Of a stretch of DNA of 64,000 nucleotides, positions 1 to 64,000 are shown one piece after another. Each line of letters opens with the position of its first letter. Position 1 is the stretch's first letter. The notes beneath the pieces were generated by a model, which was given only the letters and a program-made list of their open reading frames with translations, searched no databases and was not told the DNA's origin. The position numbers were made by a program, and so were the translations under genes. The stretch comes from Pseudomonadota bacterium (GTDB lineage: Bacteria > Desulfobacterota > Syntrophorhabdia > Syntrophorhabdales > Syntrophorhabdaceae): NCBI GenBank assembly GCA_026388315.1, contig JAPLKA010000055.1, positions 62,001 to 126,000 of the forward strand, written 5' to 3'.

Positions 1-524
1 AAAGTTTTGTAATAAAACTCGCCCACATATACCTCACGGTCGGCAAGTTTTTGTGTCAATTTCTTTATTTTTATGTCCACAACTTGTGCATAACTGCTCG
101 CAGGGAATCTGTTTTTCAGATATGTGAACCTTTCTAAGGCCTTTAAAGTATAAGCCTGGTCGCGGTCAGGGGTCAGGGATAAATTTTCATAACATTCCCC
201 CACCTTAATGAGCACATAAGGGACATTTTCGTCTTGAGGGTGGGCGCTTAAAAAGTCCTCATATACTCCTGAAGCCAGTATATATTCTTTCTTTTCAAAA
301 TATACATCTCCAAGCTTTACCATAGCGACAAATGAGATAGGATCAAAGGGATAGTTTTCCCGTATTGCAGAAAAGTTTGCTATCGCCTTGTCATATTTCT
401 TCTGCTTCATGAAATTGACGCCTTCTACGTAAAGATCGCCCGGATTACCCGTCTTTTTTACAGTTTTGGAGCCGCAGGATACGAGCAGAAGGCATGATAT
501 TAAGAGTATAATAAGCTTTTGCAT
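1..524 (-). CDS. bamD: Outer-membrane assembly lipoprotein BamD, C-terminus beyond window
   Basis: The reverse strand is open from an ATG at 524 to the window edge, so the C-terminal part is missing. The protein starts with a lipoprotein signal (hydrophobic LIILLISCLLLVSCG, predicted acylated Cys near residue 17). TPR-like helices follow: a segment LYVEGVNFMKQKKYDKAI and a following FxxIRxxYPFDP motif typical of BamD. BamD is a periplasm-facing lipoprotein of the BAM complex that inserts beta-barrel proteins in the outer membrane. It is transcribed divergently from rsmG. The call rests on family pattern; a generic TPR lipoprotein is the alternative. Confidence 0.8.
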   Translation of the reverse strand, partial: MQKLIILLISCLLLVSCGSKTVKKTGNPGDLYVEGVNFMKQKKYDKAIANFSAIRENYPFDPISFVAMVKLGDVYFEKKEYILASGVYEDFLSAHPQDENVPYVLIKVGECYENLSLTPDRDQAYTLKALERFTYLKNRFPASSYAQVVDIKIKKLTQKLADREVYVGEFYYKT

Positions 525-571
525 GCTTAATTATAACAGAAGAAAATTAATTATGCTATCCTTAATATATT

Positions 572-1195
572 GTGGAAATACGGAGAGCTATAGAGAAAGG
601 ATTGGATTATTTTAATATACAGTATAACAATGAGATTTTAATAAAACTCTGTTTTTATGTCGAGGAACTCGGGAAGTGGAATGAGCATATAAACCTTACC
701 GGCATTAAAAGCCCGCCCTCTATCGTTGAAATACTTCTCTATGACGCATTTTTTATGTTCAGCAGAGTGAAGGAGGACAGAGCCATTCTCGATATGGGTT
801 CAGGGAGCGGAATCCTTGCCATCCCCATTAAAATATTAGGCGAAACATACGAGTCGCAGAAAGTGTTTTCCGTAGATAAGAGTCTCAAGAAGATTCAATT
901 TCAAAGGCATATCAAACGAAGTCTTAATTTGAAAGGGTTCACCCCTGTTCAGGGAAGGATTGAAATGCTCGAGCCCATAGGGGTTGATGCGCTTGTAGCA
1001 AAAGGGTTCGGAACGGCCGGTGAAATCATTGAAAGTGGAGGCAAGCATTTAAAGCAGGGTGGGAGAGCCTTTATCGTGAAAGGGAAAAACGAAGCACCTC
1101 AGGATATTGCAGGCTTTTATCTGGAGGAAGATACATTATACAGCCTTCCTGAAAGTGACAGGGTGTACAGGCTTCATATCTATCAAAAGGTCTGA
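572..1195 (+). CDS. rsmG: 16S rRNA (guanine-N7) methyltransferase RsmG (GidB)
   Basis: This SAM-dependent methyltransferase methylates N7 of G527 in 16S rRNA. Length (207 aa) is normal. The family signature WNEHINLTGI lies at residues 36-45, and the SAM-binding loop DMGSGSG at 74-80. The start is GTG at 572; an ATG just upstream is in another frame. The usual mnmG/parA neighbours are absent and a bamD homologue lies divergently upstream. It ends directly against the convergent gene at 1196. Confidence 0.9.
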   Translation: MEIRRAIEKGLDYFNIQYNNEILIKLCFYVEELGKWNEHINLTGIKSPPSIVEILLYDAFFMFSRVKEDRAILDMGSGSGILAIPIKILGETYESQKVFSVDKSLKKIQFQRHIKRSLNLKGFTPVQGRIEMLEPIGVDALVAKGFGTAGEIIESGGKHLKQGGRAFIVKGKNEAPQDIAGFYLEEDTLYSLPESDRVYRLHIYQKV

Positions 1196-1549
1196 TTACA
1201 GCTCGCCTTCTCCTATCTCTTTGAGTTCTATGGAATATTTTTTCATATTTTTATTGTATTCAACGAGTTTTACATCGAATTCTCCGGTTCTTCCTGCTTC
1301 AAGTGCCATAATATCGAAATATGTATTCATCGCTTTATCGCCAGCATCCATTAAATGTATGGCAACATTGATCAACATTTCTCTCTCGGTAGTGTTTCTG
1401 ACCTTCCCGACTATCTTCGCCCAGAATGGTAATGTTGTCTGTGCGCAACAACCTGGTGGAGAAAGAAAAACGGTTTGCCCCTTTAACTCAAGACCATCTG
1501 GGAGTATTGCACCGGCATAATCAGGTGCTTCTATCGTATATTCATTCAT
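1196..1549 (-). CDS. Conserved hypothetical protein, FxLYD-like
   Basis: A 117-aa protein without signal peptide or membrane segment. Its second half (KVRNTTEREMLINVAIHLMD, then an EAGRTGEFDV segment) has the beta-sandwich pattern of FxLYD-type domains: a 'v.N.t...l.v.v.l.d' strand followed by 'l.pG....F.v'. The N-terminal part contains a CC pair near residue 34. Function is unknown. It converges on rsmG with no spacer. The FxLYD assignment is a pattern judgement. Confidence 0.55.
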   Translation of the reverse strand: MNEYTIEAPDYAGAILPDGLELKGQTVFLSPPGCCAQTTLPFWAKIVGKVRNTTEREMLINVAIHLMDAGDKAMNTYFDIMALEAGRTGEFDVKLVEYNKNMKKYSIELKEIGEGEL

Positions 1550-1559
1550 GTTAAAAACT

Positions 1560-1665
1560 GTAATTCGTAATTCGTGATTCGTGATTGGTAATACGTAACT
1601 CGTAATGTCCTGCCTTTGGCAGGATTAAGGCTTACGTAATTGGTTTTTTCTACTATTCACTATTC
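1560..1665. repeat. Heptamer tandem-repeat tract
   Basis: 1560-1608 is seven consecutive 7-bp units of the form GTRAYNC (GTAATTC, GTAATTC, GTGATTC, GTGATTG, GTAATAC, GTAACTC, GTAATGT). A 7-bp-arm hairpin TCCTGCC-TTT-GGCAGGA follows at 1608-1624, then ACTATTC twice at 1652-1665. Nothing suggests coding. Confidence 0.85.
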
Positions 1666-1682
1666 ACGGCTTTTAGTATACC

Positions 1683-1725
1683 AAACATTTTACTGTCGTT
1701 GACATGTAAAATGTTTTTCTATAAA
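1683..1725 (+). promoter_or_regulatory. Sigma-70-like promoter with 11-bp inverted repeat
   Basis: TTGACA (1699-1704) and TATAAA (1720-1725) form a plausible promoter with a short 15-bp spacer for the phosphodiesterase gene at 1741. A perfect inverted repeat AAACATTTTAC (1683-1693) / GTAAAATGTTT (1706-1716) encloses the -35 box, as an operator would. An AT-rich hairpin is the alternative reading. Confidence 0.45.
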
Positions 1726-1740
1726 GTAATGTAAACTGTT

Positions 1741-2220
1741 ATGCTCAAAATTGGCGTCATCTCTGATACTCACCTTGATAGAGTCTCTGATGAGTTTAAG
1801 AACATCATGGAAAGGGTTTTTCACGATGTTGATATGATAATCCATTCAGGGGATATGACAAGCCGAGCGGTCTACGACTATCTTTCGAATTGGCGCCTGG
1901 GGGCCGTAAGAGGAAATATGGATGATTTTGATTTATGGGATATCCTCCCTGAAAAAAGAGTGGAAGAGATAGGCGGGAAGAGGATAGGGATTATACACGG
2001 GAGAGGTTCACCTTACGGATTAAGCAATCTTGTTTTTAAAGAGTTTCAGAATGTTGATATTATTGTTTTTGGACATTCCCATGTTCCTTTCCATAAGAGA
2101 AAAGGGAATGTGGAAATGTTTAATCCCGGCGCCTTTAAGGGTTCTCCCGGGCAGGCAGGCACTGTTGGCTTAATTGAGATTGACGACATGTTAACGTTTC
2201 GGCACATAGACTTAAAATAA
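1741..2220 (+). CDS. YfcE/MJ0936-family metallophosphoesterase
   Basis: A small (159 aa) cytoplasmic metal-dependent phosphodiesterase of the calcineurin-like superfamily. All metal-ligand motifs are visible: D9-x-H11, GD38, GN59, H86 and G111-HSHVP. The family hydrolyses phosphodiesters such as bis-pNPP in vitro; the physiological substrate is generally unknown. It is followed after 28 bp by the GH57 gene on the same strand, so the two may be cotranscribed. No structural oddity. Confidence 0.85.
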   Translation: MLKIGVISDTHLDRVSDEFKNIMERVFHDVDMIIHSGDMTSRAVYDYLSNWRLGAVRGNMDDFDLWDILPEKRVEEIGGKRIGIIHGRGSPYGLSNLVFKEFQNVDIIVFGHSHVPFHKRKGNVEMFNPGAFKGSPGQAGTVGLIEIDDMLTFRHIDLK

Positions 2221-2248
2221 TCATAAAGGAGCTTCCCGGCATTTAAAG

Positions 2249-4411
2249 ATGGATACCATTTACCTTTCGTTTGTCTGGCATATGCATCAACCTTATTACA
2301 AAAATTTGTATACAGGAGAGTACCTCCTTCCCTGGGTTCTGCTGCACGGTACAAAGGATTATTTTGATATGCCTTACCTGCTGAAGGAATTCAAAGGTTT
2401 GAGACAGAATTTTAACCTTGTCCCTTCCCTGCTCCTGCAGCTTATCGATTATGAAGATCTCAATGTGAAAGATAAATACGTTGAGATATTCAAAAAGGCG
2501 CCGAAGGACCTCGCTGATTCCGAAAAAGTCTACCTGTTAATGAATTTCTTTAATGCACACTGGGATAACATGATCAAACCCTTCCCGCGATACTTTGAGC
2601 TTTTGAGAAAGCGTGGCTTCTATTATCCCAAGGAAGATATCAACAAGATAAGGAGTTATTTCACAGATGAGGATTTTCGGGACATACAGGTACTGTTTTT
2701 CCTTTCCTGGATAGACCCTCTGTTTTATGAGATGTATGATAGTCTGAAATATCTGAAGACAAAAGGAAGAGGCTTCAGCGAAGAAGACAAAAAAATCGTT
2801 GCAGATGTGCAAAGAGGCATTTTAAAGGGCATTATTCCGCTCCATAAAGAGCTTGCAACGGATGGTACCATTGAGCTTTCCACCTCTCCGTTTTACCATC
2901 CTATTATTCCATTGCTTATTGACAACCGGGTGGCAAGGGAGGCCATGCCTAACGTTCAACTCCCGGAAAAGCCTTTTCGTAAACCGGAAGATGCGTCAAC
3001 CCAGATGCAGAAGGCCAAAGACCTCTTTTATCAGGTTTTTCAATTCAATTCCAGGGGCATGTGGCCACCGGAGGGCTCTGTGAGTGACGATGCCCTTGCA
3101 TTATATATGGAACATGGCGTTGAGTGGCTTGCTACTGACGAGGAGATAATTTTTAGAAGCCTTAATCTTGAATGCAGAAGGGATGGGAATGGTTTTCTTT
3201 TGAACCCGGAGATTTTGTATAAACCTTACATATACGAAAAGGATGGGAAAAAGATTCACCTTATTTTCAGGGATAAAAGCCTTTCTGATTTAATTTCGTT
3301 TCACTATTCAAAATCAGATCCCAGGGATGCTGCCACGGATCTCATCAACAGGATTAAAGCAATCGGGAAATCCGTTTCAGGCAGGATTCAGAAACCCCTC
3401 ATAACAATTGTCATGGATGGAGAAAATGCCTGGGAGCATTACCGGAATGACGGCAGGGATTTTTTTAAATATCTTTATGAAGGACTGCTCAGGGAAAAAG
3501 GCATTGTATGTCCCACCGTTTCGGAATACCTCGAAGAGGCAAAGGATACAGGCACTTTCCATCGTTGCTTTGCAGGCTCATGGATCAGCAACAATTTTTC
3601 TATCTGGATCGGCCATGTAGAGGATAACACAAGCTGGTCCCTGCTCACCGAAACAAGGGATTTTCTGGGTGAGGCAGACCCGGACAAAAGTAATCAGGAT
3701 GCCTGGGAATCTATTTATATAGCAGAGGGAAGTGACTGGAACTGGTGGTATGGAGATGAGCATTCCTCTGAAAGCGACGATGTTTTTGATTTCCTCTTCC
3801 GTGAAAATCTTTCCAATGTTTACAGATTCCTTGGAAAAGAGCCGCCTGAAAGGCTCAATATACCGGTTATCCTTGAAGATAGGGAAGTAAGACCTGTGCG
3901 GGAACCGTCTAACTTTCTGCAACCGAAAATCGATGGCAGGGTAACAAATTATTTTGAATGGATAGGTTCGGGTCTTATGGAAGGGAAGGGGCATGGGGTG
4001 GCCATGCATGATTCTGTATTGCTCATTAAAGGATTATATTATGGTTTTAATGAACACTCTCTCTTTTTAAGGGTTGATATTGACAGATCCTTTATCCAGG
4101 ATGTTGAGGACCTGTCATTTGAGATAGGATTGAACGTTGAGACAGGGTTGACTGTGAAACAAACTTTTGAGGCAAGCTACAGCGTGAAAGGGAACATTGT
4201 AAGAAGCACCTTTCCGGTGGAGATGGTTTTTTCAGAGGTTCTGGAAGTGGCAACCCGTTTTGAATCCCTTGGGGTTAAAACAGGAGATAAAATCGAAGTA
4301 TGGGTCTCGTTAAAGATAAAGGAGATGATGGTTGGAAGGATACCTGTAAGGGGGTACCTCATGATTATCGTTCCTTCAGATAATTTTGAAATGGAAATGT
4401 GGTACGTTTAA
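2249..4411 (+). CDS. GH57-family alpha-glucan hydrolase/transferase
   Basis: A 720-aa protein beginning with the GH57 hallmark HMHQP (residues 11-15). Predicted catalytic residues are nucleophile E275 (MWPPEG segment) and acid/base D390 (MDGENAWEH segment), on the family's (beta/alpha)7-barrel logic. The C-terminal ~170 residues look like an all-beta accessory domain. No signal peptide, so it probably acts on cytoplasmic alpha-glucan or glycogen-type polymers. GH57 includes amylases, branching enzymes and amylopullulanases, and the sequence does not decide among them. Located 28 bp after the phosphodiesterase gene. Confidence 0.85.
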   Translation: MDTIYLSFVWHMHQPYYKNLYTGEYLLPWVLLHGTKDYFDMPYLLKEFKGLRQNFNLVPSLLLQLIDYEDLNVKDKYVEIFKKAPKDLADSEKVYLLMNFFNAHWDNMIKPFPRYFELLRKRGFYYPKEDINKIRSYFTDEDFRDIQVLFFLSWIDPLFYEMYDSLKYLKTKGRGFSEEDKKIVADVQRGILKGIIPLHKELATDGTIELSTSPFYHPIIPLLIDNRVAREAMPNVQLPEKPFRKPEDASTQMQKAKDLFYQVFQFNSRGMWPPEGSVSDDALALYMEHGVEWLATDEEIIFRSLNLECRRDGNGFLLNPEILYKPYIYEKDGKKIHLIFRDKSLSDLISFHYSKSDPRDAATDLINRIKAIGKSVSGRIQKPLITIVMDGENAWEHYRNDGRDFFKYLYEGLLREKGIVCPTVSEYLEEAKDTGTFHRCFAGSWISNNFSIWIGHVEDNTSWSLLTETRDFLGEADPDKSNQDAWESIYIAEGSDWNWWYGDEHSSESDDVFDFLFRENLSNVYRFLGKEPPERLNIPVILEDREVRPVREPSNFLQPKIDGRVTNYFEWIGSGLMEGKGHGVAMHDSVLLIKGLYYGFNEHSLFLRVDIDRSFIQDVEDLSFEIGLNVETGLTVKQTFEASYSVKGNIVRSTFPVEMVFSEVLEVATRFESLGVKTGDKIEVWVSLKIKEMMVGRIPVRGYLMIIVPSDNFEMEMWYV

Positions 4412-4422
4412 CTACGTCCCGG

Positions 4423-5331
4423 TTATGACTTCCTGGGTTTTTTGCCGGGAGAGGGTTGGGTTACCAAAGGAAATCTGTCAGGTGCAATGCCGATTTCTTC
4501 AATAATTGCGTTGATGGCTGTCATTAAAAAACTTGTGGCTTGAGCAGGGGTGCAGTTCTTTGTAGCTTCCAGGGCAATGGCAACTTTGTGTTCTTTTGTT
4601 ACTGCATAGTAGGTGAGTGATTTTCTTTGTTCTTTATGGATCGTGTTTTCGCTTCCCGTATCGGTGTTGTTTACCTGAAAATGAAATTTTGCATCCTTTA
4701 TTTTTGTATTTGTTCTTTGTGCTACCCTCTCTGCAAATTTTTCAAGCTCAAGTTTTTCTCCGTTAGGCAGGTCGAAGTTCGGTGCATCGATCACATTAGA
4801 TTGTCCCCATCTCGAGGGGTTTCTTCTGCTATCGACCCATGTGGGTGAATAAAATCCGTCTCCCTGATGTACATTTACAACGTAATCAGCTTTTTTGATC
4901 AATGTTTTTGCCAGATTCACCACTTTCATGTCGGGATTTTTACTGTTTTCCGGTTGACCGAAAAGGCGATTCATGTCTCCTCCGAGACCATACCGCTTCT
5001 TCTTCTGGTTGGCTATTGCGTTTAAACGGGGAACAATGATGAGGTTCCCCGTTTTTAATTTGATATGTGAATACTTTGCTACGACCAATGGGCATGCCTT
5101 TTCATCTCCATGTATGCCCGCGAAAACGAGAAGGGTGGGGCCGTGATTTTCCCCGTGAATAGTGTATACCATTACCTCCTGATTTGTTCCACTGAAGAAT
5201 CTTTGTACCTTCCTCGGTTGTTCAGGTGATGCGGCGGATGCCGTGGCAGTAAAAACAAGCAGAAGAAAACCCCCTGCCAATAAATTACAAAATAGGGTGA
5301 AGATTCCTTTTGAGTTTTGAAAGTGTTTCAT
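4423..5331 (-). CDS. Csd4/Pgp1-like zinc carboxypeptidase (M14/M99 type)
   Basis: An exported protein: N-terminal hydrophobic segment LFCNLLAGGFLLLVFTATAS ending ASA. The metallocarboxypeptidase fold shows the HGDE zinc motif (HxxE) and a NVHQGDG segment carrying the third ligand histidine. Csd4/Pgp1 enzymes are DL-carboxypeptidases that trim murein tripeptides to dipeptides and set cell curvature. The start chosen is ATG at 5331, which overlaps the upstream stop as TAATG, implying coupling to the Csd6-like gene. A longer ORF reaches 5361. Zn-carboxypeptidase is certain; the specific Csd4 role is inferred from family resemblance plus the Csd6-like neighbour. Confidence 0.7.
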   Translation of the reverse strand: MKHFQNSKGIFTLFCNLLAGGFLLLVFTATASAASPEQPRKVQRFFSGTNQEVMVYTIHGENHGPTLLVFAGIHGDEKACPLVVAKYSHIKLKTGNLIIVPRLNAIANQKKKRYGLGGDMNRLFGQPENSKNPDMKVVNLAKTLIKKADYVVNVHQGDGFYSPTWVDSRRNPSRWGQSNVIDAPNFDLPNGEKLELEKFAERVAQRTNTKIKDAKFHFQVNNTDTGSENTIHKEQRKSLTYYAVTKEHKVAIALEATKNCTPAQATSFLMTAINAIIEEIGIAPDRFPLVTQPSPGKKPRKS

Positions 5332-6533
5332 TAAAACATCGATTCGCCGATAATCTGCCATTTTTGTTGTTCTTTTTTCAGATAAAATATTTTAGAACTT
5401 TCAGTCTTAAAATTATCAGAATTGTACTTTTGGTGGAAACGTACAACGGCAACCTTTCCGCCGTATTCGGGAGGCATAAAAACTGCCGGCTCTTCGATGG
5501 AGACCTTGATGAATTTCTTGTATTTGTTGACCCGCTCTTTTTGCTGTTTAAAGGCAGCGAAACTCATTCCTTCACCACTTATAAAGTCATGAGAGTAAAG
5601 GCTCAGGAATTTCTTTGTGTTTAAACTTTCCCATGACTGTTTCCAGGAATTTAAGAAAGTGGTTATTTCCTTTGAAAAAATGTCCTGGTTTGTCTTGTCC
5701 GATGTTTGTATCCTGCTTACGACTATAATAGGAGTGCCCCTCGGTTTTATAAGTTTTGAGATTTCTTCCAGGGCTTTGTTGTCAACAACTATACATCCCT
5801 TTGTATTGACTATATCTTTCCCGATATTTTTTTCAGAGTCATGCCCGTGAAGCCAGATGCCATTCCCTTGCCTGCCTTCTTTTCGTGCCAGGAAATTGGG
5901 GTAATTCATGACAAAAGCGCCAAAACCATATTGTTTGGGCAGATTTTTTCCGGGAATGAATCTCAAAAAGAAAAAGACACCTTCAGGGGTTGCCCCATCT
6001 CCAGGTTTTTGCTTGTCTCTGTGATTTGCACCTGTAAGACATGAATAACTCTTTACAAGGGTGAAGGCGTTATTCACAAAACGGAAAAGATAAAGCATCT
6101 TTGTATCCTTTTCGCACAACAATACGTATTCATTTGTCGCAGCAAAAATCAGGGAGGAGGGGATTGTATTGGAATCAAACTGAACCGGGGTTACAACTGG
6201 AGGAGCTGGTGTTTTGGCTTTTGCTTCAACCTGGGTCTGAGGTTTGCTCGGGATCTCGGTAGGTTTAGGCTCAGGCTTAGGTTCAAGTTTTGGCTCAGTC
6301 TTTGGTTCTGGTTTGGGCGCTACCTCTTCCTGCTTCGGTTTTTCGGGCAGCTGAGGGGTTGGGGCATAAATCCTGTCTTGCTTTTCCAAAACCAGAGCTA
6401 AAAGTTTTTTTGTCTCCTGCTGTTCGCGAACAAAAAGGATCAGGAATGTGATGCTTGTGAAAAAGAGAATAATGGTGGTGATGGTGAGGATCTTAAGTGA
6501 AAATAATTTTATAAAGGTGTTTATTTTTTTCAT
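5331..6533 (-). CDS. Csd6/Pgp2-like L,D-transpeptidase/carboxypeptidase (YkuD + NTF2-like)
   Basis: A 400-aa envelope protein. It has an N-terminal membrane anchor (about 13-34), a Pro/Lys/Glu-rich spacer (57-115), a YkuD catalytic domain (about 130-272) and an NTF2-like C-terminal domain (about 285-400). The active site is visible: H229-G in IWLHGH and nucleophile C247 in NTKGC. The YkuD-plus-NTF2 architecture is that of Helicobacter Csd6 and Campylobacter Pgp2, which cut murein tetrapeptides to tripeptides for helical shape. Translationally coupled (TAATG) to the Csd4-like gene, the next enzyme in that pathway. Confidence 0.8.
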   Translation of the reverse strand: MKKINTFIKLFSLKILTITTIILFFTSITFLILFVREQQETKKLLALVLEKQDRIYAPTPQLPEKPKQEEVAPKPEPKTEPKLEPKPEPKPTEIPSKPQTQVEAKAKTPAPPVVTPVQFDSNTIPSSLIFAATNEYVLLCEKDTKMLYLFRFVNNAFTLVKSYSCLTGANHRDKQKPGDGATPEGVFFFLRFIPGKNLPKQYGFGAFVMNYPNFLARKEGRQGNGIWLHGHDSEKNIGKDIVNTKGCIVVDNKALEEISKLIKPRGTPIIVVSRIQTSDKTNQDIFSKEITTFLNSWKQSWESLNTKKFLSLYSHDFISGEGMSFAAFKQQKERVNKYKKFIKVSIEEPAVFMPPEYGGKVAVVRFHQKYNSDNFKTESSKIFYLKKEQQKWQIIGESMF

Positions 6534-6604
6534 TCTCGATTCTGATTTTGTTGTTGGTGTTTAGCGTCACGTATTTTATATGTAACAGATACCCTTTGTC
6601 AAAC

Positions 6605-6690
6605 AAATAACCTATAACAAACAACCTATAACCAAACATAGCCATAATCATATTTGGAATTTGGAATTTGATTTGGTTATTGGTTATTTA
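6605..6690. repeat. Heptamer/octamer tandem-repeat tract
   Basis: Units AAATAAC, CTATAAC, AAACAAC, CTATAAC, CAAACAT run in 7-bp register from 6605 to 6639. TTTGGAAT-type and GGTTATT-type 7-8-bp repeats follow to 6690, reaching the stop region of the downstream minus-strand gene. It fills the gap between the Csd6-like gene and the ATPase fusion. Confidence 0.75.
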
Positions 6691-8562
6691 CAAAGTGTCT
6701 TCGCCGATGATTTTCCATTCTGCCCCTTTTTTCTGTATATAGAGTACCTTGAGGGAGCCGTCTGAAAAGTTGTCGGAAGAGTATTTTTGATAAAACCTGA
6801 CAATGGCGACCGTCTCCCCAAACCCAGGCGAGAGGAAAATGCATGGCTTTTCAATATCAATACGTATGAACCGTTTGGTTTTATTCACTTTTTCTTTGAT
6901 TTGTTTAAAGGCATTTAAGTTTTCTCTATGATTGCCGAGAAAGTCGTTGGAATAATGAGCGAGAAGCTTTTCTGTATTGATACTTTCCCAGGATTTTTTC
7001 CATGAATCGAGGAAGGACTCTATCTCTCTCTGTATGTTTTCCCGGACAACTTTGTCAATATAGTCGATTCTCCTGACTATCACAAAAGGCGCTCCATTTT
7101 GCCTGATGATCGCGTGAATCTCCTTCAGGGAGTCATTTCCAATAGCTATCCCGAGTTTTGTATTTTCCGGGTCGTTGCTCAGCCCTTTATTTTTTGAATG
7201 TCCATGAAGCCATATCCGCCCGTCTTTTTTACCATCTTTAAAATTGAGGAGGTTTGGGAAGTTCAGGACATAGGCCCCATACCCGTAGGCAGGTCGAAGG
7301 CCGTCGCTGGAAATAAATTTTGTGAAGAAAAAAATACCTTCAGGGATAGAAGGGTCTTCATAATGTTGTTTATAGCTGTGTATTTTCCCAATAGCACAGG
7401 GAAAGGATTTCAGAAGATCGAAGCCGGAATTTCCCTTTTTATAAAGTTGGATAGTTTTAGCATCTTTCTCGCAGATGAGAACATATTCCCCCGGTTCAGC
7501 AGAGATGAGATAAGAGGGGTCGGAAGATGCAGATGTTTTCGAAGGGGTTGATATTGCATTTGTTGTTTTTGATATTTCTGCGGTTTTAATTTGAGATGCC
7601 TTTTTCCGTGAGTAATCCATCATTTTATGAATTGTATCAGTGTAAAAGAATGCGAAGACAAGACAGAGAAACAAGAGAATAATGATACCAAGCGGAATGA
7701 AATATTTTTTGCTTCGCTTTGTCCCTGCGCCTGTCTGTTTCAGGAATATGATGCTCTCATCGTTGATGACGTTTTCCACGGTTTTCTCATCCACAATATT
7801 TTTTGATTGGGAGTAGAGGACGAGCAGACATCTGTCACAAATCATATTAATGAGTCTCGGACAGCCCTGTGATGTATTGTGTATAAGATCTACGGCCCCA
7901 TCAGAAAACTGGAGGGAACCCTTAGAGCCGGCCTTATAGAGCCTGAAATTTATGTAAGCCCTGGTTTCCTTCTGTGAAAAATTTTTGAGCTTATATACGA
8001 CAGTGATTCTCTGAGACAGATTTTTCATATCAGGTTCGTGTAATGTATCCATAAATTCAGTCTGGGCAAATAGAACCGTATGGAGAATCTTTTCTTTTTC
8101 GGTTTCGATATTTGAGAGGATTCTAATCAATTCCAGTAAGTTACGGGAGAGTACCTGCGATTCATCTATGACAAGGATAGTGTCTTTGCCTTTTTTATGC
8201 TCTTCTATGAAAAAATTGCTCAGACCGTCAAGAAGACTTTTTTTTGATGAGTCTTCCCAGGAAATACCAAGCTCTCCCATGATTTCTTTTATGAATTCTT
8301 CTTCATCCATTATAGGATTAAGAATGAGGGCGGTATTGTACAGGGTTTTATCGAGAGAGTTAAGGAACATCCTGGAGAGAATCGTCTTGCCGCTGCCCAC
8401 TTCACCATATATGAGGGCAATCCCTTCCCTCTGACCGAGAAAGAACTTAAGATGTTCCAGGGCTTCTTTGTGTGTTTCGGATTCAAAATAGAAACCCGTA
8501 TCAGGGGTAAGACCGAAGGGCTTTTCAGAAAGGCCAAGATATTCGAGATATGGAATTTCCAT
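6688..8562 (-). CDS. ExeA/MshM-like AAA ATPase fused to YkuD-like domain lacking catalytic Cys
   Basis: The 624-aa protein has three parts. An ExeA/GspA-type AAA ATPase spans 1-265, with the opening YLGLSEKPFGLTPD motif, Walker A GEVGSGKT at 53-60 and Walker B VIDES at 131-135. A membrane segment lies at about 288-307. The exported region has a YkuD-like domain (355-500) and an NTF2-like domain (505-624), both paralogous to the Csd6-like protein next door. In the YkuD domain H453-G454 is kept, but the catalytic Cys position is Gly471 (TKLGIAIGN against TKGCIVVDN). ExeA/MshM ATPases help assemble secretins and MSHA pili, and ExeA ends in a peptidoglycan-binding domain. I infer the dead YkuD domain binds murein here. 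Confidence 0.85.
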   Translation of the reverse strand: MEIPYLEYLGLSEKPFGLTPDTGFYFESETHKEALEHLKFFLGQREGIALIYGEVGSGKTILSRMFLNSLDKTLYNTALILNPIMDEEEFIKEIMGELGISWEDSSKKSLLDGLSNFFIEEHKKGKDTILVIDESQVLSRNLLELIRILSNIETEKEKILHTVLFAQTEFMDTLHEPDMKNLSQRITVVYKLKNFSQKETRAYINFRLYKAGSKGSLQFSDGAVDLIHNTSQGCPRLINMICDRCLLVLYSQSKNIVDEKTVENVINDESIIFLKQTGAGTKRSKKYFIPLGIIILLFLCLVFAFFYTDTIHKMMDYSRKKASQIKTAEISKTTNAISTPSKTSASSDPSYLISAEPGEYVLICEKDAKTIQLYKKGNSGFDLLKSFPCAIGKIHSYKQHYEDPSIPEGIFFFTKFISSDGLRPAYGYGAYVLNFPNLLNFKDGKKDGRIWLHGHSKNKGLSNDPENTKLGIAIGNDSLKEIHAIIRQNGAPFVIVRRIDYIDKVVRENIQREIESFLDSWKKSWESINTEKLLAHYSNDFLGNHRENLNAFKQIKEKVNKTKRFIRIDIEKPCIFLSPGFGETVAIVRFYQKYSSDNFSDGSLKVLYIQKKGAEWKIIGEDTL

Positions 8563-8645
8563 GGATTAAATCAATTTTATTTTTTTTGGATACAATATGC
8601 AATCATTATTTCATATTATCAGATATTTATGTATAATGTTCCTGT

Positions 8646-9494
8646 ATGATGCTTTCCATCATAATTCCTGCATATAATGAGAGAAATTTTATCGAGGAAG
8701 TCGTCCGGAGGGTTATGGATGCGCCTTATGATAAGGAAATTATCATTGTCGATGACGGGTCAACGGATGGAACGAGAGAGTGGCTCAGTTCACAGTTGGA
8801 GACGCCGCAAGACCGAACCGGCGAACCGGCGTATCGGCGTATCGGCGAAGAAGAGCAGAGAGCAGGGAGCAGAGAGCAGAGAGCAGGGAGCGAAGAGAAA
8901 CCCATTACCCATCACCTCGGACAAAAGCACTCCGGGGCAGGCCCATCACCCATCACCCATCACGTGAACGAAGTGAAGGTCATCTTCCACGAAAAAAATA
9001 TGGGAAAGGGCGGTGCGGTAAGGACTGGCGTTAATGTTGCCAGTGGAGATATTATTCTTGTTCAGGATGCAGACCTTGAATATGACCCCAAGGATTACCC
9101 GACGTTGCTTGAACCCATCCTTGAGGGCAAGGCTGATGTTGTATATGGTTCAAGGTTCCTGGGGGGTACCCACAGGGTGCACTATTTCTGGCACTATGTG
9201 GGCAATATGCTCATTACCTTAATTTCCAATATGGCTACCGATTTAAACCTTACCGATATGGAGACCGGCTACAAAGTCTTCAAAAGAGAGGTTTTTCAAG
9301 GAATCGAGATCAAATCAAACAGGTTCGGGTTCGAGCCTGAAATTACCGCCAAGGTTGCGAGAAAAGGCTGTGTCGTCTATGAAGTTCCCATCTCCTATTA
9401 TGGAAGGAGTTACGAGGAAGGCAAGAAGATTACCTGGAAAGACGGGGTAAAGGCGGTATTTACCATACTCAAGTATAAATGGTTCAGCAGATAA
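8646..9494 (+). CDS. GT2 glycosyltransferase (polyprenyl-phosphate sugar transferase type) with repeat insertion
   Basis: A GT-A fold enzyme of the dolichol-phosphate-mannose-synthase type. It has the IIIPAYNE start, VDDGSTDGT (35-43), HEKNMGKGGA, the metal-binding DAD at 141-143 and the later DMETGYKVF and SYEEGKKI motifs. There is no C-terminal membrane domain. Residues about 53-107 are an in-frame insertion of low-complexity repeat sequence between the donor-binding loop and the VKVIFHEKN strand; family members normally have a short loop there. It probably charges a lipid carrier with sugar. Being first in the pilus locus, it may feed pilin glycosylation, which is inference. A TATAAT-like box at 8632 sits unusually close to the start. 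Confidence 0.85.
   Translation: MMLSIIIPAYNERNFIEEVVRRVMDAPYDKEIIIVDDGSTDGTREWLSSQLETPQDRTGEPAYRRIGEEEQRAGSREQRAGSEEKPITHHLGQKHSGAGPSPITHHVNEVKVIFHEKNMGKGGAVRTGVNVASGDIILVQDADLEYDPKDYPTLLEPILEGKADVVYGSRFLGGTHRVHYFWHYVGNMLITLISNMATDLNLTDMETGYKVFKREVFQGIEIKSNRFGFEPEITAKVARKGCVVYEVPISYYGRSYEEGKKITWKDGVKAVFTILKYKWFSR
8802..8966. repeat. Mixed 8-bp and 7-bp tandem repeats inside the GT2 gene
   Basis: Successive blocks are CGAACCGG x2, CGTATCGG x2 (8-bp), then GAGCAGA/GAGCAGG units (7-bp, about six), then CCCATTA/CCCATCA units (7-bp), a short spacer and CCCATCA x3. The host reading frame stays open throughout, so the tract is translated. Confidence 0.9.
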
Positions 9495-9498
9495 AGGC

Positions 9499-10071
<573 letters not shown>

Positions 10072-10268
10072 AAAGCAGTGAATAGTGAATGGTGAATAGT
10101 GAATAGTAGAAAAAAACCAATTACCAATTACGAATTACGGCCGATTCACAGTTCAAGGGGTCGAGGGGCCAAGGGGCCAAGGGGCCAAGAAACAAGGGTT
10201 CAAGGGTTCAAGGGTTCAAGGGTCGAGGGAAAATCATCAAAAACGTCCCACGTCCCACGTCCCACGAA
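10072..10268. repeat. Stacked 7-bp and 8-bp repeat blocks at the start of a prepilin gene
   Basis: Blocks in order: AGTGAAT units, CCAATTA/CGAATTA units, 8-bp GGCCAAGG units, 8-bp GGTTCAAG x3, and CGTCCCA x3. All but the first lie inside the open frame of the following prepilin, upstream of its GFTLIE motif. It is the longest repeat tract in the window. Confidence 0.9.
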
Positions 10269-10689
10269 CAAAGGTTTTACCCTCATCGAACTTATTATTT
10301 TCATCATCATTGCCGGGATATTCCTCCCTGCTACCTATATAGCATTTTCCTCTGCCATGAAACAGGGGACACAACCCGAAGACTATACAAGGGGAATGCT
10401 CCTTGCCGAACAGACCATGGAACTTGCTACAAAAAGAGGGTATACCCAGCTTGCATTAGATATAGCAGCCCCTCCTACATGTGCTGCTATTGGCGTAAGC
10501 GCCCCGGCAGGGTGGAATATAAACACAACCTGTGCCTGGACGCCATCGTTTCGTTCGTTTAATGGAACCACCTTTAGCGCTTCTGTCCCTGCAGCACCCT
10601 ACATACAAATTGTAGTGACAGTAACGACTCCGGCTCCACAAAGCAACACCTATACGTCAACGGGGATGGTCACCAATCATGCCTTCTAA
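10099..10689 (+). CDS. Type IV minor prepilin with leader made of tandem repeats
   Basis: The processing motif TNKG-FTLIELIIFIIIAGIF lies near residue 60, followed by a short extracellular domain resembling MshD/PilV-type minor pilins. All ~57 residues before the cleavage Gly are encoded by 7-8-bp repeat blocks. The frame contains no ATG before the motif, so the real start is uncertain: GTG at 10099 is the furthest candidate. The ATGA overlap at 10068 is out of frame and looks like the original start displaced by repeat growth. It overlaps the next prepilin by 11 bp. Confidence 0.75.
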   Translation: MNSRKKPITNYELRPIHSSRGRGAKGPRGQETRVQGFKGSRVEGKSSKTSHVPRPTNKGFTLIELIIFIIIAGIFLPATYIAFSSAMKQGTQPEDYTRGMLLAEQTMELATKRGYTQLALDIAAPPTCAAIGVSAPAGWNINTTCAWTPSFRSFNGTTFSASVPAAPYIQIVVTVTTPAPQSNTYTSTGMVTNHAF

Positions 10690-11188
10690 AATGAATAAAG
10701 GATTTACCTTGATAGAAATGATAATAACAATCGTAGTCCTTGGCATATTGGGTGTTTTTACCTTTGCCTTTTTTGGAAATTATGTGAGCACATACACGCA
10801 GATGAGAGACCGGAGAAACATGCACCAAGAAGCAGTATATATCATTGAAAGGATATCAAGGGAGCTTAGGGATGCCACAACAGTTACCTCAACAAGCCCC
10901 CTTTCTTTCCAGATACCGAGTTCTGCGTTGGCGACAGGAGGAGATACAAGCACCACAATCTCGTACAGCCTCTCGGGAACCCAATTGAACAGAACCGGAA
11001 ACATCTCAGGCAGTATACTCATGGGCGACAATGTGAATGTTTTTACCGTGACAAGTCCTGTTGCAAACTGTTATTTCATAACACTTCGGAGGGGTACGGG
11101 TACTGAAACTGAATACCAGACAGTGGTATGCCCGAAAAATATCCCGTCACCATCGGGCTTTGGGGGGAACTATGCAGACGTTTTTTAA
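10679..11188 (+). CDS. Type IV prepilin, PilW/MshO-like
   Basis: A short classical leader (MPSKMNKG) precedes FTLIEMIITIVVLGILGVF. The long alpha-helical spine contains RRNMHQEAVYIIERISRELRDA, typical of PilW/PilJ/MshO minor pilins that prime the pilus tip. The 169-aa protein ends in a beta-rich head with two Cys. Start ATG 10679 overlaps the previous stop; ATG 10691 (leader MNKG) is also possible. This leader, unlike those of the two genes before it, carries no repeat insertion. Confidence 0.85.
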   Translation: MPSKMNKGFTLIEMIITIVVLGILGVFTFAFFGNYVSTYTQMRDRRNMHQEAVYIIERISRELRDATTVTSTSPLSFQIPSSALATGGDTSTTISYSLSGTQLNRTGNISGSILMGDNVNVFTVTSPVANCYFITLRRGTGTETEYQTVVCPKNIPSPSGFGGNYADVF

Positions 11189-13196
11189 TAATAGAGGCGT
11201 TTCCCTTGTTGTGCTGATTGTAATCATGCTTGGCATGGCCCTTATAGGCGGAGGGGTTGCCACAATTATGTCGTCGAAGCAGAAAAGTTATCCCTTTGCG
11301 CTGAATAGCTTCAAAGCCTATGAGATTGCCAATGTGGGTATTGAATGTACTATAGCGTGGGTACAAGATACGAGTAATCCAAATAAAGGTCTCCTTACGT
11401 TGGTAAACAACCTTACAAATATATCTTTTGGAGGCGGCACCTTCTCGACGGTAATAAGCGGTACATCCCCAAATGAAATCCTGACCTCTACCGGCACCTT
11501 TAACAACATGAGTCGGGTGGTGACCCTGACAAATTTTGCCACCTATGCAGCTTCGTCCTCGTCAGGTGATGTAAATTTTGATAGTCCTGCAGACATGGCG
11601 GCCAGTTTTGTCCCGATGGAGTCGCAATCCGGTCAGGCGATTGTAGTGAATGCGACAACCGGCGTAATAAGCCTTGGCCAGGGGGAGGGGGCAACGGAAA
11701 CCTATGGCGCTATATGGTATGGCGGGAATAGCACTGCCGGGAATTGTGTTTCGGGGAGTTGTGATTTTAGAACCGGTTTCAGGGCCTATTTTGTTTTTCA
11801 GTTTGCCACCGGTTCAACAGGTGACGGATTTACCTTTGCAATCATCAATGGCGCCAGCAACACTGTGAGCTCTATCGGAGGCGATACTAACATGGGAGAA
11901 CTCATGGCGTATGGTGGTGATTCGCGTTTATACGACGGCAGTGGATATATCAATGCATTCAGGGGTGGCACCGGAAACGGTTTGCAACCGCCAAAATTTG
12001 CCGTTGAGTTTGATATTTATCCAAACCCCGGAGGTTGCTCTCCTCCCTCTGATCCCTGTGGTGCGGGAAGCAGGTGCGACGACCCTTCAAACGAGCACAT
12101 GGCATATATCTTCTGGGGGGATAATAACAGGATAAGCTGTCAGGATTATTACACCAGATGGTTGAGCTCATTTTCTTTTCTGGCTAATACAGTTGTCTAC
12201 GGAACAACAGGGGGTAATACCTACCTGTACCGATCAAGTGCTGGGACGAGCAGTGCAACACAACCGACATGGCCATCGACCCAGGGGGCAACGCGGTCCG
12301 ACAATACCATTACATGGACAGAGTATACATGGAGGCCAAGCCAGCAATACACACTGACCCCTCTTGACCGGGTTGTGCCCACAGCACGGAATGGACATCG
12401 CTACAAGGTTTACGATGTTCAGGGTAGTGGTTCAAACAAAGGAAAAAGCTCCGGAAGTGAGCCCAGTTGGAGCACAACAACTAACTGGATATCACCGTGG
12501 GACAATAATGTAAGATGGCAGGAAAACGGCGCCATTAATTTCGTTACGAACTCTTGTACCTACGATGACAACAAACATACTGCCGGCACCGGAGGAAATA
12601 CAGGGAACAGTAGCGGCACCGGTCCGACGAACACAACATCAAGCAACAGTTACTACACAAGCCCTACCAACCCGACGACTTGGCTGGCAGACACAGGTAA
12701 CTCCTCTACGGTGAACCCCAAATACGCTTACAGGATGGAGGTGGTTCGCAATTCCGGCACCCAAACTTACACAATCAGGTCATGGATTAAAACCTGCACC
12801 GATGGGACGGCAAATTGTGACATGTACACGAACGATGTTTTTGGCAATGTATCTCTCGATTATGATATGTCCTGGTCTAAATCGACAGCTTACTCTGTGG
12901 GTACAGTTGTTTACCCTCCTACAACTGCAAATGGGCATCATTATATCTGTACAACGGCTGGTACGAGCGGTAGTACAGAACCTGCCTGGCCAACCGGCTC
13001 AGGGGCAACGCGCACTGATGGCACAGTCGTGTGGACTGAGTATGGTTCCTATGGTCCCTTTCTGGAAAGGACAATTACACTTGATTCAACATACAATACC
13101 GCATTCAATAAATTCCTTTTCGGGTGGACAGTGGCTACCGGCGCTGCCACTCAGATTGCGGATGTAAGGAAATTCAGAATCACATTCAAACCGTAA
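11172..13196 (+). CDS. PilX/MshQ-like pilus adhesin with lectin-like domain
   Basis: The 674-aa protein starts at ATG 11172 behind a GGGGGG ribosome-binding site. Its N-terminal pilin-like helix (NNRGVSLVVLIVIMLGMALI) is of the PilX type. A concanavalin/L-type-lectin-like beta domain follows (about 140-300, with GDGFTFAII and PKFAVEFDIYPN strands). Three Trp-rich repeats follow, of the form 'Y..G..v.....g..Y....aGtSg.tePtWP...Ga...D.tv.WtEy': copies near residues 340-395 and 575-630, and a degenerate copy between them. Such repeats occur in phage tail and cell-wall-binding proteins. It occupies the MshQ position at the end of the minor pilins, so it is probably a tip adhesin recognising glycans. 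Confidence 0.75.
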   Translation: MQTFFNNRGVSLVVLIVIMLGMALIGGGVATIMSSKQKSYPFALNSFKAYEIANVGIECTIAWVQDTSNPNKGLLTLVNNLTNISFGGGTFSTVISGTSPNEILTSTGTFNNMSRVVTLTNFATYAASSSSGDVNFDSPADMAASFVPMESQSGQAIVVNATTGVISLGQGEGATETYGAIWYGGNSTAGNCVSGSCDFRTGFRAYFVFQFATGSTGDGFTFAIINGASNTVSSIGGDTNMGELMAYGGDSRLYDGSGYINAFRGGTGNGLQPPKFAVEFDIYPNPGGCSPPSDPCGAGSRCDDPSNEHMAYIFWGDNNRISCQDYYTRWLSSFSFLANTVVYGTTGGNTYLYRSSAGTSSATQPTWPSTQGATRSDNTITWTEYTWRPSQQYTLTPLDRVVPTARNGHRYKVYDVQGSGSNKGKSSGSEPSWSTTTNWISPWDNNVRWQENGAINFVTNSCTYDDNKHTAGTGGNTGNSSGTGPTNTTSSNSYYTSPTNPTTWLADTGNSSTVNPKYAYRMEVVRNSGTQTYTIRSWIKTCTDGTANCDMYTNDVFGNVSLDYDMSWSKSTAYSVGTVVYPPTTANGHHYICTTAGTSGSTEPAWPTGSGATRTDGTVVWTEYGSYGPFLERTITLDSTYNTAFNKFLFGWTVATGAATQIADVRKFRITFKP

Positions 13197-13214
13197 GCCC
13201 CTGTTCCTAACCGG

Positions 13215-13390
13215 GGAGTGGTAACAGTGAATAGTGATGAAGATAGTGAAACCGTACATCGTACATCGTACATAAGTACTTAGTGTTTTTAAACGATGTA
13301 CTACGTACGAACGACGAACGACAAAGTAAGGGTATTAAAGTGGATAGGTTTTTGACTAACGACTGTTCACTGTTCACTAAACAAGGAGGA
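13215..13390. repeat. Gene-free gap filled with heptamer repeats
   Basis: AGTGAAT-like units are followed by CGTACAT x3 (13253-13273). A partly complementary CGATGTACTACGTACG segment could pair with them. Next are ACGAACG units, and CTGTTCA x2 at 13363-13376. The tract ends at the ribosome-binding site of the ParB-like gene. Confidence 0.8.
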
Positions 13391-13396
13391 TAAAGA

Positions 13397-14314
13397 ATGA
13401 TTGCACAGAAAAAGGTTGAAAGTCCGGAGTTTTTGTACCTGCCTCTGGAAAGTATTATTGTGGAAGAACAGATTCGCTCAGGGATTGATACGGAGAGTGA
13501 TTCCTTCAAGGCCCTTATGGAGTCCATTAAAGACCGGGGTATCTTAAGCCTGTCCTTGTAACACCGAAAGACGGCAAATACCTGCTCCTCTGCGGAGAAC
13601 GCCGTTATCTTGCCGCACAGAAGCTTGGACTCCCATCCATCCCCGTTCGGGTCATCGATGCAGTAACTCAGAAGGATGAAATCCTTGCCTTCCAGTTGAC
13701 TGAGAATCTCCAGCGGGAAGACTTTAATCCAATGGATCAGGCAAAGGGGATATTGGCATATATTCAGGCGAAACATCCCGACAAGGGATATGATGTAGAT
13801 GGGGTAATGAGCGACTTAATAAAATACGATAGAAAACCCGAACTTGTGTCAGACAAATTTCGTCGCAACTGTTGCGACTGCTCTTCAAATCTCCGGAAAG
13901 TCAACAAAGACGCTGTTCAACGGGCTATCACTGCTGAAACTTTCTCCTGAGATTCAGGCCGAAATCCGATCAGGAAATCTCCCCGTTTCCCAGGGGTATC
14001 TTTTCGCTGCAAACCTCGATTGTCCCGATCTTATGAACATCTTCACCACAGTCATACAAAAACCTGTAACCAATGCCACCCTGAGCAATCTGCTCACAGC
14101 ATACAAGAAGGTCAAGCCAGCCCCAGGTGTTACAAAGCCCATACCTATGAAGAAGCAGATTGAAAGCTTACGATCCTTTGAATCACGCATTGAAATGGGT
14201 ATTGCAAAATACACAAAGCCCGACCTTCTGCATGTTTTCTGTGCTTTAGTGGAACTGCGGATACCGATTGCCCCGGAACCTGCGCCTGAGAAGAAAAAGC
14301 CCCCTCAGGTGTGA
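13397..14314 (+). pseudogene. ParB/RepB-like partition protein, broken by two frameshifts
   Basis: Three reading frames together encode one ~305-aa ParB-family protein. Frame 1 (from ATG 13397, RBS AAGGAGG) gives EQIRSGIDTESDSFKALMES then KDRGIL. A one-base loss near 13545 shifts to frame 2, with VTPKDGKYLLLCGERRYLAA, QLTENLQREDFNPMDQAKGI and GYDVDGVMSDLI. A one-base gain in AAATTT near 13857 shifts to frame 3, with VATVATALQISGKSTKTLFN and the HTH-like SLLKLSPEIQAEIRSGNLPV. The GERRYLAA and ENLQRED motifs are the CTP/DNA-binding boxes of ParB. A palindrome lies exactly at the second break. No parA is adjacent, so this looks like an inactivated mobile-element or plasmid gene. Confidence 0.8.
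13862..13878. repeat. Palindrome inside ParB-like gene (copy A)
   Basis: GTCGCAAC-T-GTTGCGAC: perfect 8-bp arms around one base. It sits at the same codon position as the palindromes of the two other ParB-like fragments (55532 and 56519), but its arms differ. Confidence 0.85.
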
Positions 14315-14335
14315 GCAAGAGGGAAGAACCGAACC

Positions 14336-14460
14336 TGCGAAGAAGTTGTTATTGCAAAGTCTGGGAAACCTTTGGCTCGTCTTGTTCCTATTAACAAAAG
14401 CATCCGGAAGCGAACCACCGGAAGTGCAAAGGAATGCGTTTTTATGACAGAGAGTTTTCG
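14336..14460 (+). pseudogene. Remnant of Phd/YefM-type antitoxin
   Basis: The frame starting TGC at 14336 reads CEEVVIAKSGKPLARLVPIN and, after a few residues, TGSAKECVFMTESF. This matches the C-terminal half of Phd/YefM antitoxins (GEEVVIxRxGKPVARLVPL ... GSAKGxxxxxDDF). There is no start codon or N-terminal DNA-binding half, and no partner toxin follows. It is interpreted as a decayed toxin-antitoxin locus next to the ParB-like pseudogene. Confidence 0.65.
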
Positions 14461-14555
14461 AATTTATTCTGTTAACCAAAGCCTTGACTTTTATTCTACA
14501 TATGATATTATGAATTTAATAAATTCATAAATTAATAATTATAGGAGGTAAAATT

Positions 14556-14840
14556 ATGTCTTTAGTTAAGGTAAAAAGGCATTCTCAAATTACAATCCCT
14601 AATGACATCAGGAAAAAATTTAAAATTGCCGAAGGTGACTATTTAGAAATTGGGGAGCACAATAACGAATTAGTGCTTAAGCCGGTTAAAATGATTCACC
14701 CGGATGAAGCCTATTTCCACACTAAAGAATGGCAGGCAGGCGAGGCTGAGGCTGACAAGGATATTGCCGAGGGTAACACAATAGGTCCTTTTGATAATAT
14801 TGGAGATGCTTTGAATGCCCTGAAAACTGCCAAAATATGA
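14556..14840 (+). CDS. AbrB/MazE-type antitoxin
   Basis: A 94-aa protein whose first ~45 residues form a SpoVT-AbrB swapped-hairpin DNA-binding domain (KVKRHSQITIPNDIRKKFKI, then GDYLEI). An acidic C-terminal tail follows that would wrap the toxin. RBS AGGAGG lies 8 bp upstream and the AT-rich leader contains TATGATAT-like promoter sequence. It overlaps the toxin start by 4 bp (ATGA), the usual coupling in type II modules. It should neutralise the RelE-like toxin and repress the operon. Confidence 0.85.
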   Translation: MSLVKVKRHSQITIPNDIRKKFKIAEGDYLEIGEHNNELVLKPVKMIHPDEAYFHTKEWQAGEAEADKDIAEGNTIGPFDNIGDALNALKTAKI

Positions 14841-15094
14841 AGCTGCTCTTTACTAAAAACTTCATCAGGAATTACCGTAAATTGCCCCAGGATATCCAAC
14901 AAATAACAGATAAACAATTGGAGCTTTTATTATCCAATCCAAAACACCCCTCTTTGAATTTAAAGAAGATGCAAGACCCTCGGGACATTTGGGAATGCAG
15001 GGTCACCATGTCATATCGCTTCACTTTTCAAATCGCAGAAGACACCTATATTCTCCGGAAAGTTGGCACCTACGATGTTTTGAAAAACCCTTAA
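14837..15094 (+). CDS. RelE/ParE-superfamily toxin
   Basis: An 85-aa toxin-fold protein (TKNFIRNYRKLPQDIQQ start, then PRDIWECRVTMSYRFTFQI, ending LRKVGTYDVL). It has the length and beta-strand layout of RelE/YafQ mRNA interferases or ParE-type toxins. The basic N-terminal helix and central RVTMSYR strand are typical. Translationally coupled to the upstream AbrB-type antitoxin. The target (ribosome-bound mRNA or gyrase) cannot be decided from sequence. Confidence 0.8.
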   Translation: MKLLFTKNFIRNYRKLPQDIQQITDKQLELLLSNPKHPSLNLKKMQDPRDIWECRVTMSYRFTFQIAEDTYILRKVGTYDVLKNP

Positions 15095-15216
15095 GGAATA
15101 TGTTTTTATGTTTGATGTGATTATTCTCCATACCTATGCGTTTTTCCTTGAATATTTTTAAAATTCTGGTAAGAATAGTAATAGTAAGAGTGGTAATGTA
15201 AAAAATCATGAAAAAC

Positions 15217-15390
15217 TTTTTTGCCACAGACAAGAGCGGACAAAAGCTGGACGGTATTTTATATCGGCTGCCGACCTTGCACCCGATATACTCCATGCCC
15301 TTCGGGCAGAGTGAAAATTTAAAGATTACTCATCAGAAGTTGTCCACTCCTGTCCGCATTTGTCGAGCGCAAGCGGGCGGCAAAATAGGG
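15217..15390. repeat. Imperfect inverted repeat in the gap between two toxin-antitoxin modules
   Basis: The 334-bp gap 15095-15428 holds no convincing gene. A left arm (15217-15252: TTTTGCC, GACAA, GCGGACA, GGAC blocks) recurs inverted at 15340-15387 with the same block order, separated by ~90 bp. It resembles a small palindromic repeat or MITE-like element. Confidence 0.4.
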
Positions 15391-15428
15391 GTTTGACAAA
15401 GCGGTAAGAGTAGTAAGGAGGAATACCT

Positions 15429-15653
15429 ATGAAAATAACGTCAAAAGGACAGGTAACAATACCGATTGAAATCAGAGAGCAATTAGGGCTATTGCCCCAG
15501 ACCGAGGTCGTATTTAAAATTACCGGAAAAGAGCTGCGTCTGATAAAAACGAAAGAAAACCACGGACGGGGAAAAAATATTGTTGAAAGAATGCGCGGGA
15601 AGGGTACAATAAAAATGACTACCGATGAGATTATGGAATTAACAAGGGGCTAA
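15429..15653 (+). CDS. AbrB/MazE-type antitoxin of a VapBC-like module
   Basis: A 74-aa protein with an N-terminal AbrB domain MKITSKGQVTIPIEIREQLG and a C-terminal tail (VERMRGKGTIKMTTDEIMEL) of the form that binds PIN toxins. RBS AAGGAGG at about 15415-15421. The toxin gene follows after 2 bp. It acts as antitoxin and autorepressor. Confidence 0.85.
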   Translation: MKITSKGQVTIPIEIREQLGLLPQTEVVFKITGKELRLIKTKENHGRGKNIVERMRGKGTIKMTTDEIMELTRG

Positions 15654-15655
15654 GC

Positions 15656-16063
15656 TTGGAAATCCTTGTGGACAGCAATGTTATCCTCGATGTTGTGACA
15701 GAGGACAAAAAGTGGTTTCAATGGTCATCAGACACATTAGCCTATTGTGCAAATGATAATATTCTTGTTATTAATCCGATTATTTACGCTGAAATATCGA
15801 TTTGTTTTAAAAATATTGAAGACCTCGAAGAAGCGTTGTCGCCGGAATATTACAGGAGGGATCAGCTTCCATGGGAGGCGGCATTTCTGACAGGAAAGTG
15901 TTTTATCGACTATCGCAGAAAGGGAGGAGAAAAACATGCTCCTCTACCGGATTTCTACATCGGCGCTCATGCTGCTGTAACTGGGATGTCGTTGCTCACA
16001 AGGGATGATACGCGATACAGAACATATTTTCCGAAGCTTAAACTAATAGCACCTGGAGTTTAA
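15656..16063 (+). CDS. VapC-type PIN-domain ribonuclease toxin
   Basis: A 135-aa PIN domain with acidic metal-binding residues D6 (LVDSNVILDV), E46, D99 (LPDFYIGAHA) and D117 (LLTRDD). VapC toxins cleave specific RNAs, often initiator tRNA. The start is TTG at 15656, 2 bp after the antitoxin stop. It ends 5 bp before the TTG start of the pilM-like gene, so pilus biogenesis transcription may read through the module. Confidence 0.85.
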   Translation: MEILVDSNVILDVVTEDKKWFQWSSDTLAYCANDNILVINPIIYAEISICFKNIEDLEEALSPEYYRRDQLPWEAAFLTGKCFIDYRRKGGEKHAPLPDFYIGAHAAVTGMSLLTRDDTRYRTYFPKLKLIAPGV

Positions 16064-16068
16064 CCAAT

Positions 16069-17742
16069 TTGGATCAGCTTGGCATAGATATAGGAACAGT
16101 CAGCGTTAAGTACCTGCGATGGAGAGGCAAGAAAGAGAGAGGGACTATCATCTCAAAGGGGAGTTATCCCTACACCGGTGATTATGCTAACTTAGCAGAA
16201 ATCTTAGACGATATTGTAATAAAAGAAGGCAATGAGCTTGAAGTCTCGATAGGCCTTACCTCGCAGGATATACAAAAACGGATTTTTACAATACCAATAC
16301 TTCCGAAGAATGAGCTGAAGGATGCCCTTAACTGGTCCGTATCAAAGGTGTTGTCCACGCCCCTTGAAGAGATGATCTATGAATTTTCAATGCTTGGTGA
16401 GGTTGACGAAAGGGGTACAAAAAAGCAGGAAGTGCTCTTTACGGGTATTCAAAAGACGGATGTCGATAATATCCTGTCTGTTATCAACCAGGCAGGTTTT
16501 CAGAGGGTCAGTCTACTGACGGATATTGCCTTTACCTTTGCACCGGTTATGGAGAAGGACGACAAGAATTCTGTTGCCGTTATCGATGTTGGCGGCAGAC
16601 AGTCCGGTATTTATATCTTTTATAACCGGGAGTTGTGCTTTGTAAGGGATATAATGACTGCCTCCGAGAGCTTTACTGATGCCCTTATGAGTGGCCTGAA
16701 CCTTCCTTATGATGATGCCGAGAAGTATAAACGTGATTTTGGATTTCACGATGAAGCCCTCGTTGCTTTAAGTGTCCCCCTTGAAAGGCTGTCAGGGGAG
16801 ATTCAAAGGACTTTCAGTGTATACAGCCAGAGGTACCCGGAAAAACCGGTAAGGAAGGCGTTTATCACCGGTGGAGGGGCAAAAATTCCCGGTTTTTCCA
16901 GTAAACTGGCAGAGTCTTTGATAGAAGAGATAGATGTGTTGCGTCCTCCGGTTGACATTGATGATGAGTATTTACCGTCTTATATTCTCTGTGCCCACCA
17001 TGAAGGCCTTATCAATTTGCTGCCCGAAGAGATCAAGGCACAGGTTAAGCAGGAGATTTACAGTAAATGGATCAGGATCGGGACGGTTGCAATGGTTTCG
17101 GTGCTGATTGTATTTTCTTTGAATATCTTGAACAAAATGAACCATGCAAATATTTCCCTTCAGGCAGAGAAAACTGTCATTGATGGAAAAAAGAAGCAGT
17201 ATGTTACATTCTCGAATTTGGCAGCGACGGGTACCCAGTACAATGAGTTTATGGCAATTCAAAATGAAATCAAAAAGAAAGATGTCACATTTATTGCCTT
17301 GATGAAATATCTATCTGTAACGTTACCGGAAAACATACATTTGAAAGAATTAGAGTTTGACAGATATAACAAGATAATTGCAGGTATTCCGAAGGATCCA
17401 ATAAAGGAAGCATTACTCAAATCAGAGAAGACCATTAAAGAAGGAATGCCAGGGGTTTTCAAAGAAGCCCTGACCGGCGATCCCCAGAAAGATGCTGCTG
17501 CTGCGATGGCTGCCAAGAAGGCTGCCGAGGCATCCGAAAAAGATTATGGTATAAAAATAATGGGATATATTTATGGTGATGTCGATTTAGCGGAAACTGC
17601 CCTGATGAATATATTGGTCAGATTACAGAAAATGGGTTTTTTGTATAACGTTGATATTGCCCAAAAAGAGATAAAGGATATCAAGGGGCAAAAGGTTTTG
17701 GAGTTTATGCTGACCGCACGGTGTATGATGTATGAAATTTAA
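16069..17742 (+). CDS. PilM-PilN fusion, type IV pilus inner-membrane alignment protein
   Basis: The 557-aa protein begins at TTG 16069. Residues 1-300 form a PilM-type actin-like ATPase domain (LGIDIGTVSVKYLRW, VIDVGGRQSGIY, AFITGGGAKIPGF). Then comes the PilN signature INLLPEEIKA, a membrane helix (WIRIGTVAMVSVLIVFSLNI) and a PilN-like periplasmic domain ending near 557. In most type IV pili PilM and PilN are separate; the fused form resembles GspL of type II secretion. It links the cytoplasmic motor to PilO/PilP. It overlaps pilO by 11 bp. Confidence 0.85.
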   Translation: MDQLGIDIGTVSVKYLRWRGKKERGTIISKGSYPYTGDYANLAEILDDIVIKEGNELEVSIGLTSQDIQKRIFTIPILPKNELKDALNWSVSKVLSTPLEEMIYEFSMLGEVDERGTKKQEVLFTGIQKTDVDNILSVINQAGFQRVSLLTDIAFTFAPVMEKDDKNSVAVIDVGGRQSGIYIFYNRELCFVRDIMTASESFTDALMSGLNLPYDDAEKYKRDFGFHDEALVALSVPLERLSGEIQRTFSVYSQRYPEKPVRKAFITGGGAKIPGFSSKLAESLIEEIDVLRPPVDIDDEYLPSYILCAHHEGLINLLPEEIKAQVKQEIYSKWIRIGTVAMVSVLIVFSLNILNKMNHANISLQAEKTVIDGKKKQYVTFSNLAATGTQYNEFMAIQNEIKKKDVTFIALMKYLSVTLPENIHLKELEFDRYNKIIAGIPKDPIKEALLKSEKTIKEGMPGVFKEALTGDPQKDAAAAMAAKKAAEASEKDYGIKIMGYIYGDVDLAETALMNILVRLQKMGFLYNVDIAQKEIKDIKGQKVLEFMLTARCMMYEI

Positions 17743-18295
17743 ATTCAAGATGTTCTATGTTTGGCTTGTAGTGCCTGTGATGATTATTGTTTTATGGGTT
17801 TTTATTTTCTATATGCCATTTTCGGCAAAGATAAAACAGAAAGAGAAAGAACTTTCGAATCTGAAGCAGGAAGAACAAAAAATTGAAGTGAATATCAGAG
17901 ACGCCATCGATGTAAAAAAGCGGAAAGAACAGGTTAAATCGTCAATCATTGAACTACAGATGCAATTACCTACGATCGACGAATTCCCGGATTTTATGAT
18001 CGGATTACTTAAGGATATAAGAAAAGAGGCAGTATCCCTGAGCAGCTTTAGCAGTAATTTTTCATCACTTGAAAGCAGACCCGGGTTATTGCTCGTACAC
18101 CCGGTTTTTGAAATCGGCCTGAAGGGCAAATACATAAATATGGGGAAGTTTCTCGATGATCTGGAGGATAGAAAGGTCTATAGAGGGATTTTAAAAGCAA
18201 AAATATCATACGATGAAAAGGAATATCCTGCTCTAACGGGAAAATTTGCGGTAGAATTTACAGCAAGGAGGTCGGGTGTCCTTGAAGGTAAGTAA
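17732..18295 (+). CDS. pilO: Type IV pilus assembly protein PilO
   Basis: A 187-aa bitopic inner-membrane protein: N-terminal helix (VWLVVPVMIIVLWVFIFYMP), coiled coil (about 30-70) and a ferredoxin-like periplasmic domain with the PilO pattern LPTIDEFPDFMIGLLKD. It pairs with the PilN part of the preceding fusion. Start overlaps the PilM-PilN stop by 11 bp and the end overlaps the next start by 20 bp, so this is a tight operon. Confidence 0.85.
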   Translation: MKFKFKMFYVWLVVPVMIIVLWVFIFYMPFSAKIKQKEKELSNLKQEEQKIEVNIRDAIDVKKRKEQVKSSIIELQMQLPTIDEFPDFMIGLLKDIRKEAVSLSSFSSNFSSLESRPGLLLVHPVFEIGLKGKYINMGKFLDDLEDRKVYRGILKAKISYDEKEYPALTGKFAVEFTARRSGVLEGK

Positions 18296-18833
18296 ACCGG
18301 TTATTTTTACCCTTGTATTTGCAGTCGGTATTATTCTCTATCTCTTTGTATTTTCCGGGAAAAACCCCCCGCCTGTTCCGGCGCCGAAACCACAGGCGGG
18401 CCAGGCTGTCCCTGCACAGCCGCAGGGCGCTGCAACAGGCGTGCCTGGCGCTCTGCAAACGCTTCTTGGTGCTCCGCAACCAGCCGCGGGGGCAGAGAAT
18501 CCGAAGCTCCGGGCGCAGGTTTATGCTAAGCTGAATGATGCGGCATGGGGGAGAGACCCTTTTGCTTTTCCTGGGTACGTTGAGGAAAGGCTTAACGAAC
18601 AACAATCAAAAGGGTCTGCCAGGCTTGTTGCAATTATCAAAGGAAGGAACGGGAAAGTTGCTATTATTGACAATGAAGTTGTTAAAAAAGGCGATATGAT
18701 TGGTAGTGAAAAAGTTCAGGAAATAGGCGATGATACGGTTGTCCTTATTAAAAAAGGTGTGAAAAGGGTAATCACGATTGAAGAAACACCGGCAACAGAT
18801 ATTGAGATAAAAGTAAAAAAGAGGGGAAAGTGA
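18276..18833 (+). CDS. pilP: Type IV pilus assembly protein PilP
   Basis: A 185-aa protein starting at GTG 18276 behind AAGGAGG. It has an N-terminal anchor (VIFTLVFAVGIILYLFVF), a Pro/Ala/Gln-rich linker (about 30-75) and a small beta-sandwich domain (DPFAFP, then VAIIDNEVVKKGDMIGSEKV), as in PilP/GspC homology regions. PilP connects PilNO to the secretin. It has a membrane helix where classical PilP is a lipoprotein. The stop overlaps the secretin start (GTGATGA). Confidence 0.8.
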   Translation: MSLKVSKPVIFTLVFAVGIILYLFVFSGKNPPPVPAPKPQAGQAVPAQPQGAATGVPGALQTLLGAPQPAAGAENPKLRAQVYAKLNDAAWGRDPFAFPGYVEERLNEQQSKGSARLVAIIKGRNGKVAIIDNEVVKKGDMIGSEKVQEIGDDTVVLIKKGVKRVITIEETPATDIEIKVKKRGK

Positions 18834-20365
18834 TGAAAAAGCTCTGTTGTTTTATTGCATTGTTGTGTATTTTTGTCTCCTGTACCCACACGGAGAAGGC
18901 AAAAGATACCCCGTCCCCTGTGAGCCAGTCCTTGGATATCGCCAGTCCTGTAAGCGCATCAGTGGAGCAGGAAAAGAAGATAGAAATTATTAAGCCAAAG
19001 GAGCTTTATTCCTTTTCTTTAAGAGAAGCCGATGTGAAGGATGTACTGCGTGCCATTGCCAAACAGACAAATTACAATATGGTAATAGAACCGGATGTGG
19101 AAGGCGAATGCACGGTTGATTTGAAGGATGTGACACTTGAAAAGGCGCTTGAATATATTGTCGAGCCATTGGAATTCAGCTATAAGATAGAAGGTAGAAC
19201 AGCATATGTTTCAAAACCCAAACTTGAGACAAAGATTTTTCCCATCAACTACTTAGCGTTGAGAAAGACAGGTTTCAGCACTGTGTTCGGGAATACAGGA
19301 GGAACATCAACGGGAGGGGGCGCAGCTCCAACGGGAGGAACGTCAACTACCTCCGGGACAGGAGCCGCCGGAGCCGGTGCTTCAGGGAGTACCGTTATTC
19401 TGAGGAGTGAAACGGACTCAGATATCTGGAAAATCCTTGAGGAGAATGTTAAAAAGCTTAATTCCAAAGAGGGCACAGTATTTGTGAATAACCAGGCGAA
19501 TATGGTAGTTGTCACCGATTACCCCAAGAACGTGAAGTCAGTGGTTAGATTTCTTGAGGGCATCGAGGCAATAGTACACAGGCAGGTAATGATCGAGGCC
19601 AAAATCGTGGAAGTTCAGTTGAACGATGGGTACAAGGAGGGTATCAACTGGCAGCTTCTTAATGGCAAATTATGGGATTATACCATAAATGTGGGTCAAC
19701 AATTGAGATCCCCCATAGTCCTGCCGGGCGGGGCTCAAACCGCCACAGATTCGCCGTTTTTTGCCTTTTTTGTAGGCGGTCAACACTTGGACATAAACAA
19801 TACCTTTGTTGAACTTCTGAAAACCCAGGGAACAATAAATATCGTATCCAGCCCCAAGATTGTTACCATGAATAACCAGAGGGCAGTCATCAAGGTTGCA
19901 AAGCAGGATGTCTACTTCGATGTCCAGCAGAGCACCGGTTCGGGAGCAGCCACGCCTACAGTTACTTACACCCCCAGGTTTATTAACGTAGGCCTCATAC
20001 TGGACGTTATTCCCCAGATAGATGACATCGGGAATATCATCCTGAATATCCATCCAATGCTTACCAACAAGGTAAGTGAAGTTCTACAACCGATCAATAC
20101 CGGAGTAGGCCCTACTACATATACCTCGGTCCCTGTCCTCGATGTGCGGGAGACGGATACGATGGTCAAGATGAAAGACGGTGACACGGTTATCATTGGA
20201 GGTCTTTTACAGGATTACAAGAAAAATGATGTTAAGGGGATACCGGGACTCATGTCGATCCCGCTTTTTGGCAAGTTGTTTTCATATACAGAAGAAACAT
20301 CAACAAAAGTTGAGTTGGTAGTACTCCTGACGCCGAGGATTATATACAGCGGGGATAGGAAATGA
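18830..20365 (+). CDS. MshL/PilQ-family outer-membrane secretin
   Basis: A 511-aa lipoprotein-type secretin (signal with FVSC lipobox near residue 18). It has an N-terminal STN/N0-like domain (FSLREADVKDVLRAIAKQTN, then VEGECTVDLKDVTLEKALEY), a Gly/Thr/Ser-rich linker (about 155-190), an N1-type domain, and the secretin channel with VPVLDVRETDTMVKMKDGDT and the VVLLTPRII end. It lacks AMIN domains, so it is closer to MshL than to long PilQ. It forms the pore through which the pilus leaves the cell. Confidence 0.88.
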   Translation: MMKKLCCFIALLCIFVSCTHTEKAKDTPSPVSQSLDIASPVSASVEQEKKIEIIKPKELYSFSLREADVKDVLRAIAKQTNYNMVIEPDVEGECTVDLKDVTLEKALEYIVEPLEFSYKIEGRTAYVSKPKLETKIFPINYLALRKTGFSTVFGNTGGTSTGGGAAPTGGTSTTSGTGAAGAGASGSTVILRSETDSDIWKILEENVKKLNSKEGTVFVNNQANMVVVTDYPKNVKSVVRFLEGIEAIVHRQVMIEAKIVEVQLNDGYKEGINWQLLNGKLWDYTINVGQQLRSPIVLPGGAQTATDSPFFAFFVGGQHLDINNTFVELLKTQGTINIVSSPKIVTMNNQRAVIKVAKQDVYFDVQQSTGSGAATPTVTYTPRFINVGLILDVIPQIDDIGNIILNIHPMLTNKVSEVLQPINTGVGPTTYTSVPVLDVRETDTMVKMKDGDTVIIGGLLQDYKKNDVKGIPGLMSIPLFGKLFSYTEETSTKVELVVLLTPRIIYSGDRK

Positions 20366-21522
20366 GCATTATCCTCGATGCATTAAAGAGGGCGCAGGAA
20401 GAGAGAAAAAAGATTACACAAATGGGGTTTCCCAAGCTGAGTACAACTGGGTCCCTCGACAAAAAAAAATGGACCTTCTACGGAGTTGCAGGCGGCCTTG
20501 TATGTCTTATTCTCATTGTTTTGTTTTTCCCTTTTCAGAAAAAACAGGTACAGGTACAAACCGCTGCAGTAAAGAGCCAGCCCGTTACCGTTGCTGTCCC
20601 CAATCCCCCCCAATCCCCCCCTTTACACCTGTCCTCGCAAAGCGGGGGAAAGGGGGGCGAGGGGGGATTGCAGCCGGTAGTCTCTCCGGCTAAGGCCGAA
20701 GTTCCGGCAAAAAACGAGACTAATATAAGCGTTCCCACATATCCTGTCGCCTCAACCCAAGATAAAAAGGTTACGGACTTCCAGCCTTCACAATTGAAAA
20801 AACAGCCTGAAGCCGGGAAAAAAGTTGTTGCTGCCTATGTCCCTAAACGGAAGGCCGCGCCGAGACAGGCACCGGATACTCAGAAAACGATGTTACCTCA
20901 AGAAGATACACGGGTAGCGGTAAAGAAGGTTGATGACGAAAAAATCATGAATACCTTCAACGAGGCAATCGAAGAGACAAAGATCGGCAGGTTGGAGATT
21001 GCAAAGGGATTATATCTGAGCATCCTTGAAGAAAAGCCTGATTATGTTGAAGCCCTCAACAACCTCGGTGTCATAGCCATGAGGGAGGGTAACACGAAAG
21101 AGGCCCTGCTTAACTTCAGAAAATGCCTGGGATACAAGAAGGATTATGCAAAGGCATATAATAACATCGGGCTTGTTATGATGAAAACAGGAGACACCAA
21201 GGTTGCTGAAGAATATTTTGAGAAATCTATCGAGATGGACAGGGACAAGGTAGAGCCTTATATAAATCTTACTGCTATTCTAAGGGGCGAGAAAAGGTAT
21301 GACGAAGCATCTAACTTGTTGGAATCATTAATTAAAAGACCTGTAAAAGACGCATCTGTCTATCTGTCTCTGGCAATTATAAAGGATGAGATAGGGAAGT
21401 ATAGCGATGCGATAAAATACTACAGGTATTACCTTAATGCCGGGGGTAACAGGAAAGAAAGAAACACAGTCGTTAACAGGTTAAAGATACTTGAGGAAAA
21501 TCAAGCTACAGCAAATCGTTGA
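20362..21522 (+). CDS. TPR protein with GspB/MshN-like N-terminus
   Basis: The 386-aa protein opens with MSIILDALKRAQEERKK, the signature of GspB/ExeB-type proteins. A membrane helix lies at about 38-56 and a Pro-rich periplasmic linker follows. About four TPR units follow from residue 195 to the end (EALNNLGVIAMREGNTKEAL, AYNNIGLVMMKTGDTKVAEE). This matches MshN position and architecture. Residues ~80-103 (PNPPQSPP to GGKGGEGG) are encoded by a GC-rich palindromic repeat inserted in frame. Overlaps neighbours on both sides. Confidence 0.8.
   Translation: MSIILDALKRAQEERKKITQMGFPKLSTTGSLDKKKWTFYGVAGGLVCLILIVLFFPFQKKQVQVQTAAVKSQPVTVAVPNPPQSPPLHLSSQSGGKGGEGGLQPVVSPAKAEVPAKNETNISVPTYPVASTQDKKVTDFQPSQLKKQPEAGKKVVAAYVPKRKAAPRQAPDTQKTMLPQEDTRVAVKKVDDEKIMNTFNEAIEETKIGRLEIAKGLYLSILEEKPDYVEALNNLGVIAMREGNTKEALLNFRKCLGYKKDYAKAYNNIGLVMMKTGDTKVAEEYFEKSIEMDRDKVEPYINLTAILRGEKRYDEASNLLESLIKRPVKDASVYLSLAIIKDEIGKYSDAIKYYRYYLNAGGNRKERNTVVNRLKILEENQATANR
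20601..20670. repeat. GC-rich inverted repeat within the TPR gene
   Basis: CAATCCCCCC occurs twice in tandem (20601-20620) and its complement GGGGGGATTG lies at 20661-20670, with further C-rich/G-rich pairing between. It can form a long hairpin, yet is translated as a Pro/Gly-rich linker. It looks like an intergenic palindromic element that landed in a tolerant site. Confidence 0.75.
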
Positions 21523-23065
21523 GAGAGGCGCTTCACAGGGGGCAAAGAGTATCTTCCTCTTTTCGGGTTTTTCGCCCCTTGCCAACAGAGGCGGGGTTGT
21601 GGGACTCGGTGGCGCAGAATTGGACGATGATGAGATAGACGGCATCCTCCAGACCACTACTACAAAATGGCAGTACGAAACATTTAAAGCGCAGAAGGAA
21701 CTTGATTATAGCCATACAATCGAGGGATTAGGACGCTTCAGGATAAGCGCATTTTTTAAGCATGGGGGTATCGGCATTGTTTTGCGGCCAATCCCGTATG
21801 AAATTCCCCATTTCGATAGCCTCGGACTTCCGGCAATATTAAAGAAATTCACAACGTTTAATCATGGCCTTATTCTTATCACCGGCTCTGCAGGGAGCGG
21901 AAAATCAACAACCCTTGCAGCTATGGTTGACCTCATTAATCAGCAGAGGGTCTGTCATATCGTTACCATTGAAGACCTTATTGAATTCATTCACAAACCG
22001 GAAAAATCCATCGTGAGTCAGAGGGAGGTTGGAAGGGATACGAGGTCATATGATGAGGCATTGAAAAGGGTGCTCAGGGAAGACCCCGATGTGGTTGTCG
22101 TCGGTGATATAAGGGATGGGCATGCCATGAAAGCAGTGCTCGAAATCGCTGAGACAGGACACCTGACTCTGGCGGCGCTGCATACATCCAGTGCTGTTCA
22201 AACCATTCAAAGGATTATAGATTTTTTCGGGGAGACGGGGGGATTCCAGGGCGGAAAAAAACAAATTAGAAACCAAATAGCCAATGTGCTTATAGGCATA
22301 GTATCCCAGAGGCTGTTGAGAAACATCGATGAAAAGAGATTCATTTGTGCCTGTGAGGTATTAATAAATACCCAGTCTGTGAAAAATCTCATCAGGGAGG
22401 GGAGGATTCACCAGATACCCCCGGTTATGGACATATCGAAGTATGAGGGTATGGTGACAATGAATAATGCGCTTCTCGAACTCTATGAAAAAAACCTGAT
22501 TAATGTGTCAGATGCAATTGAGTATTCGTCAAAGGAAAAAGGTTTTATCGAAAAGGTTATCGAAAAGACCTCATCACAGAAGGAATTATTCGGTGGAGAG
22601 GGGTTTTTCAATATTCAGAAAGAGACGGTTCTCTATGAAGCTGATTGCAGCAGGAAGAACCTGAGTTATTTTGATTCATCCGGCAACCTGATCAATACCC
22701 CCTTAGGTCTGGTTTTCAGGGATAGCGGGCGTTCAAAAAGTGACCTCCACTTTATCGTTGATTACACGATTGTAAACGGAAGGAAAGAACCTTTTTCCGT
22801 AAAATCACTTTTTAGCCTTACCTATAAAATATTAGATGTTAAGTTGGGGAAAAACTCTTATAATTTTAGTATGAAGTTATTTACGAAGGAGAAAGAGGCG
22901 ATTGAGATGCCGAATGAGCCTGCAAAACTAATGAATGACCATGACTGGCATTCCCTGGTAATACCGGTTCCAAAACCGTATGCCGGAACAATGTTGAAAT
23001 ACTATATGCTGCTCTTCGAAGACGATATCAGGGAGATTGTGTTTACAAACATATATTTTGTATAG
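21491..23065 (+). CDS. Divergent PilT/PilU-like ATPase with extra C-terminal domain
   Basis: The 524-aa protein starts at TTG 21491. Residues 1-350 align with PilT retraction ATPases: Walker A GSAGSGKST at 132-140, Asp box EDLIEF, and a Walker B VVVVGDIRD in which the usual Glu of GE(I/M)RD is Asp206. The N-terminal PAS-like domain is much diverged from the true PilT encoded next. About 170 further residues form an unrecognised, probably beta-rich domain (YFDSSGNLINTPLGLVF, LHFIVDYTIVNGRKEPF). It may be an accessory or regulatory retraction subunit, as PilU is. ATPase activity is uncertain. Confidence 0.7.
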   Translation: MRKIKLQQIVERGASQGAKSIFLFSGFSPLANRGGVVGLGGAELDDDEIDGILQTTTTKWQYETFKAQKELDYSHTIEGLGRFRISAFFKHGGIGIVLRPIPYEIPHFDSLGLPAILKKFTTFNHGLILITGSAGSGKSTTLAAMVDLINQQRVCHIVTIEDLIEFIHKPEKSIVSQREVGRDTRSYDEALKRVLREDPDVVVVGDIRDGHAMKAVLEIAETGHLTLAALHTSSAVQTIQRIIDFFGETGGFQGGKKQIRNQIANVLIGIVSQRLLRNIDEKRFICACEVLINTQSVKNLIREGRIHQIPPVMDISKYEGMVTMNNALLELYEKNLINVSDAIEYSSKEKGFIEKVIEKTSSQKELFGGEGFFNIQKETVLYEADCSRKNLSYFDSSGNLINTPLGLVFRDSGRSKSDLHFIVDYTIVNGRKEPFSVKSLFSLTYKILDVKLGKNSYNFSMKLFTKEKEAIEMPNEPAKLMNDHDWHSLVIPVPKPYAGTMLKYYMLLFEDDIREIVFTNIYFV

Positions 23066-23073
23066 GGGTTGCG

Positions 23074-24087
23074 ATGAATATAATTGACATGCTGTATACC
23101 ATGATTGAAATAAAGGCATCGGATTTACACCTCATAAAAGGTATCCCTCCCGCGATGAGGGTCCACGGTGACCTTGTTTACCTGAACAGGGAGCCCCTTA
23201 CCGAGAACAGTCTCATGGCTATCCTGAACGATACAGTGAAGGATGAAAACAAAAGAAACAGGTTTATGGATGAAAAAGAGTATGATTTCGCCTATGAGCT
23301 TGGAGGCGAGGCCCGCTTCAGGTTTAACTTATATTTTCAAATGGGCTCCATCGCATTTTCGATACGTCATGTACCGATGAAGATACCGAAGCTGGAGGAC
23401 CTGAATCTTCCAAAGATTTTAAGGGAACTTATTAAAAAACAAAACGGACTGATCCTTGTTACGGGCCCGACAGGGAGTGGAAAATCGACAACGCTCGCCG
23501 CAATGATTGATGTGATTAACCAGGAACAGCCCCTCCATATCGTAACGGTAGAAGACCCTATTGAATATGTGTACAAACCGAAAAAGAGCATTATATCGCA
23601 ACGGGAAGTGGGGGGTGATACGCAATCCTTTGCAAGCGCCCTGAGGCATGTTTTACGGCAGGACCCCGATGTTATCCTTATCGGCGAAATAAGGGATTTA
23701 GAAACCATGCAGGCGGCTATTACGGCGGCTGAGACCGGGCACCTTGTGTTTTCAACGCTGCATACAACAAGTGCATCGCAAACGATAGACAGGATTATTG
23801 ATATCTTTCCGCCTTACCAGCAATCACAGATACGTTCGCAACTCTCCATAACACTCCAGGCTGTGGTTACACAGAAGCTTATAAAAAGGATAGACATGAA
23901 GGGGAGGATACCAACCACAGAGATTCTTATTGCAACACCGGCCATACGGAGTATGATAAGAGAGGGCAAAACCCAGCAGATATATCCTGCCATTGAAATG
24001 GGGAGGGAATATGGGATGCATACGATGGAGCAGGGCCTCAATGAGCTTGCAAACAGGAAGATTGTACAGCGGGAGGAGGAAAGGTGA
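23074..24087 (+). CDS. pilT: Type IV pilus retraction ATPase PilT
   Basis: A canonical PilT of 337 aa. It has the N-terminal KASDLHLIKGIPPAMRVHGD motif, Walker A GPTGSGKST, Asp box VEDPIEYVY, Walker B LIGEIRD and the His-box region AAETGHLVFSTLHT. The C-terminal AIRSMIREGKTQQ segment matches the PilT retraction motif AIRNLIRE. It should power pilus retraction. It starts 8 bp after the PilT-like paralogue and overlaps the next gene by 4 bp. Confidence 0.92.
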   Translation: MNIIDMLYTMIEIKASDLHLIKGIPPAMRVHGDLVYLNREPLTENSLMAILNDTVKDENKRNRFMDEKEYDFAYELGGEARFRFNLYFQMGSIAFSIRHVPMKIPKLEDLNLPKILRELIKKQNGLILVTGPTGSGKSTTLAAMIDVINQEQPLHIVTVEDPIEYVYKPKKSIISQREVGGDTQSFASALRHVLRQDPDVILIGEIRDLETMQAAITAAETGHLVFSTLHTTSASQTIDRIIDIFPPYQQSQIRSQLSITLQAVVTQKLIKRIDMKGRIPTTEILIATPAIRSMIREGKTQQIYPAIEMGREYGMHTMEQGLNELANRKIVQREEER

Positions 24088-25781
24088 TTCAACGAATCAG
24101 AAAACGATTAGGTGAAATTTTATTAGACGCAAACAAATTATCTGAGGATGACCTTCTCAGGGCCCTCACCGAGCAGAAAAAGTACGGTGAAAAGCTCGGG
24201 AAAGTTATTATTAAACTTGGGTTTTTGTCTGCGAAAGAGATCCTCGATATAATAAGTCAACAGCTCCATATACCCATTGTTAATCTCGACAACAAAGAGA
24301 TACCCGAGGAACTTCTAAAATTGCTCCCGCAGGAGCTTGTGAAAAACCATATGGTGCTGCCCATTGAGAGGCGGTTTAATGTATTAAGACTTGCCATGGT
24401 TGACCCCCTTGACATTAATGCCATGGACGAAGTTGCAAGGGCGGTAAAAATGGAGGTTGAGCCCTGTATTGTCACAGATGCTGAGATGAAGCGCGCCCTC
24501 GAAAAGTATTATGGTTTAAAGACTCTTGTGGAAGAGACCCTTGAAAAGATGAGAGAGGGCGAAGACCTTACTTTGGTAAAAGAAGAAGATGAGGACAAAG
24601 AAGAACTTATATCTGTAAATATGGCACAGGAAGAACCTGTCGTAAGGTTTGTAAACAGCCTTCTTGCCCAGGCGTTGAACGACGGCGCCAGTGACATCCA
24701 TGTAGAACCTCAGGAGAAGCGGATGAGGGTGAGGATGAGGATAGATGGGAAATTGAGGGAGGTGCCGTCACCTGAAAAAAAGATGTTTCTCCCCATTATC
24801 TCAAGGATAAAGATACTTGCCGGAATGGACATTGCAAAGACAAGGATCCCGCAGGACGGTAGATTTAATATCAGGGAAGGCTCAAAGGAAGTAGGGTTGA
24901 GGGTCTCCACCTTTCCCACTATTCATGGAGAAAAGGCAGTTTTAAGGCTTCTTGACAAGAGTGCAGCCCTTTACGGTATAGAGAAGCTGGGATTCCTTCC
25001 CCATGATGAGGAAAAAATAAAAATGGTAATTCAAAAACCTTATGGATTTATCCTTTCAACGGGACCTACGGGAAGTGGTAAATCTACAACCTTATATGCC
25101 ATTTTAAACCATCTGAATTCTCCTGAAAAAAATATAATTACCGTTGAAGACCCTGTTGAGTATACCCTTGACGGGCTTGCCCAGGCACAGATTAATCCGA
25201 GGGCAGGTCTTACCTTTGAATCCGGTTTAAGGTCCATATTGCGTCAGGACCCGGATATTATCATGGTCGGTGAAATCCGTGACAAAGAAACAGCAACAAT
25301 CGCAATCCACTCTGCGCTTACCGGTCATCTTGTCCTGTCTACCCTGCACACCAATGATGCGCCGGGCGCTGTATCGAGACTCGTGGAAATGGGGGTCGAA
25401 CCTTTTCTCGTTGCATCATCTGTTTCATGTGTCATAGGTCAGAGGCTCCTTCGAAAAATTTGCGAAGAATGTAAAACAGCCTATCACCCCATACAGGCAG
25501 TCCGTGAGAAATTGAACATTGGTCCGGATGCGGTGCTCTACAAGGGGAAAGGATGTCCTGTATGCAAGTATACGGGATACAAAGGAAGGACCGGTGTATA
25601 CGAGGTGCTTGTCATGGACGACGATATCAGGGAGCTCGTTTTGACAAAGATATCCAGCGATGCAATAAGAAAAATAGCCATGGATAAGGGCATGATGTTA
25701 ATGTATGATGATGCCATGGAGAAGGTTCGTCTTGGCCGTACCACATTGGAAGAAGCGTTGAATGTAACGCAGGTGAATTGA
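24084..25781 (+). CDS. MshE/PilB-type pilus extension ATPase with c-di-GMP-binding N-domain
   Basis: The 565-aa protein starts at GTG 24084. Its N-terminus holds two adjacent 24-residue MshEN motifs, RLGxxLL...L...LxxQ at 8-31 and KLGxxII..GFL...I...IxxQ at 37-60, separated by exactly five residues. That is the arrangement shown in MshE to bind cyclic di-GMP. The ATPase core has GPTGSGKST, VEDPVEY, MVGEIRD and a four-Cys zinc motif (CEEC...CPVC). It drives pilin polymerisation. The first motif lacks the central Gly (Asn instead), so affinity may differ. Confidence 0.88.
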   Translation: MIQRIRKRLGEILLDANKLSEDDLLRALTEQKKYGEKLGKVIIKLGFLSAKEILDIISQQLHIPIVNLDNKEIPEELLKLLPQELVKNHMVLPIERRFNVLRLAMVDPLDINAMDEVARAVKMEVEPCIVTDAEMKRALEKYYGLKTLVEETLEKMREGEDLTLVKEEDEDKEELISVNMAQEEPVVRFVNSLLAQALNDGASDIHVEPQEKRMRVRMRIDGKLREVPSPEKKMFLPIISRIKILAGMDIAKTRIPQDGRFNIREGSKEVGLRVSTFPTIHGEKAVLRLLDKSAALYGIEKLGFLPHDEEKIKMVIQKPYGFILSTGPTGSGKSTTLYAILNHLNSPEKNIITVEDPVEYTLDGLAQAQINPRAGLTFESGLRSILRQDPDIIMVGEIRDKETATIAIHSALTGHLVLSTLHTNDAPGAVSRLVEMGVEPFLVASSVSCVIGQRLLRKICEECKTAYHPIQAVREKLNIGPDAVLYKGKGCPVCKYTGYKGRTGVYEVLVMDDDIRELVLTKISSDAIRKIAMDKGMMLMYDDAMEKVRLGRTTLEEALNVTQVN

Positions 25782-25786
25782 GAAAA

Positions 25787-25858
25787 TGCCGTACATCGTA
25801 CATCGAGAAAGGCTCTTAACGAAGTACGAACGACGAAGTACGAACTACGACGGTTTAT
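25787..25858. repeat. Heptamer repeat spacer between the mshE-like and pilC genes
   Basis: CGTACAT x2 at 25790-25803, then ACGAAGT/ACGAACG-type 7-bp units to 25855. This is the only sizeable gap in the otherwise overlapping pilus operon between 16.1 and 28.1 kb. It shares CGTACAT units with the 13253 tract. Confidence 0.8.
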
Positions 25859-25863
25859 AAGAT

Positions 25864-27090
25864 ATGGCGAAATTTGCCTATAAGGCACGGGACGAAAAGG
25901 GCGCTTTGATAACTGGTGTGATGGATGGTGAAAATAAAAGGGCCATCTATACGCAGCTTGATACAATGGGTCTTTTTCCAATTTCTGCTTCTGAAGAAAA
26001 GAAGGGCGCATCATCCTCTATCAACACAAACTTTGCCATATTCAATAAGGTGAAGTATGATGACCTGATATTTTTTACACGGCAACTCCAGACGGTTGTC
26101 AGGGCAGGCATCCCGCTTATTTCCGGTCTCAAGGCGCTTGAAGAGCAAACGACAAACTCGAGGCTGAAAGAGGCAATTAAAAACGTTTATCAGGACATTG
26201 ACAGAGGGCAGAGCTTCTCTGATTCACTTGCAAAACATAAAAACGTATTCCCTGAAATCTATGTGAGCATGATACGGGCGGGAGAAGTGAGCGGTTCCCT
26301 TGAGGAGGTATTTGAGCGCCTTTCGGGTGTCCTTGAGTTTCAGATGAAGACCAAGGAGATGCTGAAATCAGCCATGCGATATCCTATGTTTGTCATCATT
26401 ACACTTGTAGGCGCATTTGTTGTGCTCATCAAATTTGTAGTGCCTAAATTTGCAGACATTTTCAAAAGTGCAAAGGTTGCGCTTCCCCTGCCCACAAGGC
26501 TTCTCCTGTTTATGAGTGATATAGCCCAGGAGTATACCCTGCCTGTAATAGTATTATTTATCGCAACCGTGGCAGCCTTTATCTTTTATAAAAGGACGAA
26601 GCAGGGCGCTATGACTATTGACAGGCTGAAGTTAAAAGTTCCCATCATCGGTCCCATTATCCTTAAAATATGTATGAACAGGTTTGCATTTATGCTGGAA
26701 AACCTCGTCAGAGCAGGTCTCCCCATTGTTCAAACATTAGCGATAGTATCAAAAACAGTAGGGAACGAATTTATAGCAAAGAAGATCGACGAGATAAGCG
26801 GAAAGGTTGAAAAAGGAAAAGGTATTACAAAACCCATGAAGGAGGCGCAAATTTTCCCTCCCCTTGTCCTGCATCTTGTTTCGACAGGTGAGGAGACAGG
26901 TGGACTTGAAGAAATGCTGCGGGAAGTATCCATACACTACGACAGGGAGATTACCTATTCGGTAACCAGGCTTTCGGCATGGATAGAACCTATTATGACA
27001 GCAGGGCTTTCTATTATGGTGTTGTTCATGGCGCTCGCTATTTTCATGCCATGGTGGAATATGATGGGGGCATTAAAGGGTGGTGGTTGA
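25864..27090 (+). CDS. pilC: Pilus inner-membrane platform protein PilC/MshG (GspF family)
   Basis: A 408-aa polytopic protein with two GspF domains. Opening KFAYKARDEKGALITGVMDG and FFTRQLQTVVRAGIPLISGL are diagnostic, repeated in the second half as MNRFAFMLENLVRAGLPIVQ. Three membrane helices (about 173-193, 225-245, 375-397). It is the platform on which the extension and retraction ATPases act. Its stop TGA overlaps the TTG start of the sensor kinase, so structural and regulatory genes are coupled. Confidence 0.9.
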   Translation: MAKFAYKARDEKGALITGVMDGENKRAIYTQLDTMGLFPISASEEKKGASSSINTNFAIFNKVKYDDLIFFTRQLQTVVRAGIPLISGLKALEEQTTNSRLKEAIKNVYQDIDRGQSFSDSLAKHKNVFPEIYVSMIRAGEVSGSLEEVFERLSGVLEFQMKTKEMLKSAMRYPMFVIITLVGAFVVLIKFVVPKFADIFKSAKVALPLPTRLLLFMSDIAQEYTLPVIVLFIATVAAFIFYKRTKQGAMTIDRLKLKVPIIGPIILKICMNRFAFMLENLVRAGLPIVQTLAIVSKTVGNEFIAKKIDEISGKVEKGKGITKPMKEAQIFPPLVLHLVSTGEETGGLEEMLREVSIHYDREITYSVTRLSAWIEPIMTAGLSIMVLFMALAIFMPWWNMMGALKGGG

Positions 27091-28109
27091 AAAAGTTTTT
27101 TAAAGACCCGAAGAATTTACGCTACAGTTTAAACACTATTATACCTGTGGTAGTTTTTCTTACCAGTATCCTTGCTGCGGTTACAGCAAGAAGTTTTTAT
27201 ACAAATCCCAGGACAGACTATATCTGGATTATCTCCGTATCGCTCTTTGCTTCTCTCTGTTCATTATTTGTGGTTCTTGCGGTGACTCAACCCCTTAAAG
27301 AATTGCTTACCCGTGCCGAACAGCTTGTGCGATTTCAGGGGAAGAAGTCTGAACGTGGGCAGATGATAGAGATATATCAATTGATTGAAAGATTAATAGA
27401 ACTTGTGAAATCAGAAGAAACAGGAAAACGCGGAGACAAAACAAATGTCATTGAAGGGATAGAGAGACTTGATTACCTGCTTCCGCTGGGCTATATGTCA
27501 CTTATGGTTGCGCATGAAGTAAGGAACCCCCTGAGTACAATTACCGGTATGAGTGAGCTTTTAAAAGAGAAGATGGAAGGTTCTGAGACTAAAGCATATG
27601 CAGACGCTATTTTGGATGCCGCCAGGAAGATAGACGTATTTACGAAAGAACTCCTTGATTTTACCGATGCCGAGCTTGAAACGGATGAAGTTGATATAAA
27701 CAGGATAGTGGAAGAGGTAATAAAAGCGGTAAGCAGGGATTTTAAGGAAGTAGAGTTTGAATTTGAAAAAGGAGATGCTGTATTATTTGTTGGAGATTCG
27801 AACAAATTATTTCAGGCTATACACAATATTATTAAAAACGCCTTTGAATATGAAAAGAGCGGTGGTTTTGTAAGAGTGAAAACAGATTTTAGTGACCCTG
27901 TAACAATATCTGTCTTTAATAAAAGCTCATCCATAGATGAAAACGACCTTGACTCAATATTCAAGCCCTTTTTTACAAAGAAGAAGGGTGGCAAGGGGTT
28001 GGGCTTATTCATTGCCATGAGAAATGTTAAATTACATGGTGGGGATATCAAGGTCGAAAGCGGGGAAGGGGGCACGATGTTTACGATACAGCTACCTGGG
28101 GACAGGTGA
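27087..28109 (+). CDS. Membrane histidine kinase (PilS/NtrB-like)
   Basis: I place the start at TTG 27087, overlapping the pilC stop as TTGA, rather than at an upstream in-frame ATG inside pilC. The ~340-aa protein has two membrane helices (about 13-33 and 42-65), a short linker, HisKA with MVAHEVRNPLS (phospho-acceptor H143) and an HATPase_c domain (FQAIHNIIKNAFEYEKSGGF, then GKGLGLF). It probably phosphorylates the NtrC-type regulator encoded next, the PilS-PilR arrangement, so pilin transcription is the likely output. Confidence 0.85.
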   Translation: MKKFFKDPKNLRYSLNTIIPVVVFLTSILAAVTARSFYTNPRTDYIWIISVSLFASLCSLFVVLAVTQPLKELLTRAEQLVRFQGKKSERGQMIEIYQLIERLIELVKSEETGKRGDKTNVIEGIERLDYLLPLGYMSLMVAHEVRNPLSTITGMSELLKEKMEGSETKAYADAILDAARKIDVFTKELLDFTDAELETDEVDINRIVEEVIKAVSRDFKEVEFEFEKGDAVLFVGDSNKLFQAIHNIIKNAFEYEKSGGFVRVKTDFSDPVTISVFNKSSSIDENDLDSIFKPFFTKKKGGKGLGLFIAMRNVKLHGGDIKVESGEGGTMFTIQLPGDR

Positions 28110-28111
28110 AA

Positions 28112-28245
28112 AGTGGAAGGAAAGAACCGAATCGGCGAATCGGCGAAACGGCGAAACGAGCAATTCATTTTCAGATTTCCGATCACGAATTACGGCCTCT
28201 AACGAATCACGGATTTGTTTTCACTTGAACCCTCGACCCCTATTA
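28112..28245. repeat. 8-bp and 7-bp repeats between the kinase and regulator genes
   Basis: CGAATCGG x2 and CGAAACGG x2 (8-bp, 28128-28159), then CGAATTA/CGAATCA-like units to about 28212. An open frame runs through it into the regulator, but the true regulator start is ATG 28258. Confidence 0.8.
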
Positions 28246-28257
28246 TTTTGGAGAGAT

Positions 28258-29619
28258 ATGAACGAAAAGATTGTAATTATTGAAGATGATCCCGGTGTGA
28301 GGTTTTTCCTCGAAGAGGCTCTCAAAGGGGAAGGCTATACCCCTCTGTCTTTTGAATCGTATGAGGATGCATTCCTCACCGTAGCAAATGATATCAGCCT
28401 AATCATTATGGACATAAACCTCCCCGGTATTGACGGTCTTTCAGCGATTGATGAAATTAAAAAGAAGACAGACACTCCGATTGTCATTATTACAGCTTAT
28501 GGAACAAAGAAAAACGCCATGGAGGCAATCCAGCGCGGCGCCACGGATTTTTTTATAAAGCCCATTGCCCTTGATGAACTCAAGATTGTTGTGAAGAGAA
28601 CCTTGGGTACGAGAAAATTAATAAAGGAAGTGGAATTATCAAAGGAAGAAGAACTGAAAGATTACATATATCATGGGGTTGTGGGCAAATCTTCGGGTAT
28701 GCGGGAAATCTTCAGGAGTGTTGAAAGATTTGCCGACAGGGATATCACGGTCCTCATTACCGGCGAGACCGGGGTTGGCAAAGAGGAGATTGCAAAACTG
28801 ATTCATACCTTATCGAAACGAAAAGGTAAACTTATTACGGTAAATTGTGCATCTATTCCGGATAATCTGTTGGAAAGTGAGCTTTTCGGATATGAAAAGG
28901 GCGCTTTCACGGGTGCAGTACAACAGAAACAGGGGAAATTTGAGCTAGCCGATGGTGGGACGATCATTCTGGACGAGATAGGCGAGATGAGCCCCTATCT
29001 CCAGGCGAAATTGTTGAGGGTCATCGAAACAAAAGAAATAGAAAGACTTGGTGATATCAAAAAACGAAAAATCGATGCGAGGATCATAGCGACTACAAAC
29101 AAGGAGCTTGCAAAGGAGATGAAGGAAGGCAGGTTCAGAGAGGACCTTTATTTTCGTCTTGCCCAGATTCATATTGTGATCCCGCCATTGAGAGAAAGAA
29201 AAGAAGACATATCTGTTTTGATGGACAGTTATCTGGTTAATATCTCAAAAGATGCAGGCACATTCTTTAATATCTCAAAAGACGTATGGAATCTGCTTCT
29301 TGAATATGACTGGCCCGGGAATGTGAGAGAGCTTGTAAATGCAATAAAGAGGGCAGCTATTATGTGCGATGGAAACCTGATTACCCGTGACGATCTGCCT
29401 CTTCATTTAAAAGGTGATTACAGGCTTGACGGGAAGGCATATTCCGATACGTTGCTCGATGATGCGATATCTGCCTTGGAAAAAAGAATGGTCATTGACG
29501 CACTGAAAAAGACAAACGGTTCCCAGGTAAGGGCTGCAAAACGCCTTGGGATCTCCGAGCGGAGCATGTGGTATCGGGTAAAGAAGTATGGTATTTTAGA
29601 TGCAGTGAATAGTGAATAG
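28258..29619 (+). CDS. NtrC-family sigma-54 activator (PilR-like)
   Basis: A 453-aa regulator from ATG 28258 (GGAGAG ribosome-binding site). The receiver domain has phospho-acceptor D52 ([12 protein letters not shown]). The AAA+ domain has Walker A GETGVGKE and the sigma-54-contacting GAFTGA loop at 215-220. It ends in a Fis-type HTH ([20 protein letters not shown]). It is encoded directly after the sensor kinase, and a strong sigma-54 promoter lies 0.95 kb downstream before the pilin genes. The last codons and stop (AGTGAATAGTGAATAG) are themselves heptamer repeat, so the C-terminus may have been altered. Confidence 0.92.
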
Positions 29620-29650
29620 CTGATGGTTTACATAATATTCCAAAGTTCAG

Positions 29651-29679
29651 TTGACGGTTGTTAGCAAATATGCTAACCT
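29651..29679 (+). promoter_or_regulatory. higBA promoter with operator palindrome
   Basis: TTGACG (29651-29656), a 17-bp spacer and TAACCT (29674-29679) precede higB. A palindrome TTAGCA-AATA-TGCTAA (29661-29676) fills the spacer and touches the -10, so HigA binding there would block polymerase. Confidence 0.6.
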
Positions 29680-29686
29680 TTATTCT

Positions 29687-30013
29687 ATGAGCTACTCTAT
29701 TGAGTATTTTCATTTGCGTGTCAAGGCTGAGATCGAAAGCTGGCCCGACGGTATATTGGCGGATTATGCGAGAATTGTAGAGTTGCTAATGGAGTTCGGA
29801 CCTAATATACATATGCCGCATTCACGTGCCATTGGTGGCGGACTTTTCGAGTTGAGGCCACGCGGTAGGGAAGGCATTGGTCGAGCGTTGTATTGTTTTA
29901 TTGCCGGCCAGCGTGTTGTGATACTCCATGCATTTGTAAAGAAAACACAAAATACCCCGGAGCAGGATTTGAGGATTGCCCGGAAAAGGATGAAAGAGGT
30001 GCAGAATGGCTGA
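29687..30013 (+). CDS. higB: HigB-like toxin (phage Gp49/RelE superfamily)
   Basis: Start ATG 29687 (MSYSIEYFHLRVKAE) is preferred to TTG 29651, which lies in the promoter. The 108-aa protein has the Gp49-type pattern WPDGILADYARIVELLMEFG, GGGLFELRPRGREGIGRALY, ILHAFVKKTQNTP and EQDLRIARKRMKE, which defines HigB-type ribosome-dependent RNases. The gene order toxin-then-antitoxin is typical of HigBA. It overlaps higA by 8 bp. Confidence 0.88.
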   Translation: MSYSIEYFHLRVKAEIESWPDGILADYARIVELLMEFGPNIHMPHSRAIGGGLFELRPRGREGIGRALYCFIAGQRVVILHAFVKKTQNTPEQDLRIARKRMKEVQNG

Positions 30014-30335
30014 ATTGAAATATCAACCTATTTCCCATGACCACGAGGTATTTCTCAAGAATGCCAAAAGGCGGGAAGGGTTCAGGAAGATATACGAAGA
30101 TTTGGGAGAAGAGTACACCCTTATCCGTGAGATGCTTGCGGCGCGTTCAAAAGCGGGCCTTACCCAAGAAGCTGTCGCAGAATTAATGGGGACGACTAAA
30201 AGCGCCGTTTCACGCCTGGAATCTGCGGGCAAGCATGCTCCTTCCCTGACCACCCTCAAAAAGTATGCTCATGCTGTTGGTTGCCATCTGGAAGTCAAAT
30301 TAATTCCAAGTTCATCCTTGCCGCATGGCTCATAA
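30006..30335 (+). CDS. higA: HigA-like antitoxin (XRE-type HTH)
   Basis: A 109-aa protein. The N-terminal segment (SHDHEVFLKNAKRREGFRKI) probably contacts the toxin. The Xre HTH spans 45-95 (RSKAGLTQEAVAELMGTTKS, then SRLESAGKHAPSL). It should repress from the palindrome at 29661. The last residues (LPHGS) are encoded by the beginning of a heptamer tract, another case of repeats at a gene end. Confidence 0.9.
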   Translation: MAELKYQPISHDHEVFLKNAKRREGFRKIYEDLGEEYTLIREMLAARSKAGLTQEAVAELMGTTKSAVSRLESAGKHAPSLTTLKKYAHAVGCHLEVKLIPSSSLPHGS

Positions 30336-30545
30336 CTCATAACTCATGGTTTATGTCTCATAGCTCATGGTTTTAATACCTTTGCTATCAGCTATGATCT
30401 CTGAGCTAAATTGTTGCTTTGCTACAATTTTTGTAGCTCCACACTCCCGCTATATGCTATACGCTCCCCGCTCTAAGCTCTACGCCTGTTCCTGTCCTCA
30501 CGCAGTGGGGGCTCGCTTGGCGGGGGCTATCCGCTATCCGCTCAA
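30325..30545. repeat. Heptamer-rich gap between higA and the pilin promoter
   Basis: CATAACT x2 and CATAGCT/CATGGTT units lie at 30325-30372. After a less regular stretch come GCTATAC/GCTCCCC/GCTCTAA/GCTCTAC units near 30450-30485, and GCTATCC x2 plus GCTCAAC at 30528-30547. No gene is seen in 30336-30617 apart from the sigma-54 promoter at its end. Confidence 0.75.
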
Positions 30546-30556
30546 CGTCCTGAACG

Positions 30557-30572
30557 TGGCATGAAGGTTGCA
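30557..30572 (+). promoter_or_regulatory. Sigma-54 (RpoN) promoter of the major pilin operon
   Basis: TGGCATG-AAGG-TTGCA matches the -24/-12 consensus TGGCACG-N4-TTGCW with only C to T changed. The invariant GG (30558-30559) and GC (30570-30571) are exactly 10 bp apart. It lies 154 bp before the first pilin and downstream of a GAFTGA-type activator gene. Confidence 0.85.
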
Positions 30573-30617
30573 AAGTACATTGTCATGATTATCAGGAAGG
30601 AACAGGAAGGATATTAA

Positions 30618-30722
30618 ATGGAGCATTTTCTTATGATAAAGACATTGAGGGAGGTGAGAAAAGGCAACGATTGTATTGTTTCAGGGAATTTAAGACGGAA
30701 AGAAAAAAATAAGGAGGCATAA
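30618..30722 (+). CDS. Possible small leader ORF before the pilin gene
   Basis: ATG 30618 has a good AGGAAGG ribosome-binding site and opens a 34-codon frame (MEHFLMIKTLREVRKGND...). It stops at TAA 30720-30722, three bases before the pilin ATG, and its last codons contain the pilin RBS AAGGAGG. The peptide is basic and Cys-containing, with no recognised family. It could be a leader peptide coupling translation to pilin, or simply an open 5' UTR. Confidence 0.35.
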   Translation: MEHFLMIKTLREVRKGNDCIVSGNLRRKEKNKEA

Positions 30723-30725
30723 AAT

Positions 30726-31091
30726 ATGAAAACATTAAGAAACAACAAAGGTTTTACCTTAATCGAGCTTATCATAGTCATCATCATCCTTGGTATCCTC
30801 GCAGCAGTTGCAGTCCCGAAGTACATTGACATGCAGACCCAGGCGAGAAATGCAGCGGCAGACGGCATCTTAGCTGGTTTAAAGGGTGCAGAGAGCGTTT
30901 TGTTTGCAAGCCAGCTCGTGGGTACGATTCCTGCTGCAAACTTTACCGGTGCTAATGTGGTCGCCAATGTTACGGGAGTGACATTTGCCGGCACAGGTCC
31001 CTGGACTAACGTAATCAGTACTGTAACCTACACCTTCACACGTACCGGTGGCAACGCCACTGAAGCTGGAACATGGGCCAGAACGCCATAA
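30726..31091 (+). CDS. MSHA-like major type IV pilin (copy 1)
   Basis: A 121-aa type IVa pilin. Leader MKTLRNNKG is followed by FTLIELIIVIIILGILAAVA and VPKYIDMQTQARNAAADGIL, strongly MshA-like. The short C-terminal half is rich in Thr/Gly/Ala and ends GTWARTP, without the Cys pair of classical pilins. It has the sigma-54 promoter upstream and RBS AAGGAGG. Transcription is therefore probably RpoN- and PilR-dependent. A second pilin gene follows after 131 bp. Confidence 0.9.
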   Translation: MKTLRNNKGFTLIELIIVIIILGILAAVAVPKYIDMQTQARNAAADGILAGLKGAESVLFASQLVGTIPAANFTGANVVANVTGVTFAGTGPWTNVISTVTYTFTRTGGNATEAGTWARTP

Positions 31092-31222
31092 GGGGTTAAA
31101 ACCATGCATTGAACGATGTACGGGACGATCAATTCGGCCTCCGTGCATCACTCAATGCTAAGCATAGAAGCAAATGCCGTTGAAACAATAGTTTTTGAGA
31201 ACAGATTGTGGGTGTATTCGAG

Positions 31223-31591
31223 ATGAAGCTGAAGAAAATGGACACACGAGGATTTACACTTGTTGAGCTTATCATAGTCATCATCATCCTGGGCATCCTG
31301 GCGGCCGTCGCAATTCCGCAGTATATTAACATGCAGACCCAGGCGAAAGATGCGACAGCCGACGGTATATTATCCGCTTTGCGGAGTTCTGAAAACATTC
31401 TGTTTTCTGGTCAGCTTACCGGTGTGGTTCCTGCTGCAAACTTTACCGGCGCTAATGTGGTCGCCAATGTTACGGGAGTGACATTTGCCGGTGCCGGTCC
31501 CTGGACTAACGTAATCAGTGGTACCACCTACACCTTCACGCGTACCGGTGGCAACGCCACTGCTCTTGGAACATGGGCCAGAACGCCATAA
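31223..31591 (+). CDS. MSHA-like major type IV pilin (copy 2)
   Basis: A paralogue of the preceding pilin from ATG 31223 (leader MKLKKMDTRG, then FTLVELIIVIIILGILAAVA). The spine (IPQYINMQTQAKDATADGIL) and the last ~45 residues (NFTGANVVANVTGVTFAG to GTWARTP) are almost identical to copy 1, while the middle (SALRSSENILFSGQLTGVV) differs. No separate strong promoter is seen, so it may be cotranscribed with copy 1. It is followed closely by the GT-C-like membrane protein. Confidence 0.88.
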   Translation: MKLKKMDTRGFTLVELIIVIIILGILAAVAIPQYINMQTQAKDATADGILSALRSSENILFSGQLTGVVPAANFTGANVVANVTGVTFAGAGPWTNVISGTTYTFTRTGGNATALGTWARTP

Positions 31592-31616
31592 GGCGAGCAT
31601 CCTGTGTGCCAACCAC

Positions 31617-33842
31617 ATGAGCAATAAAAAAATAAATTTCATAGAGTGGTTCAAAAACAAAAGAAGCTTTGTACTGCAAAGCGTCAAGGGATTCGTCCGG
31701 CTTGCCAGTACCGAGTGTATCTTCGGTCTAACCTGGTATCACGTGTTTTTTATCGGAAGCCTTCTAATGAGCGGATTCTACTATTTTGTGAGGTTGCCTA
31801 TTGTCCCGCTTGATACTGATTTGTGGTACCACCTCAATAGCGGAAGATATATACTTGAAACCAATTCACTGCCTCGTAATAATTTTTTCTCGTTTATTTC
31901 ACCCGAGCGGCCCTGGACAGATTATTTCTGGTTGTTTCAGGTCCTGGTATTTAAGGTTTATGACGTATCAGGTTATTATGGCCTGATAGCTGTCCGGGCA
32001 CTACTCTATCTCGGAGTAGCCCTGATAGTGTTTTTCTATATGACCAGGGTACCGAGAACTGCCAACTCAGATATCTATATATTGACCTGCTTTGTGCTTT
32101 ATTTCCTGTTTCTCCAGGGACGGTTTCATATTATACGGCCGCATATGTTCACGTATCTGTTCATACTCTCAACCATTTATATTATCGAATTTCGGCTCCG
32201 GAAAGCCACCTATATCTTGCCCTTTCTGATTGTATTGTGGGGCAACCTGCACGGTATCGAATACCCGGTACTCCTGCTGATTGTATTTGCGTATGTTGCT
32301 GAGTTCATAATTACGCACATAAATTCCAAGACCATTCCAGCCAGAAGGGAAGTTCTGTACCATGCAGTTATAGCTGTTTCGCCCACTTTTCTCCTGCTTA
32401 ACCCATACGGTATAAGCCTGTTGCGTGTGCCCTTCGTCGCCACAGACTACGCGTCTCTGTATATAACAGAGCTCAGAGCCATACCAGTGCAGGATCTGTT
32501 TTCCTTGAAGGTGTTCAGCGGAATGTCCGCTGATTTGACGGTATTCAATTTATTGCTGCTGTTGGTAGTTGTTGCTTTTCTTACGTGTTTGGTGAAGCGA
32601 CAAATAAGAGTAAGTCACTTTATTATGTGTGTGTGCGGGATTTATCTAATGCAGAGAGGACTGAGATTCCAATATGAATTCGCGCTTCTGTCGTTGCCGC
32701 TTCTGATGGATAATTTTCCGCGAATTACCTTCCCCCGCTCGGACAGATGGAAACAGGTTATGTATATCTTAGGCATATCTTTGATCACAGTTCTGCCATT
32801 CGTAGTTATGAAACACGGTCTTCGTGTTCTGCCGCAGTACCCGGTGTCTCATATTAATCTGCCACGGGGAATTGCAGCATTCCTGAATCAGGTATCGGTT
32901 GGTGGCAATGTCTTGAATCATCCCAATAATGGTGGCTATCTTCAATGGATGCTGTATCCTAAATGCAAGATATTCATGGACATGGAAGTTCCTTTCCTCT
33001 TTACAGATAAGGATATGTTCGCTGCCCTCAACCTTTTCTCCAGCAAGCCGGTTTTGAAGAAGGTATTGGACAAGTACAATCCTTCCTTCATTACGGTTCC
33101 ACAGCATAACAGGGAGTTCAGGACGGTGATATCAGGATTTCCACAATATCGACCAGTTTTTTTTGACGAAGCCGAGATACTTTATATTAATAGGGATCTC
33201 CTGCCAGAACTTGCTGTTGCCTACGAGTTAAGAGCGGTTGATCCTTGGGAATTTCCAGGAAGAAAGATGGAGTCTATCGCAAAAGCCCCTGATCGTAATG
33301 AGATAGTCAAAGAAATAACCCGACTGCTTGAGGTCTATCCGGATGGTCTCCTGACTAACCAGCTTATGGGAGAAATTTGCAGCAGCGAAGGCAATTACAG
33401 GCAAGCCCTCAAGCATGCAGATACCATAATCAAAAATTTCCCCGAAGTGTCAGTTGGCTATTCGTTGAAAGCGGCATCGCTTCATAAATTGAATATGCCC
33501 TCAGAAGCAATGGATAATTTACAATTAGCATTACTGAGAGCTAACAACGAAGAAAAGAGACGTATTTACAAACAAATGAGCTTGATAAGTATTGAAAAAA
33601 GGCTCTATCGCCGAGCATATGAATACGCGGGGGAAGCCATTAATCCATTTGCCTCAGACACCAATCCGGTCGAGCTCTATCAACTTGGATCGACAGCTTT
33701 CCTGGCTGGAAAAAAGAAGAAGGCGGTCGAAATATTGAAAATGGGATATACCAAAATTTCAGAAAGCGATATCGAATGGAAAACCAAGTATGAAAAGTTG
33801 TTTATCGAGTTGAATGTGAACGACAAAATAGAAGACTGGTAA
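31617..33842 (+). CDS. Polytopic GT-C-like membrane protein with C-terminal TPRs; possible pilin glycosyltransferase
   Basis: The 741-aa protein starts at ATG 31617; an open extension back to 31518 lies inside the pilin gene. It has about ten membrane helices over residues 30-440. The first periplasmic loop contains the GT-C-style acidic motif PLDTDLWYHLNSGRYILETN, then WTDYFWLFQ. The C-terminal third (about 560-735) looks like TPR repeats in the periplasm or cytoplasm. It begins 25 bp after the second pilin, as pilin O-glycosyltransferases do in pseudomonads. The glycosyltransferase role is inferred from motif and position. Confidence 0.6.
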   Translation: MSNKKINFIEWFKNKRSFVLQSVKGFVRLASTECIFGLTWYHVFFIGSLLMSGFYYFVRLPIVPLDTDLWYHLNSGRYILETNSLPRNNFFSFISPERPWTDYFWLFQVLVFKVYDVSGYYGLIAVRALLYLGVALIVFFYMTRVPRTANSDIYILTCFVLYFLFLQGRFHIIRPHMFTYLFILSTIYIIEFRLRKATYILPFLIVLWGNLHGIEYPVLLLIVFAYVAEFIITHINSKTIPARREVLYHAVIAVSPTFLLLNPYGISLLRVPFVATDYASLYITELRAIPVQDLFSLKVFSGMSADLTVFNLLLLLVVVAFLTCLVKRQIRVSHFIMCVCGIYLMQRGLRFQYEFALLSLPLLMDNFPRITFPRSDRWKQVMYILGISLITVLPFVVMKHGLRVLPQYPVSHINLPRGIAAFLNQVSVGGNVLNHPNNGGYLQWMLYPKCKIFMDMEVPFLFTDKDMFAALNLFSSKPVLKKVLDKYNPSFITVPQHNREFRTVISGFPQYRPVFFDEAEILYINRDLLPELAVAYELRAVDPWEFPGRKMESIAKAPDRNEIVKEITRLLEVYPDGLLTNQLMGEICSSEGNYRQALKHADTIIKNFPEVSVGYSLKAASLHKLNMPSEAMDNLQLALLRANNEEKRRIYKQMSLISIEKRLYRRAYEYAGEAINPFASDTNPVELYQLGSTAFLAGKKKKAVEILKMGYTKISESDIEWKTKYEKLFIELNVNDKIEDW

Positions 33843-33874
33843 TTGATGGGAGCCAAGAAACGCGATAAGTTGAA

Positions 33875-33955
33875 CTACGGCCTTAAAATATCCAACCCTC
33901 CAATCTTCCTGAAATATTTTTCGTCATAGGTGTATACGGTCGAAAGGGGAAAAGA
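33875..33955 (-). pseudogene. Remnant of PIN-domain toxin C-terminus
   Basis: On the minus strand one frame ends STVYTYDEKYFRKIGGLDIL-RP-stop at 33875. This is the typical last strand of VapC-like PIN domains ('vyTyDkkFkki.gl.ll'). No PIN-type sequence or antitoxin is found upstream. A short relic, tentatively called. Confidence 0.35.
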
Positions 33956-34081
33956 GGCAGGCTGAAGGTTGAAGCGAGACGAGGGGAAAGCAATCTCAAG
34001 TAGTTGCAGATTCACTGAAAATTGTTGTTTGTCGGGATTAAAACGTGAGTATTTAAGAAAAAAGGTATATAATAAGTCCCC

Positions 34082-34627
34082 ATGCGGAAAATCATTGTCG
34101 ATATCGATAATACACTCTGGGATCTGGCGCCGGTCTTCTATGAAAAATTGCATGATGTCAACCCGGACATTCCTCCTCCCTCAGGATGGTATGCCTGGGA
34201 TTTCTGGAGGGGATTTGTTTCGGAAAGGATCCTCTATGGGATTTTGAAGGATATTCATTCCAGACAGGATGCCTTCACCCCCTATCCCGATGCAAAGGCA
34301 TTTCTTGCACATTTAAAGGAAGAAGGATTTTATATCATCATTGCAAGCCACAGAGAAAAGGGGACCTTCGATGCTACCCGGAAATGGTTGATGATAAACG
34401 ATCTTTCATTTAATGAAGTGCACTTGAGTTACGATAAAACCGTCCTTTTTAATAAATGCTGGGCAATTGTTGACGATAGCCCTGTTACCCTCGAAAAGGC
34501 AAAGCAGGCGGGGATTGTGAGGGTCGGCTTGCGGAATGCCTGGAACGAAAAAGAAGATCACCCATTGTTTAATAACCTCATGGAAGTACTCGATTATCTG
34601 CAGAGTCAATGCGTGCAACGCCTATAA
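34082..34627 (+). CDS. HAD-family 5'(3')-deoxyribonucleotidase-like phosphatase
   Basis: A 181-aa HAD hydrolase with motif I DIDNT (residues 7-11; nucleophile D7, D9), motif II in IIIASH, Lys in the SYDKTVLF segment, and motif IV IVDDSP. The pattern (MRKIIVDIDNTLWDLAPVFY start, small cap) matches the NT5C-like family acting on (deoxy)nucleoside monophosphates. Stand-alone gene. Substrate not proven. Confidence 0.7.
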   Translation: MRKIIVDIDNTLWDLAPVFYEKLHDVNPDIPPPSGWYAWDFWRGFVSERILYGILKDIHSRQDAFTPYPDAKAFLAHLKEEGFYIIIASHREKGTFDATRKWLMINDLSFNEVHLSYDKTVLFNKCWAIVDDSPVTLEKAKQAGIVRVGLRNAWNEKEDHPLFNNLMEVLDYLQSQCVQRL

Positions 34628-34666
34628 ATTAACCCCCACTTTTTTTGTTTATGTGATTTTAATATC

Positions 34667-34694
34667 TTGACGAAAAGTGTTTAGATGATATTAT
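34667..34694 (+). promoter_or_regulatory. Sigma-70-like promoter of the hybrid kinase gene
   Basis: TTGACG (34667-34672), a 16-bp spacer and TATTAT (34689-34694) lie 55 bp before the ATG at 34750. A pattern match only. Confidence 0.4.
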
Positions 34695-34749
34695 TGAGAT
34701 GAGGCATATCAATTTCATTAAAATGCAGGCCCTGCGTGGGGAAACTTAA

Positions 34750-37700
34750 ATGAGAGGCAAAAAACCTAAGGAACAAAAAGAGAATAACCAGTTTATGCAG
34801 AAGGAATGGGGAATATTCTTCAATGGGATGGTTCAGCCCGCAATAATACTTGACCCTCAGCACGGGATTATTGCAGCTAACAAAGCCTCTCTTGATGCCA
34901 TCGGAAAAACGGAAGAGGAGATTCTCGGAACAAGATGTTTCGAACTCTTCCATGGAACCGATCGTCCCCCTGAAGGCTGCCCCTTTGAAAAAATAATATC
35001 TACGGGACACGCAGAAACGATAGAAATGGAGATGGAGACACTCCACGGCACCTTTCTGGTATCATGTACGCCGGTATATGATAATTCGGGCCGGTTGCAA
35101 CGGATCATTCATGTGGCCACGGATATTACCGAGCGGAAGAAGGCAGAGAGGGCATTGCAGGAGTCGGAAGAGCGATACAGGGTTGCCATTGAGAACTCTA
35201 ACGACTGTGTAGCCATGGTGAAAGAAGGCAAATACATATACGTTAATAAAATATTCCTGGAGACCTTTGAATTAAAAGATGGTAACGAAATATTAAACAA
35301 ACCCTTCGGCAGTTTTGTTCACCCTGACGACCGTGAACGAATGATCAGTTATAACACAATGCGGAACCGGGGAGAACCTGCACCTTCCAGATATGAGTTC
35401 AGGGCTGTGCGAAAAGATGGTGGCATAGTCTATTTTGAAGCTTCAATCGCCATGATTACCTACAAGGGGGAAAAGGTTGCCCTTGCATATCTCAGGGACG
35501 TTACAGAGCGTAAGACAGCAGAACAGGCGCTCAGGGATAGTGAAGGGAAATACCGGAGCATCTTTGAAAATGCCGTTGAGGGAATATTCCAGAGCACGCC
35601 TGAGGGGCGTTTCGTCAGTGTTAACCCCGCAATGGCGAGAATGTGCAGGTATTCTTCTCCGGAAGAGATGATTTTCGCCATTGCAGACATTGGGGGTCAG
35701 CACTATGTGAGACCCGAAGAGCGCGAGGAATACAAGCGTCTCATGGAAGGACAGGGGGTTGTAGAAAACTTTGAACACGAGATCTACCGGAAGGACGGCA
35801 CAACACTGTGGGTTTCCACAAGTTCAAGGGCGATAAGGGATGAGAAAGGCAGGATTATCCGTTACGAGGGAACCCATGAGGACATTACAAGCCGGAAAAC
35901 CATTGAAGAAGAGTTAAAAAAGAATGAGGCTATGCTGCAGGGCATACTCCGTGCTGCGACTATCGGGGTAGGACTTCTCATAAACCGCGTATTCGTGTGG
36001 GTAAATAACTACGTTACGGCTATGACCGGCTATTCAAAAGAAGACCTCATAGGAAAGAGCGCACGTATCCTTTATGCGGATAATGAGGAATTTACCCGTG
36101 TAGGAACAGAAAAATATGCAGAAATCAGAGGTAAAGGAAAAGGATCTATAGAGACGCGGTGGCGAAAAAAAGATGGAACGGTTATAGACATTTTTCTCAG
36201 TTCTGCAGCCATAGACCCATCGGATTTATCCGTTGGCGTTGTTTTTACAGCGCTGGACATTACCTCGGGAAAACATGCAGAACAGGCCCTCAGGGCAAGC
36301 GAAGAGAGGTTCAGAGAGCTTGCTGACCTCCTTCCGCAGACGGTTTTTGAAACGGACAGACAGGGTAATTTTACATATGTGAACCGCCATAGTTTTGACC
36401 AATTTGGGTATACAGAGGAAGATGTGGCAAAGGGTATGAATGCTGTTGGCATGGTTGTCCCTGAAGAGCGTTTAAGGGCCATGCAAGATATCGGAATAAT
36501 AATGAAGGGCGAAATGGTGACCGGAAAAGAGTATACGGGCCTGCGCAAGAATGGGGAAACCTTTTCCATGTATGTCTATTCTGCCCCCATCGTGAAGGAA
36601 GGGCAGCCAACAGGGCTGAGGGGTATCGCCGTCGATATCACGGAACGAAAAACGGCAGAGGAGGCGTTAAAGGAATCAGAGGAACGCTACCGTACTGCCA
36701 TGGAAAACTCTAATGACGGTATCGCCATCGTGAAAGGAGATACCCATCTCTATGTCAATAAAAGGTTTGTCCAGATCTTTGGCTATGACAGACCGGAAGA
36801 TATTATCGGAAAGCCTGTGGAGATTGTGGTCCACCCCGATGATGTTTCAATGGTAACGGAAATGAGCAGGAATAGGATAAAAGGGGAAGAGGTGCCCTCA
36901 AACTATGGATTTAAGGGGATAAAAAAGACCGGCGAAATTGTTTATATTGAAGTATCTGCAACAACAATGATGTACCGGGGTGAGACGGTAAATATCATAT
37001 TTTTGAGGGATATTACGAGACGCAAAGTTGCAGAGGAGGCATTAATTGTCTCGGAGGCGAGATACAGGGTAATCTTTGAGAATACGGGAACGGCAACGAT
37101 GATTGTGGAGGACGATACAACGATATCCCTGGTAAATACGGAGTTTGAAAGGCTCTGGGGGTATTCAAAGGCAGAAATTGAGGGCAAAAAAAGCTGGATG
37201 GAGTTCGCCCACAGGGATGACCTTGAGAGGATGAAGGAATACCATAGATTGAGAAGGATAGAGCCTGATGCTGCTCCACGCAGCTATGAATTTTTGTTTG
37301 TAAACCGGAAAAGTGATGTAAGAAATGTTTTTATTACATCTGCAATGATCCCGGAAACAAAAAGGCATGTGGCGTCCCTTATCGATATCACAGAACGAAA
37401 ACACGCTGAAGATGCAAAAATAAGGCTTGAGATGCAACTCCTTCAGGCGCAGAAGATGGAGGCCATCGGTCAGCTTGCCGGCGGTATAGCACACGATTTC
37501 AACAACATTTTAACCACAATCATTGGATACAGCGATCTTCTGCGAATAAAAATGGATGTAGGCGACCCTACCAGGATTTATGTTGAACAGATACTCGCGT
37601 CGGCGCAAAAAGCTGCCCAGTTAACTCACAGTCTTCTGGCTTTCAGCAGGAAGCAGGTTATCGAACTGAAGCCGCATAACGTGAATGATATTATCCATGC

Positions 37701-38574
37701 AGTGCAAAAGATTCTGGCGAGACTTTTAACTGAAGACATTGAATTGAAAACCGACCTTGCCGATGCCGATTTAATGGTACTGGTAGACGAGACACAGTTA
37801 GATCAGGTGTTGATGAACCTTGCCACGAATGCAAGAGATTCAATGCCGGATGGCGGCAGGCTTTACATAAAATCACGGCAATTCGTTATGGATGATGGTT
37901 TTGTTAAGAGGAACGCCTTTGGCAAAGAAGGAACCTACGCGCTCATTTCTGTTTCTGATACAGGTATCGGTATTGACAAGGGCATGATCGACAAAATATT
38001 TGAACCTTTTTTTACTACGAAAGAAGTGGGTAAAGGGACAGGGTTAGGTCTGGCAATTGTGTATGGCATCATTAAACAGCATAACGGACATATAAATGTC
38101 TATAGCGAGCCGGGAAAAGGAACGACATTCAACATATACATCCCTCTCGTGAGAATAAAGTCAGAGAGACCCGCAGTAATGGTGAAGGAGGATATTAAAG
38201 GCGGAAACGAGACGATTCTCCTTGCTGAAGATAATGCAGATGTAAGGATACTTACAAAAATGGTACTTGAAAGCAAGGGGTATACAGTTATTGAAGCCAT
38301 TGACGGGGAAGCTGCCATAAACACCTTTGAAGAGAACAAAGACAGAATTGGTATGGTTATTCTTGATGTGGTAATGCCGAAGAAAAACGGGAAAGAAGTG
38401 AATGAAGCAATTCAAAAGATAAAGCTTGGCACTCACGTGCTCTTCATCAGCGGCTACACTGCCGATATCGTCTTTGATAAGGGAGTAAAGAATATTGGAA
38501 TAAATTATATCTCAAAACCCCTCTTGCCCGATGAACTTTTGAAGAAGGTGCGAGCCGTAATCGACAAAACGTAA
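34750..38574 (+). CDS. Hybrid sensor kinase with seven PAS domains
   Basis: A 1274-aa soluble hybrid histidine kinase. Seven consecutive PAS/PAC units of ~125 residues each end in 'DIT.RK.AE.AL..SE'. The HisKA H-box GGIAHDFNN has H915. The HATPase_c domain contains GKGTGLGLAIVYGI, and a C-terminal receiver has D1206 (ILDVVMPKKNG). No membrane helices, so it senses cytoplasmic signals. The first PAS carries a CFELFHGT...GCPF motif also found in the PAS protein at 41810-42757, suggesting a shared ligand or cofactor type. No response regulator with an output domain is adjacent. Confidence 0.92.
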   Translation: MRGKKPKEQKENNQFMQKEWGIFFNGMVQPAIILDPQHGIIAANKASLDAIGKTEEEILGTRCFELFHGTDRPPEGCPFEKIISTGHAETIEMEMETLHGTFLVSCTPVYDNSGRLQRIIHVATDITERKKAERALQESEERYRVAIENSNDCVAMVKEGKYIYVNKIFLETFELKDGNEILNKPFGSFVHPDDRERMISYNTMRNRGEPAPSRYEFRAVRKDGGIVYFEASIAMITYKGEKVALAYLRDVTERKTAEQALRDSEGKYRSIFENAVEGIFQSTPEGRFVSVNPAMARMCRYSSPEEMIFAIADIGGQHYVRPEEREEYKRLMEGQGVVENFEHEIYRKDGTTLWVSTSSRAIRDEKGRIIRYEGTHEDITSRKTIEEELKKNEAMLQGILRAATIGVGLLINRVFVWVNNYVTAMTGYSKEDLIGKSARILYADNEEFTRVGTEKYAEIRGKGKGSIETRWRKKDGTVIDIFLSSAAIDPSDLSVGVVFTALDITSGKHAEQALRASEERFRELADLLPQTVFETDRQGNFTYVNRHSFDQFGYTEEDVAKGMNAVGMVVPEERLRAMQDIGIIMKGEMVTGKEYTGLRKNGETFSMYVYSAPIVKEGQPTGLRGIAVDITERKTAEEALKESEERYRTAMENSNDGIAIVKGDTHLYVNKRFVQIFGYDRPEDIIGKPVEIVVHPDDVSMVTEMSRNRIKGEEVPSNYGFKGIKKTGEIVYIEVSATTMMYRGETVNIIFLRDITRRKVAEEALIVSEARYRVIFENTGTATMIVEDDTTISLVNTEFERLWGYSKAEIEGKKSWMEFAHRDDLERMKEYHRLRRIEPDAAPRSYEFLFVNRKSDVRNVFITSAMIPETKRHVASLIDITERKHAEDAKIRLEMQLLQAQKMEAIGQLAGGIAHDFNNILTTIIGYSDLLRIKMDVGDPTRIYVEQILASAQKAAQLTHSLLAFSRKQVIELKPHNVNDIIHAVQKILARLLTEDIELKTDLADADLMVLVDETQLDQVLMNLATNARDSMPDGGRLYIKSRQFVMDDGFVKRNAFGKEGTYALISVSDTGIGIDKGMIDKIFEPFFTTKEVGKGTGLGLAIVYGIIKQHNGHINVYSEPGKGTTFNIYIPLVRIKSERPAVMVKEDIKGGNETILLAEDNADVRILTKMVLESKGYTVIEAIDGEAAINTFEENKDRIGMVILDVVMPKKNGKEVNEAIQKIKLGTHVLFISGYTADIVFDKGVKNIGINYISKPLLPDELLKKVRAVIDKT

Positions 38575-38620
38575 GACCCCTCTTTACTAATCACCGTTAA
38601 TCAATTATATTCTTGTCCTG

Positions 38621-40498
38621 ATGCTCACAGTAACCAACCTTACCAAGACATACGGCAGGCAGGTCATCTTCGACAACGTTTCCTTCATGATAAACCCCGG
38701 TGAACGGATAGGTCTTGCAGGGAGGAACGGCTCAGGGAAGACGACACTTCTCAGGCTTATACTCGGGGAAGAAGAGTCCGATTCCGGTGATGTAGCCATT
38801 CCGAAGAATTATGGAATCCGTCATCTCTCTCAACATATAAACTTCACCGAAAATTCTGTTTTAAAAGAGGTCTGTCTCAACCTTAAAACCCCTGAAGACG
38901 GGAGCGATGAGACCTATAAGGCAAAATCCATCCTTTTTGGTCTTGGTTTTGAACCCCATGAGTTAAATAGTCATCCAAAGATTCTATCAGGCGGTTATCA
39001 GGTGAGATTAAACCTTGCAAAGATCCTTGTATCAAAGCCCAACCTTCTCCTCCTCGATGAGCCCACAAACTATCTTGACATTGTATCGGTGCGATGGCTG
39101 ATTCAATTTTTACGAAATTGGAAGAATGAACTGGTCATCGTGACTCATGACAGGGCATTCATGGATGCCATTTCAACGCATACAATGGGTATTCACAGGC
39201 AGAAGATAAGAAAGATAACAGGGGGCACGGAAAAGCTGTATCAACAGATATTGCAGGACGAAGAAGTCTATGAAAAAACACGAATCAACGATGAGAGAAA
39301 GAGGAAAGAGTTAGAGCAGTTTATTAACCGCTTCCGGGCGCAGGCCACAAGGGCCAAGGCGGTGCAGTCGCGAATTAGAACCCTGCAGAAAACGGAAAAG
39401 CGTGAGAAACTCCATGAGGCGCGAAATCTTGATTTTGAATTTAAGGCAGCGCCCTTTTCCGGGAAGTGGCTCATGGAGGTGGAAAACATCTCCTTCTCCT
39501 TTTCGGAGGATTCGAATCCTCTCATTGAAGGGTTTGGCATGGCGGTGAAGAAACACGACAGGATCGGTGTAGTCGGAAAAAACGGCAAGGGAAAGACTAC
39601 CTTTCTGAGCCTGCTGGCAGGAAAACTTCTCCCGAAAGAGGGGACAATCAGACCCAACCTGAATATGAAGCCCGGTTATTTCGGACAGATGAATATCGAC
39701 CGCCTTGACCCTGAAAAGACCGTTCTTGAAGAGATATTGAGTGTCCATCCCGAGCATAGCCTTGGCGCTGCAAGGAATATCTGTGGTTCTATGATGTTCG
39801 AAGGTGATAATGCATTAAAGAAGGTTTCCGTTCTGTCAGGTGGTGAAAAGAGCAGGGTCTTGCTTGGGAAACTGCTTGTGAGTCCCACGAACCTTATATT
39901 GCTTGATGAGCCGGACAATCATCTTGATGTGGAGTCTGTGGATGCTCTTGTTGAGGCCATAGATGCATATAGTGGTGCTGTTATCCTTGTTACACACAGC
40001 GAAATGCTACTGGATGCTGTTGCAACGAGGCTGATTGTCTTTGACGGCGGCAGGGTGAGCCTTTTTGAGGGCTCATACAGTGATTTTCTTGAACGTATCG
40101 GGTGGGAAGACGAAAGGGCAGGAGGGGAGCTTGAACCTATTGAACGTGCAGAAACGAGAAGCAAGGTTGTAAACCGGAAAGACATACAGAAAGATATGAG
40201 ACGAATGCGTGCCAGGATCATCACAGAGCGGTCCAGGGCATTGAACCCGTTACAGAAAAAAATAACTGAACTTGAAAACAGGATAACAGCGCTGGAAAGA
40301 CAGATAGAGCAGGACAATGCATCCCTTATAAGGGCATCACAGGTAGGTGAAGGAAAGACAATAGCATCGCTGTCTATTGCGATTCACGAGGCAAGAAATA
40401 CTATCGAGACGCTCTTCGATGCATTAGAAGAAATGACACATAAATTTGAAGAGAAATCGAGGGAATTTGAAGAACAATTAAGGGTGTTAGTAGATTAA
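38621..40498 (+). CDS. ABC-F family ATPase
   Basis: A 625-aa soluble protein with two ABC cassettes and no membrane domain. Cassette 1 has Walker A GRNGSGKTT, signature LSGGYQVRL and Walker B LLLLDEPTNYLD. Cassette 2 has GKNGKGKTT, LSGGEKSRV and LLDEPDNHLD. A charged linker (about 215-270) and a C-terminal coiled coil (about 510-625) follow the Uup/YheS layout. ABC-F proteins act on the ribosome. The specific role (EttA-, Uup- or YheS-like) is unresolved. Confidence 0.9.
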   Translation: MLTVTNLTKTYGRQVIFDNVSFMINPGERIGLAGRNGSGKTTLLRLILGEEESDSGDVAIPKNYGIRHLSQHINFTENSVLKEVCLNLKTPEDGSDETYKAKSILFGLGFEPHELNSHPKILSGGYQVRLNLAKILVSKPNLLLLDEPTNYLDIVSVRWLIQFLRNWKNELVIVTHDRAFMDAISTHTMGIHRQKIRKITGGTEKLYQQILQDEEVYEKTRINDERKRKELEQFINRFRAQATRAKAVQSRIRTLQKTEKREKLHEARNLDFEFKAAPFSGKWLMEVENISFSFSEDSNPLIEGFGMAVKKHDRIGVVGKNGKGKTTFLSLLAGKLLPKEGTIRPNLNMKPGYFGQMNIDRLDPEKTVLEEILSVHPEHSLGAARNICGSMMFEGDNALKKVSVLSGGEKSRVLLGKLLVSPTNLILLDEPDNHLDVESVDALVEAIDAYSGAVILVTHSEMLLDAVATRLIVFDGGRVSLFEGSYSDFLERIGWEDERAGGELEPIERAETRSKVVNRKDIQKDMRRMRARIITERSRALNPLQKKITELENRITALERQIEQDNASLIRASQVGEGKTIASLSIAIHEARNTIETLFDALEEMTHKFEEKSREFEEQLRVLVD

Positions 40499-40580
40499 CC
40501 GTTCAAACAGCTTAAGCCGTTCCCCGGGCAGAACCGTTCCGGGACAGACAAACCGCTTGAACCGTTTGAACGGCCAAGAG
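40497..40580. repeat. Degenerate 7-bp-register repeat after the ABC-F gene
   Basis: AACCGTT recurs at 40497, 40532 and 40560, distances of 35 and 28 bp (multiples of 7), mixed with GAACGGC-like complements that can pair locally. It may also end transcription of the ABC-F gene. Confidence 0.4.
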
Positions 40581-40666
40581 AGAGTGATGTGTGATTGGAG
40601 AACGGAAAATAATTGAAATAATTTCAAAATAGGTTTACTCTGAAAAAAACATGCCGGAGAGAATAT

Positions 40667-41185
40667 ATGAAAAAGATGGTATTACCAATATTATTTCTTT
40701 TGTTCACAGCAGGAATAGCTTATGCCCAGCCTGACCCCTATGGACGGGTAGATACAACAAACCTCGGGAATATCAGTCAGCAGAACTATGAAACTGCGGT
40801 GCTTTCCACATTTCGACAGAATGTCCCATCTGTGGGCGTGGGAATAGATATGAGAAATTATGGTAATATGAGTATGCAGGACATACAGGATTATCGATCC
40901 TCCGTCCTTTCGACGTTCAATCAGTATGATCTTAATAGAGACGGCATGATCAACAGGGAAGAATTCAATAAGATGGACAGAATGGGCAACGCCATGGATT
41001 TTGACGCTATTGACAAGAACAAGGACGGATATATTTCCAGCGATGAGTTGTCACAAGCGATGCTGGAAAAGGCAACCGGCAAGAATAAAGATGTGCCTGT
41101 GAAAGATGCCAGGCAAAGGCAGGATGAGGCGTACCCCACAGTGAGGGTACAGTATGATGAAATTGAGGGATATTATGTCAAATAA
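40667..41185 (+). CDS. Exported EF-hand protein
   Basis: A 172-aa protein with a clear Sec signal (MKKMVLPILFLLFTAGIAYA, cleavage after AYA). Two canonical EF-hand loops follow: DLNRDGMINREE near residue 88 and DKNKDGYISSDE near 114. The first part has repeated 'NYE/DYRSSVLSTFRQ/NQYD' helices. Probably a periplasmic calcium-binding protein of the calerythrin/EF-hand type; function unknown. It ends in a strong hairpin terminator. A second EF-hand gene follows. Confidence 0.85.
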   Translation: MKKMVLPILFLLFTAGIAYAQPDPYGRVDTTNLGNISQQNYETAVLSTFRQNVPSVGVGIDMRNYGNMSMQDIQDYRSSVLSTFNQYDLNRDGMINREEFNKMDRMGNAMDFDAIDKNKDGYISSDELSQAMLEKATGKNKDVPVKDARQRQDEAYPTVRVQYDEIEGYYVK

Positions 41186-41223
41186 ATTCCAACACCCTTG
41201 GCATTCCACGGGTGTTGGAATTT
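41184..41223 (+). terminator. Long-stem hairpin terminator
   Basis: AAATTCCAACACCC (41184-41197) pairs perfectly with GGGTGTTGGAATTT (41210-41223) over 14 bp with a 12-base loop. It includes the stop codon region of the EF-hand gene. The T-tract is short. Confidence 0.75.
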
Positions 41224-41238
41224 ATGCTGCGAGCATAA

Positions 41239-41300
41239 GCGAGCATGAGGGGGAGGCTCTATCAGCTTTTGCTGCTGGAGGGGGCGACGCAAGCCCCAGC
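41239..41300. repeat. Left copy of an inverted repeat element flanking the second EF-hand gene
   Basis: GCGAGCAT, GGGGGAGGCT, a central CAGC-TTTT-GCTG hairpin, then GGAGGGGGCGACG and AGCCCC. The same blocks occur inverted at 41731-41810 with a different central hairpin. Confidence 0.7.
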
Positions 41301-41329
41301 AATAGAGGCAGGATGCCAGGAGAAAAAAT

Positions 41330-41722
41330 ATGAAGATAGCGGTTATAGTTTTTGCATTTTTATGTATATTGATTGGAAATGCATATTCCCAGGAGGATGC
41401 ATTCGAAAAGGCTGACCTCAATAAAGACGGTTATATAAGCAGGGATGAATACGATGCAGCGGTAACTTCAAAATTCAACGAATATGATGCTAACAAGGAT
41501 GGCGTTATTGATAGGCATGAATTCAATACAGCAAAAGACCCTAATGCGGCTATTGAGTATGAATTTTTGGATAGAAATAAGGATGGAAAAATAAATATGG
41601 ACGAATTCAAGGCTGGCGCCACGGACAGGTATAATATGTATGACCAGAACAGGGACAACCTTCTCAGCAACCCTGAATACAGGGGTGATATCGGTTTTCC
41701 TATCCTGAAGTTGTATTTTTAA
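41330..41722 (+). CDS. Exported EF-hand protein with four calcium loops
   Basis: A 130-aa protein with a Sec signal (MKIAVIVFAFLCILIGNAYS). Three canonical loops follow (DLNKDGYISRDE, DANKDGVIDRHE, DRNKDGKINMDE) and a degenerate fourth (DQNRDNLLSNPE). Evenly spaced pairs suggest a calmodulin-like fold in the periplasm. The gene is enclosed by inverted copies of a repeat element, so it sits in a small element-bounded cassette. Function unknown. Confidence 0.85.
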   Translation: MKIAVIVFAFLCILIGNAYSQEDAFEKADLNKDGYISRDEYDAAVTSKFNEYDANKDGVIDRHEFNTAKDPNAAIEYEFLDRNKDGKINMDEFKAGATDRYNMYDQNRDNLLSNPEYRGDIGFPILKLYF

Positions 41723-41730
41723 ACTATTAC

Positions 41731-41810
41731 AGGGGCTCACGTCGCCCCCTCCACGGGCAAAGCCCGCGGAGCCTCCCCTTCTCGCTCACAGCGTGAGCTA
41801 TTCAGGGGCT
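41731..41810. repeat. Right copy of the inverted repeat element
   Basis: Inverted relative to 41239-41300: GGGGCTCACGTCGCCCCCTCC, a central CGGGC-AAA-GCCCG hairpin, then GCCTCCCC and CTCGCTC. AGGGGCT occurs directly at both ends (41731 and 41804). The end touches the stop codon of the PAS gene. Confidence 0.7.
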
Positions 41811-42757
41811 TACACAGGGGATCGCGTTGTAATGTCGCGGGCAATCACAAGGAAGCCCGTTAATTTTTTACGGGAGTATAAGCGCGTTGCGAGGAATTCA
41901 ACGGTTATGTAACTGTTTGAATTTGTTTTTAATCTCACCACTACGGGTTGTATCATTTCCTTTCCTGAGCGTGCATTCTCGAGCAGCACCATAATATCCG
42001 GTACCTCATCAGGGTGCACAAGCGCGGTGCAATGCTGCCCGTGCCATTCATCCGTAGACCATCCTGAGATAACCCCAAAGGCGGGGTTTAAGGAGACGAT
42101 GATTCCCTCGCTATTGATGGTAGAAATAATATCTTTAGCGCCCGTAAAGACATTCCGGTAGCGTTCTTCTGATTCCTTCAGTGCCTCACTGCTTTTTTTT
42201 GTATGGGTGATATCAGCGGTAACGTGGATAACGCCGGTAATTTTTCCCGCGTTATTTTTCAGCGGATTTAACGATACCTTAAACCAGTTGATATTTTTCG
42301 ACAGGACTGCTGTCTCTCTTTTTCTGGATTTGTACATGCGCAAAAAAGGACAGCCATCAGCGGGTCTCGTTGCGCCATGAAAGAGTTCATAGCATTTTTT
42401 TCCAACGATTTTTTTATAATCTTCCTTGAGCAGCCTTGTTGCGGCCTGGTTGCAGCGGATGATGGTCTGATCTATATCCATGAGCCAGATGGCATCCTGA
42501 ACTGCGTCGAGGGTGTCACGCCATTCTCTTGCTATGGACCTGGACGTTTCCTCTGCCTGCATTCTCTGTGATATTTCCTGATTAAGCTGTCTGTTTATGA
42601 TTCTTATTTCTGCCAGCCGTTCATCCACGAGTTTTTCAAGGCGCTCGTGTGCCCGGTGATTGTGCAATGTTTCGGGTTTTTCGTCCGTATGAGCTTGTTG
42701 CTGTATTTCCCCGAATTCTTCTAAAAGTTTTTCTCGTATCTTTTCTTCCTCCTGCAT
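41810..42757 (-). CDS. PAS-PAS sensor protein without output domain
   Basis: A 315-aa cytoplasmic protein. A coiled coil (1-75) is followed by PAS 1 (about 78-190, with KCYELFHGATRPADGCPF) and PAS 2 (about 200-312, ending VIARDIT). The sequence then stops abruptly with TRSPV, right where the repeat element begins. PAS chains of this kind normally continue into a kinase or GGDEF domain. The absence of output and the element at the stop codon suggest truncation, although a stand-alone sensor is possible. Confidence 0.75.
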   Translation of the reverse strand: MQEEEKIREKLLEEFGEIQQQAHTDEKPETLHNHRAHERLEKLVDERLAEIRIINRQLNQEISQRMQAEETSRSIAREWRDTLDAVQDAIWLMDIDQTIIRCNQAATRLLKEDYKKIVGKKCYELFHGATRPADGCPFLRMYKSRKRETAVLSKNINWFKVSLNPLKNNAGKITGVIHVTADITHTKKSSEALKESEERYRNVFTGAKDIISTINSEGIIVSLNPAFGVISGWSTDEWHGQHCTALVHPDEVPDIMVLLENARSGKEMIQPVVVRLKTNSNSYITVEFLATRLYSRKKLTGFLVIARDITTRSPV

Positions 42758-42808
42758 CTACATCTCCCGCATTTTTAACCATAAATGTATTGTTAATTTA
42801 ATGTATTG

Positions 42809-43366
42809 TCAAATCTTATTGAAGACCATGGAGCTGGCAACTTCACGGACCTTTTCTTTGTCATACAACAATTCAACCAGTTTCAGCGCGAACTCTATTG
42901 CGGTTCCAGCGCCTCTGCTTGTAATACAGTTGCCGTCAACAACAACGGCATTCTCAACGGAATCTTTAATATCCAGTTCATGCACAAATCCGGGATTGCA
43001 AGTGGCCTGCCTTCCATCAAGGAGTCCATGGGGCTTAAAAACGACCGCAGGGGCTGAACAAATGGCGGCATAGAGTCTTCCTTCCTGTTGCTGGTGTTTT
43101 AACATAACTGTCAGTTCTTCGGAATCCCGCAATTTTTCTGCTCCCGGCATACCACCTGGCAATGCAATAAGGTCATAGTTCTCATTTATACAACTGCCGA
43201 TTGGTTTGTCTACAATGAGTTTTATTCCCCGCGAGCATGTCACCTGAAACTTATTTACCGATGCCACAGTAACATCTGCACCGGCGCGCCGTAAAACATT
43301 GGTTATGGTTATTGCCTCCAGTTCTTCAGTGCCATCTGCAACGGGTACCAATACCTTCTTTTCCAT
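42809..43366 (-). CDS. DJ-1/PfpI family protein (YajL/ThiJ-like)
   Basis: A 185-aa protein with the DJ-1 fold: MEKKVLVPVADGTEELEAIT start, conserved Glu in that loop, ALPGGMPGAEKLRDS, and nucleophile-elbow Cys in AAICSAPAV (about residue 99). The family includes protein/DNA deglycases and stress chaperones. It lies just downstream of the PerR/rubredoxin genes on the same strand. Confidence 0.9.
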   Translation of the reverse strand: MEKKVLVPVADGTEELEAITITNVLRRAGADVTVASVNKFQVTCSRGIKLIVDKPIGSCINENYDLIALPGGMPGAEKLRDSEELTVMLKHQQQEGRLYAAICSAPAVVFKPHGLLDGRQATCNPGFVHELDIKDSVENAVVVDGNCITSRGAGTAIEFALKLVELLYDKEKVREVASSMVFNKI

Positions 43367-43546
43367 TTCACCCTCCTATGCAAACCCATTTTATTATTCG
43401 ATGTTCCAAGTTTAACGTCCTCTGTTTTTACCCTTGAATCTTGAACACTGAACATCTAAACCGGTTTATTCATACTGAACCTGCAAGGTTTATTGTATCA
43501 TTATTTTAACCCTTATTTTAGAGTTTTCACACAAGGTTTGAGAGGG

Positions 43547-43572
43547 CCTCCCCCCGGGGTCGGGGGGAGGCA
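43547..43572. terminator. GC-rich perfect hairpin
   Basis: GCCTCCCCCCG (43547-43557) and CGGGGGGAGGC (43562-43572) form an 11-bp stem with a 4-base loop in the gap after the rubredoxin gene. It could end that transcript or be a palindromic repeat; C/G-rich segments continue to ~43600. Confidence 0.5.
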
Positions 43573-43627
43573 AACGGGGGTTGGGGAGGGGAAGGAGTTT
43601 GAAGACAGCCCTACAGTAGCGCTGTTT

Positions 43628-43765
43628 TTAAGAATTCGCTTTCTGGAATGCACTCTTTGGTGCATTACAGATAGGACAATGCCAATCTTCGGGAAGCTTT
43701 TCGAATTCTGACTTCTCAAGCTTTTCTTCATACTGATAACCACATACAGAACACATATAAACCAT
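43628..43765 (-). CDS. Rubredoxin (45 aa)
   Basis: A short protein with the two iron-binding knuckles of rubredoxin: C5-SV-C8-GY near the N-terminus and C30-PI-C33 followed by NAPKSAF. The RBS AAGGAGG lies just before ATG 43765. At 45 aa it is slightly shorter than typical (50-54). It lies 14 bp downstream of the Fur/PerR gene on the same strand, so it should be in its operon. It probably donates electrons to rubrerythrins or the flavodiiron protein in peroxide/oxygen detoxification. Confidence 0.88.
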   Translation of the reverse strand: MVYMCSVCGYQYEEKLEKSEFEKLPEDWHCPICNAPKSAFQKANS

Positions 43766-43779
43766 AACGACCTCCTTAT

Positions 43780-44199
43780 TTATGTCATATTTGGATCAAG
43801 CTTCTTATTTTCTTTGCATTTCGGACAAATGCCGTAAAAATCCACATGGTTGCCAACTATTTCATAACCACATTTTTCGTTTTCCTGTAAGTCAAGGGAG
43901 AAATAGGAAAAAACATCAATGATTTCTTTGCAGTTTAAGCAAATCAAATGGTGATGCGGCTCAGGATTTGGATCAAAACGCTTCTTATCGGAATCTATGC
44001 CGAGCTCCTTAACAACCCCTTTCTCTTTGAGGGTTTCCAGTGTATTGTAAACAGTGGCTATGGACATGGTTGGAAAATTTAATGCAATTGCCCTGAATAC
44101 ATCTGCTGCTGATGGATGAGAGGTGTTTCCATCAAGATAACCAAGGATTGCAAGCCGCTGTGGGGTTAACTTCATATCAATATCTTCGCGTTTAATCAT
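43780..44199 (-). CDS. Fur-family regulator, PerR-like
   Basis: A 139-aa Fur-fold repressor. The winged helix spans 1-80 (LTPQRLAILGYLDGNTSHPS, MSIATVYNTLETLKEKGVVK). The dimerisation/metal domain has PHHHLICLNCKEI and a second Cys pair GICPKC for structural zinc. The operon with rubredoxin suggests PerR-type peroxide sensing in an anaerobe, rather than iron uptake control. An AT-rich Fur-type box precedes the gene, so autoregulation is likely. Confidence 0.85.
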   Translation of the reverse strand: MIKREDIDMKLTPQRLAILGYLDGNTSHPSAADVFRAIALNFPTMSIATVYNTLETLKEKGVVKELGIDSDKKRFDPNPEPHHHLICLNCKEIIDVFSYFSLDLQENEKCGYEIVGNHVDFYGICPKCKENKKLDPNMT

Positions 44200-44227
44200 T
44201 TATCACCTGAGAACGTTATCTTTATGA

Positions 44228-44256
44228 GAATAATTATAATATAATAAAGATTATTG
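44228..44256 (-). promoter_or_regulatory. Putative Fur/PerR box
   Basis: An AT-rich imperfect palindrome (AATAAT...ATTATT around TATAATATAAT) resembles the TTATAATNATTATAA PerR consensus. It lies 29-57 bp upstream of the regulator's start. A consensus resemblance only. Confidence 0.45.
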
Positions 44257-44364
44257 TCAAGTAATATTTATTAATTAATAGGTATTTTTTGATTGCTTTT
44301 TTATAGACTATATGTGCCCAATTTGATAATTTTTTGTCGGTTTGGTGCCAATTATTCAAACTTT

Positions 44365-44394
44365 CCTGCCTGTGCCTTGGCCGAGGCAGACAGG
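44365..44394. repeat. 30-bp hairpin repeat, copy 1
   Basis: CCTGCCTGTGCC, 8-base centre TTGGCCGA, GGCAGACAGG. The same arms with a different 8-base centre occur at 56620-56649. Confidence 0.7.
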
Positions 44395-44440
44395 TGTAAT
44401 TTGGAAGATTGATGATTGGTTATTTAAAATGGAGGATGTC

Positions 44441-45433
44441 ATGAGAGCGTTTAAGTGGATGGTGATAACGTTGTTTTTTGTATGCTTTATTTACTCAGGT
44501 GTCATCTGGTCTCAAGAAATAAAATTAGGGGTTGTCACAAGACCGGGAGCTGCCCAGAACATCTGTGCGGATAAATTCAAAGAACTTCTTGAAAGCCGTT
44601 CCGCCTATAAAGTGAAAATCTATGATAGCGGATCTCTCGGTACTGAAGTGAAAATCCTTAAACAGATTCAGGCGAACAAGGTTCACATGGGGATTATTAC
44701 ATCGGGCCCTTTTGATCAATTTCTTCCTGAAGTGCGTGTCATCGATTACCCGTACCTGTTTAAAAGCTATGAACAGGTTGACAGCGTACTTGAAGGTCCT
44801 CTGGGGAAAGAGCTTTTGAAGACGCTGGAGAAGGCGGGATTCAAGGGGCTGGCCTTTTCAGAGAACGGTTTCCGGCATCTCACGAACAGTAAAAGGACTG
44901 TTTACAGTGTTGTGGATGTGACGGGTCTCAGGATTCGTGTCATGGAGTCTGCACTGCACAAGGCATTATGGCAGTTATTCGGAGCCGACCCGGTACCTAT
45001 AGGAGATCTTAATGAGCTGGTAAAGGATTTGCAATCGGGAGCCGTGGATGGTCAGGAGAATCCCCTTTCAGCTATCTGGCTGGATGATTTCTACAAGGGA
45101 CAAAAATATCTTTCTCTTACAGGACATGTCTACTCTTCGCATATCGGTGTGGCTGGCCTCAAATGGTACCAGGACTTGCCCGAAAAAGACCAGAAGCTTA
45201 TTCGGCAGAGCATGGAGGAGGCTGCCCGTTACGAGAGGCGGTGGAGCCGTGAGAATTCCGCAAATTTTCTTGCAAAAATAAAGGCAGCCGGAATAATTGT
45301 GGATGAAAAACCTGATGTTACTTCTTTCCGTAATAAGGCATCGCAGATGGAAGAAAATAAAATTTTCAGGGGAAAAGAGGTACAGGCGCTCCTTCAAAAA
45401 TTCCTGAAGGCCACGGCAGGCGCTGAAAAATAA
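44441..45433 (+). CDS. TRAP transporter solute-binding protein, DctP family
   Basis: The start is ATG 44441, because the upstream in-frame ATG overlaps the GGAGG ribosome-binding site. The ~330-aa periplasmic receptor has a signal peptide (WMVITLFFVCFIYSGVIWS) and the DctP/TAXI-unrelated fold. Diagnostic motifs are GLRIRVMES (the conserved Arg that binds the substrate carboxylate), DGQENPLS and LTGHVYS. No DctQ/DctM permease is adjacent, so it is an orphan receptor that may use a permease elsewhere. Confidence 0.88.
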   Translation: MRAFKWMVITLFFVCFIYSGVIWSQEIKLGVVTRPGAAQNICADKFKELLESRSAYKVKIYDSGSLGTEVKILKQIQANKVHMGIITSGPFDQFLPEVRVIDYPYLFKSYEQVDSVLEGPLGKELLKTLEKAGFKGLAFSENGFRHLTNSKRTVYSVVDVTGLRIRVMESALHKALWQLFGADPVPIGDLNELVKDLQSGAVDGQENPLSAIWLDDFYKGQKYLSLTGHVYSSHIGVAGLKWYQDLPEKDQKLIRQSMEEAARYERRWSRENSANFLAKIKAAGIIVDEKPDVTSFRNKASQMEENKIFRGKEVQALLQKFLKATAGAEK

Positions 45434-45457
45434 GGATTATCAGTAAAGAAACTATTA

Positions 45458-46540
45458 TCAGTTCCAGTCTGTGAGCATGACACCAATACCTATGCGGTTC
45501 GCATTTGCGTTATAATCGAGCAGGCTTTCCCCGTAGCCGTTAAAATACTGGACATAGCCGCTGACCCGGTCGCTTTTTGCGTAAGGAAAGGGGAAGCTCC
45601 AATCAAGCTGAACAGCGTTCCTGTTCTCATTGATCCTTAGATTATTGCGAAACATTGCGCTGAACCTGTGCTTTTTCCAATAATATGTCCCCCATATCTC
45701 GCCGTATCCCATATATTTGTTAATATCAGGGTTATCATCATCGCTGGAGTTTTCCGGTATCCTGTACCATGTTTTCAGCAGCAGGTTGAAATCGTCCTTC
45801 TCGAATCCGAAATTTGCGACAATACGGTTCCAACTCCGGGATAGGGGTTGCGCACGGCCATTCGACTGGTGGTTTAACCCGACATTAATGATACGCCCCT
45901 TCAGACCGAGGATATCATAATCAGTGCGGAAGTTGAGGAGCAACTCGGGTTCATAATCAGTTTCACGGATTGGCGAGGAAAAGGCTGAATTGTAAAGCTG
46001 CCAGAAGGCAAGCTGGGTATAGCCGAACCAAAGGTCAACGTCTTTGTCCATGACATCTTCCCAGAGCTTTACCTTAAAACTTATTTGAAATTTCGCCTCG
46101 GTGTTTTGCGCCTTCGCATTCCGGTCAACATCCAGAATAGGGTCATTATTCAATGAGGAGTTATATGCGACCGGCAGGATATAGTTAGGGCGATGAATCC
46201 TGATAAGCTGGGCACTTTTCCGGCTTAAAGGATCTAACTCCCAGTGCTTTGACATAATTGAAGGTTTGGAATTATCCTGGGTTGTTTCAATTCTGGCGGT
46301 TTTTTCTGCGGGTGTTATCTCAGCATCGGTTGTTTTTAAAGGTATCGGCTGGGCGGTTGTCTTCATCGGGGTCTTCTGTCCGGCCAGATTATCGAAACAT
46401 TTCAACCGCTCGTTATTACTTTCTATTTTTGCACATTCAGCCATCCTGTCTACAATGTCGGTGGCCGCACAATTGTATGACGCTGACAGAACAGCGTGAA
46501 AGATAATCGCAGTTGATACTATTAATATTTTCATAAACAC
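45458..46540 (-). CDS. pldA: Outer-membrane phospholipase A (PldA/OMPLA)
   Basis: A 360-aa protein with a signal peptide and an N-terminal segment (ECAKIESNNERLKCFDNLAG) often found before OMPLA barrels. The 12-strand beta-barrel carries the catalytic set H224 and S226 in NHQSNGR, and N238 in SRSWNR. YTQLAFWQ and the late GYGESLLDYN strand are also characteristic. It hydrolyses phospholipids that reach the outer leaflet. Start ATG 46540 or 46534. It converges on the TRAP receptor gene. Confidence 0.92.
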   Translation of the reverse strand: MFMKILIVSTAIIFHAVLSASYNCAATDIVDRMAECAKIESNNERLKCFDNLAGQKTPMKTTAQPIPLKTTDAEITPAEKTARIETTQDNSKPSIMSKHWELDPLSRKSAQLIRIHRPNYILPVAYNSSLNNDPILDVDRNAKAQNTEAKFQISFKVKLWEDVMDKDVDLWFGYTQLAFWQLYNSAFSSPIRETDYEPELLLNFRTDYDILGLKGRIINVGLNHQSNGRAQPLSRSWNRIVANFGFEKDDFNLLLKTWYRIPENSSDDDNPDINKYMGYGEIWGTYYWKKHRFSAMFRNNLRINENRNAVQLDWSFPFPYAKSDRVSGYVQYFNGYGESLLDYNANANRIGIGVMLTDWN

Positions 46541-46685
46541 CCCCGGTTTTGATGATAAATAATCCGTTCAAAGCGTAAAATCAAGAAGAAAATGGTGACC
46601 ACGTTATATCCATCAGGAGAGATTATTTATGCCTTACCCCGGCAATATATAGTAAAATATGGTCAAAAAAAGGAGGATTGGATGT

Positions 46686-46787
46686 ATGGACGAAAGATTG
46701 ATAGAGGCCTTCCGGAAGATCAAGGGGGCATCTACCATCTGCATTTGGTTTTTTTATGCCTATCGACTACTGACTACTGATAACTGA
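46686..46787 (+). CDS. Possible small ORF ending in heptamer repeat
   Basis: ATG 46686 follows AAGGAGG and opens a 33-codon frame (MDERLIEAFRKIKGASTICI...). Its last ten codons and stop lie in, or next to, the 7-bp tract at 46767. It may be the 5' stub of a gene cut by the repeats. No family recognised. Confidence 0.25.
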   Translation: MDERLIEAFRKIKGASTICIWFFYAYRLLTTDN

Positions 46788-46794
46788 TTACTGG
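46767..46794. repeat. Heptamer tandem repeat
   Basis: CTACTGA x2, TAACTGA, TTACTGG: four 7-bp units directly before the stop of the rubrerythrin-like gene. Confidence 0.8.
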
Positions 46795-46800
46795 TTTTCG

Positions 46801-47325
46801 CTACCCTCCATCCATCGTATGATGCTCGGCCTTTATGAACCATGATGTAGGGTCGGTGAAATATTCTTCTGCATCTCGCAGTGAAAGGTAATGCTCATTT
46901 TCAATCATGGCGAGGAGCTCGAAAAATTCTTTCTCCCTTGGATTGGTGCTGGCATCTCTTAATTTTGCGTAAAATTGTGTTCCTTTTTCTTCAAAGTCTA
47001 CAGCGATTTTGACCGCTTCAAGGTCACCGGCATCGGCCTTTGCGGTTTTGTCGATGTTTTTGAATGTGTTGACAAGGATTTCTTTGATGTTTGTGTTTTT
47101 AACCGTGAGGGGAATGGTTTCGGGCCATTTGTCCTTTTTTTTCCATTTTTTATGGAGCTCTTTCAGACGTTCGTAGTGTTCGAGCTCTTCATCGGCTATC
47201 TGCTTGAACATGGCTTTGCCGAGAGGGTTCTTTGTCTGACCCGCATGTTTCAGGTAGAATTCACGTTCTTTCATCTCGTTATTGAGGGCTACTTCCAATG
47301 CATTTAGGCGTTCTTTTTCATCCAT
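46801..47325 (-). CDS. Rubrerythrin-like di-iron protein without rubredoxin domain
   Basis: A 174-aa ferritin-like four-helix bundle. Iron-ligand motifs are EMKEREFY (helix 1), EELEHYERL (helix 2), FEEKGTQFY (helix 3) and ENEHYLSL (helix 4), giving the E...ExxH pairs of the rubrerythrin domain. The C-terminal rubredoxin domain of classical rubrerythrin is absent. Likely a peroxide-reducing protein needing an external rubredoxin, such as the one at 43628-43765. Confidence 0.85.
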   Translation of the reverse strand: MDEKERLNALEVALNNEMKEREFYLKHAGQTKNPLGKAMFKQIADEELEHYERLKELHKKWKKKDKWPETIPLTVKNTNIKEILVNTFKNIDKTAKADAGDLEAVKIAVDFEEKGTQFYAKLRDASTNPREKEFFELLAMIENEHYLSLRDAEEYFTDPTSWFIKAEHHTMDGG

Positions 47326-47521
47326 GGATTGTTCTCCTTTCTAAAAAAAGTCTAACCAAACATATTTGAGATTTATGTTTGCAAATCCTAACTTTGTGCT
47401 TACAAAACTCATAATTCCGGCGCCCTTAAAACATAATGTTAAAGATGAATTCTCAGACATAAGCATTTTACAAGCTATTATTAAGTATAGTCAGTACATC
47501 GGGATTAATCAAGCCCGGTAA

Positions 47522-48778
47522 TCAACGAATGTCCTTATGGTACTCCTGCAAGGACTTGACGCCTGTATCTCCCTTTTGTTCGATGTATGCCTTAATCCCT
47601 TCTGCTGCTGCCTTGGCTGCCGCAGTTGTTGTTATATAGGGGATTTTATAATGTATTGCTGCCTTTCGGATATAGGAATCATCGTACATGCTGAACTTGC
47701 CGATGGGTGTGTTAATGATAAGCTGGATCTCTTTGTTGTGTATTGCGTCTACTATATGCGGTCTTCCTTCATGTATTTTTCTAATATGCAGTGCGGGAAC
47801 CCCGTTCTCCATGAGAAAATTCCTGGTACCCTCAGTAGCGACGATCTTGAACCCCAGCCCATGCAGAAGCCTTGCTGCGTCCAGAACGTAAACCTGATCC
47901 CTTGGTGATACCGTAATCAGGACAGTACCCTGTACCGGTAATTTCTGATTTGCTGCCTCCTGGGATTTGAAGTAAGCAAGCCCGAAAGAGTCAGCAATAC
48001 CGAGCACCTCACCGGTAGATTTCATCTCAGGGCCTAACGTTGGGTCGACTTCGGGGAACATGTTGAAGGGAAAGACAGATTCTTTGATGCCCACGTGAGG
48101 ATACTCTTTATGGGTGAGATTCATATCCTTCAGTTTCCTGCCAAGCATACATTGTGTGGCAATACGTGCCATCTGAACTCCCGTTACCTTTGAGACTAAT
48201 GGGACAGTCCTGCTTGCCCTGGGGTTTGCCTCCAGTATATAAACGGTATCGTCGGCGATTGCGTACTGGATGTTCATAAGTCCCACAACTTTCAGTTCGA
48301 TAGCGATTCTCCGTGTATATTCATTTATAGTGGCAATATGTTTTTCCGGGATTGTCTTGGGCGGAATTGAGCAGGCGCTGTCACCGGAGTGGATGCCTGC
48401 CAGTTCGATATGTTCCATGATGGAAGGGACAAAGGCGTCTTCTCCATCGGCAATGGCATCTGCCTCAACCTCTATGGCATTTTCAAGAAACTTATCGATG
48501 AGAATCGGCCGACCAGGTGATATATCAACCGCTTCGTTTATATATTTTGTGAGCGTTGTATCGTCATAGACGATTTCCATGCCTCTCCCGCCAAGGACAT
48601 AGGAGGGTCTCACGACGAGGGGATAACCAATCTCTTTTGCTACTTCCAGCGCCTCTTCAAGGGTCACTGCAGTGCCGCTTTCGGGTTGCGGGATGTCGAG
48701 CTTCTGAATTATGTATTTAAACCGTTTTCTGTCTTCGGCGAGATCGATACTTTCCGGAGAAGTACCGAGGATTTTCAC
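47522..48778 (-). CDS. carB: CarB C-terminal part (after frameshift)
   Basis: A 418-aa open frame corresponding to the C-terminal 40% of carbamoyl-phosphate synthase large subunit. It has the second ATP-grasp domain (ILGTSPESIDLAEDRKRF, PLVVRPSYVLGGRGMEIVYD, EANPRASRTVP) and the MGS-like allosteric domain (KIVATEGTRNFLMENG, INTPIG). It is out of frame with the N-terminal part because of an 11-bp duplication at 48830-48851. With that removed, both parts form a 1069-aa CarB of normal length. The enzyme supplies carbamoyl phosphate for pyrimidines and arginine. Confidence 0.88.
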   Translation of the reverse strand: MKILGTSPESIDLAEDRKRFKYIIQKLDIPQPESGTAVTLEEALEVAKEIGYPLVVRPSYVLGGRGMEIVYDDTTLTKYINEAVDISPGRPILIDKFLENAIEVEADAIADGEDAFVPSIMEHIELAGIHSGDSACSIPPKTIPEKHIATINEYTRRIAIELKVVGLMNIQYAIADDTVYILEANPRASRTVPLVSKVTGVQMARIATQCMLGRKLKDMNLTHKEYPHVGIKESVFPFNMFPEVDPTLGPEMKSTGEVLGIADSFGLAYFKSQEAANQKLPVQGTVLITVSPRDQVYVLDAARLLHGLGFKIVATEGTRNFLMENGVPALHIRKIHEGRPHIVDAIHNKEIQLIINTPIGKFSMYDDSYIRKAAIHYKIPYITTTAAAKAAAEGIKAYIEQKGDTGVKSLQEYHKDIR

Positions 48779-48801
48779 GCCTGCCTCTTCCAGCTCCTTT
48801 T

Positions 48802-50742
48802 CTAAGTTAAGGGGTGTCTGACCACCGAACTGGACAATAGCTGGACAATAGCGCCGATGGGTTTTTCCTTGTTGTAGATGCTCAGCACATCTTCAACGGT
48901 GAGGGGTTCAAAATAGAGCTTATCCGATGTGTCATAGTCTGTTGAAACTGTTTCTGGGTTGCAGTTTACCATAATCGATTCGTATCCCTCATCACGGAGC
49001 GTAAATGCTGCATGAACGCAGGTATAATCAAACTCTATGCCCTGACCGATTCTGTTCGGGCCGCCGCCGAGAATCATCACCTTGGACCTGTCGCTTACCT
49101 TCACTTCATCAGGGGCGTTATATGTGGAATAGTAGTATGCGGCATCCGCCCCGCTCACCGGCACAGTACACCAAGCCTGAGCCATACCAAGGGCAATCCT
49201 CCTGTTACGGATATCCGGTTCTTTCATGCCAAGGATCTGTGCAAGGTATTTATCTGAGAATCCGTCTTTTTTGGCCTTGACGAGAAGCTCGTCGGGAAAT
49301 TCTTTCCCCTTGTATTGCAGGATTTCCTCTTCTAATTCCACCAATTCTTTCATCTGCTGGATGAACCAATGTTTTATTTTTGTTTTTTCAAAAAGTTCAT
49401 CTACTGTGGCGCCTTTTCTCAGGGCTTCGTACATGATGAATTGCCGTTCTGACGAAGGTTCGTTGAGTAGCCTCATAAGCTCTTGAACAGGCAATTCATT
49501 AAAATTCTTCGCAAAACCTAATCCATACCTTTTGATTTCCAGGGACCGAATTGCCTTTTGAAAAGCCTCTTTATAGGTTTTTCCGATGCTCATTGCTTCG
49601 CCGACTGCCTTCATCTGGGTTCCGAGTTTGTCTTCTGCTTCTCTGAATTTTTCGAAGGCCCACCTGGCAAATTTGATAACCACGTATTCCCCTGATGGTG
49701 TATATTTGTCGAGTGTCCCGCCGCGGTAGTAGGGAATGTCGCTCAGCTTATATCCTCCTGCGAGTTTTGCAGAGATAAAGGCAATCGGGAATCCTGTGGC
49801 CTTTGATGCAAGGGCTGATGAACGGGAGGTTCTGGGGTTGATTTCGATAACAACTACCTTGCCATCAACCGGATTATGGGCAAACTGGATATTTGTCCCG
49901 CCGATAACCTGAATGGCCTCGACGATGCGGTAAGAATATACCTGAAGTTTCTTCTGCAGCTTTTCAGAGATGGTCAACATGGGTGCGGAGCAGAAGGAGT
50001 CGCCTGTGTGGACACCCATAGCATCAATATTTTCGATGAAACATACGGTAATCATATTATTATCGGCGTCCCGGACAACCTCCAGTTCAAGCTCTTCCCA
50101 GCCTATTACCGCCTCTTCTATGAGTACCTGGCCGATGAGACTTACGGAAATTCCTCGTGAACTGATTATCTTCAGCTCTTCTTGATTATAAGCAATGCCT
50201 CCTCCTGTACCCCCCATAGTATATGCCGGCCTTATAACAACAGGATAGCCGAGCTTGTCGGCGATCTGGAGAGCTTCCTCTACAGAATAGGCGAGGGCGC
50301 TTTCCGGCATGGGTATATCGAGCTTGCTCATCGTCTTTTTAAATTCATCCCTGTCTTCGCCGCGCTCAATGGCATCTGCCTTGACCCCGATAATCTGGAC
50401 GCCATGCTTCTCAAGGATACCTTTCTTTGAAAGGGCTGCAGCGAGATTTAATCCCGTCTGGCCACCGAGGTTAGGGAGTAATCCCTGTGGTTTTTCCTTT
50501 ATAATGATTTTTTCGACAGCCTCAATCGTTAACGGCTCAATATATGTTGCATCGGCCATGCCTGGGTCTGTCATAATGGTGGCAGGATTTGAATTGACGA
50601 GTACGATCTTGTATCCTGCTGCTCTCAGCGCTTTGCATGCCTGGGTACCTGAATAGTCAAACTCGCATGCCTGTCCGATGATAATAGGCCCTGAACCGAT
50701 AATGAGAACCTTATCTATTCCTTGAATTTTTGGTATATTCAT
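48802..50742 (-). CDS. carB: CarB N-terminal part, truncated by frameshift
   Basis: A 646-aa frame with the carboxyphosphate ATP-grasp domain of CarB (KVLIIGSGPIIIGQACEFDY, PVVIRPAYTMGGTGGG, EINPRTSRSSALASKATGFP), the oligomerisation domain, and the beginning of the second synthetase domain (VMILGGGPNRIGQGIEFDYT). It ends with an aberrant tail (LLSSSVVRHPLT) created by the duplication; the correct continuation would be VQFGGQTPLNL. No carA is visible adjacent. As a split product it would lack the second phosphorylation site. Confidence 0.9.
   Translation of the reverse strand: MNIPKIQGIDKVLIIGSGPIIIGQACEFDYSGTQACKALRAAGYKIVLVNSNPATIMTDPGMADATYIEPLTIEAVEKIIIKEKPQGLLPNLGGQTGLNLAAALSKKGILEKHGVQIIGVKADAIERGEDRDEFKKTMSKLDIPMPESALAYSVEEALQIADKLGYPVVIRPAYTMGGTGGGIAYNQEELKIISSRGISVSLIGQVLIEEAVIGWEELELEVVRDADNNMITVCFIENIDAMGVHTGDSFCSAPMLTISEKLQKKLQVYSYRIVEAIQVIGGTNIQFAHNPVDGKVVVIEINPRTSRSSALASKATGFPIAFISAKLAGGYKLSDIPYYRGGTLDKYTPSGEYVVIKFARWAFEKFREAEDKLGTQMKAVGEAMSIGKTYKEAFQKAIRSLEIKRYGLGFAKNFNELPVQELMRLLNEPSSERQFIMYEALRKGATVDELFEKTKIKHWFIQQMKELVELEEEILQYKGKEFPDELLVKAKKDGFSDKYLAQILGMKEPDIRNRRIALGMAQAWCTVPVSGADAAYYYSTYNAPDEVKVSDRSKVMILGGGPNRIGQGIEFDYTCVHAAFTLRDEGYESIMVNCNPETVSTDYDTSDKLYFEPLTVEDVLSIYNKEKPIGAIVQLLSSSVVRHPLT
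48830..48851. repeat. Exact 11-bp tandem duplication in carB
   Basis: CTGGACAATAG occurs twice without a gap (48830-48840, 48841-48851). Deleting one unit restores the reading GAIVQFGGQTP on the minus strand. Since 11 is not a multiple of 3, the duplication alone explains the split gene. Confidence 0.95.
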
Positions 50743-50898
50743 TTTCTATTCCTTTCTCCGGGATTTTGGATGAGTTTTGGCTGAAGAATACTATCAAAGC
50801 ATGATGATGAGAGTCAAGCTTTTTGGGACAAATATTCCCTTGATATTTTAGGGTTAATCAATAATAATATTGAAACTGTTTTTTGAAAAGGAGGTAAC

Positions 50899-52113
50899 AT
50901 GAAGCCAGTTGAAATAAAACCTGACATTTTCTGGGTCGGAGCGATTGACTGGGGTATAAGGGATTTCCACGGGTATATCACACAGAACGGAACGACATAC
51001 AACAACTATCTTATTAAAGACGAACAGGTAACGCTCATAGATACAGTAAAACATGATTTTTGCTCTATAACTGTAGAAAATATAAAAAGAATTGTTGATA
51101 TATCCAAGATACAGAACCTCGTGGTAAACCATATCGAACCTGACCATGCGAGCAGTATCGACATGATTATGAAGCTCATTCCCAAAGCAACCATCTATAT
51201 CAGCGAGAGGGGAAAGAAAGGAATCGAACGTTATTTTGACACATCGCAATGGACATTCAAGGTCGTGAAGAACGGTGATACCCTGAACATTGGGAAATAT
51301 ACCCTCCTTTTCCTTGAAACACCAATGCTTCACTGGCCTGACTCTATGGTGACATATGTTAAGGAGGCGAAACTGCTCATCTCCCAGGATGCCTTCGGGC
51401 AGCACATAGCAACTGCAGCGCGATTTGATGATGAGTTTATGGAATGCCATTCGCAATTTGAGCTGGAAGATGCGATTGTCGATTATTATGCAAACATCCT
51501 CATGCCTTTTGGCCAACTCATTAAAACAAAGATTGCAGATATTGTGAAGGCCGGCCTTGAGATCGACATGATAGCCCCTGACCACGGCATCATCTGGAGA
51601 AAGGACCCCGGTAAGATCATTCAGAAGTACCTCGATCTGGCGAACAATAAGGCGGATCTCCGTGTGGCAGTTATTTACGATACCATGTGGCACAGCACAG
51701 AGCACATGACATATCCCATTATGCAGGGGATAAAGGACGAGGGTGTAGATTGCAGGGTTATAAAGCTTCGTTCATCCCCTATGAGCGAAGCGATCAAGGA
51801 ATTTTGGAAGGCAAGAGGCGCCCTCATAGGCACCCCTACTATGAACAACGTCATGTTCCCTTCCGTGGCAGAATTTTTGTATCACCTGGGGGGACTGAGG
51901 CCTAAAGGGAGAATGGCCGGCGCCTTTGGCAGCTTCGGCTGGGGTGGCGGTGCTGTAAAGGAGGCTTACGAGTCATTCAGGAAGATGGGTCTCGAAATTG
52001 TTGAGCCCGGTGTTCAGGTCCAGTACAAGCCAACCCTTGACGACGAGCAGAAATGTTACGAATTCGGGAAAGAGTTTGCAGCGAAGGTGAAGGAATACCA
52101 TAAAAACTTTTAA
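50899..52113 (+). CDS. Flavodiiron protein (FprA/ROO type)
   Basis: A 404-aa protein with a metallo-beta-lactamase di-iron domain (NHIEPDHASS, the HxExD ligands; LHWPDSM; SQDAFGQHIA; PDHGIIW) and a C-terminal flavodoxin domain (VIYDTMWHSTEHM FMN loop; GTPTMNN; FGSFGWGGGAVK). It reduces O2 to water (or NO to N2O) with electrons from rubredoxin or F420-type donors. RBS AAGGAGG. It is followed by rubrerythrin, giving a compact oxygen/peroxide defence set. Confidence 0.92.
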   Translation: MKPVEIKPDIFWVGAIDWGIRDFHGYITQNGTTYNNYLIKDEQVTLIDTVKHDFCSITVENIKRIVDISKIQNLVVNHIEPDHASSIDMIMKLIPKATIYISERGKKGIERYFDTSQWTFKVVKNGDTLNIGKYTLLFLETPMLHWPDSMVTYVKEAKLLISQDAFGQHIATAARFDDEFMECHSQFELEDAIVDYYANILMPFGQLIKTKIADIVKAGLEIDMIAPDHGIIWRKDPGKIIQKYLDLANNKADLRVAVIYDTMWHSTEHMTYPIMQGIKDEGVDCRVIKLRSSPMSEAIKEFWKARGALIGTPTMNNVMFPSVAEFLYHLGGLRPKGRMAGAFGSFGWGGGAVKEAYESFRKMGLEIVEPGVQVQYKPTLDDEQKCYEFGKEFAAKVKEYHKNF

Positions 52114-52118
52114 TAATA

Positions 52119-52182
52119 GCGTAGAGCGTGGAGCGTATATTAAAGAGGTTCAGAAGCTATCCGCTGACCGCTAAACGCTAAA
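52119..52182. repeat. Heptamer repeats between the flavodiiron and rubrerythrin genes
   Basis: GCGTAGA, GCGTGGA, GCGTATA (52119-52139), then GCTATCC, GCTGACC, GCTAAAC, GCTAAAA (52155-52182) directly before the rubrerythrin ribosome-binding site. Confidence 0.85.
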
Positions 52183-52197
52183 AAAATGGAGGTAATT

Positions 52198-52692
52198 ATG
52201 TCCAGGACAGAAAACGACCTCAAAGAAGCATTTGCCGGGGAATCGCAGGCGAACAGGAAATATCTTGCATTTGCAAAGAAGGCCGATGATGAAGGCTACA
52301 AACAGGTTGCAAAACTCTTCAGGGCAGCGGCAGAAGCCGAGACAGTTCATGCTCACAACCATCTCAGGGAGTTGAAAGGCATAAAGAGCACAAAAGAGAA
52401 CCTTGAGGAGGCGATAACCGGCGAATCACATGAGTTCCAGCACATGTATCCTGCTATGATTGAGGATGCAAAGGCAGAAGGCAATAACGGTGCATTGAGA
52501 AGCTTCCACATTGCAAATGAAGTAGAGAAAATGCATGCAGCGCTCTATAAGAAGGCCCTCGACAATATTGGAAAAAACGAAGAAACAGATTACTATATCT
52601 GTAAGGTCTGCGGGGCTACCATAGAGCACGAAGCGCCGGATGTATGTCCTGTGTGCGGCGCAAAGAAGATGGCGTTTTACAAAGTCGAATAA
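52198..52692 (+). CDS. Rubrerythrin
   Basis: A 164-aa rubrerythrin from ATG 52198 (an in-frame ATG 12 bp earlier overlaps the GGAGG RBS). The ferritin-like domain has FAGESQANRKYLAFA, AEAETVHAHNHL, ITGESHEFQHMYPAM and IANEVEKMHAALY. A C-terminal rubredoxin-like domain has ICKVCG and CPVCGAKK knuckles. It reduces hydrogen peroxide in anaerobes. Downstream flavoprotein gene follows after 9 bp. Confidence 0.93.
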   Translation: MSRTENDLKEAFAGESQANRKYLAFAKKADDEGYKQVAKLFRAAAEAETVHAHNHLRELKGIKSTKENLEEAITGESHEFQHMYPAMIEDAKAEGNNGALRSFHIANEVEKMHAALYKKALDNIGKNEETDYYICKVCGATIEHEAPDVCPVCGAKKMAFYKVE

Positions 52693-52701
52693 AACAATAC
52701 A

Positions 52702-53274
52702 ATGAATGTTGTTGCATTCCATGGCAGTCCGAGGGTGGGGGGGAATACGGACCTCCTCCTCGGAGAAACACTCAAGCCTATCTATGATGGTGGGCATGAT
52801 GTTGTTCTGTTCAGGCTTAACCTCATGAACATAAAACCCTGTCAGAATTGCGGTGGTTGTGAAGAAACGGGGATATGCGTAAACCATGACGATATGGAAA
52901 AAATTTACGGTGCAATCAGGGGGGCGGACAGGGTTATTATCGCCTCACCCGTTTTTTTCCTGGGTTTGTCTGCTCAAACGAAAATCATGATTGACAGGTG
53001 CCAGGCCTTCTGGTGCGAAAAATACCTTTTAAAGAGGGAAATTTCCGGAGGGCAGTATGGCAGGAAGGGGCTTTTACTTATCGCCGGAGGGATGAAAAAA
53101 GAGATTGGTATCAGCTGTAGCGAAGCAACGGCAAAGGCCTTTTTCAGGTCAATCAGCGCTCCTGAGCATGAGACCCTGGGTTTTCTTGGTATAGAACACA
53201 AGGGAGCTATCCTCGATCACCCCACGGCGTTATCGGACGCATATACTGCCGGTGTGAAACTTGTTGGGCTGTAA
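52702..53274 (+). CDS. NADPH-dependent FMN reductase-like iron-sulfur flavoprotein
   Basis: A 190-aa flavodoxin-fold protein: FHGSPRVGGNTDLLL (FMN phosphate loop), ASPVFFLGLSAQTKIMIDRC (flavin contact). The compact Cys motif PCQNCGGCEETGIC near residues 46-60 (CxxCxxC...C) is what iron-sulfur flavoproteins (Isf) use for a 4Fe-4S cluster. Located 9 bp after rubrerythrin, it may supply electrons for peroxide or O2 reduction. Confidence 0.8.
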   Translation: MNVVAFHGSPRVGGNTDLLLGETLKPIYDGGHDVVLFRLNLMNIKPCQNCGGCEETGICVNHDDMEKIYGAIRGADRVIIASPVFFLGLSAQTKIMIDRCQAFWCEKYLLKREISGGQYGRKGLLLIAGGMKKEIGISCSEATAKAFFRSISAPEHETLGFLGIEHKGAILDHPTALSDAYTAGVKLVGL

Positions 53275-53339
53275 AGGTCATAAAGCTATGGAACCGTTAA
53301 TATAAACATATAATTCATACTATGGAGGAGTTTTTAATA

Positions 53340-54398
53340 ATGAGAATTGAGAAGGCATTGGAAAGTAAAAGACATGAAGTTGATTTTGATAATCTTAATT
53401 TTGGCGAGAAGTTTTCAGACCACATGGTAAGTTTTGAATACAGGGATGATAAGTGGCAGACCCCGGAGATTATTCCTTTTGGCAACATAAGCGTATCACC
53501 ATCGATGTGTTCCTTACATTACGGACAGATGATTTTTGAAGGGCTCAAGGCCTTTTTTGCCGGTGACAGGATAAATATTTTCCGTCCTGAAAAGTATCAT
53601 GAACGTCACAACAGGTCCTGTAAGAGACTCTGCATTCCCCCCATGGAGCAGGAGTTATTTATCAGGGTCATAAAGGCGCTTGTTACCCTTGACAGCGAGT
53701 GGGTTCCAAGAGGGAAGGGGACTGCGCTCTATATTCGCCCCTTTATCTTTGCTACGGAAAATTTTTTAGGGGTCAAGGTTTCTGACACATATCGGTTCAT
53801 GGTTATTACTTCCCCTGTGGGTGCGTATTACAGAGAGGGTTTGAACCCTGTGAGGCTCATTACATCTGGAGCCTATACGAGGGCAGCAAGGGGTGGTCTC
53901 GGTGAAGCAAAGACACCGGCAAACTATGCTGCGAGTCTTTTTCCGGCAGAGGAGGCCAAACATAAAGGATACACACAGGTGCTCTGGCTTGATGGCATCG
54001 AAGATAGATTTGTCGAAGAAGTGGGAACAATGAACATTTGCTTTGTCATTGACGGTACGTTAATAACCCCCTCTCTGGATGGGACGATTCTTCCCGGTAT
54101 AACGAGAGATTCCGTGATTATGCTTGCTAAGGATTGGGGAATAAGAGTTGAGGAACGGCCCATTTCCATTGACGAAGTTATTGCGGCATCAAAAAATGGA
54201 ACACTGCAGGAGGTGTTTGGTACAGGAACTGCTGCAGTTATCTCACCGGTTGGAGAAATCAGGCATCATGAAGAGACCATTATAGTAAACGATATGAAAA
54301 TAGGGGAATTCTCCCAGAGGTTCTATGACGAGATAACGGGTATTCAGTATGGTGAACTGAAAGACCGTTACGGCTGGATACTCTCGATACCTCTGTGA
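53340..54398 (+). CDS. ilvE: Branched-chain amino acid aminotransferase
   Basis: A 352-aa class IV PLP enzyme of the BCAT II type from ATG 53340; an upstream in-frame ATG overlaps the GGAGG site. Motifs: LHYGQMIFEGLKAF, the PLP-Lys region GGLGEAKTPANYAAS, YTQVLWLDG, VEEVGTMNICFV and LPGITRDSV. It interconverts Leu/Ile/Val and their keto acids. No other ilv genes nearby. Confidence 0.92.
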   Translation: MRIEKALESKRHEVDFDNLNFGEKFSDHMVSFEYRDDKWQTPEIIPFGNISVSPSMCSLHYGQMIFEGLKAFFAGDRINIFRPEKYHERHNRSCKRLCIPPMEQELFIRVIKALVTLDSEWVPRGKGTALYIRPFIFATENFLGVKVSDTYRFMVITSPVGAYYREGLNPVRLITSGAYTRAARGGLGEAKTPANYAASLFPAEEAKHKGYTQVLWLDGIEDRFVEEVGTMNICFVIDGTLITPSLDGTILPGITRDSVIMLAKDWGIRVEERPISIDEVIAASKNGTLQEVFGTGTAAVISPVGEIRHHEETIIVNDMKIGEFSQRFYDEITGIQYGELKDRYGWILSIPL

Positions 54399-54466
54399 GA
54401 TGTACAGTTGGCAGCCGCAGGCAGTAAGAAACATGGAATCGGTTCCTGTGGTGCTGGAGGTTTTGG

Positions 54467-55441
54467 ATGGATATTGAATTGAAAAGGCTAACAGACAAGG
54501 CGATTGCCGAAAAAGCCATTAACCCTGACGATGCAGTAATTCTTTATAACATTGGGAAAGAAAAGCCCTTTCTCCTCATGGCATACGCATCTGAAGTGAG
54601 GGACTATTACAAAGGCAGGCATGTATCTCTGTGCTCCATCGTGAATGCAAAGTCAGGCTTGTGTCCTGAAAATTGCAGATTTTGTGCCCAGTCGGTCCAT
54701 CACCATACCCATGCAGAGATATACCCGCTTATCCCGAAGGATGAAATTATTGAAAAGGCAAAAGAAGCAAAAGAGTCCGGCGCCCATATGTTCAGCATTG
54801 TTACAAGCGGTACGCGGATTGAAGGAAATAACGAATGGAAAGAAATTGAAGAGGCCATCAGGGGAATGGTCAGGGTAGGCATTAAGCCCTGCGCCTCCAT
54901 CGGCATGCTTGACGAAGAGAGGGCGCAAAGGTTGAAAGAGGTAGGTTTATTCCGTTACCACCACAACCTTGAAACAGCGCGGAGCAACTTTGATGCTATC
55001 TGTTCCACCCACGATTATGAAGAGGATATTGAGACTGTGAAAAACGCTCAAAAGGCAGGCCTTTCTGTCTGTTCAGGGGGTATTATCGGTCTTGGAGAAA
55101 CGATGGAGCAGCGCATTGAAATGGCATTCACTCTGAAAGATATTGATGTGGACTCTGTACCCATCAATATCCTCAATCCGATTGAAGGAACTCCCCTTGC
55201 ACACATGCAGCCATTGACCCCTGTTGAAATTTTAATCACCATTGCGCTTTACCGGTTTATTCTCCCGGACAAAGACATTAAACTCTGCGGCGGAAAAGAG
55301 AAAAACTTGCGACAATTACTTCCCCTCGGAATAGTGGCAGGTTGTAACTCTTTCATGACGGGGAATTACCTCACCACCCTCGGAAGGGACGCAGCAAGCG
55401 ATATAGAAATGATCAAGGACCTCGGATTTACCGTAACGTAA
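54467..55441 (+). CDS. bioB: Biotin synthase
   Basis: A 324-aa radical-SAM enzyme converting dethiobiotin to biotin. The SAM-binding 4Fe-4S motif is C66-PEN-C70-RF-C73. The family stretch CSGGIIGLGETMEQRIEMAF and VPINILNPIEGTP are intact, as is the conserved Arg/Cys set for the auxiliary cluster. RBS GGAGG. Other bio genes are not in the window. The ParB-like fragment begins just after its stop. Confidence 0.93.
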   Translation: MDIELKRLTDKAIAEKAINPDDAVILYNIGKEKPFLLMAYASEVRDYYKGRHVSLCSIVNAKSGLCPENCRFCAQSVHHHTHAEIYPLIPKDEIIEKAKEAKESGAHMFSIVTSGTRIEGNNEWKEIEEAIRGMVRVGIKPCASIGMLDEERAQRLKEVGLFRYHHNLETARSNFDAICSTHDYEEDIETVKNAQKAGLSVCSGGIIGLGETMEQRIEMAFTLKDIDVDSVPINILNPIEGTPLAHMQPLTPVEILITIALYRFILPDKDIKLCGGKEKNLRQLLPLGIVAGCNSFMTGNYLTTLGRDAASDIEMIKDLGFTVT

Positions 55442-55442
55442 T

Positions 55443-55600
55443 TCTCGGATCACTACCTGAATCTCATCGGAAAGTTTTAATAGCGAAAGCCCGTTAAACA
55501 GCGTTTTTGTTGACTTTACGGTGATTTCAAGAATTGCCGCAACCGTTGCGGCAATTGCATCAGATACCACAAAGACAGAAGATACTTGTTTTATTGGTTT
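55443..55600 (-). pseudogene. Fragment of ParB-like gene (copy B)
   Basis: The minus strand reads VVSDAIAATVAAILEITVKS then TKTLFNGLSLLKLSDEIQVV, collinear with the ParB-like pseudogene at 13.8 kb (VATVATALQISGKSTKTLFN, GLSLLKLSPEIQ). Only ~50 codons around the HTH are left, with no start and no C-terminal part. It lies between bioB and a toxin-antitoxin module and overlaps the module's promoter on the other strand. Confidence 0.75.
55532..55556. repeat. Palindrome in ParB-like fragment B
   Basis: AATTGCCGCAAC-C-GTTGCGGCAATT: perfect 12-bp arms around one base. Homologous in position to 13862-13878 and 56519-56543. Confidence 0.9.
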
Positions 55601-55616
55601 CACAATGCTACAATTG
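55586..55616 (+). promoter_or_regulatory. Toxin-antitoxin promoter with palindromic operator
   Basis: TTGTTT (55586-55591), 17-bp spacer, TACAAT (55609-55614). The palindrome TACAATTGTA overlaps the -10 box, a natural site for antitoxin autorepression. The RBS AGGAGG follows at 55621. Confidence 0.55.
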
Positions 55617-55632
55617 TAACAGGAGGTGTTGT

Positions 55633-55848
55633 ATGAGTGTAGCGATCCGCATTGATGACGAATTATACGAAGTAGCAAAACGGAGAGCCGAGGTGGAATG
55701 TCGTACGGTGCCCTTGCAGGTAGCTTACTGGGCCAAGATAGGAAGGGCCGCTCTTGATAACCCTGATCTGCCCATTGAATTCATTCGTGATATATTGGCG
55801 GCTAAGAAACAGGGAGATTTTGAACCCTTTGAATTTACCAAAGAATGA
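55633..55848 (+). CDS. ParD-like antitoxin
   Basis: A 71-aa protein from ATG 55633 behind AGGAGG; the open frame extends further back but not plausibly. MSVAIRIDDELYEVAKRRAE and RTVPLQVAYWAKIGRAAL give the ribbon-helix-helix of the ParD-like antitoxin family. An acidic/aromatic tail (FEPFEFTKE) should bind the toxin. It overlaps the toxin gene by 4 bp (ATGA). Confidence 0.85.
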   Translation: MSVAIRIDDELYEVAKRRAEVECRTVPLQVAYWAKIGRAALDNPDLPIEFIRDILAAKKQGDFEPFEFTKE

Positions 55849-56117
55849 AGACTGTTCAGACACCATACTTCAGGCGCAACTACAAAAAGCTTCATGCGAA
55901 TCAAATCAAGCCGGTATATGAAGCAATCCGGCACATTCTTTCCGATGTGTCATGTGGTGAAGAAAAAAGAGGTGATCTCGCCGGGGTACGGGTATACAAA
56001 TTCCGCGTCCTGGAACAGCAGTTTCTTCTGGCATATGGTTTCGATAAAGAAACCTTGTTTTTACTTGCCTTGGGCGTCCACGAAAACTTTTACCGGGATT
56101 TGAAAAAGGCAAGGTAA
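55845..56117 (+). CDS. RelE/ParE-family toxin
   Basis: A 90-aa toxin-fold protein: YFRRNYKKLHANQIKPVYEA, then GDLAGVRVYKFRVLEQQFLL, and LGVHENFYRDLKK at the end. The 'aGvRvyKFRv..qqfLlaY' strand pair is typical of RelE-superfamily toxins. Coupled to the ParD-like antitoxin. It is followed by 660 bp without an intact gene. Confidence 0.85.
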   Translation: MKTVQTPYFRRNYKKLHANQIKPVYEAIRHILSDVSCGEEKRGDLAGVRVYKFRVLEQQFLLAYGFDKETLFLLALGVHENFYRDLKKAR

Positions 56118-56271
56118 AATACTTCTTGTGCATTTATTTATCGGACTTGTAAGGTCTAAAGAATCCGATTGATCATGTTGAAGCATCAAACCCGGATATT
56201 CCCATCTAAGATTACGAAGCCGCAAAGTTCTTCCGGCTTTTACCGAAATAGTTAACTAAAAAGTGATGCAT

Positions 56272-56407
56272 TCGTAAAAAGTCAAAATACCGTCACTCCC
56301 GTGAAAACTGGAGTCCAGAACACATTGAAATCACTGGATGTTGCTTCGCAAGTAAAGACACCCACTTCGTAGGAATAACAAAACTACAGAAATACGACTT
56401 TTTACGA
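56272..56407. mobile_element. MITE-like element with 12-bp terminal inverted repeats
   Basis: TCGTAAAAAGTC (56272-56283) and GACTTTTTACGA (56396-56407) are perfect inverted termini around ~110 bp with no coding capacity. The interior has ACTCCCGTGAAAACTGGAGT-type partial palindromes. Its right end abuts the ParB-like fragment at 56408. It has the form of a non-autonomous transposon or palindromic repeat unit. Confidence 0.65.
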
Positions 56408-56423
56408 GACCATCATATTTACA

Positions 56424-56446
56424 TTCTCCGCCACAGTGGCGGAGAA
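56424..56446. repeat. Second palindrome in ParB-like fragment C
   Basis: TTCTCCGCCAC-A-GTGGCGGAGAA: perfect 11-bp arms around one base, with the same centre type (CAC-N-GTG) as the other three. Confidence 0.9.
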
Positions 56447-56518
56447 CCCCTCAGAAGAAAGTTTCAAAAGTAAAATCGTGCTAAGTAGCGTCCGTGTTGA
56501 CTTTACGGAGATTTGAGC

Positions 56519-56543
56519 AATTGCATTCACAGTGAATGCAATT
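56519..56543. repeat. Palindrome in ParB-like fragment C at the shared position
   Basis: AATTGCATTCAC-A-GTGAATGCAATT: perfect 12-bp arms around one base. Arms differ from copies A and B at several paired positions. Confidence 0.9.
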
Positions 56544-56619
56544 TCCTCCGATACCGAGTCGGGTCTCCTCATGGTGTTTACCAACTCGCCCATCACCCCG
56601 TCAAGTTCGTACCCCTTTG

Positions 56620-56649
56620 CCTGCCTGTGCCTGGGTTGTGGCAGACAGG
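56620..56649. repeat. 30-bp hairpin repeat, copy 2
   Basis: CCTGCCTGTGCC, 8-base centre TGGGTTGT, GGCAGACAGG: the same arms as 44365-44394. It lies at the 5' break of ParB-like fragment C. Nothing else is recognised in 56650-56777. Confidence 0.7.
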
Positions 56650-56777
56650 TTACAAATTGCCCCCAAAAACAGCACTTTAAGCCCTGAAATTGGCCATTTT
56701 CCATACATAAAACGATTTGCTTCAACGGGTTGGCTTGGTCTGACCCCAATCGGACAGTGATGACTATTCTTTATGTG

Positions 56778-58682
56778 CTACTTTTTTGAATTATCATTTA
56801 CTGTAACTTCGAGATCGGGTGAAAGATATTTTTTCTTGATAACCTGTGTATAAACAACAGCAATCAGAGATAACATACCCAAAAAGAGAAAAAGCGGTGA
56901 AGCATAGATAAGAAAAATCCCTGCAATGATCAACATGAGCCTTTCAAATGGCCTCAATTCTGATAAAAGATAGCCACTATTGGCTGCAGCAATACTTATA
57001 ACTCCAAGACCGGCAGGTACAATATAGTAAAGTGTTTCCCAAATGCTTGTACCTCGTAGTAAGAGTGCAGGATGTAAGGCAAGAATAAAAGTTAACAGGT
57101 AAATTGGGGCGGCCATTCGAGTAGCAGCCCATCCTACTTTCATAATAGGAGCTTTTACTACAGCCGCTGCGGCATAAAAAGAGGCTCCGGTAGGTGGAGT
57201 GATCATTGAGAGCACAGCCCAATAGAGAAGAAACAGATGACTTGCTACTGGATCTAAACCAAATTTCAACATCGGTGGAATTAGGAGTGGTACTGCAGTA
57301 ATGTATATAACAAAAGATGGCAATGCAAGCCCAAGTAGAAATAAAGTCCCTGCCGCCAACCCAAGTAGAACAAAAATATTTGGTGAAATCTGGACTAATA
57401 TTGCGCTTATCTTTAATGCCACACCGGTTATGCTAAAAAGACCTTCAATTAAATTTGCAACTGCCAGAGCTATAACTACCATGAGGGCATCTCTGGCTCC
57501 ATCTTTAAGGGATAATACTATATCAAGGAGTTTTGTTTTTATTTTTTTATTTGGTAATAGCAGCATAAGTGCAATGTTTGCATATATAGCCACCAAAACA
57601 GAAAATTGTGCTGAGTATTGTTTTATAAGAAAACCTACCAACAAAAAAGCTGGTATGAGCAAATACCATCCTTTTTTTAACGTTTCAATGGCACTTGGTA
57701 GTTCCTCTTTTTTTAAAACAGGAAGGTGTTGTTTTTTTGCTTCAAAGTGTGCTGATGCATAAAGGCAGAGATAATAAAGACATGCCGGAAAGAAGGCGTA
57801 AATAATAACTCTCCCGTAAGGAATTCCAAGATATTCTGCCATAAGAAAAGCGATAGCCCCCATCACCGGTGGCATAATGACGCCACCGGTTGAGGCGGTT
57901 GCAATTAGGGCTCCGCTGTAAATTGGTGTGTAACCCATTTTATTCAGCAATGGCGCACAGAAGCTCCCTACAGTAAGTACGCTGGAAACTGCTGAGCCCG
58001 AAATCATACCAAAACCTGCGCTTGCAACGGTAGTTATTTTACCTGCTCCACCTATTCTGTTTCCAGCCAATGCTTTGCCTAAATCGATAATTAATTCTCC
58101 AATACCACTTCTCACAAGAAAAGAACCAAACAAAACGTATAAAAATAAATAGTTTGCCGAGATACCAAGGGTTTCACCAAAAGTACCCTCGGTGCTGAGG
58201 TATACAACATCTAAAACATTTGCAATACTATATCCAAGATGTTTAAATATTCCGTACGTATATTTTCCGAACAACACGTATGCAGTAAGCACTATAACAA
58301 CAATAACCAGTTCTTTGCCCATGTGTCGACGTAAGGCTTCTAACAGAACCACATAGAAGATACTCCCAAAAACAAAACCGCTTAAAGGAAGAGGGCTAAC
58401 AAGTGGAAATCGTTCGGTGAGGGTGGGCCACATAAACAATAAGTAAATGCCAGTTGCTACAACCAGACCCAAAAAGACATCATTCACAACATTATTAAGC
58501 TTCCCCTTATTGCTGGGCACCATCAAGAACGTTAAGACGAGAGCGAAATACAGATGGATAATACGTAGCAAAAACGGATCCATACGGCCGATTGTTCCAG
58601 TATAAAGCTGGAACATGGAATATAAAATAGCTATTCCACCGAACAATAATGTTCGAAACTTCTCCATATTTTTTATTGCCAC
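56778..58682 (-). CDS. TAXI-TRAP transporter fused permease (DctQ-DctM type)
   Basis: A 634-aa polytopic membrane protein with about 16 predicted helices. The large-subunit signatures are present: FGMISGSAVSSVLTVGSFCA, GGVIMPPVMGAIAFLMAEY and MITPPTGASFYAAAAVVKAP. The N-terminal ~130 residues supply the small DctQ-like part, the usual fusion in TAXI systems. Start GTG 58682 has AAGGAG 6 bp upstream and overlaps the receptor stop by 10 bp. It imports an organic acid or similar substrate using an ion gradient. Confidence 0.9.
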   Translation of the reverse strand: MAIKNMEKFRTLLFGGIAILYSMFQLYTGTIGRMDPFLLRIIHLYFALVLTFLMVPSNKGKLNNVVNDVFLGLVVATGIYLLFMWPTLTERFPLVSPLPLSGFVFGSIFYVVLLEALRRHMGKELVIVVIVLTAYVLFGKYTYGIFKHLGYSIANVLDVVYLSTEGTFGETLGISANYLFLYVLFGSFLVRSGIGELIIDLGKALAGNRIGGAGKITTVASAGFGMISGSAVSSVLTVGSFCAPLLNKMGYTPIYSGALIATASTGGVIMPPVMGAIAFLMAEYLGIPYGRVIIYAFFPACLYYLCLYASAHFEAKKQHLPVLKKEELPSAIETLKKGWYLLIPAFLLVGFLIKQYSAQFSVLVAIYANIALMLLLPNKKIKTKLLDIVLSLKDGARDALMVVIALAVANLIEGLFSITGVALKISAILVQISPNIFVLLGLAAGTLFLLGLALPSFVIYITAVPLLIPPMLKFGLDPVASHLFLLYWAVLSMITPPTGASFYAAAAVVKAPIMKVGWAATRMAAPIYLLTFILALHPALLLRGTSIWETLYYIVPAGLGVISIAAANSGYLLSELRPFERLMLIIAGIFLIYASPLFLFLGMLSLIAVVYTQVIKKKYLSPDLEVTVNDNSKK

Positions 58683-59671
58683 CCTCTCTCCTTATAGTAC
58701 TTGACTGCCCCTGGGTGAAATTTAGCTTTAGGACTTATACTTCTGGCAAGGCTTTTTGGATCAATTCCCCTCATACTGGAAGACATTTGTTCTAAATCTT
58801 TTATATTTTCGGCAAGGGCTTTGGTCATCTTATATACCAGATCTTCCGGCAAATCAGCGCTTACCATGACAGATAACGGTAAAAAGGCTGTTGTTATGTC
58901 GCTATGTTCGCCCTTATAAGGGATCTTTTTAGCACTTAATATGCCTGGCTGGAACCCATTTACTGTTGCACAGAATGTTTTTAGTTGTTCATTATCTATG
59001 TTTAAGAATTTAATTTTTCTGGCAGTTGCCAAGTCTTCTATGGAAGGCATTGGAATAGGAGCTGCGGTAGCTAAACAATCCACTTTTCCGTCCTTCATAG
59101 ATTCAGCTGTATCACCGAAACCAAGAGAGACAACTTTGATATCCTTTGCTGGATCCATGTTATATATTTTTAGTAATTTTTTAAACCAGAACTCGCTATA
59201 TTGCCCTTTAATTCCTGGAGAAACTACCTTCCCTTTAAGATCGGTAATCTTGTTAATACCTGAATCCTTTAAAACGATTACCTGGAATACATGGTTATAT
59301 AAGCTACCTAATATTCTAAGATTGTTGTATGACTTTTTAAATGGCGGTAGACCTTCTTGAGCATCTAAAAAAGGCCCAAGGTTAACCAGACCTGCTTGTG
59401 AATTGCCTTCACCGACTGAAATAGGTCCTCCACCAGCACCGCCAGGGACTAAGGATGTTTCTATGCCAGGTATAGATTTTCCAAAAATCTGCGTAATACC
59501 GACAGATAATAAATACCATACACCTCCTGCTGCAGGACTCCCCGAGAAGAATTTCAGTTCTTGTTTAACAGGTGTTTGTTGAGCGCAATAAGAATGGCTG
59601 GGAATAAATACAGAAAACCCCACAAAAACAACCAAACAAATAATAATTTTTCTGATAATTCTGGTTTTCAT
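58673..59671 (-). CDS. TAXI-family TRAP solute-binding protein
   Basis: A 332-aa periplasmic receptor. It has a signal peptide (MKTRIIRKIIICLVVFVGFSVFIPSHSYCA), then the TAXI-type FFSGSPAAGGVWYLLSVGIT, VPGGAGGGPISVGEGNSQAG, DLKGKVVSPGIKGQ and late PSIEDLATARKIKFLN segments. It delivers substrate to the fused permease encoded immediately downstream. TAXI receptors often bind glutamate, 2-oxoglutarate or aromatic/dicarboxylic acids; the ligand here is unknown. Confidence 0.9.
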   Translation of the reverse strand: MKTRIIRKIIICLVVFVGFSVFIPSHSYCAQQTPVKQELKFFSGSPAAGGVWYLLSVGITQIFGKSIPGIETSLVPGGAGGGPISVGEGNSQAGLVNLGPFLDAQEGLPPFKKSYNNLRILGSLYNHVFQVIVLKDSGINKITDLKGKVVSPGIKGQYSEFWFKKLLKIYNMDPAKDIKVVSLGFGDTAESMKDGKVDCLATAAPIPMPSIEDLATARKIKFLNIDNEQLKTFCATVNGFQPGILSAKKIPYKGEHSDITTAFLPLSVMVSADLPEDLVYKMTKALAENIKDLEQMSSSMRGIDPKSLARSISPKAKFHPGAVKYYKERGWQ

Positions 59672-59779
59672 TTTAACCCCCTTTGAATGTTTTATTAATA
59701 CTAATCTTAAAAATCACTCCCCTCTAAATGAGGCCTATCAAAGTGTTCCCATATTCTCTTTTGTTTTTTAATAGCATCA

Positions 59780-60682
59780 TCATTCATAAAAAGGTTTAGT
59801 CACATAACTATAAGAAGCCGGAACTTGTACCAGTGGATTATAGAAGCCATTTTTGAGTATGAGATATCTCAGGACGAGATCAGCAAGAAGGCCGAAGAAA
59901 ATTGAGACGTAGAGAAGTTGAACAGGAATGGCCATGGAGCCCGCCAGGAGGCTGCTTATGGTAACTCCCACAGGAAGTACCATCCCCATTAGCACAACGA
60001 CTATCCAAAAATAAGGCCACCAATTTCCCGTGACAATTTCGCTTACGGACACCTTTCCGGCAGGCAAACCGTACCGGGCACTTATAAGGTACGTGGGAAA
60101 AATAACAACAAGGACTAATAGTAATATCTGGATGACCCGTTCCGGTCCTTCACCTATGCCACCCCTCAATAAGAGAATAGCCATGCTGACCTCTGCACCC
60201 CCCCAAAGGCCAGCCACAGTGAACAGCACCGGGAGAAGGGCAGAGTTCCAGAGTGGAATACCGTTCACATAGTTCATTGCAAAACCACCGTATATGATGG
60301 TCAGGAAAGCAAACACGTCGACCATTATTAATAGACCAAGATTTGAGTGCGCCCAGAAAGACAGAACGAGGTGGATTGCACCCAGGGCCAAGAAACCAGA
60401 TACGAAGAGCAGACCCCGGGAAATCCAGGAAGTCTGAGGTTTCAAAAGCATGCGGTAGAATCTGAAAGGATGTCCCAGGTAGAGGAGGTGAAACCCCCCG
60501 CCTAAAACCGCACAGACGAGCCAACCGATAACCTCCCCTGCATAACTGCTAAAGAGCGATGAAACGACAAATATCCCGGCGCCAAGCTCAATGAAAAAGA
60601 ACGCAATCAAAAAGAGAATTCCCCGCCCCTCTATCCATTCGGTTTGGGGTGTATGCTTTACCATCCATTCGTACGGTCTCAT
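59780..60682 (-). CDS. NrfD/PsrC-like membrane subunit
   Basis: An eight-helix quinone-interacting membrane protein, 300 aa from ATG 60682 (GAGGAG 6 bp upstream; an ORF extends to 60730). Motifs: FLIAFFFIELGAGIFVVSSL, GGGFHLLYLGHPFRFYRML, SWISRGLLFVSGF, IPLWNSALLPVLF. NrfD proteins carry electrons between the quinone pool and an Fe-S partner. It forms a complex with the two genes upstream on the same strand. Confidence 0.85.
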   Translation of the reverse strand: MRPYEWMVKHTPQTEWIEGRGILFLIAFFFIELGAGIFVVSSLFSSYAGEVIGWLVCAVLGGGFHLLYLGHPFRFYRMLLKPQTSWISRGLLFVSGFLALGAIHLVLSFWAHSNLGLLIMVDVFAFLTIIYGGFAMNYVNGIPLWNSALLPVLFTVAGLWGGAEVSMAILLLRGGIGEGPERVIQILLLVLVVIFPTYLISARYGLPAGKVSVSEIVTGNWWPYFWIVVVLMGMVLPVGVTISSLLAGSMAIPVQLLYVSIFFGLLADLVLRYLILKNGFYNPLVQVPASYSYVTKPFYE

Positions 60683-60692
60683 AATCATCTCC

Positions 60693-61346
60693 TCATCGAG
60701 AAATATAGTAAACAGAAGGGTTAGTGCCAAATTCCGGATGAAACTGAGACGCCTTTTTTTCCTTTATTAAACGTGACACCTCACTATTCGGATCGTCCAG
60801 ATTGCCAAAATATCGTGCCTTCGCCGGGCATGTAATGACGCATGCCGGACTTGCCTCGCGATCAACGCCAGGCTGCAATCCCTTCTTGAGACCCTCATCA
60901 ATCCTCTCGAGGCAAAAATTGCATTTGAGTGCCGTTCCTTTCTGAAGGGGGTAGAGTTTTTGGCCAATAACCTCGAATTCAGTGAGTCCCTGGCCCGGGA
61001 AGTACTCTGCTGGGGTATTGGCGTTGTACGTCCGTTGCTGGTAAGGGCAGGCAACAACGCAATATCGGCAGCCAACACATGCGTCATAATCAATTGAGAC
61101 TATCCCGTCTTCCCTTTTTACAGTGGCGCCGGCCGGACACACTTTCACACAGATTGCGTCTTCACAGTGATTGCAGAGCACTGGATACGCAATCTTAGTA
61201 ACCGTAGGATACTTACCGGTCTCACTGACCACCAGTCTGTTCCAGAATACACCTGGCGGCAAGAAGTGTTCCTGCTTACAGGCGACCACGCAGGCGTAGC
61301 AACTAATGCATCTTTGTAAGTCTATTACCATTCCCCATCGGACCAT
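60693..61346 (-). CDS. Four-cluster ferredoxin subunit (DmsB/PsrB/PadC-like)
   Basis: A 217-aa electron-transfer subunit with four Cys sets for 4Fe-4S clusters: CISCYACVVACKQEH, CNHCEDAICVKVCPAG, CVGCRYCVVACPY and CNFCLER...CVITCPA. There is no signal peptide. It connects the molybdopterin subunit (start 12 bp upstream) to the NrfD-like membrane subunit. Confidence 0.9.
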   Translation of the reverse strand: MVRWGMVIDLQRCISCYACVVACKQEHFLPPGVFWNRLVVSETGKYPTVTKIAYPVLCNHCEDAICVKVCPAGATVKREDGIVSIDYDACVGCRYCVVACPYQQRTYNANTPAEYFPGQGLTEFEVIGQKLYPLQKGTALKCNFCLERIDEGLKKGLQPGVDREASPACVITCPAKARYFGNLDDPNSEVSRLIKEKKASQFHPEFGTNPSVYYISR

Positions 61347-61358
61347 CTAAATCCCCTT

Positions 61359-63989
61359 TTATACCTTTCTAATCTTGACCCTTACAGCGGTTTCAAGATT
61401 CAGGGAAATAGGGTCGACTTTCTTCAAATCTATTTCCATTAAAGTATTAAAGTTAACCCCCTTTCCCTTGGCAATAGGCATACCTTTTGCCCAATGACCG
61501 GTGCACGCCGCTATGCTTACCGTCTGCTTATGGATTCCTTCCATCACCTTCATTCTTCCTGTAATCTTGCGTCCTGTCTCAGACTCCAGTTCCACCATAT
61601 CGCCGTCCTTCAACCCTTTTTCCTCCGCGCATGTTGTACTTAAGGCAATATTGTATGTGTAAGGATTCATCTCACTCATTTCGTCCAACCAGGGTTGTTC
61701 CATGGTATGAGAACCGGTATGAACAACGTCCCTGTAAGAAAAGCAGTAGAGGTCATACTCGGAGCTGTTAACATTATGAATGGAACATGGAAACCACGAG
61801 ATCAACGGAGTATACTGGCTAAGGTCGATCTCCAGGCCGGTCTTTTGAGCGATCTCCTTCACCTTCTCTCCCGATTCCATTAAAAACTCCAGGTAGACAT
61901 GAACCCTGCAATCAACAAAGTATCTCCAATACGCCTCCTCAACCTTTTTCGGCCAAGTAAAAATACCGCGCGGACCGAACCATTCCCAGCCACGATCCTC
62001 GCCAAAAAGGTTTTTCAGCACCCGGTCGGCCAATTCTTGAGCGGAAAACTTCTCGTCCAGGGGTAGCTTATAAGAGTCGTCAAGCTCGTATAGTTCATTA
62101 AGAATAGCATTATACTCCCGTCTCTTCCCCATTCTGTCGATCAGTTCCGATACAACCTCGCTAAAAAATTCCCTTCTTTCATACTTTGGCCTAACCACCG
62201 GCTGTGTTATCTGAAAATTCCAGTCCTCGGTACCAAAGGGATAGTTGAAGTTCATGCCCGCACCTTCAGCCCACGTTGCCATTTCCAGATAAGATGTATC
62301 CGGCAAAAGTATGTCTGCGAAGCCTTCAGCCAGTTCCGTGGAATACAACTCGGACACGACGATAAAAGGTATTTTCTTAAGCGTTTCCGCCAGTATATCC
62401 TTACTTGCAACGCTTAGTACCGTATTACAACCCCACGAAATCATCATTTCTATCCGGTTATCCCATCCAATTTTTTTCCATATTTCTTCCTGGTCGCTCG
62501 ATGCGAAAACGAAAGAAAAGTGGGCTGCGGGAAAAATATCTAATAGTCCGGGATCCCCCCGAAACTCAGGCAGTTTTTCAGGCCACGGGCCTTTCCTCTT
62601 GATTGACCCGCTGGAGGAACCAAAACGTTCGACTGCCAGAAAACCATCCTTACCCATGAACGGAGATGTGGCAAGCTTGCCGGTCTCTGGAAAACCGAGA
62701 CATCTTGCTGGCCATCCGAGAGTGCCACCAGGAACATCGGCGGAGCCCACGATCATATCGAGAAGTGACACTGCAAAACAGGTATGGTAGGAATTCTCAT
62801 GACCCTCCCCGCCACGAAAGAGGACCGCGGAAGCTGGTCTGAACGGCATTTTATTGCCGTCGATGGTAATGGTGCTTCCCACCATTGCGGCCTCTGCAAA
62901 TTCGGTAGCTATACGGCGAATCGTATCTGCGGGGACACCACTTATCTGCGATGCCATTTCCGGTGTATACTGTTTCAGGTGTTCTTTGACAACCTGAAAA
63001 CACGGAACACACATTGTTCCCTCAACCTGATAGTCTCCCTCCAGCGCAAAATCGACTTCACACGCCGCTTCGTAGGTGGAGATCGCTCTATGGTTGTAAG
63101 GCACAGCCGCCCCCTCTTTCGCATCCCAGACCAGACACTTTCCTGAATCTTTCTCTCTCACGTAACTGCCGTCAGACGCGACAAGATAGGGCGCGTTCGT
63201 CTTAGCTTTCAAAAACACTTCATCCAGTGTCTTCAACTTATTCACTATAATGTTGCACATGGCGAGTGCTACAGCTCCATCGGTACCTGGAATGATAGGA
63301 ATCCACTCTGTTGCTTTACCCCCAGCTTGATTGCACATAGGATCAAAGACTACAAACCTCATACCACGGGCCCTCGCCTCAGCAGCGAGCCTGGTAGTCA
63401 TCATGGCGGAATGGCCTGACCCGCTACCTTTATTTGCCCCGAAGTATATCCCGTAGTTACAATACTTGAAATCGGGAACTATTGACCATGAACCATGTTG
63501 CAGCCCCGCTATTCCGTGGGCACCTTGACCGCAATGAAGACCGCCTCCGCCCAGATAGTAACTAAACTGTCCGAGAAGACTCTTGAGCGGAAAAATGTTG
63601 GCTATCATGAAGCTTGGTCGACATGTTGTAGCCTGAATCAAGAGCTTCCTCGGGTCTTCACTGACCACTTTCTTGAGTCGTGCAGCGATCTCATCCAAGG
63701 CTTCGTCCCAACTGATCTCCTTCCATTGAGGGTCGGCATATAGACCTTTCTCCGGATTCGTTCTCCTCAGCGGTACGTTGAGTCGGTTGGGATCGTAAAG
63801 CACCTGTAGCCCTGAGAGACCCTTCGAACATACACCACCCCGTGAACCCATGGGGCTCTCAGGATTACCCTCTATCTTCACGGCAACCCCGTTCACGACA
63901 TGAACGAGAATAGCACAGTTGGCATAACATCGACCACATACTGTAGGTATCCACATGTCTTGCTGAATTTCCGGCTTATTCTCCATCAT
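61359..63989 (-). CDS. Molybdopterin oxidoreductase catalytic subunit (DMSO-reductase family)
   Basis: An 876-aa enzyme with a 4Fe-4S motif C18-GR-C21-YAN-C25 and a fourth Cys in GGVCSKG. The bis-MGD-binding domains follow (ISWDEALDEIAARLKKV, MISWGCNTVLSVA, DILLPDTSYLEMATWAEGAG, GLKDGDMVELESETGRKI). The N-terminus (MMENKPEIQQDMWIPTVCGR) has no twin-arginine signal, so it probably works in the cytoplasm, unlike most NrfD-linked relatives. Possible relatives are polysulfide/thiosulfate reductases or the phenylacetyl-CoA:acceptor oxidoreductase PadBCD, which matches the subunit set. Substrate unknown. Confidence 0.85.
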   Translation of the reverse strand: MMENKPEIQQDMWIPTVCGRCYANCAILVHVVNGVAVKIEGNPESPMGSRGGVCSKGLSGLQVLYDPNRLNVPLRRTNPEKGLYADPQWKEISWDEALDEIAARLKKVVSEDPRKLLIQATTCRPSFMIANIFPLKSLLGQFSYYLGGGGLHCGQGAHGIAGLQHGSWSIVPDFKYCNYGIYFGANKGSGSGHSAMMTTRLAAEARARGMRFVVFDPMCNQAGGKATEWIPIIPGTDGAVALAMCNIIVNKLKTLDEVFLKAKTNAPYLVASDGSYVREKDSGKCLVWDAKEGAAVPYNHRAISTYEAACEVDFALEGDYQVEGTMCVPCFQVVKEHLKQYTPEMASQISGVPADTIRRIATEFAEAAMVGSTITIDGNKMPFRPASAVLFRGGEGHENSYHTCFAVSLLDMIVGSADVPGGTLGWPARCLGFPETGKLATSPFMGKDGFLAVERFGSSSGSIKRKGPWPEKLPEFRGDPGLLDIFPAAHFSFVFASSDQEEIWKKIGWDNRIEMMISWGCNTVLSVASKDILAETLKKIPFIVVSELYSTELAEGFADILLPDTSYLEMATWAEGAGMNFNYPFGTEDWNFQITQPVVRPKYERREFFSEVVSELIDRMGKRREYNAILNELYELDDSYKLPLDEKFSAQELADRVLKNLFGEDRGWEWFGPRGIFTWPKKVEEAYWRYFVDCRVHVYLEFLMESGEKVKEIAQKTGLEIDLSQYTPLISWFPCSIHNVNSSEYDLYCFSYRDVVHTGSHTMEQPWLDEMSEMNPYTYNIALSTTCAEEKGLKDGDMVELESETGRKITGRMKVMEGIHKQTVSIAACTGHWAKGMPIAKGKGVNFNTLMEIDLKKVDPISLNLETAVRVKIRKV

Positions 63990-64000
63990 ATTTACCTCTA

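Follow-up and report, generated by a model that had tools for sequence, protein, structure and literature searches.

The palindromes carried inside the genes of an amplified ParB family are read here as double-stranded parS-like sites of the very proteins that those genes encode, each site codiversifying with its reader; from the sequence comparisons set out below, the probability of this reading is put at about 0.86. The stretch of DNA that was analysed (the window) is 64 kb long, C55:62001-126000 of the source genome G000, a draft of 3.8 Mb. Six of its palindromes are perfect, with arms of 8 bp or longer and a centre of 0-1 nt. Four of these (A, B, C and a fourth, Table 1) had been described in an earlier note, and all four are present where it placed them, perfect and with a centre of one base. 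Palindromes A, B and C were also correctly said to share one position: each has the identical offset of 17 nt from the motif AAATCNCCGNAAAGTCAA, and about 80 copies found genome-wide by this motif alone carry a palindrome at the same offset. The observation was right and understated, there being dozens of copies beyond those of the window. In what follows, site bases are numbered k by their distance outward from the central base, which is the zero point, and residue positions (p) are counted from the Thr encoded at the centre of the palindrome.

Table 1. ParB-derived features and their palindromes in the window (window coordinates)
Feature	Position	Strand	Remarks
ParB-family gene copy A, two frameshifts	13397..14314	+	Pfam domains ParB_N and HTH_ParB
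Gene A, upstream-segment codons p-15 to p-8	13822..13846	+	Encoded residues covary with the outer bases k5-k8 of the site; coordinates approximate because of a frameshift immediately 3'
Palindrome A, GTCGCAAC-T-GTTGCGAC, putative ParB site	13862..13878		8-bp arms
Gene A, codons for GKSTKTLFNGLSLLKL, recognition-helix region	13895..13942	+	Aligns with Caulobacter ParB
Solo fragment B, ParB HTH region	55442..55573	-	tblastn-type protein match, C55:117442-117573
Fragment B, codons matching recognition helix p12-p18	55490..55510	-	Position from frame
Palindrome B, AATTGCCGCAAC-C-GTTGCGGCAATT	55532..55556		12-bp arms
Solo fragment C, ParB HTH region	56402..56638	-	Match C55:118402-118638, one TAA within
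Fourth palindrome, TTCTCCGCCAC-A-GTGGCGGAGAA	56424..56446		11-bp arms
Fragment C, codons matching recognition helix p12-p18	56477..56497	-	Position from frame
Palindrome C, AATTGCATTCAC-A-GTGAATGCAATT	56519..56543		12-bp arms

The three copies had been described as encoding the same stretch. They do share a segment, but A is a full frameshifted gene and B and C are minus-strand fragments. The read-through protein of gene A matches PF02195 (ParB_N, E=1.5e-13) and PF17762 (HTH_ParB, E=7e-5), its tblastn matches are split over three frames (C55:75397-76311), and its codons for p12, p13, p17 and p18 (13904-13924) encode residues that covary with k2-k4. Fragment B directly follows bioB, with a ParD/ParE-like pair downstream of it. 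The fourth palindrome, which the earlier note placed at the 3' end of C, is the second member of a two-site unit, with its centre about 96 bp from that of palindrome C, and not a decayed end.

Several other features were seen in the window. The pair adjoining fragment B consists of a ParD-like antitoxin and a ParE-like toxin (55634-56117), and a stretch 91% identical to this region stands beside a ParB copy in G016:C81. A MITE-like dispersed repeat with GACTTTTTACGA ends (56259-56420), which has many partial matches in relatives, abuts fragment C, and a second dispersed repeat near this fragment (56612-56752) has many 85-95% matches in related genomes. The perfect palindrome TATGAATTTAATAAATTCATA (14509-14529) lies upstream of an AbrB-like ORF and is possibly its operator. 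Short AGTGAATAGT-type tandem repeats occur between 1652 and 29627 (e.g. 10077-10107; 11 matches against 0.09 expected), and several ParB copies also have them at their ends; as such repeats occur near some ends and also elsewhere in the window, no terminal repeats could be established for the family.

Pairing of the arms was analysed across six related genomes, which gave 106 gene copies. Copies were found via a motif that lies 3' of the palindrome, which kept the search blind to the palindrome itself. A perfect or nearly perfect palindrome was present in the HTH-coding region of every gene copy (106/106); it belongs to the family and is no insertion. At k2-k7, 630 of 636 cells (99%) are Watson-Crick pairs and one is a G-T wobble; when the right arms are dealt at random among the copies, the Watson-Crick fraction is 28-53%. 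The claim that the arms differ and nevertheless stay complementary thus held up, pairing being kept across 66 distinct half-sites among the 106 copies. Positions k1-k9 are nearly always Watson-Crick and about half are so from k10, pairing reaches 12-16 bp per arm in many copies, and k0 pairs in 71%. The centre is not always AC-N-GT, as had been supposed, since ACNTT, AANGT or similar centres are found in 31 of the 106 genes and 14 of the 57 solo copies. Extra loci from other genomes, also found by the motif and in some cases already among the counted gene copies, show 7-9 of nine pairs in family members against 0-4 of nine in chance matches. No palindrome with arms longer than 6 bp was seen in the two canonical parB genes that were checked.

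The proteins score above the cut-off of TIGR00180, and the CTP-fold motifs GERR and ENLQR are present in 63 and 64, respectively, of the 66 full-length copies. The PF17762 match is barely above its cut-off, and the HTH also aligns with structure 6t1f. With the Noc equivalog TIGR04285 the scores are 78-83 bits, where the cut-off is 315, and the sites differ from NBS. The ParA-binding motif LG[RK]GL is found in none of the 66 copies, and the ParA-type Walker motif KGGxGK[ST] in none of the 43 gene-copy loci scanned. As the CTP-fold motifs are kept, the ParA motif is absent and the scanned loci contain no ParA-type ATPase motif, the family is classed as orphan ParBs. An AlphaFold model with eight relatives was weak (mean pLDDT 57.5) and served only to show how the helices near the HTH are arranged and as a Foldseek query; its best matches there were ParB, Noc and KorB (8qa8, 8qa9 and 1r71 for KorB). 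In a phmmer alignment GKSTKTLFNGLSLLKL pairs with GKSRSHVANTMRLLAL of Caulobacter ParB, and p12, p17 and p18 therefore correspond to residues 173, 178 and 179 of that protein. In ParB/Noc, parS is contacted by R173 and N178, and the four residues that switch specificity from parS to NBS include 173 and 179 (PMC7383237).

A coupling map of 104 distinct copies ties the site to these residues. The inner couplings are k2-p17 (z 48), k2-p18 (z 28), k4-p12 (z 28), k4-p13 (z 24) and k3-p13 (z 21), both k3 and k4 being tied to p12 and p13. Further out, k6 is coupled with p-15 (z 22) and k7 with p-8 (z 18), and couplings of k5 with p-13 and of k7 with p-11 were also found. Coupling is near zero past p19 and weak at p4 and p6, although these lie between the coupled positions or nearer the site, so the map shows no simple decay with distance. 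The base next to the core, k2, agrees with p17 (A or C with Asn or Arg) in 101 of 106 copies. In the table of base against residue, A goes with Asn in 54 of 56 and C with Arg in 45 of 47. Two bases further out, k4=G goes with Arg or Lys in 55 of 55. By triplet and residues, GAC is found with IR..RT or TR..RT, TTC with YP..RT, CTC with IQ..RT, AAC or ATC with IM..RT, GCA with TK..NG, and CCA with IN or IT..NG; GAA occurs where p13 is R and p17 is N. The combinations factorise, GCC occurring with IR..RT and AAA with IM..NG. Synonymous variation shows little coupling; what there is, at p11 and p14-p16, is a sign of residual linkage.

The couplings were also placed on a tree built from the rest of the protein, outside the specificity region. 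On this tree 27 changes of k2 and 28 of p17 were counted, with 25 on shared branches against 4.7 expected; 24 of these are exchanges between C-Arg and A-Asn. At p6, which lies between k2 and p17, 3 coincident changes were counted against 3.9 expected. The outer couplings are weaker in this test (k5-p-13, p=0.22; k6-p-15, p=0.014; k7-p-11, p=1.5e-7). The specificity region itself carries no phylogenetic signal when set on the backbone tree, suggesting that specificity cassettes are exchanged as units between backbones. Site and reader codons fall within about 100 bp of each other, and with such apparent exchange the branch test cannot be wholly separated from linkage.

The 57 solo copies keep the site. 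Their pairing at k2-k7 is about 98%, and at flanking positions that are 97% constant in genes their divergence is 13.4% against 2.6% in genes, a five-fold difference. The earlier note was right that pairing is maintained beyond chance. The k2-p17 match fits in 19 solos, is contradicted in 13 and is neither in 25. With the site kept and the reader lost, the solos fit sites that are read in trans. The idea that solos resemble the ParB sites of their own genome more closely than those of relatives was unsupported, exact matches being found for 13 of the 57 in their own genome, 9 in G002 and 18 in G005 and G016 together. Two-site solo units recur, with a variable site first and a TCTCCG-type site about 100 bp further along (L036, L042, L088, L089, L093 and window 56424-56543). 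TCTCCG-type sites were also seen in another flank, GATTCTCCGCAACNGTTGCGGAGAATTTGGAGATAGCC, at L298, L299 and L301, which are possibly a second subfamily of free sites.

The source genome contains about 26 genes or large pieces of the ParB family, and its short solo fragments number at least 57; a protein search of it gave 98 matches, about 30 of them large gene copies and many of them short solo ones around residues 125-220. The family is present in comparable numbers in G002 (a genome of the same genus), G005 and G016; G010 and G011 have few copies, and most other relatives searched have none beyond what is presumably their ordinary ParB. Motif matches number 13-75 in the carrier genomes G002, G005, G016 and G010 and 0-4 in the other genomes searched. 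The earlier note was right in taking the element to be dispersed and ParB-derived. The flanks of the gene copies, when compared, show no resemblance to one another, and the unit is therefore the naked gene. At the locus after bioB in G002, the only one so tested, fragment B is missing, which suggests its recent arrival in G000 or its loss in G002. A ParB piece 85% identical was seen on a contig labelled as a Thermoplasmata archaeon MAG (L072), probably a binning error. PADLOC gave weak matches only, and a scan of viral contigs with a Trichormus plasmid ParB as query gave two distant matches.

In the proposed mechanism, the palindrome is formed by the helix 1 codons of the helix-turn-helix, and those of the recognition helix, just downstream, would encode the part that reads the inner bases k2-k4. 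Codons just upstream specify a family-specific segment that probably reads the outer bases k5-k8: the covarying residues p-15 to p-8, which would touch the DNA, are inside a segment missing from canonical ParB. A dimer would read both arms, which would then have to stay complementary, and a shift of specificity would require site and reader to change together. A CTP-dependent clamp would presumably load at the site, and solo sites would be read in trans by ParBs encoded elsewhere. Besides the linkage noted above, two points stand against a parS-like site: the 12-16 bp of pairing per arm in many copies exceed what a ParB dimer should need, and the proven site of HB27 (see below) is at codon 219, unlike the position in most relatives.

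Other explanations of the palindrome were weighed. The earlier note had proposed a hairpin element, in which single-stranded DNA or RNA folded at the palindrome is a substrate for transposition or recombination or a regulatory RNA. The varying stems with a nearly constant 5-nt centre, a central pair that is often mismatched and loop-like, and solo copies that are dispersed and in tandem would all suit it. The near-absence of G-T pairs (1 in 636) and the fading of pairing in genes beyond about 10 bp per side would not, and a hairpin predicts no covariation between the arm bases and the residues by which the neighbouring HTH contacts DNA, which is what was found. Gene-borne plasmid relatives, moreover, have even centres, and thus no loop, at a comparable place, and double-stranded binding has experimental precedent (HB27 ParBm, PMC4409726). 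The hairpin is therefore unsupported and very unlikely. Quasi-palindrome correction at replication, a templated mutation that would keep palindromes perfect without selection, could account for the wobble-free pairing, that of decayed solos included, but gives no reason for the link between arm bases and specific residues, for the end of pairing near k9-k10 in many copies or for the near-absence of other such palindromes from the window; we regard it as highly improbable.

That the palindrome serves some other regulator, such as the neighbouring antitoxins, and lies in parB incidentally can be given very little credence. Copies A and B do adjoin toxin-antitoxin genes, but the flanks of the gene copies are mutually unrelated and the covariation partner is the ParB's own residues. 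Virtually no weight is left for a palindromic look due to coding constraint or recent common descent: the palindrome does sit in a conserved helix, but pairing holds over all the distinct half-sites, and the two canonical parB genes checked have no palindrome of this kind. The palindrome as a double-stranded site of its own ParB remains the preferred reading. A broader one, which we think probable, is that these are self-reading modules, in which one short DNA is both the site and the code for its reader, swapped among ParB backbones and shed as solos, with some twenty specificities per cell and a natural base-to-residue code. The cellular role is possibly autoregulation, local silencing or nucleoid organisation. 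As site and reader are paired in one DNA molecule, the recognition code of the ParB fold becomes directly readable and testable, and the family offers orthogonal ParB-parS pairs with which to label DNA. It also raises the question of why a bacterium keeps dozens of orphan ParBs of differing specificity with scattered solo sites.

The nearest parallels are on plasmids. The plasmid parB genes compared, from Thermus, Meiothermus and cyanobacteria, are about 30% identical to the family, and the first sixteen contain 10 perfect palindromes, as compared with 0.8 under codon shuffling. An even-centred palindrome is found in most of these genes, usually with the core AACGTT and with differing arms, and several are without one; the palindromes lie 21-26 codons before the recognition helix, usually 21-23, and the genes usually adjoin parA. 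In a parB gene of a Nostoc sp. UHCC 0302 plasmid (L235) one 20-bp palindrome occurs twice, 27 codons apart. ParBm of the Thermus thermophilus HB27 megaplasmid specifically binds, by EMSA, a palindrome inside its own gene (PMC4409726). This parSm site, AAGGACGCGTCCTT, is downstream of the recognition helix, and ParBm is reported to form GFP-fusion foci only when the palindrome is present. HB27 ParBm resembles the family in its in-gene palindromic site, and is of the ParB type of the plasmid relatives compared, but it is a single megaplasmid gene with a parA partner, with no amplification and no known code.

From canonical ParABS the family differs in that the ParA-binding motif is missing and the scanned loci have no motif of a ParA partner. 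KorB of IncP plasmids shares the ParB-family fold by Foldseek and has an odd-centred palindromic operator, but its operators are in promoters and we know of no in-gene covarying site. Bacillus subtilis has a single chromosomal ParB with ParA and a canonical 16-bp parS common to many sites; to our knowledge, site and reader do not vary together there. One site, parS-359, is within the gene for this ParB (Spo0J) (PMC4442127), as the sites of the amplified family are within theirs. ParB/Noc proteins have the same N-terminal CTPase fold and HTH, and the covarying positions match their residues 173, 178 and 179 (PMC7383237), but the family has about 66 distinct half-sites, an odd-centred in-gene site and its own pre-HTH segment. 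In the part of a survey available to us (PMC12704722), orphan ParB-fold proteins without parA and without the ParA-binding motif are linked to mobile elements; the family is likewise without the ParA motif and without a nearby ParA-type ATPase motif, and in-gene binding sites and a site-reader code are not described in that part. Hairpin mobile elements of the REP/IS200 type have an associated Y1/RAYT transposase and a constant stem sequence; the stems of the family are variable. A parS inside its own parB was previously a matter of isolated cases; here it is systematic and covaries with its reader over more than 100 natural copies.
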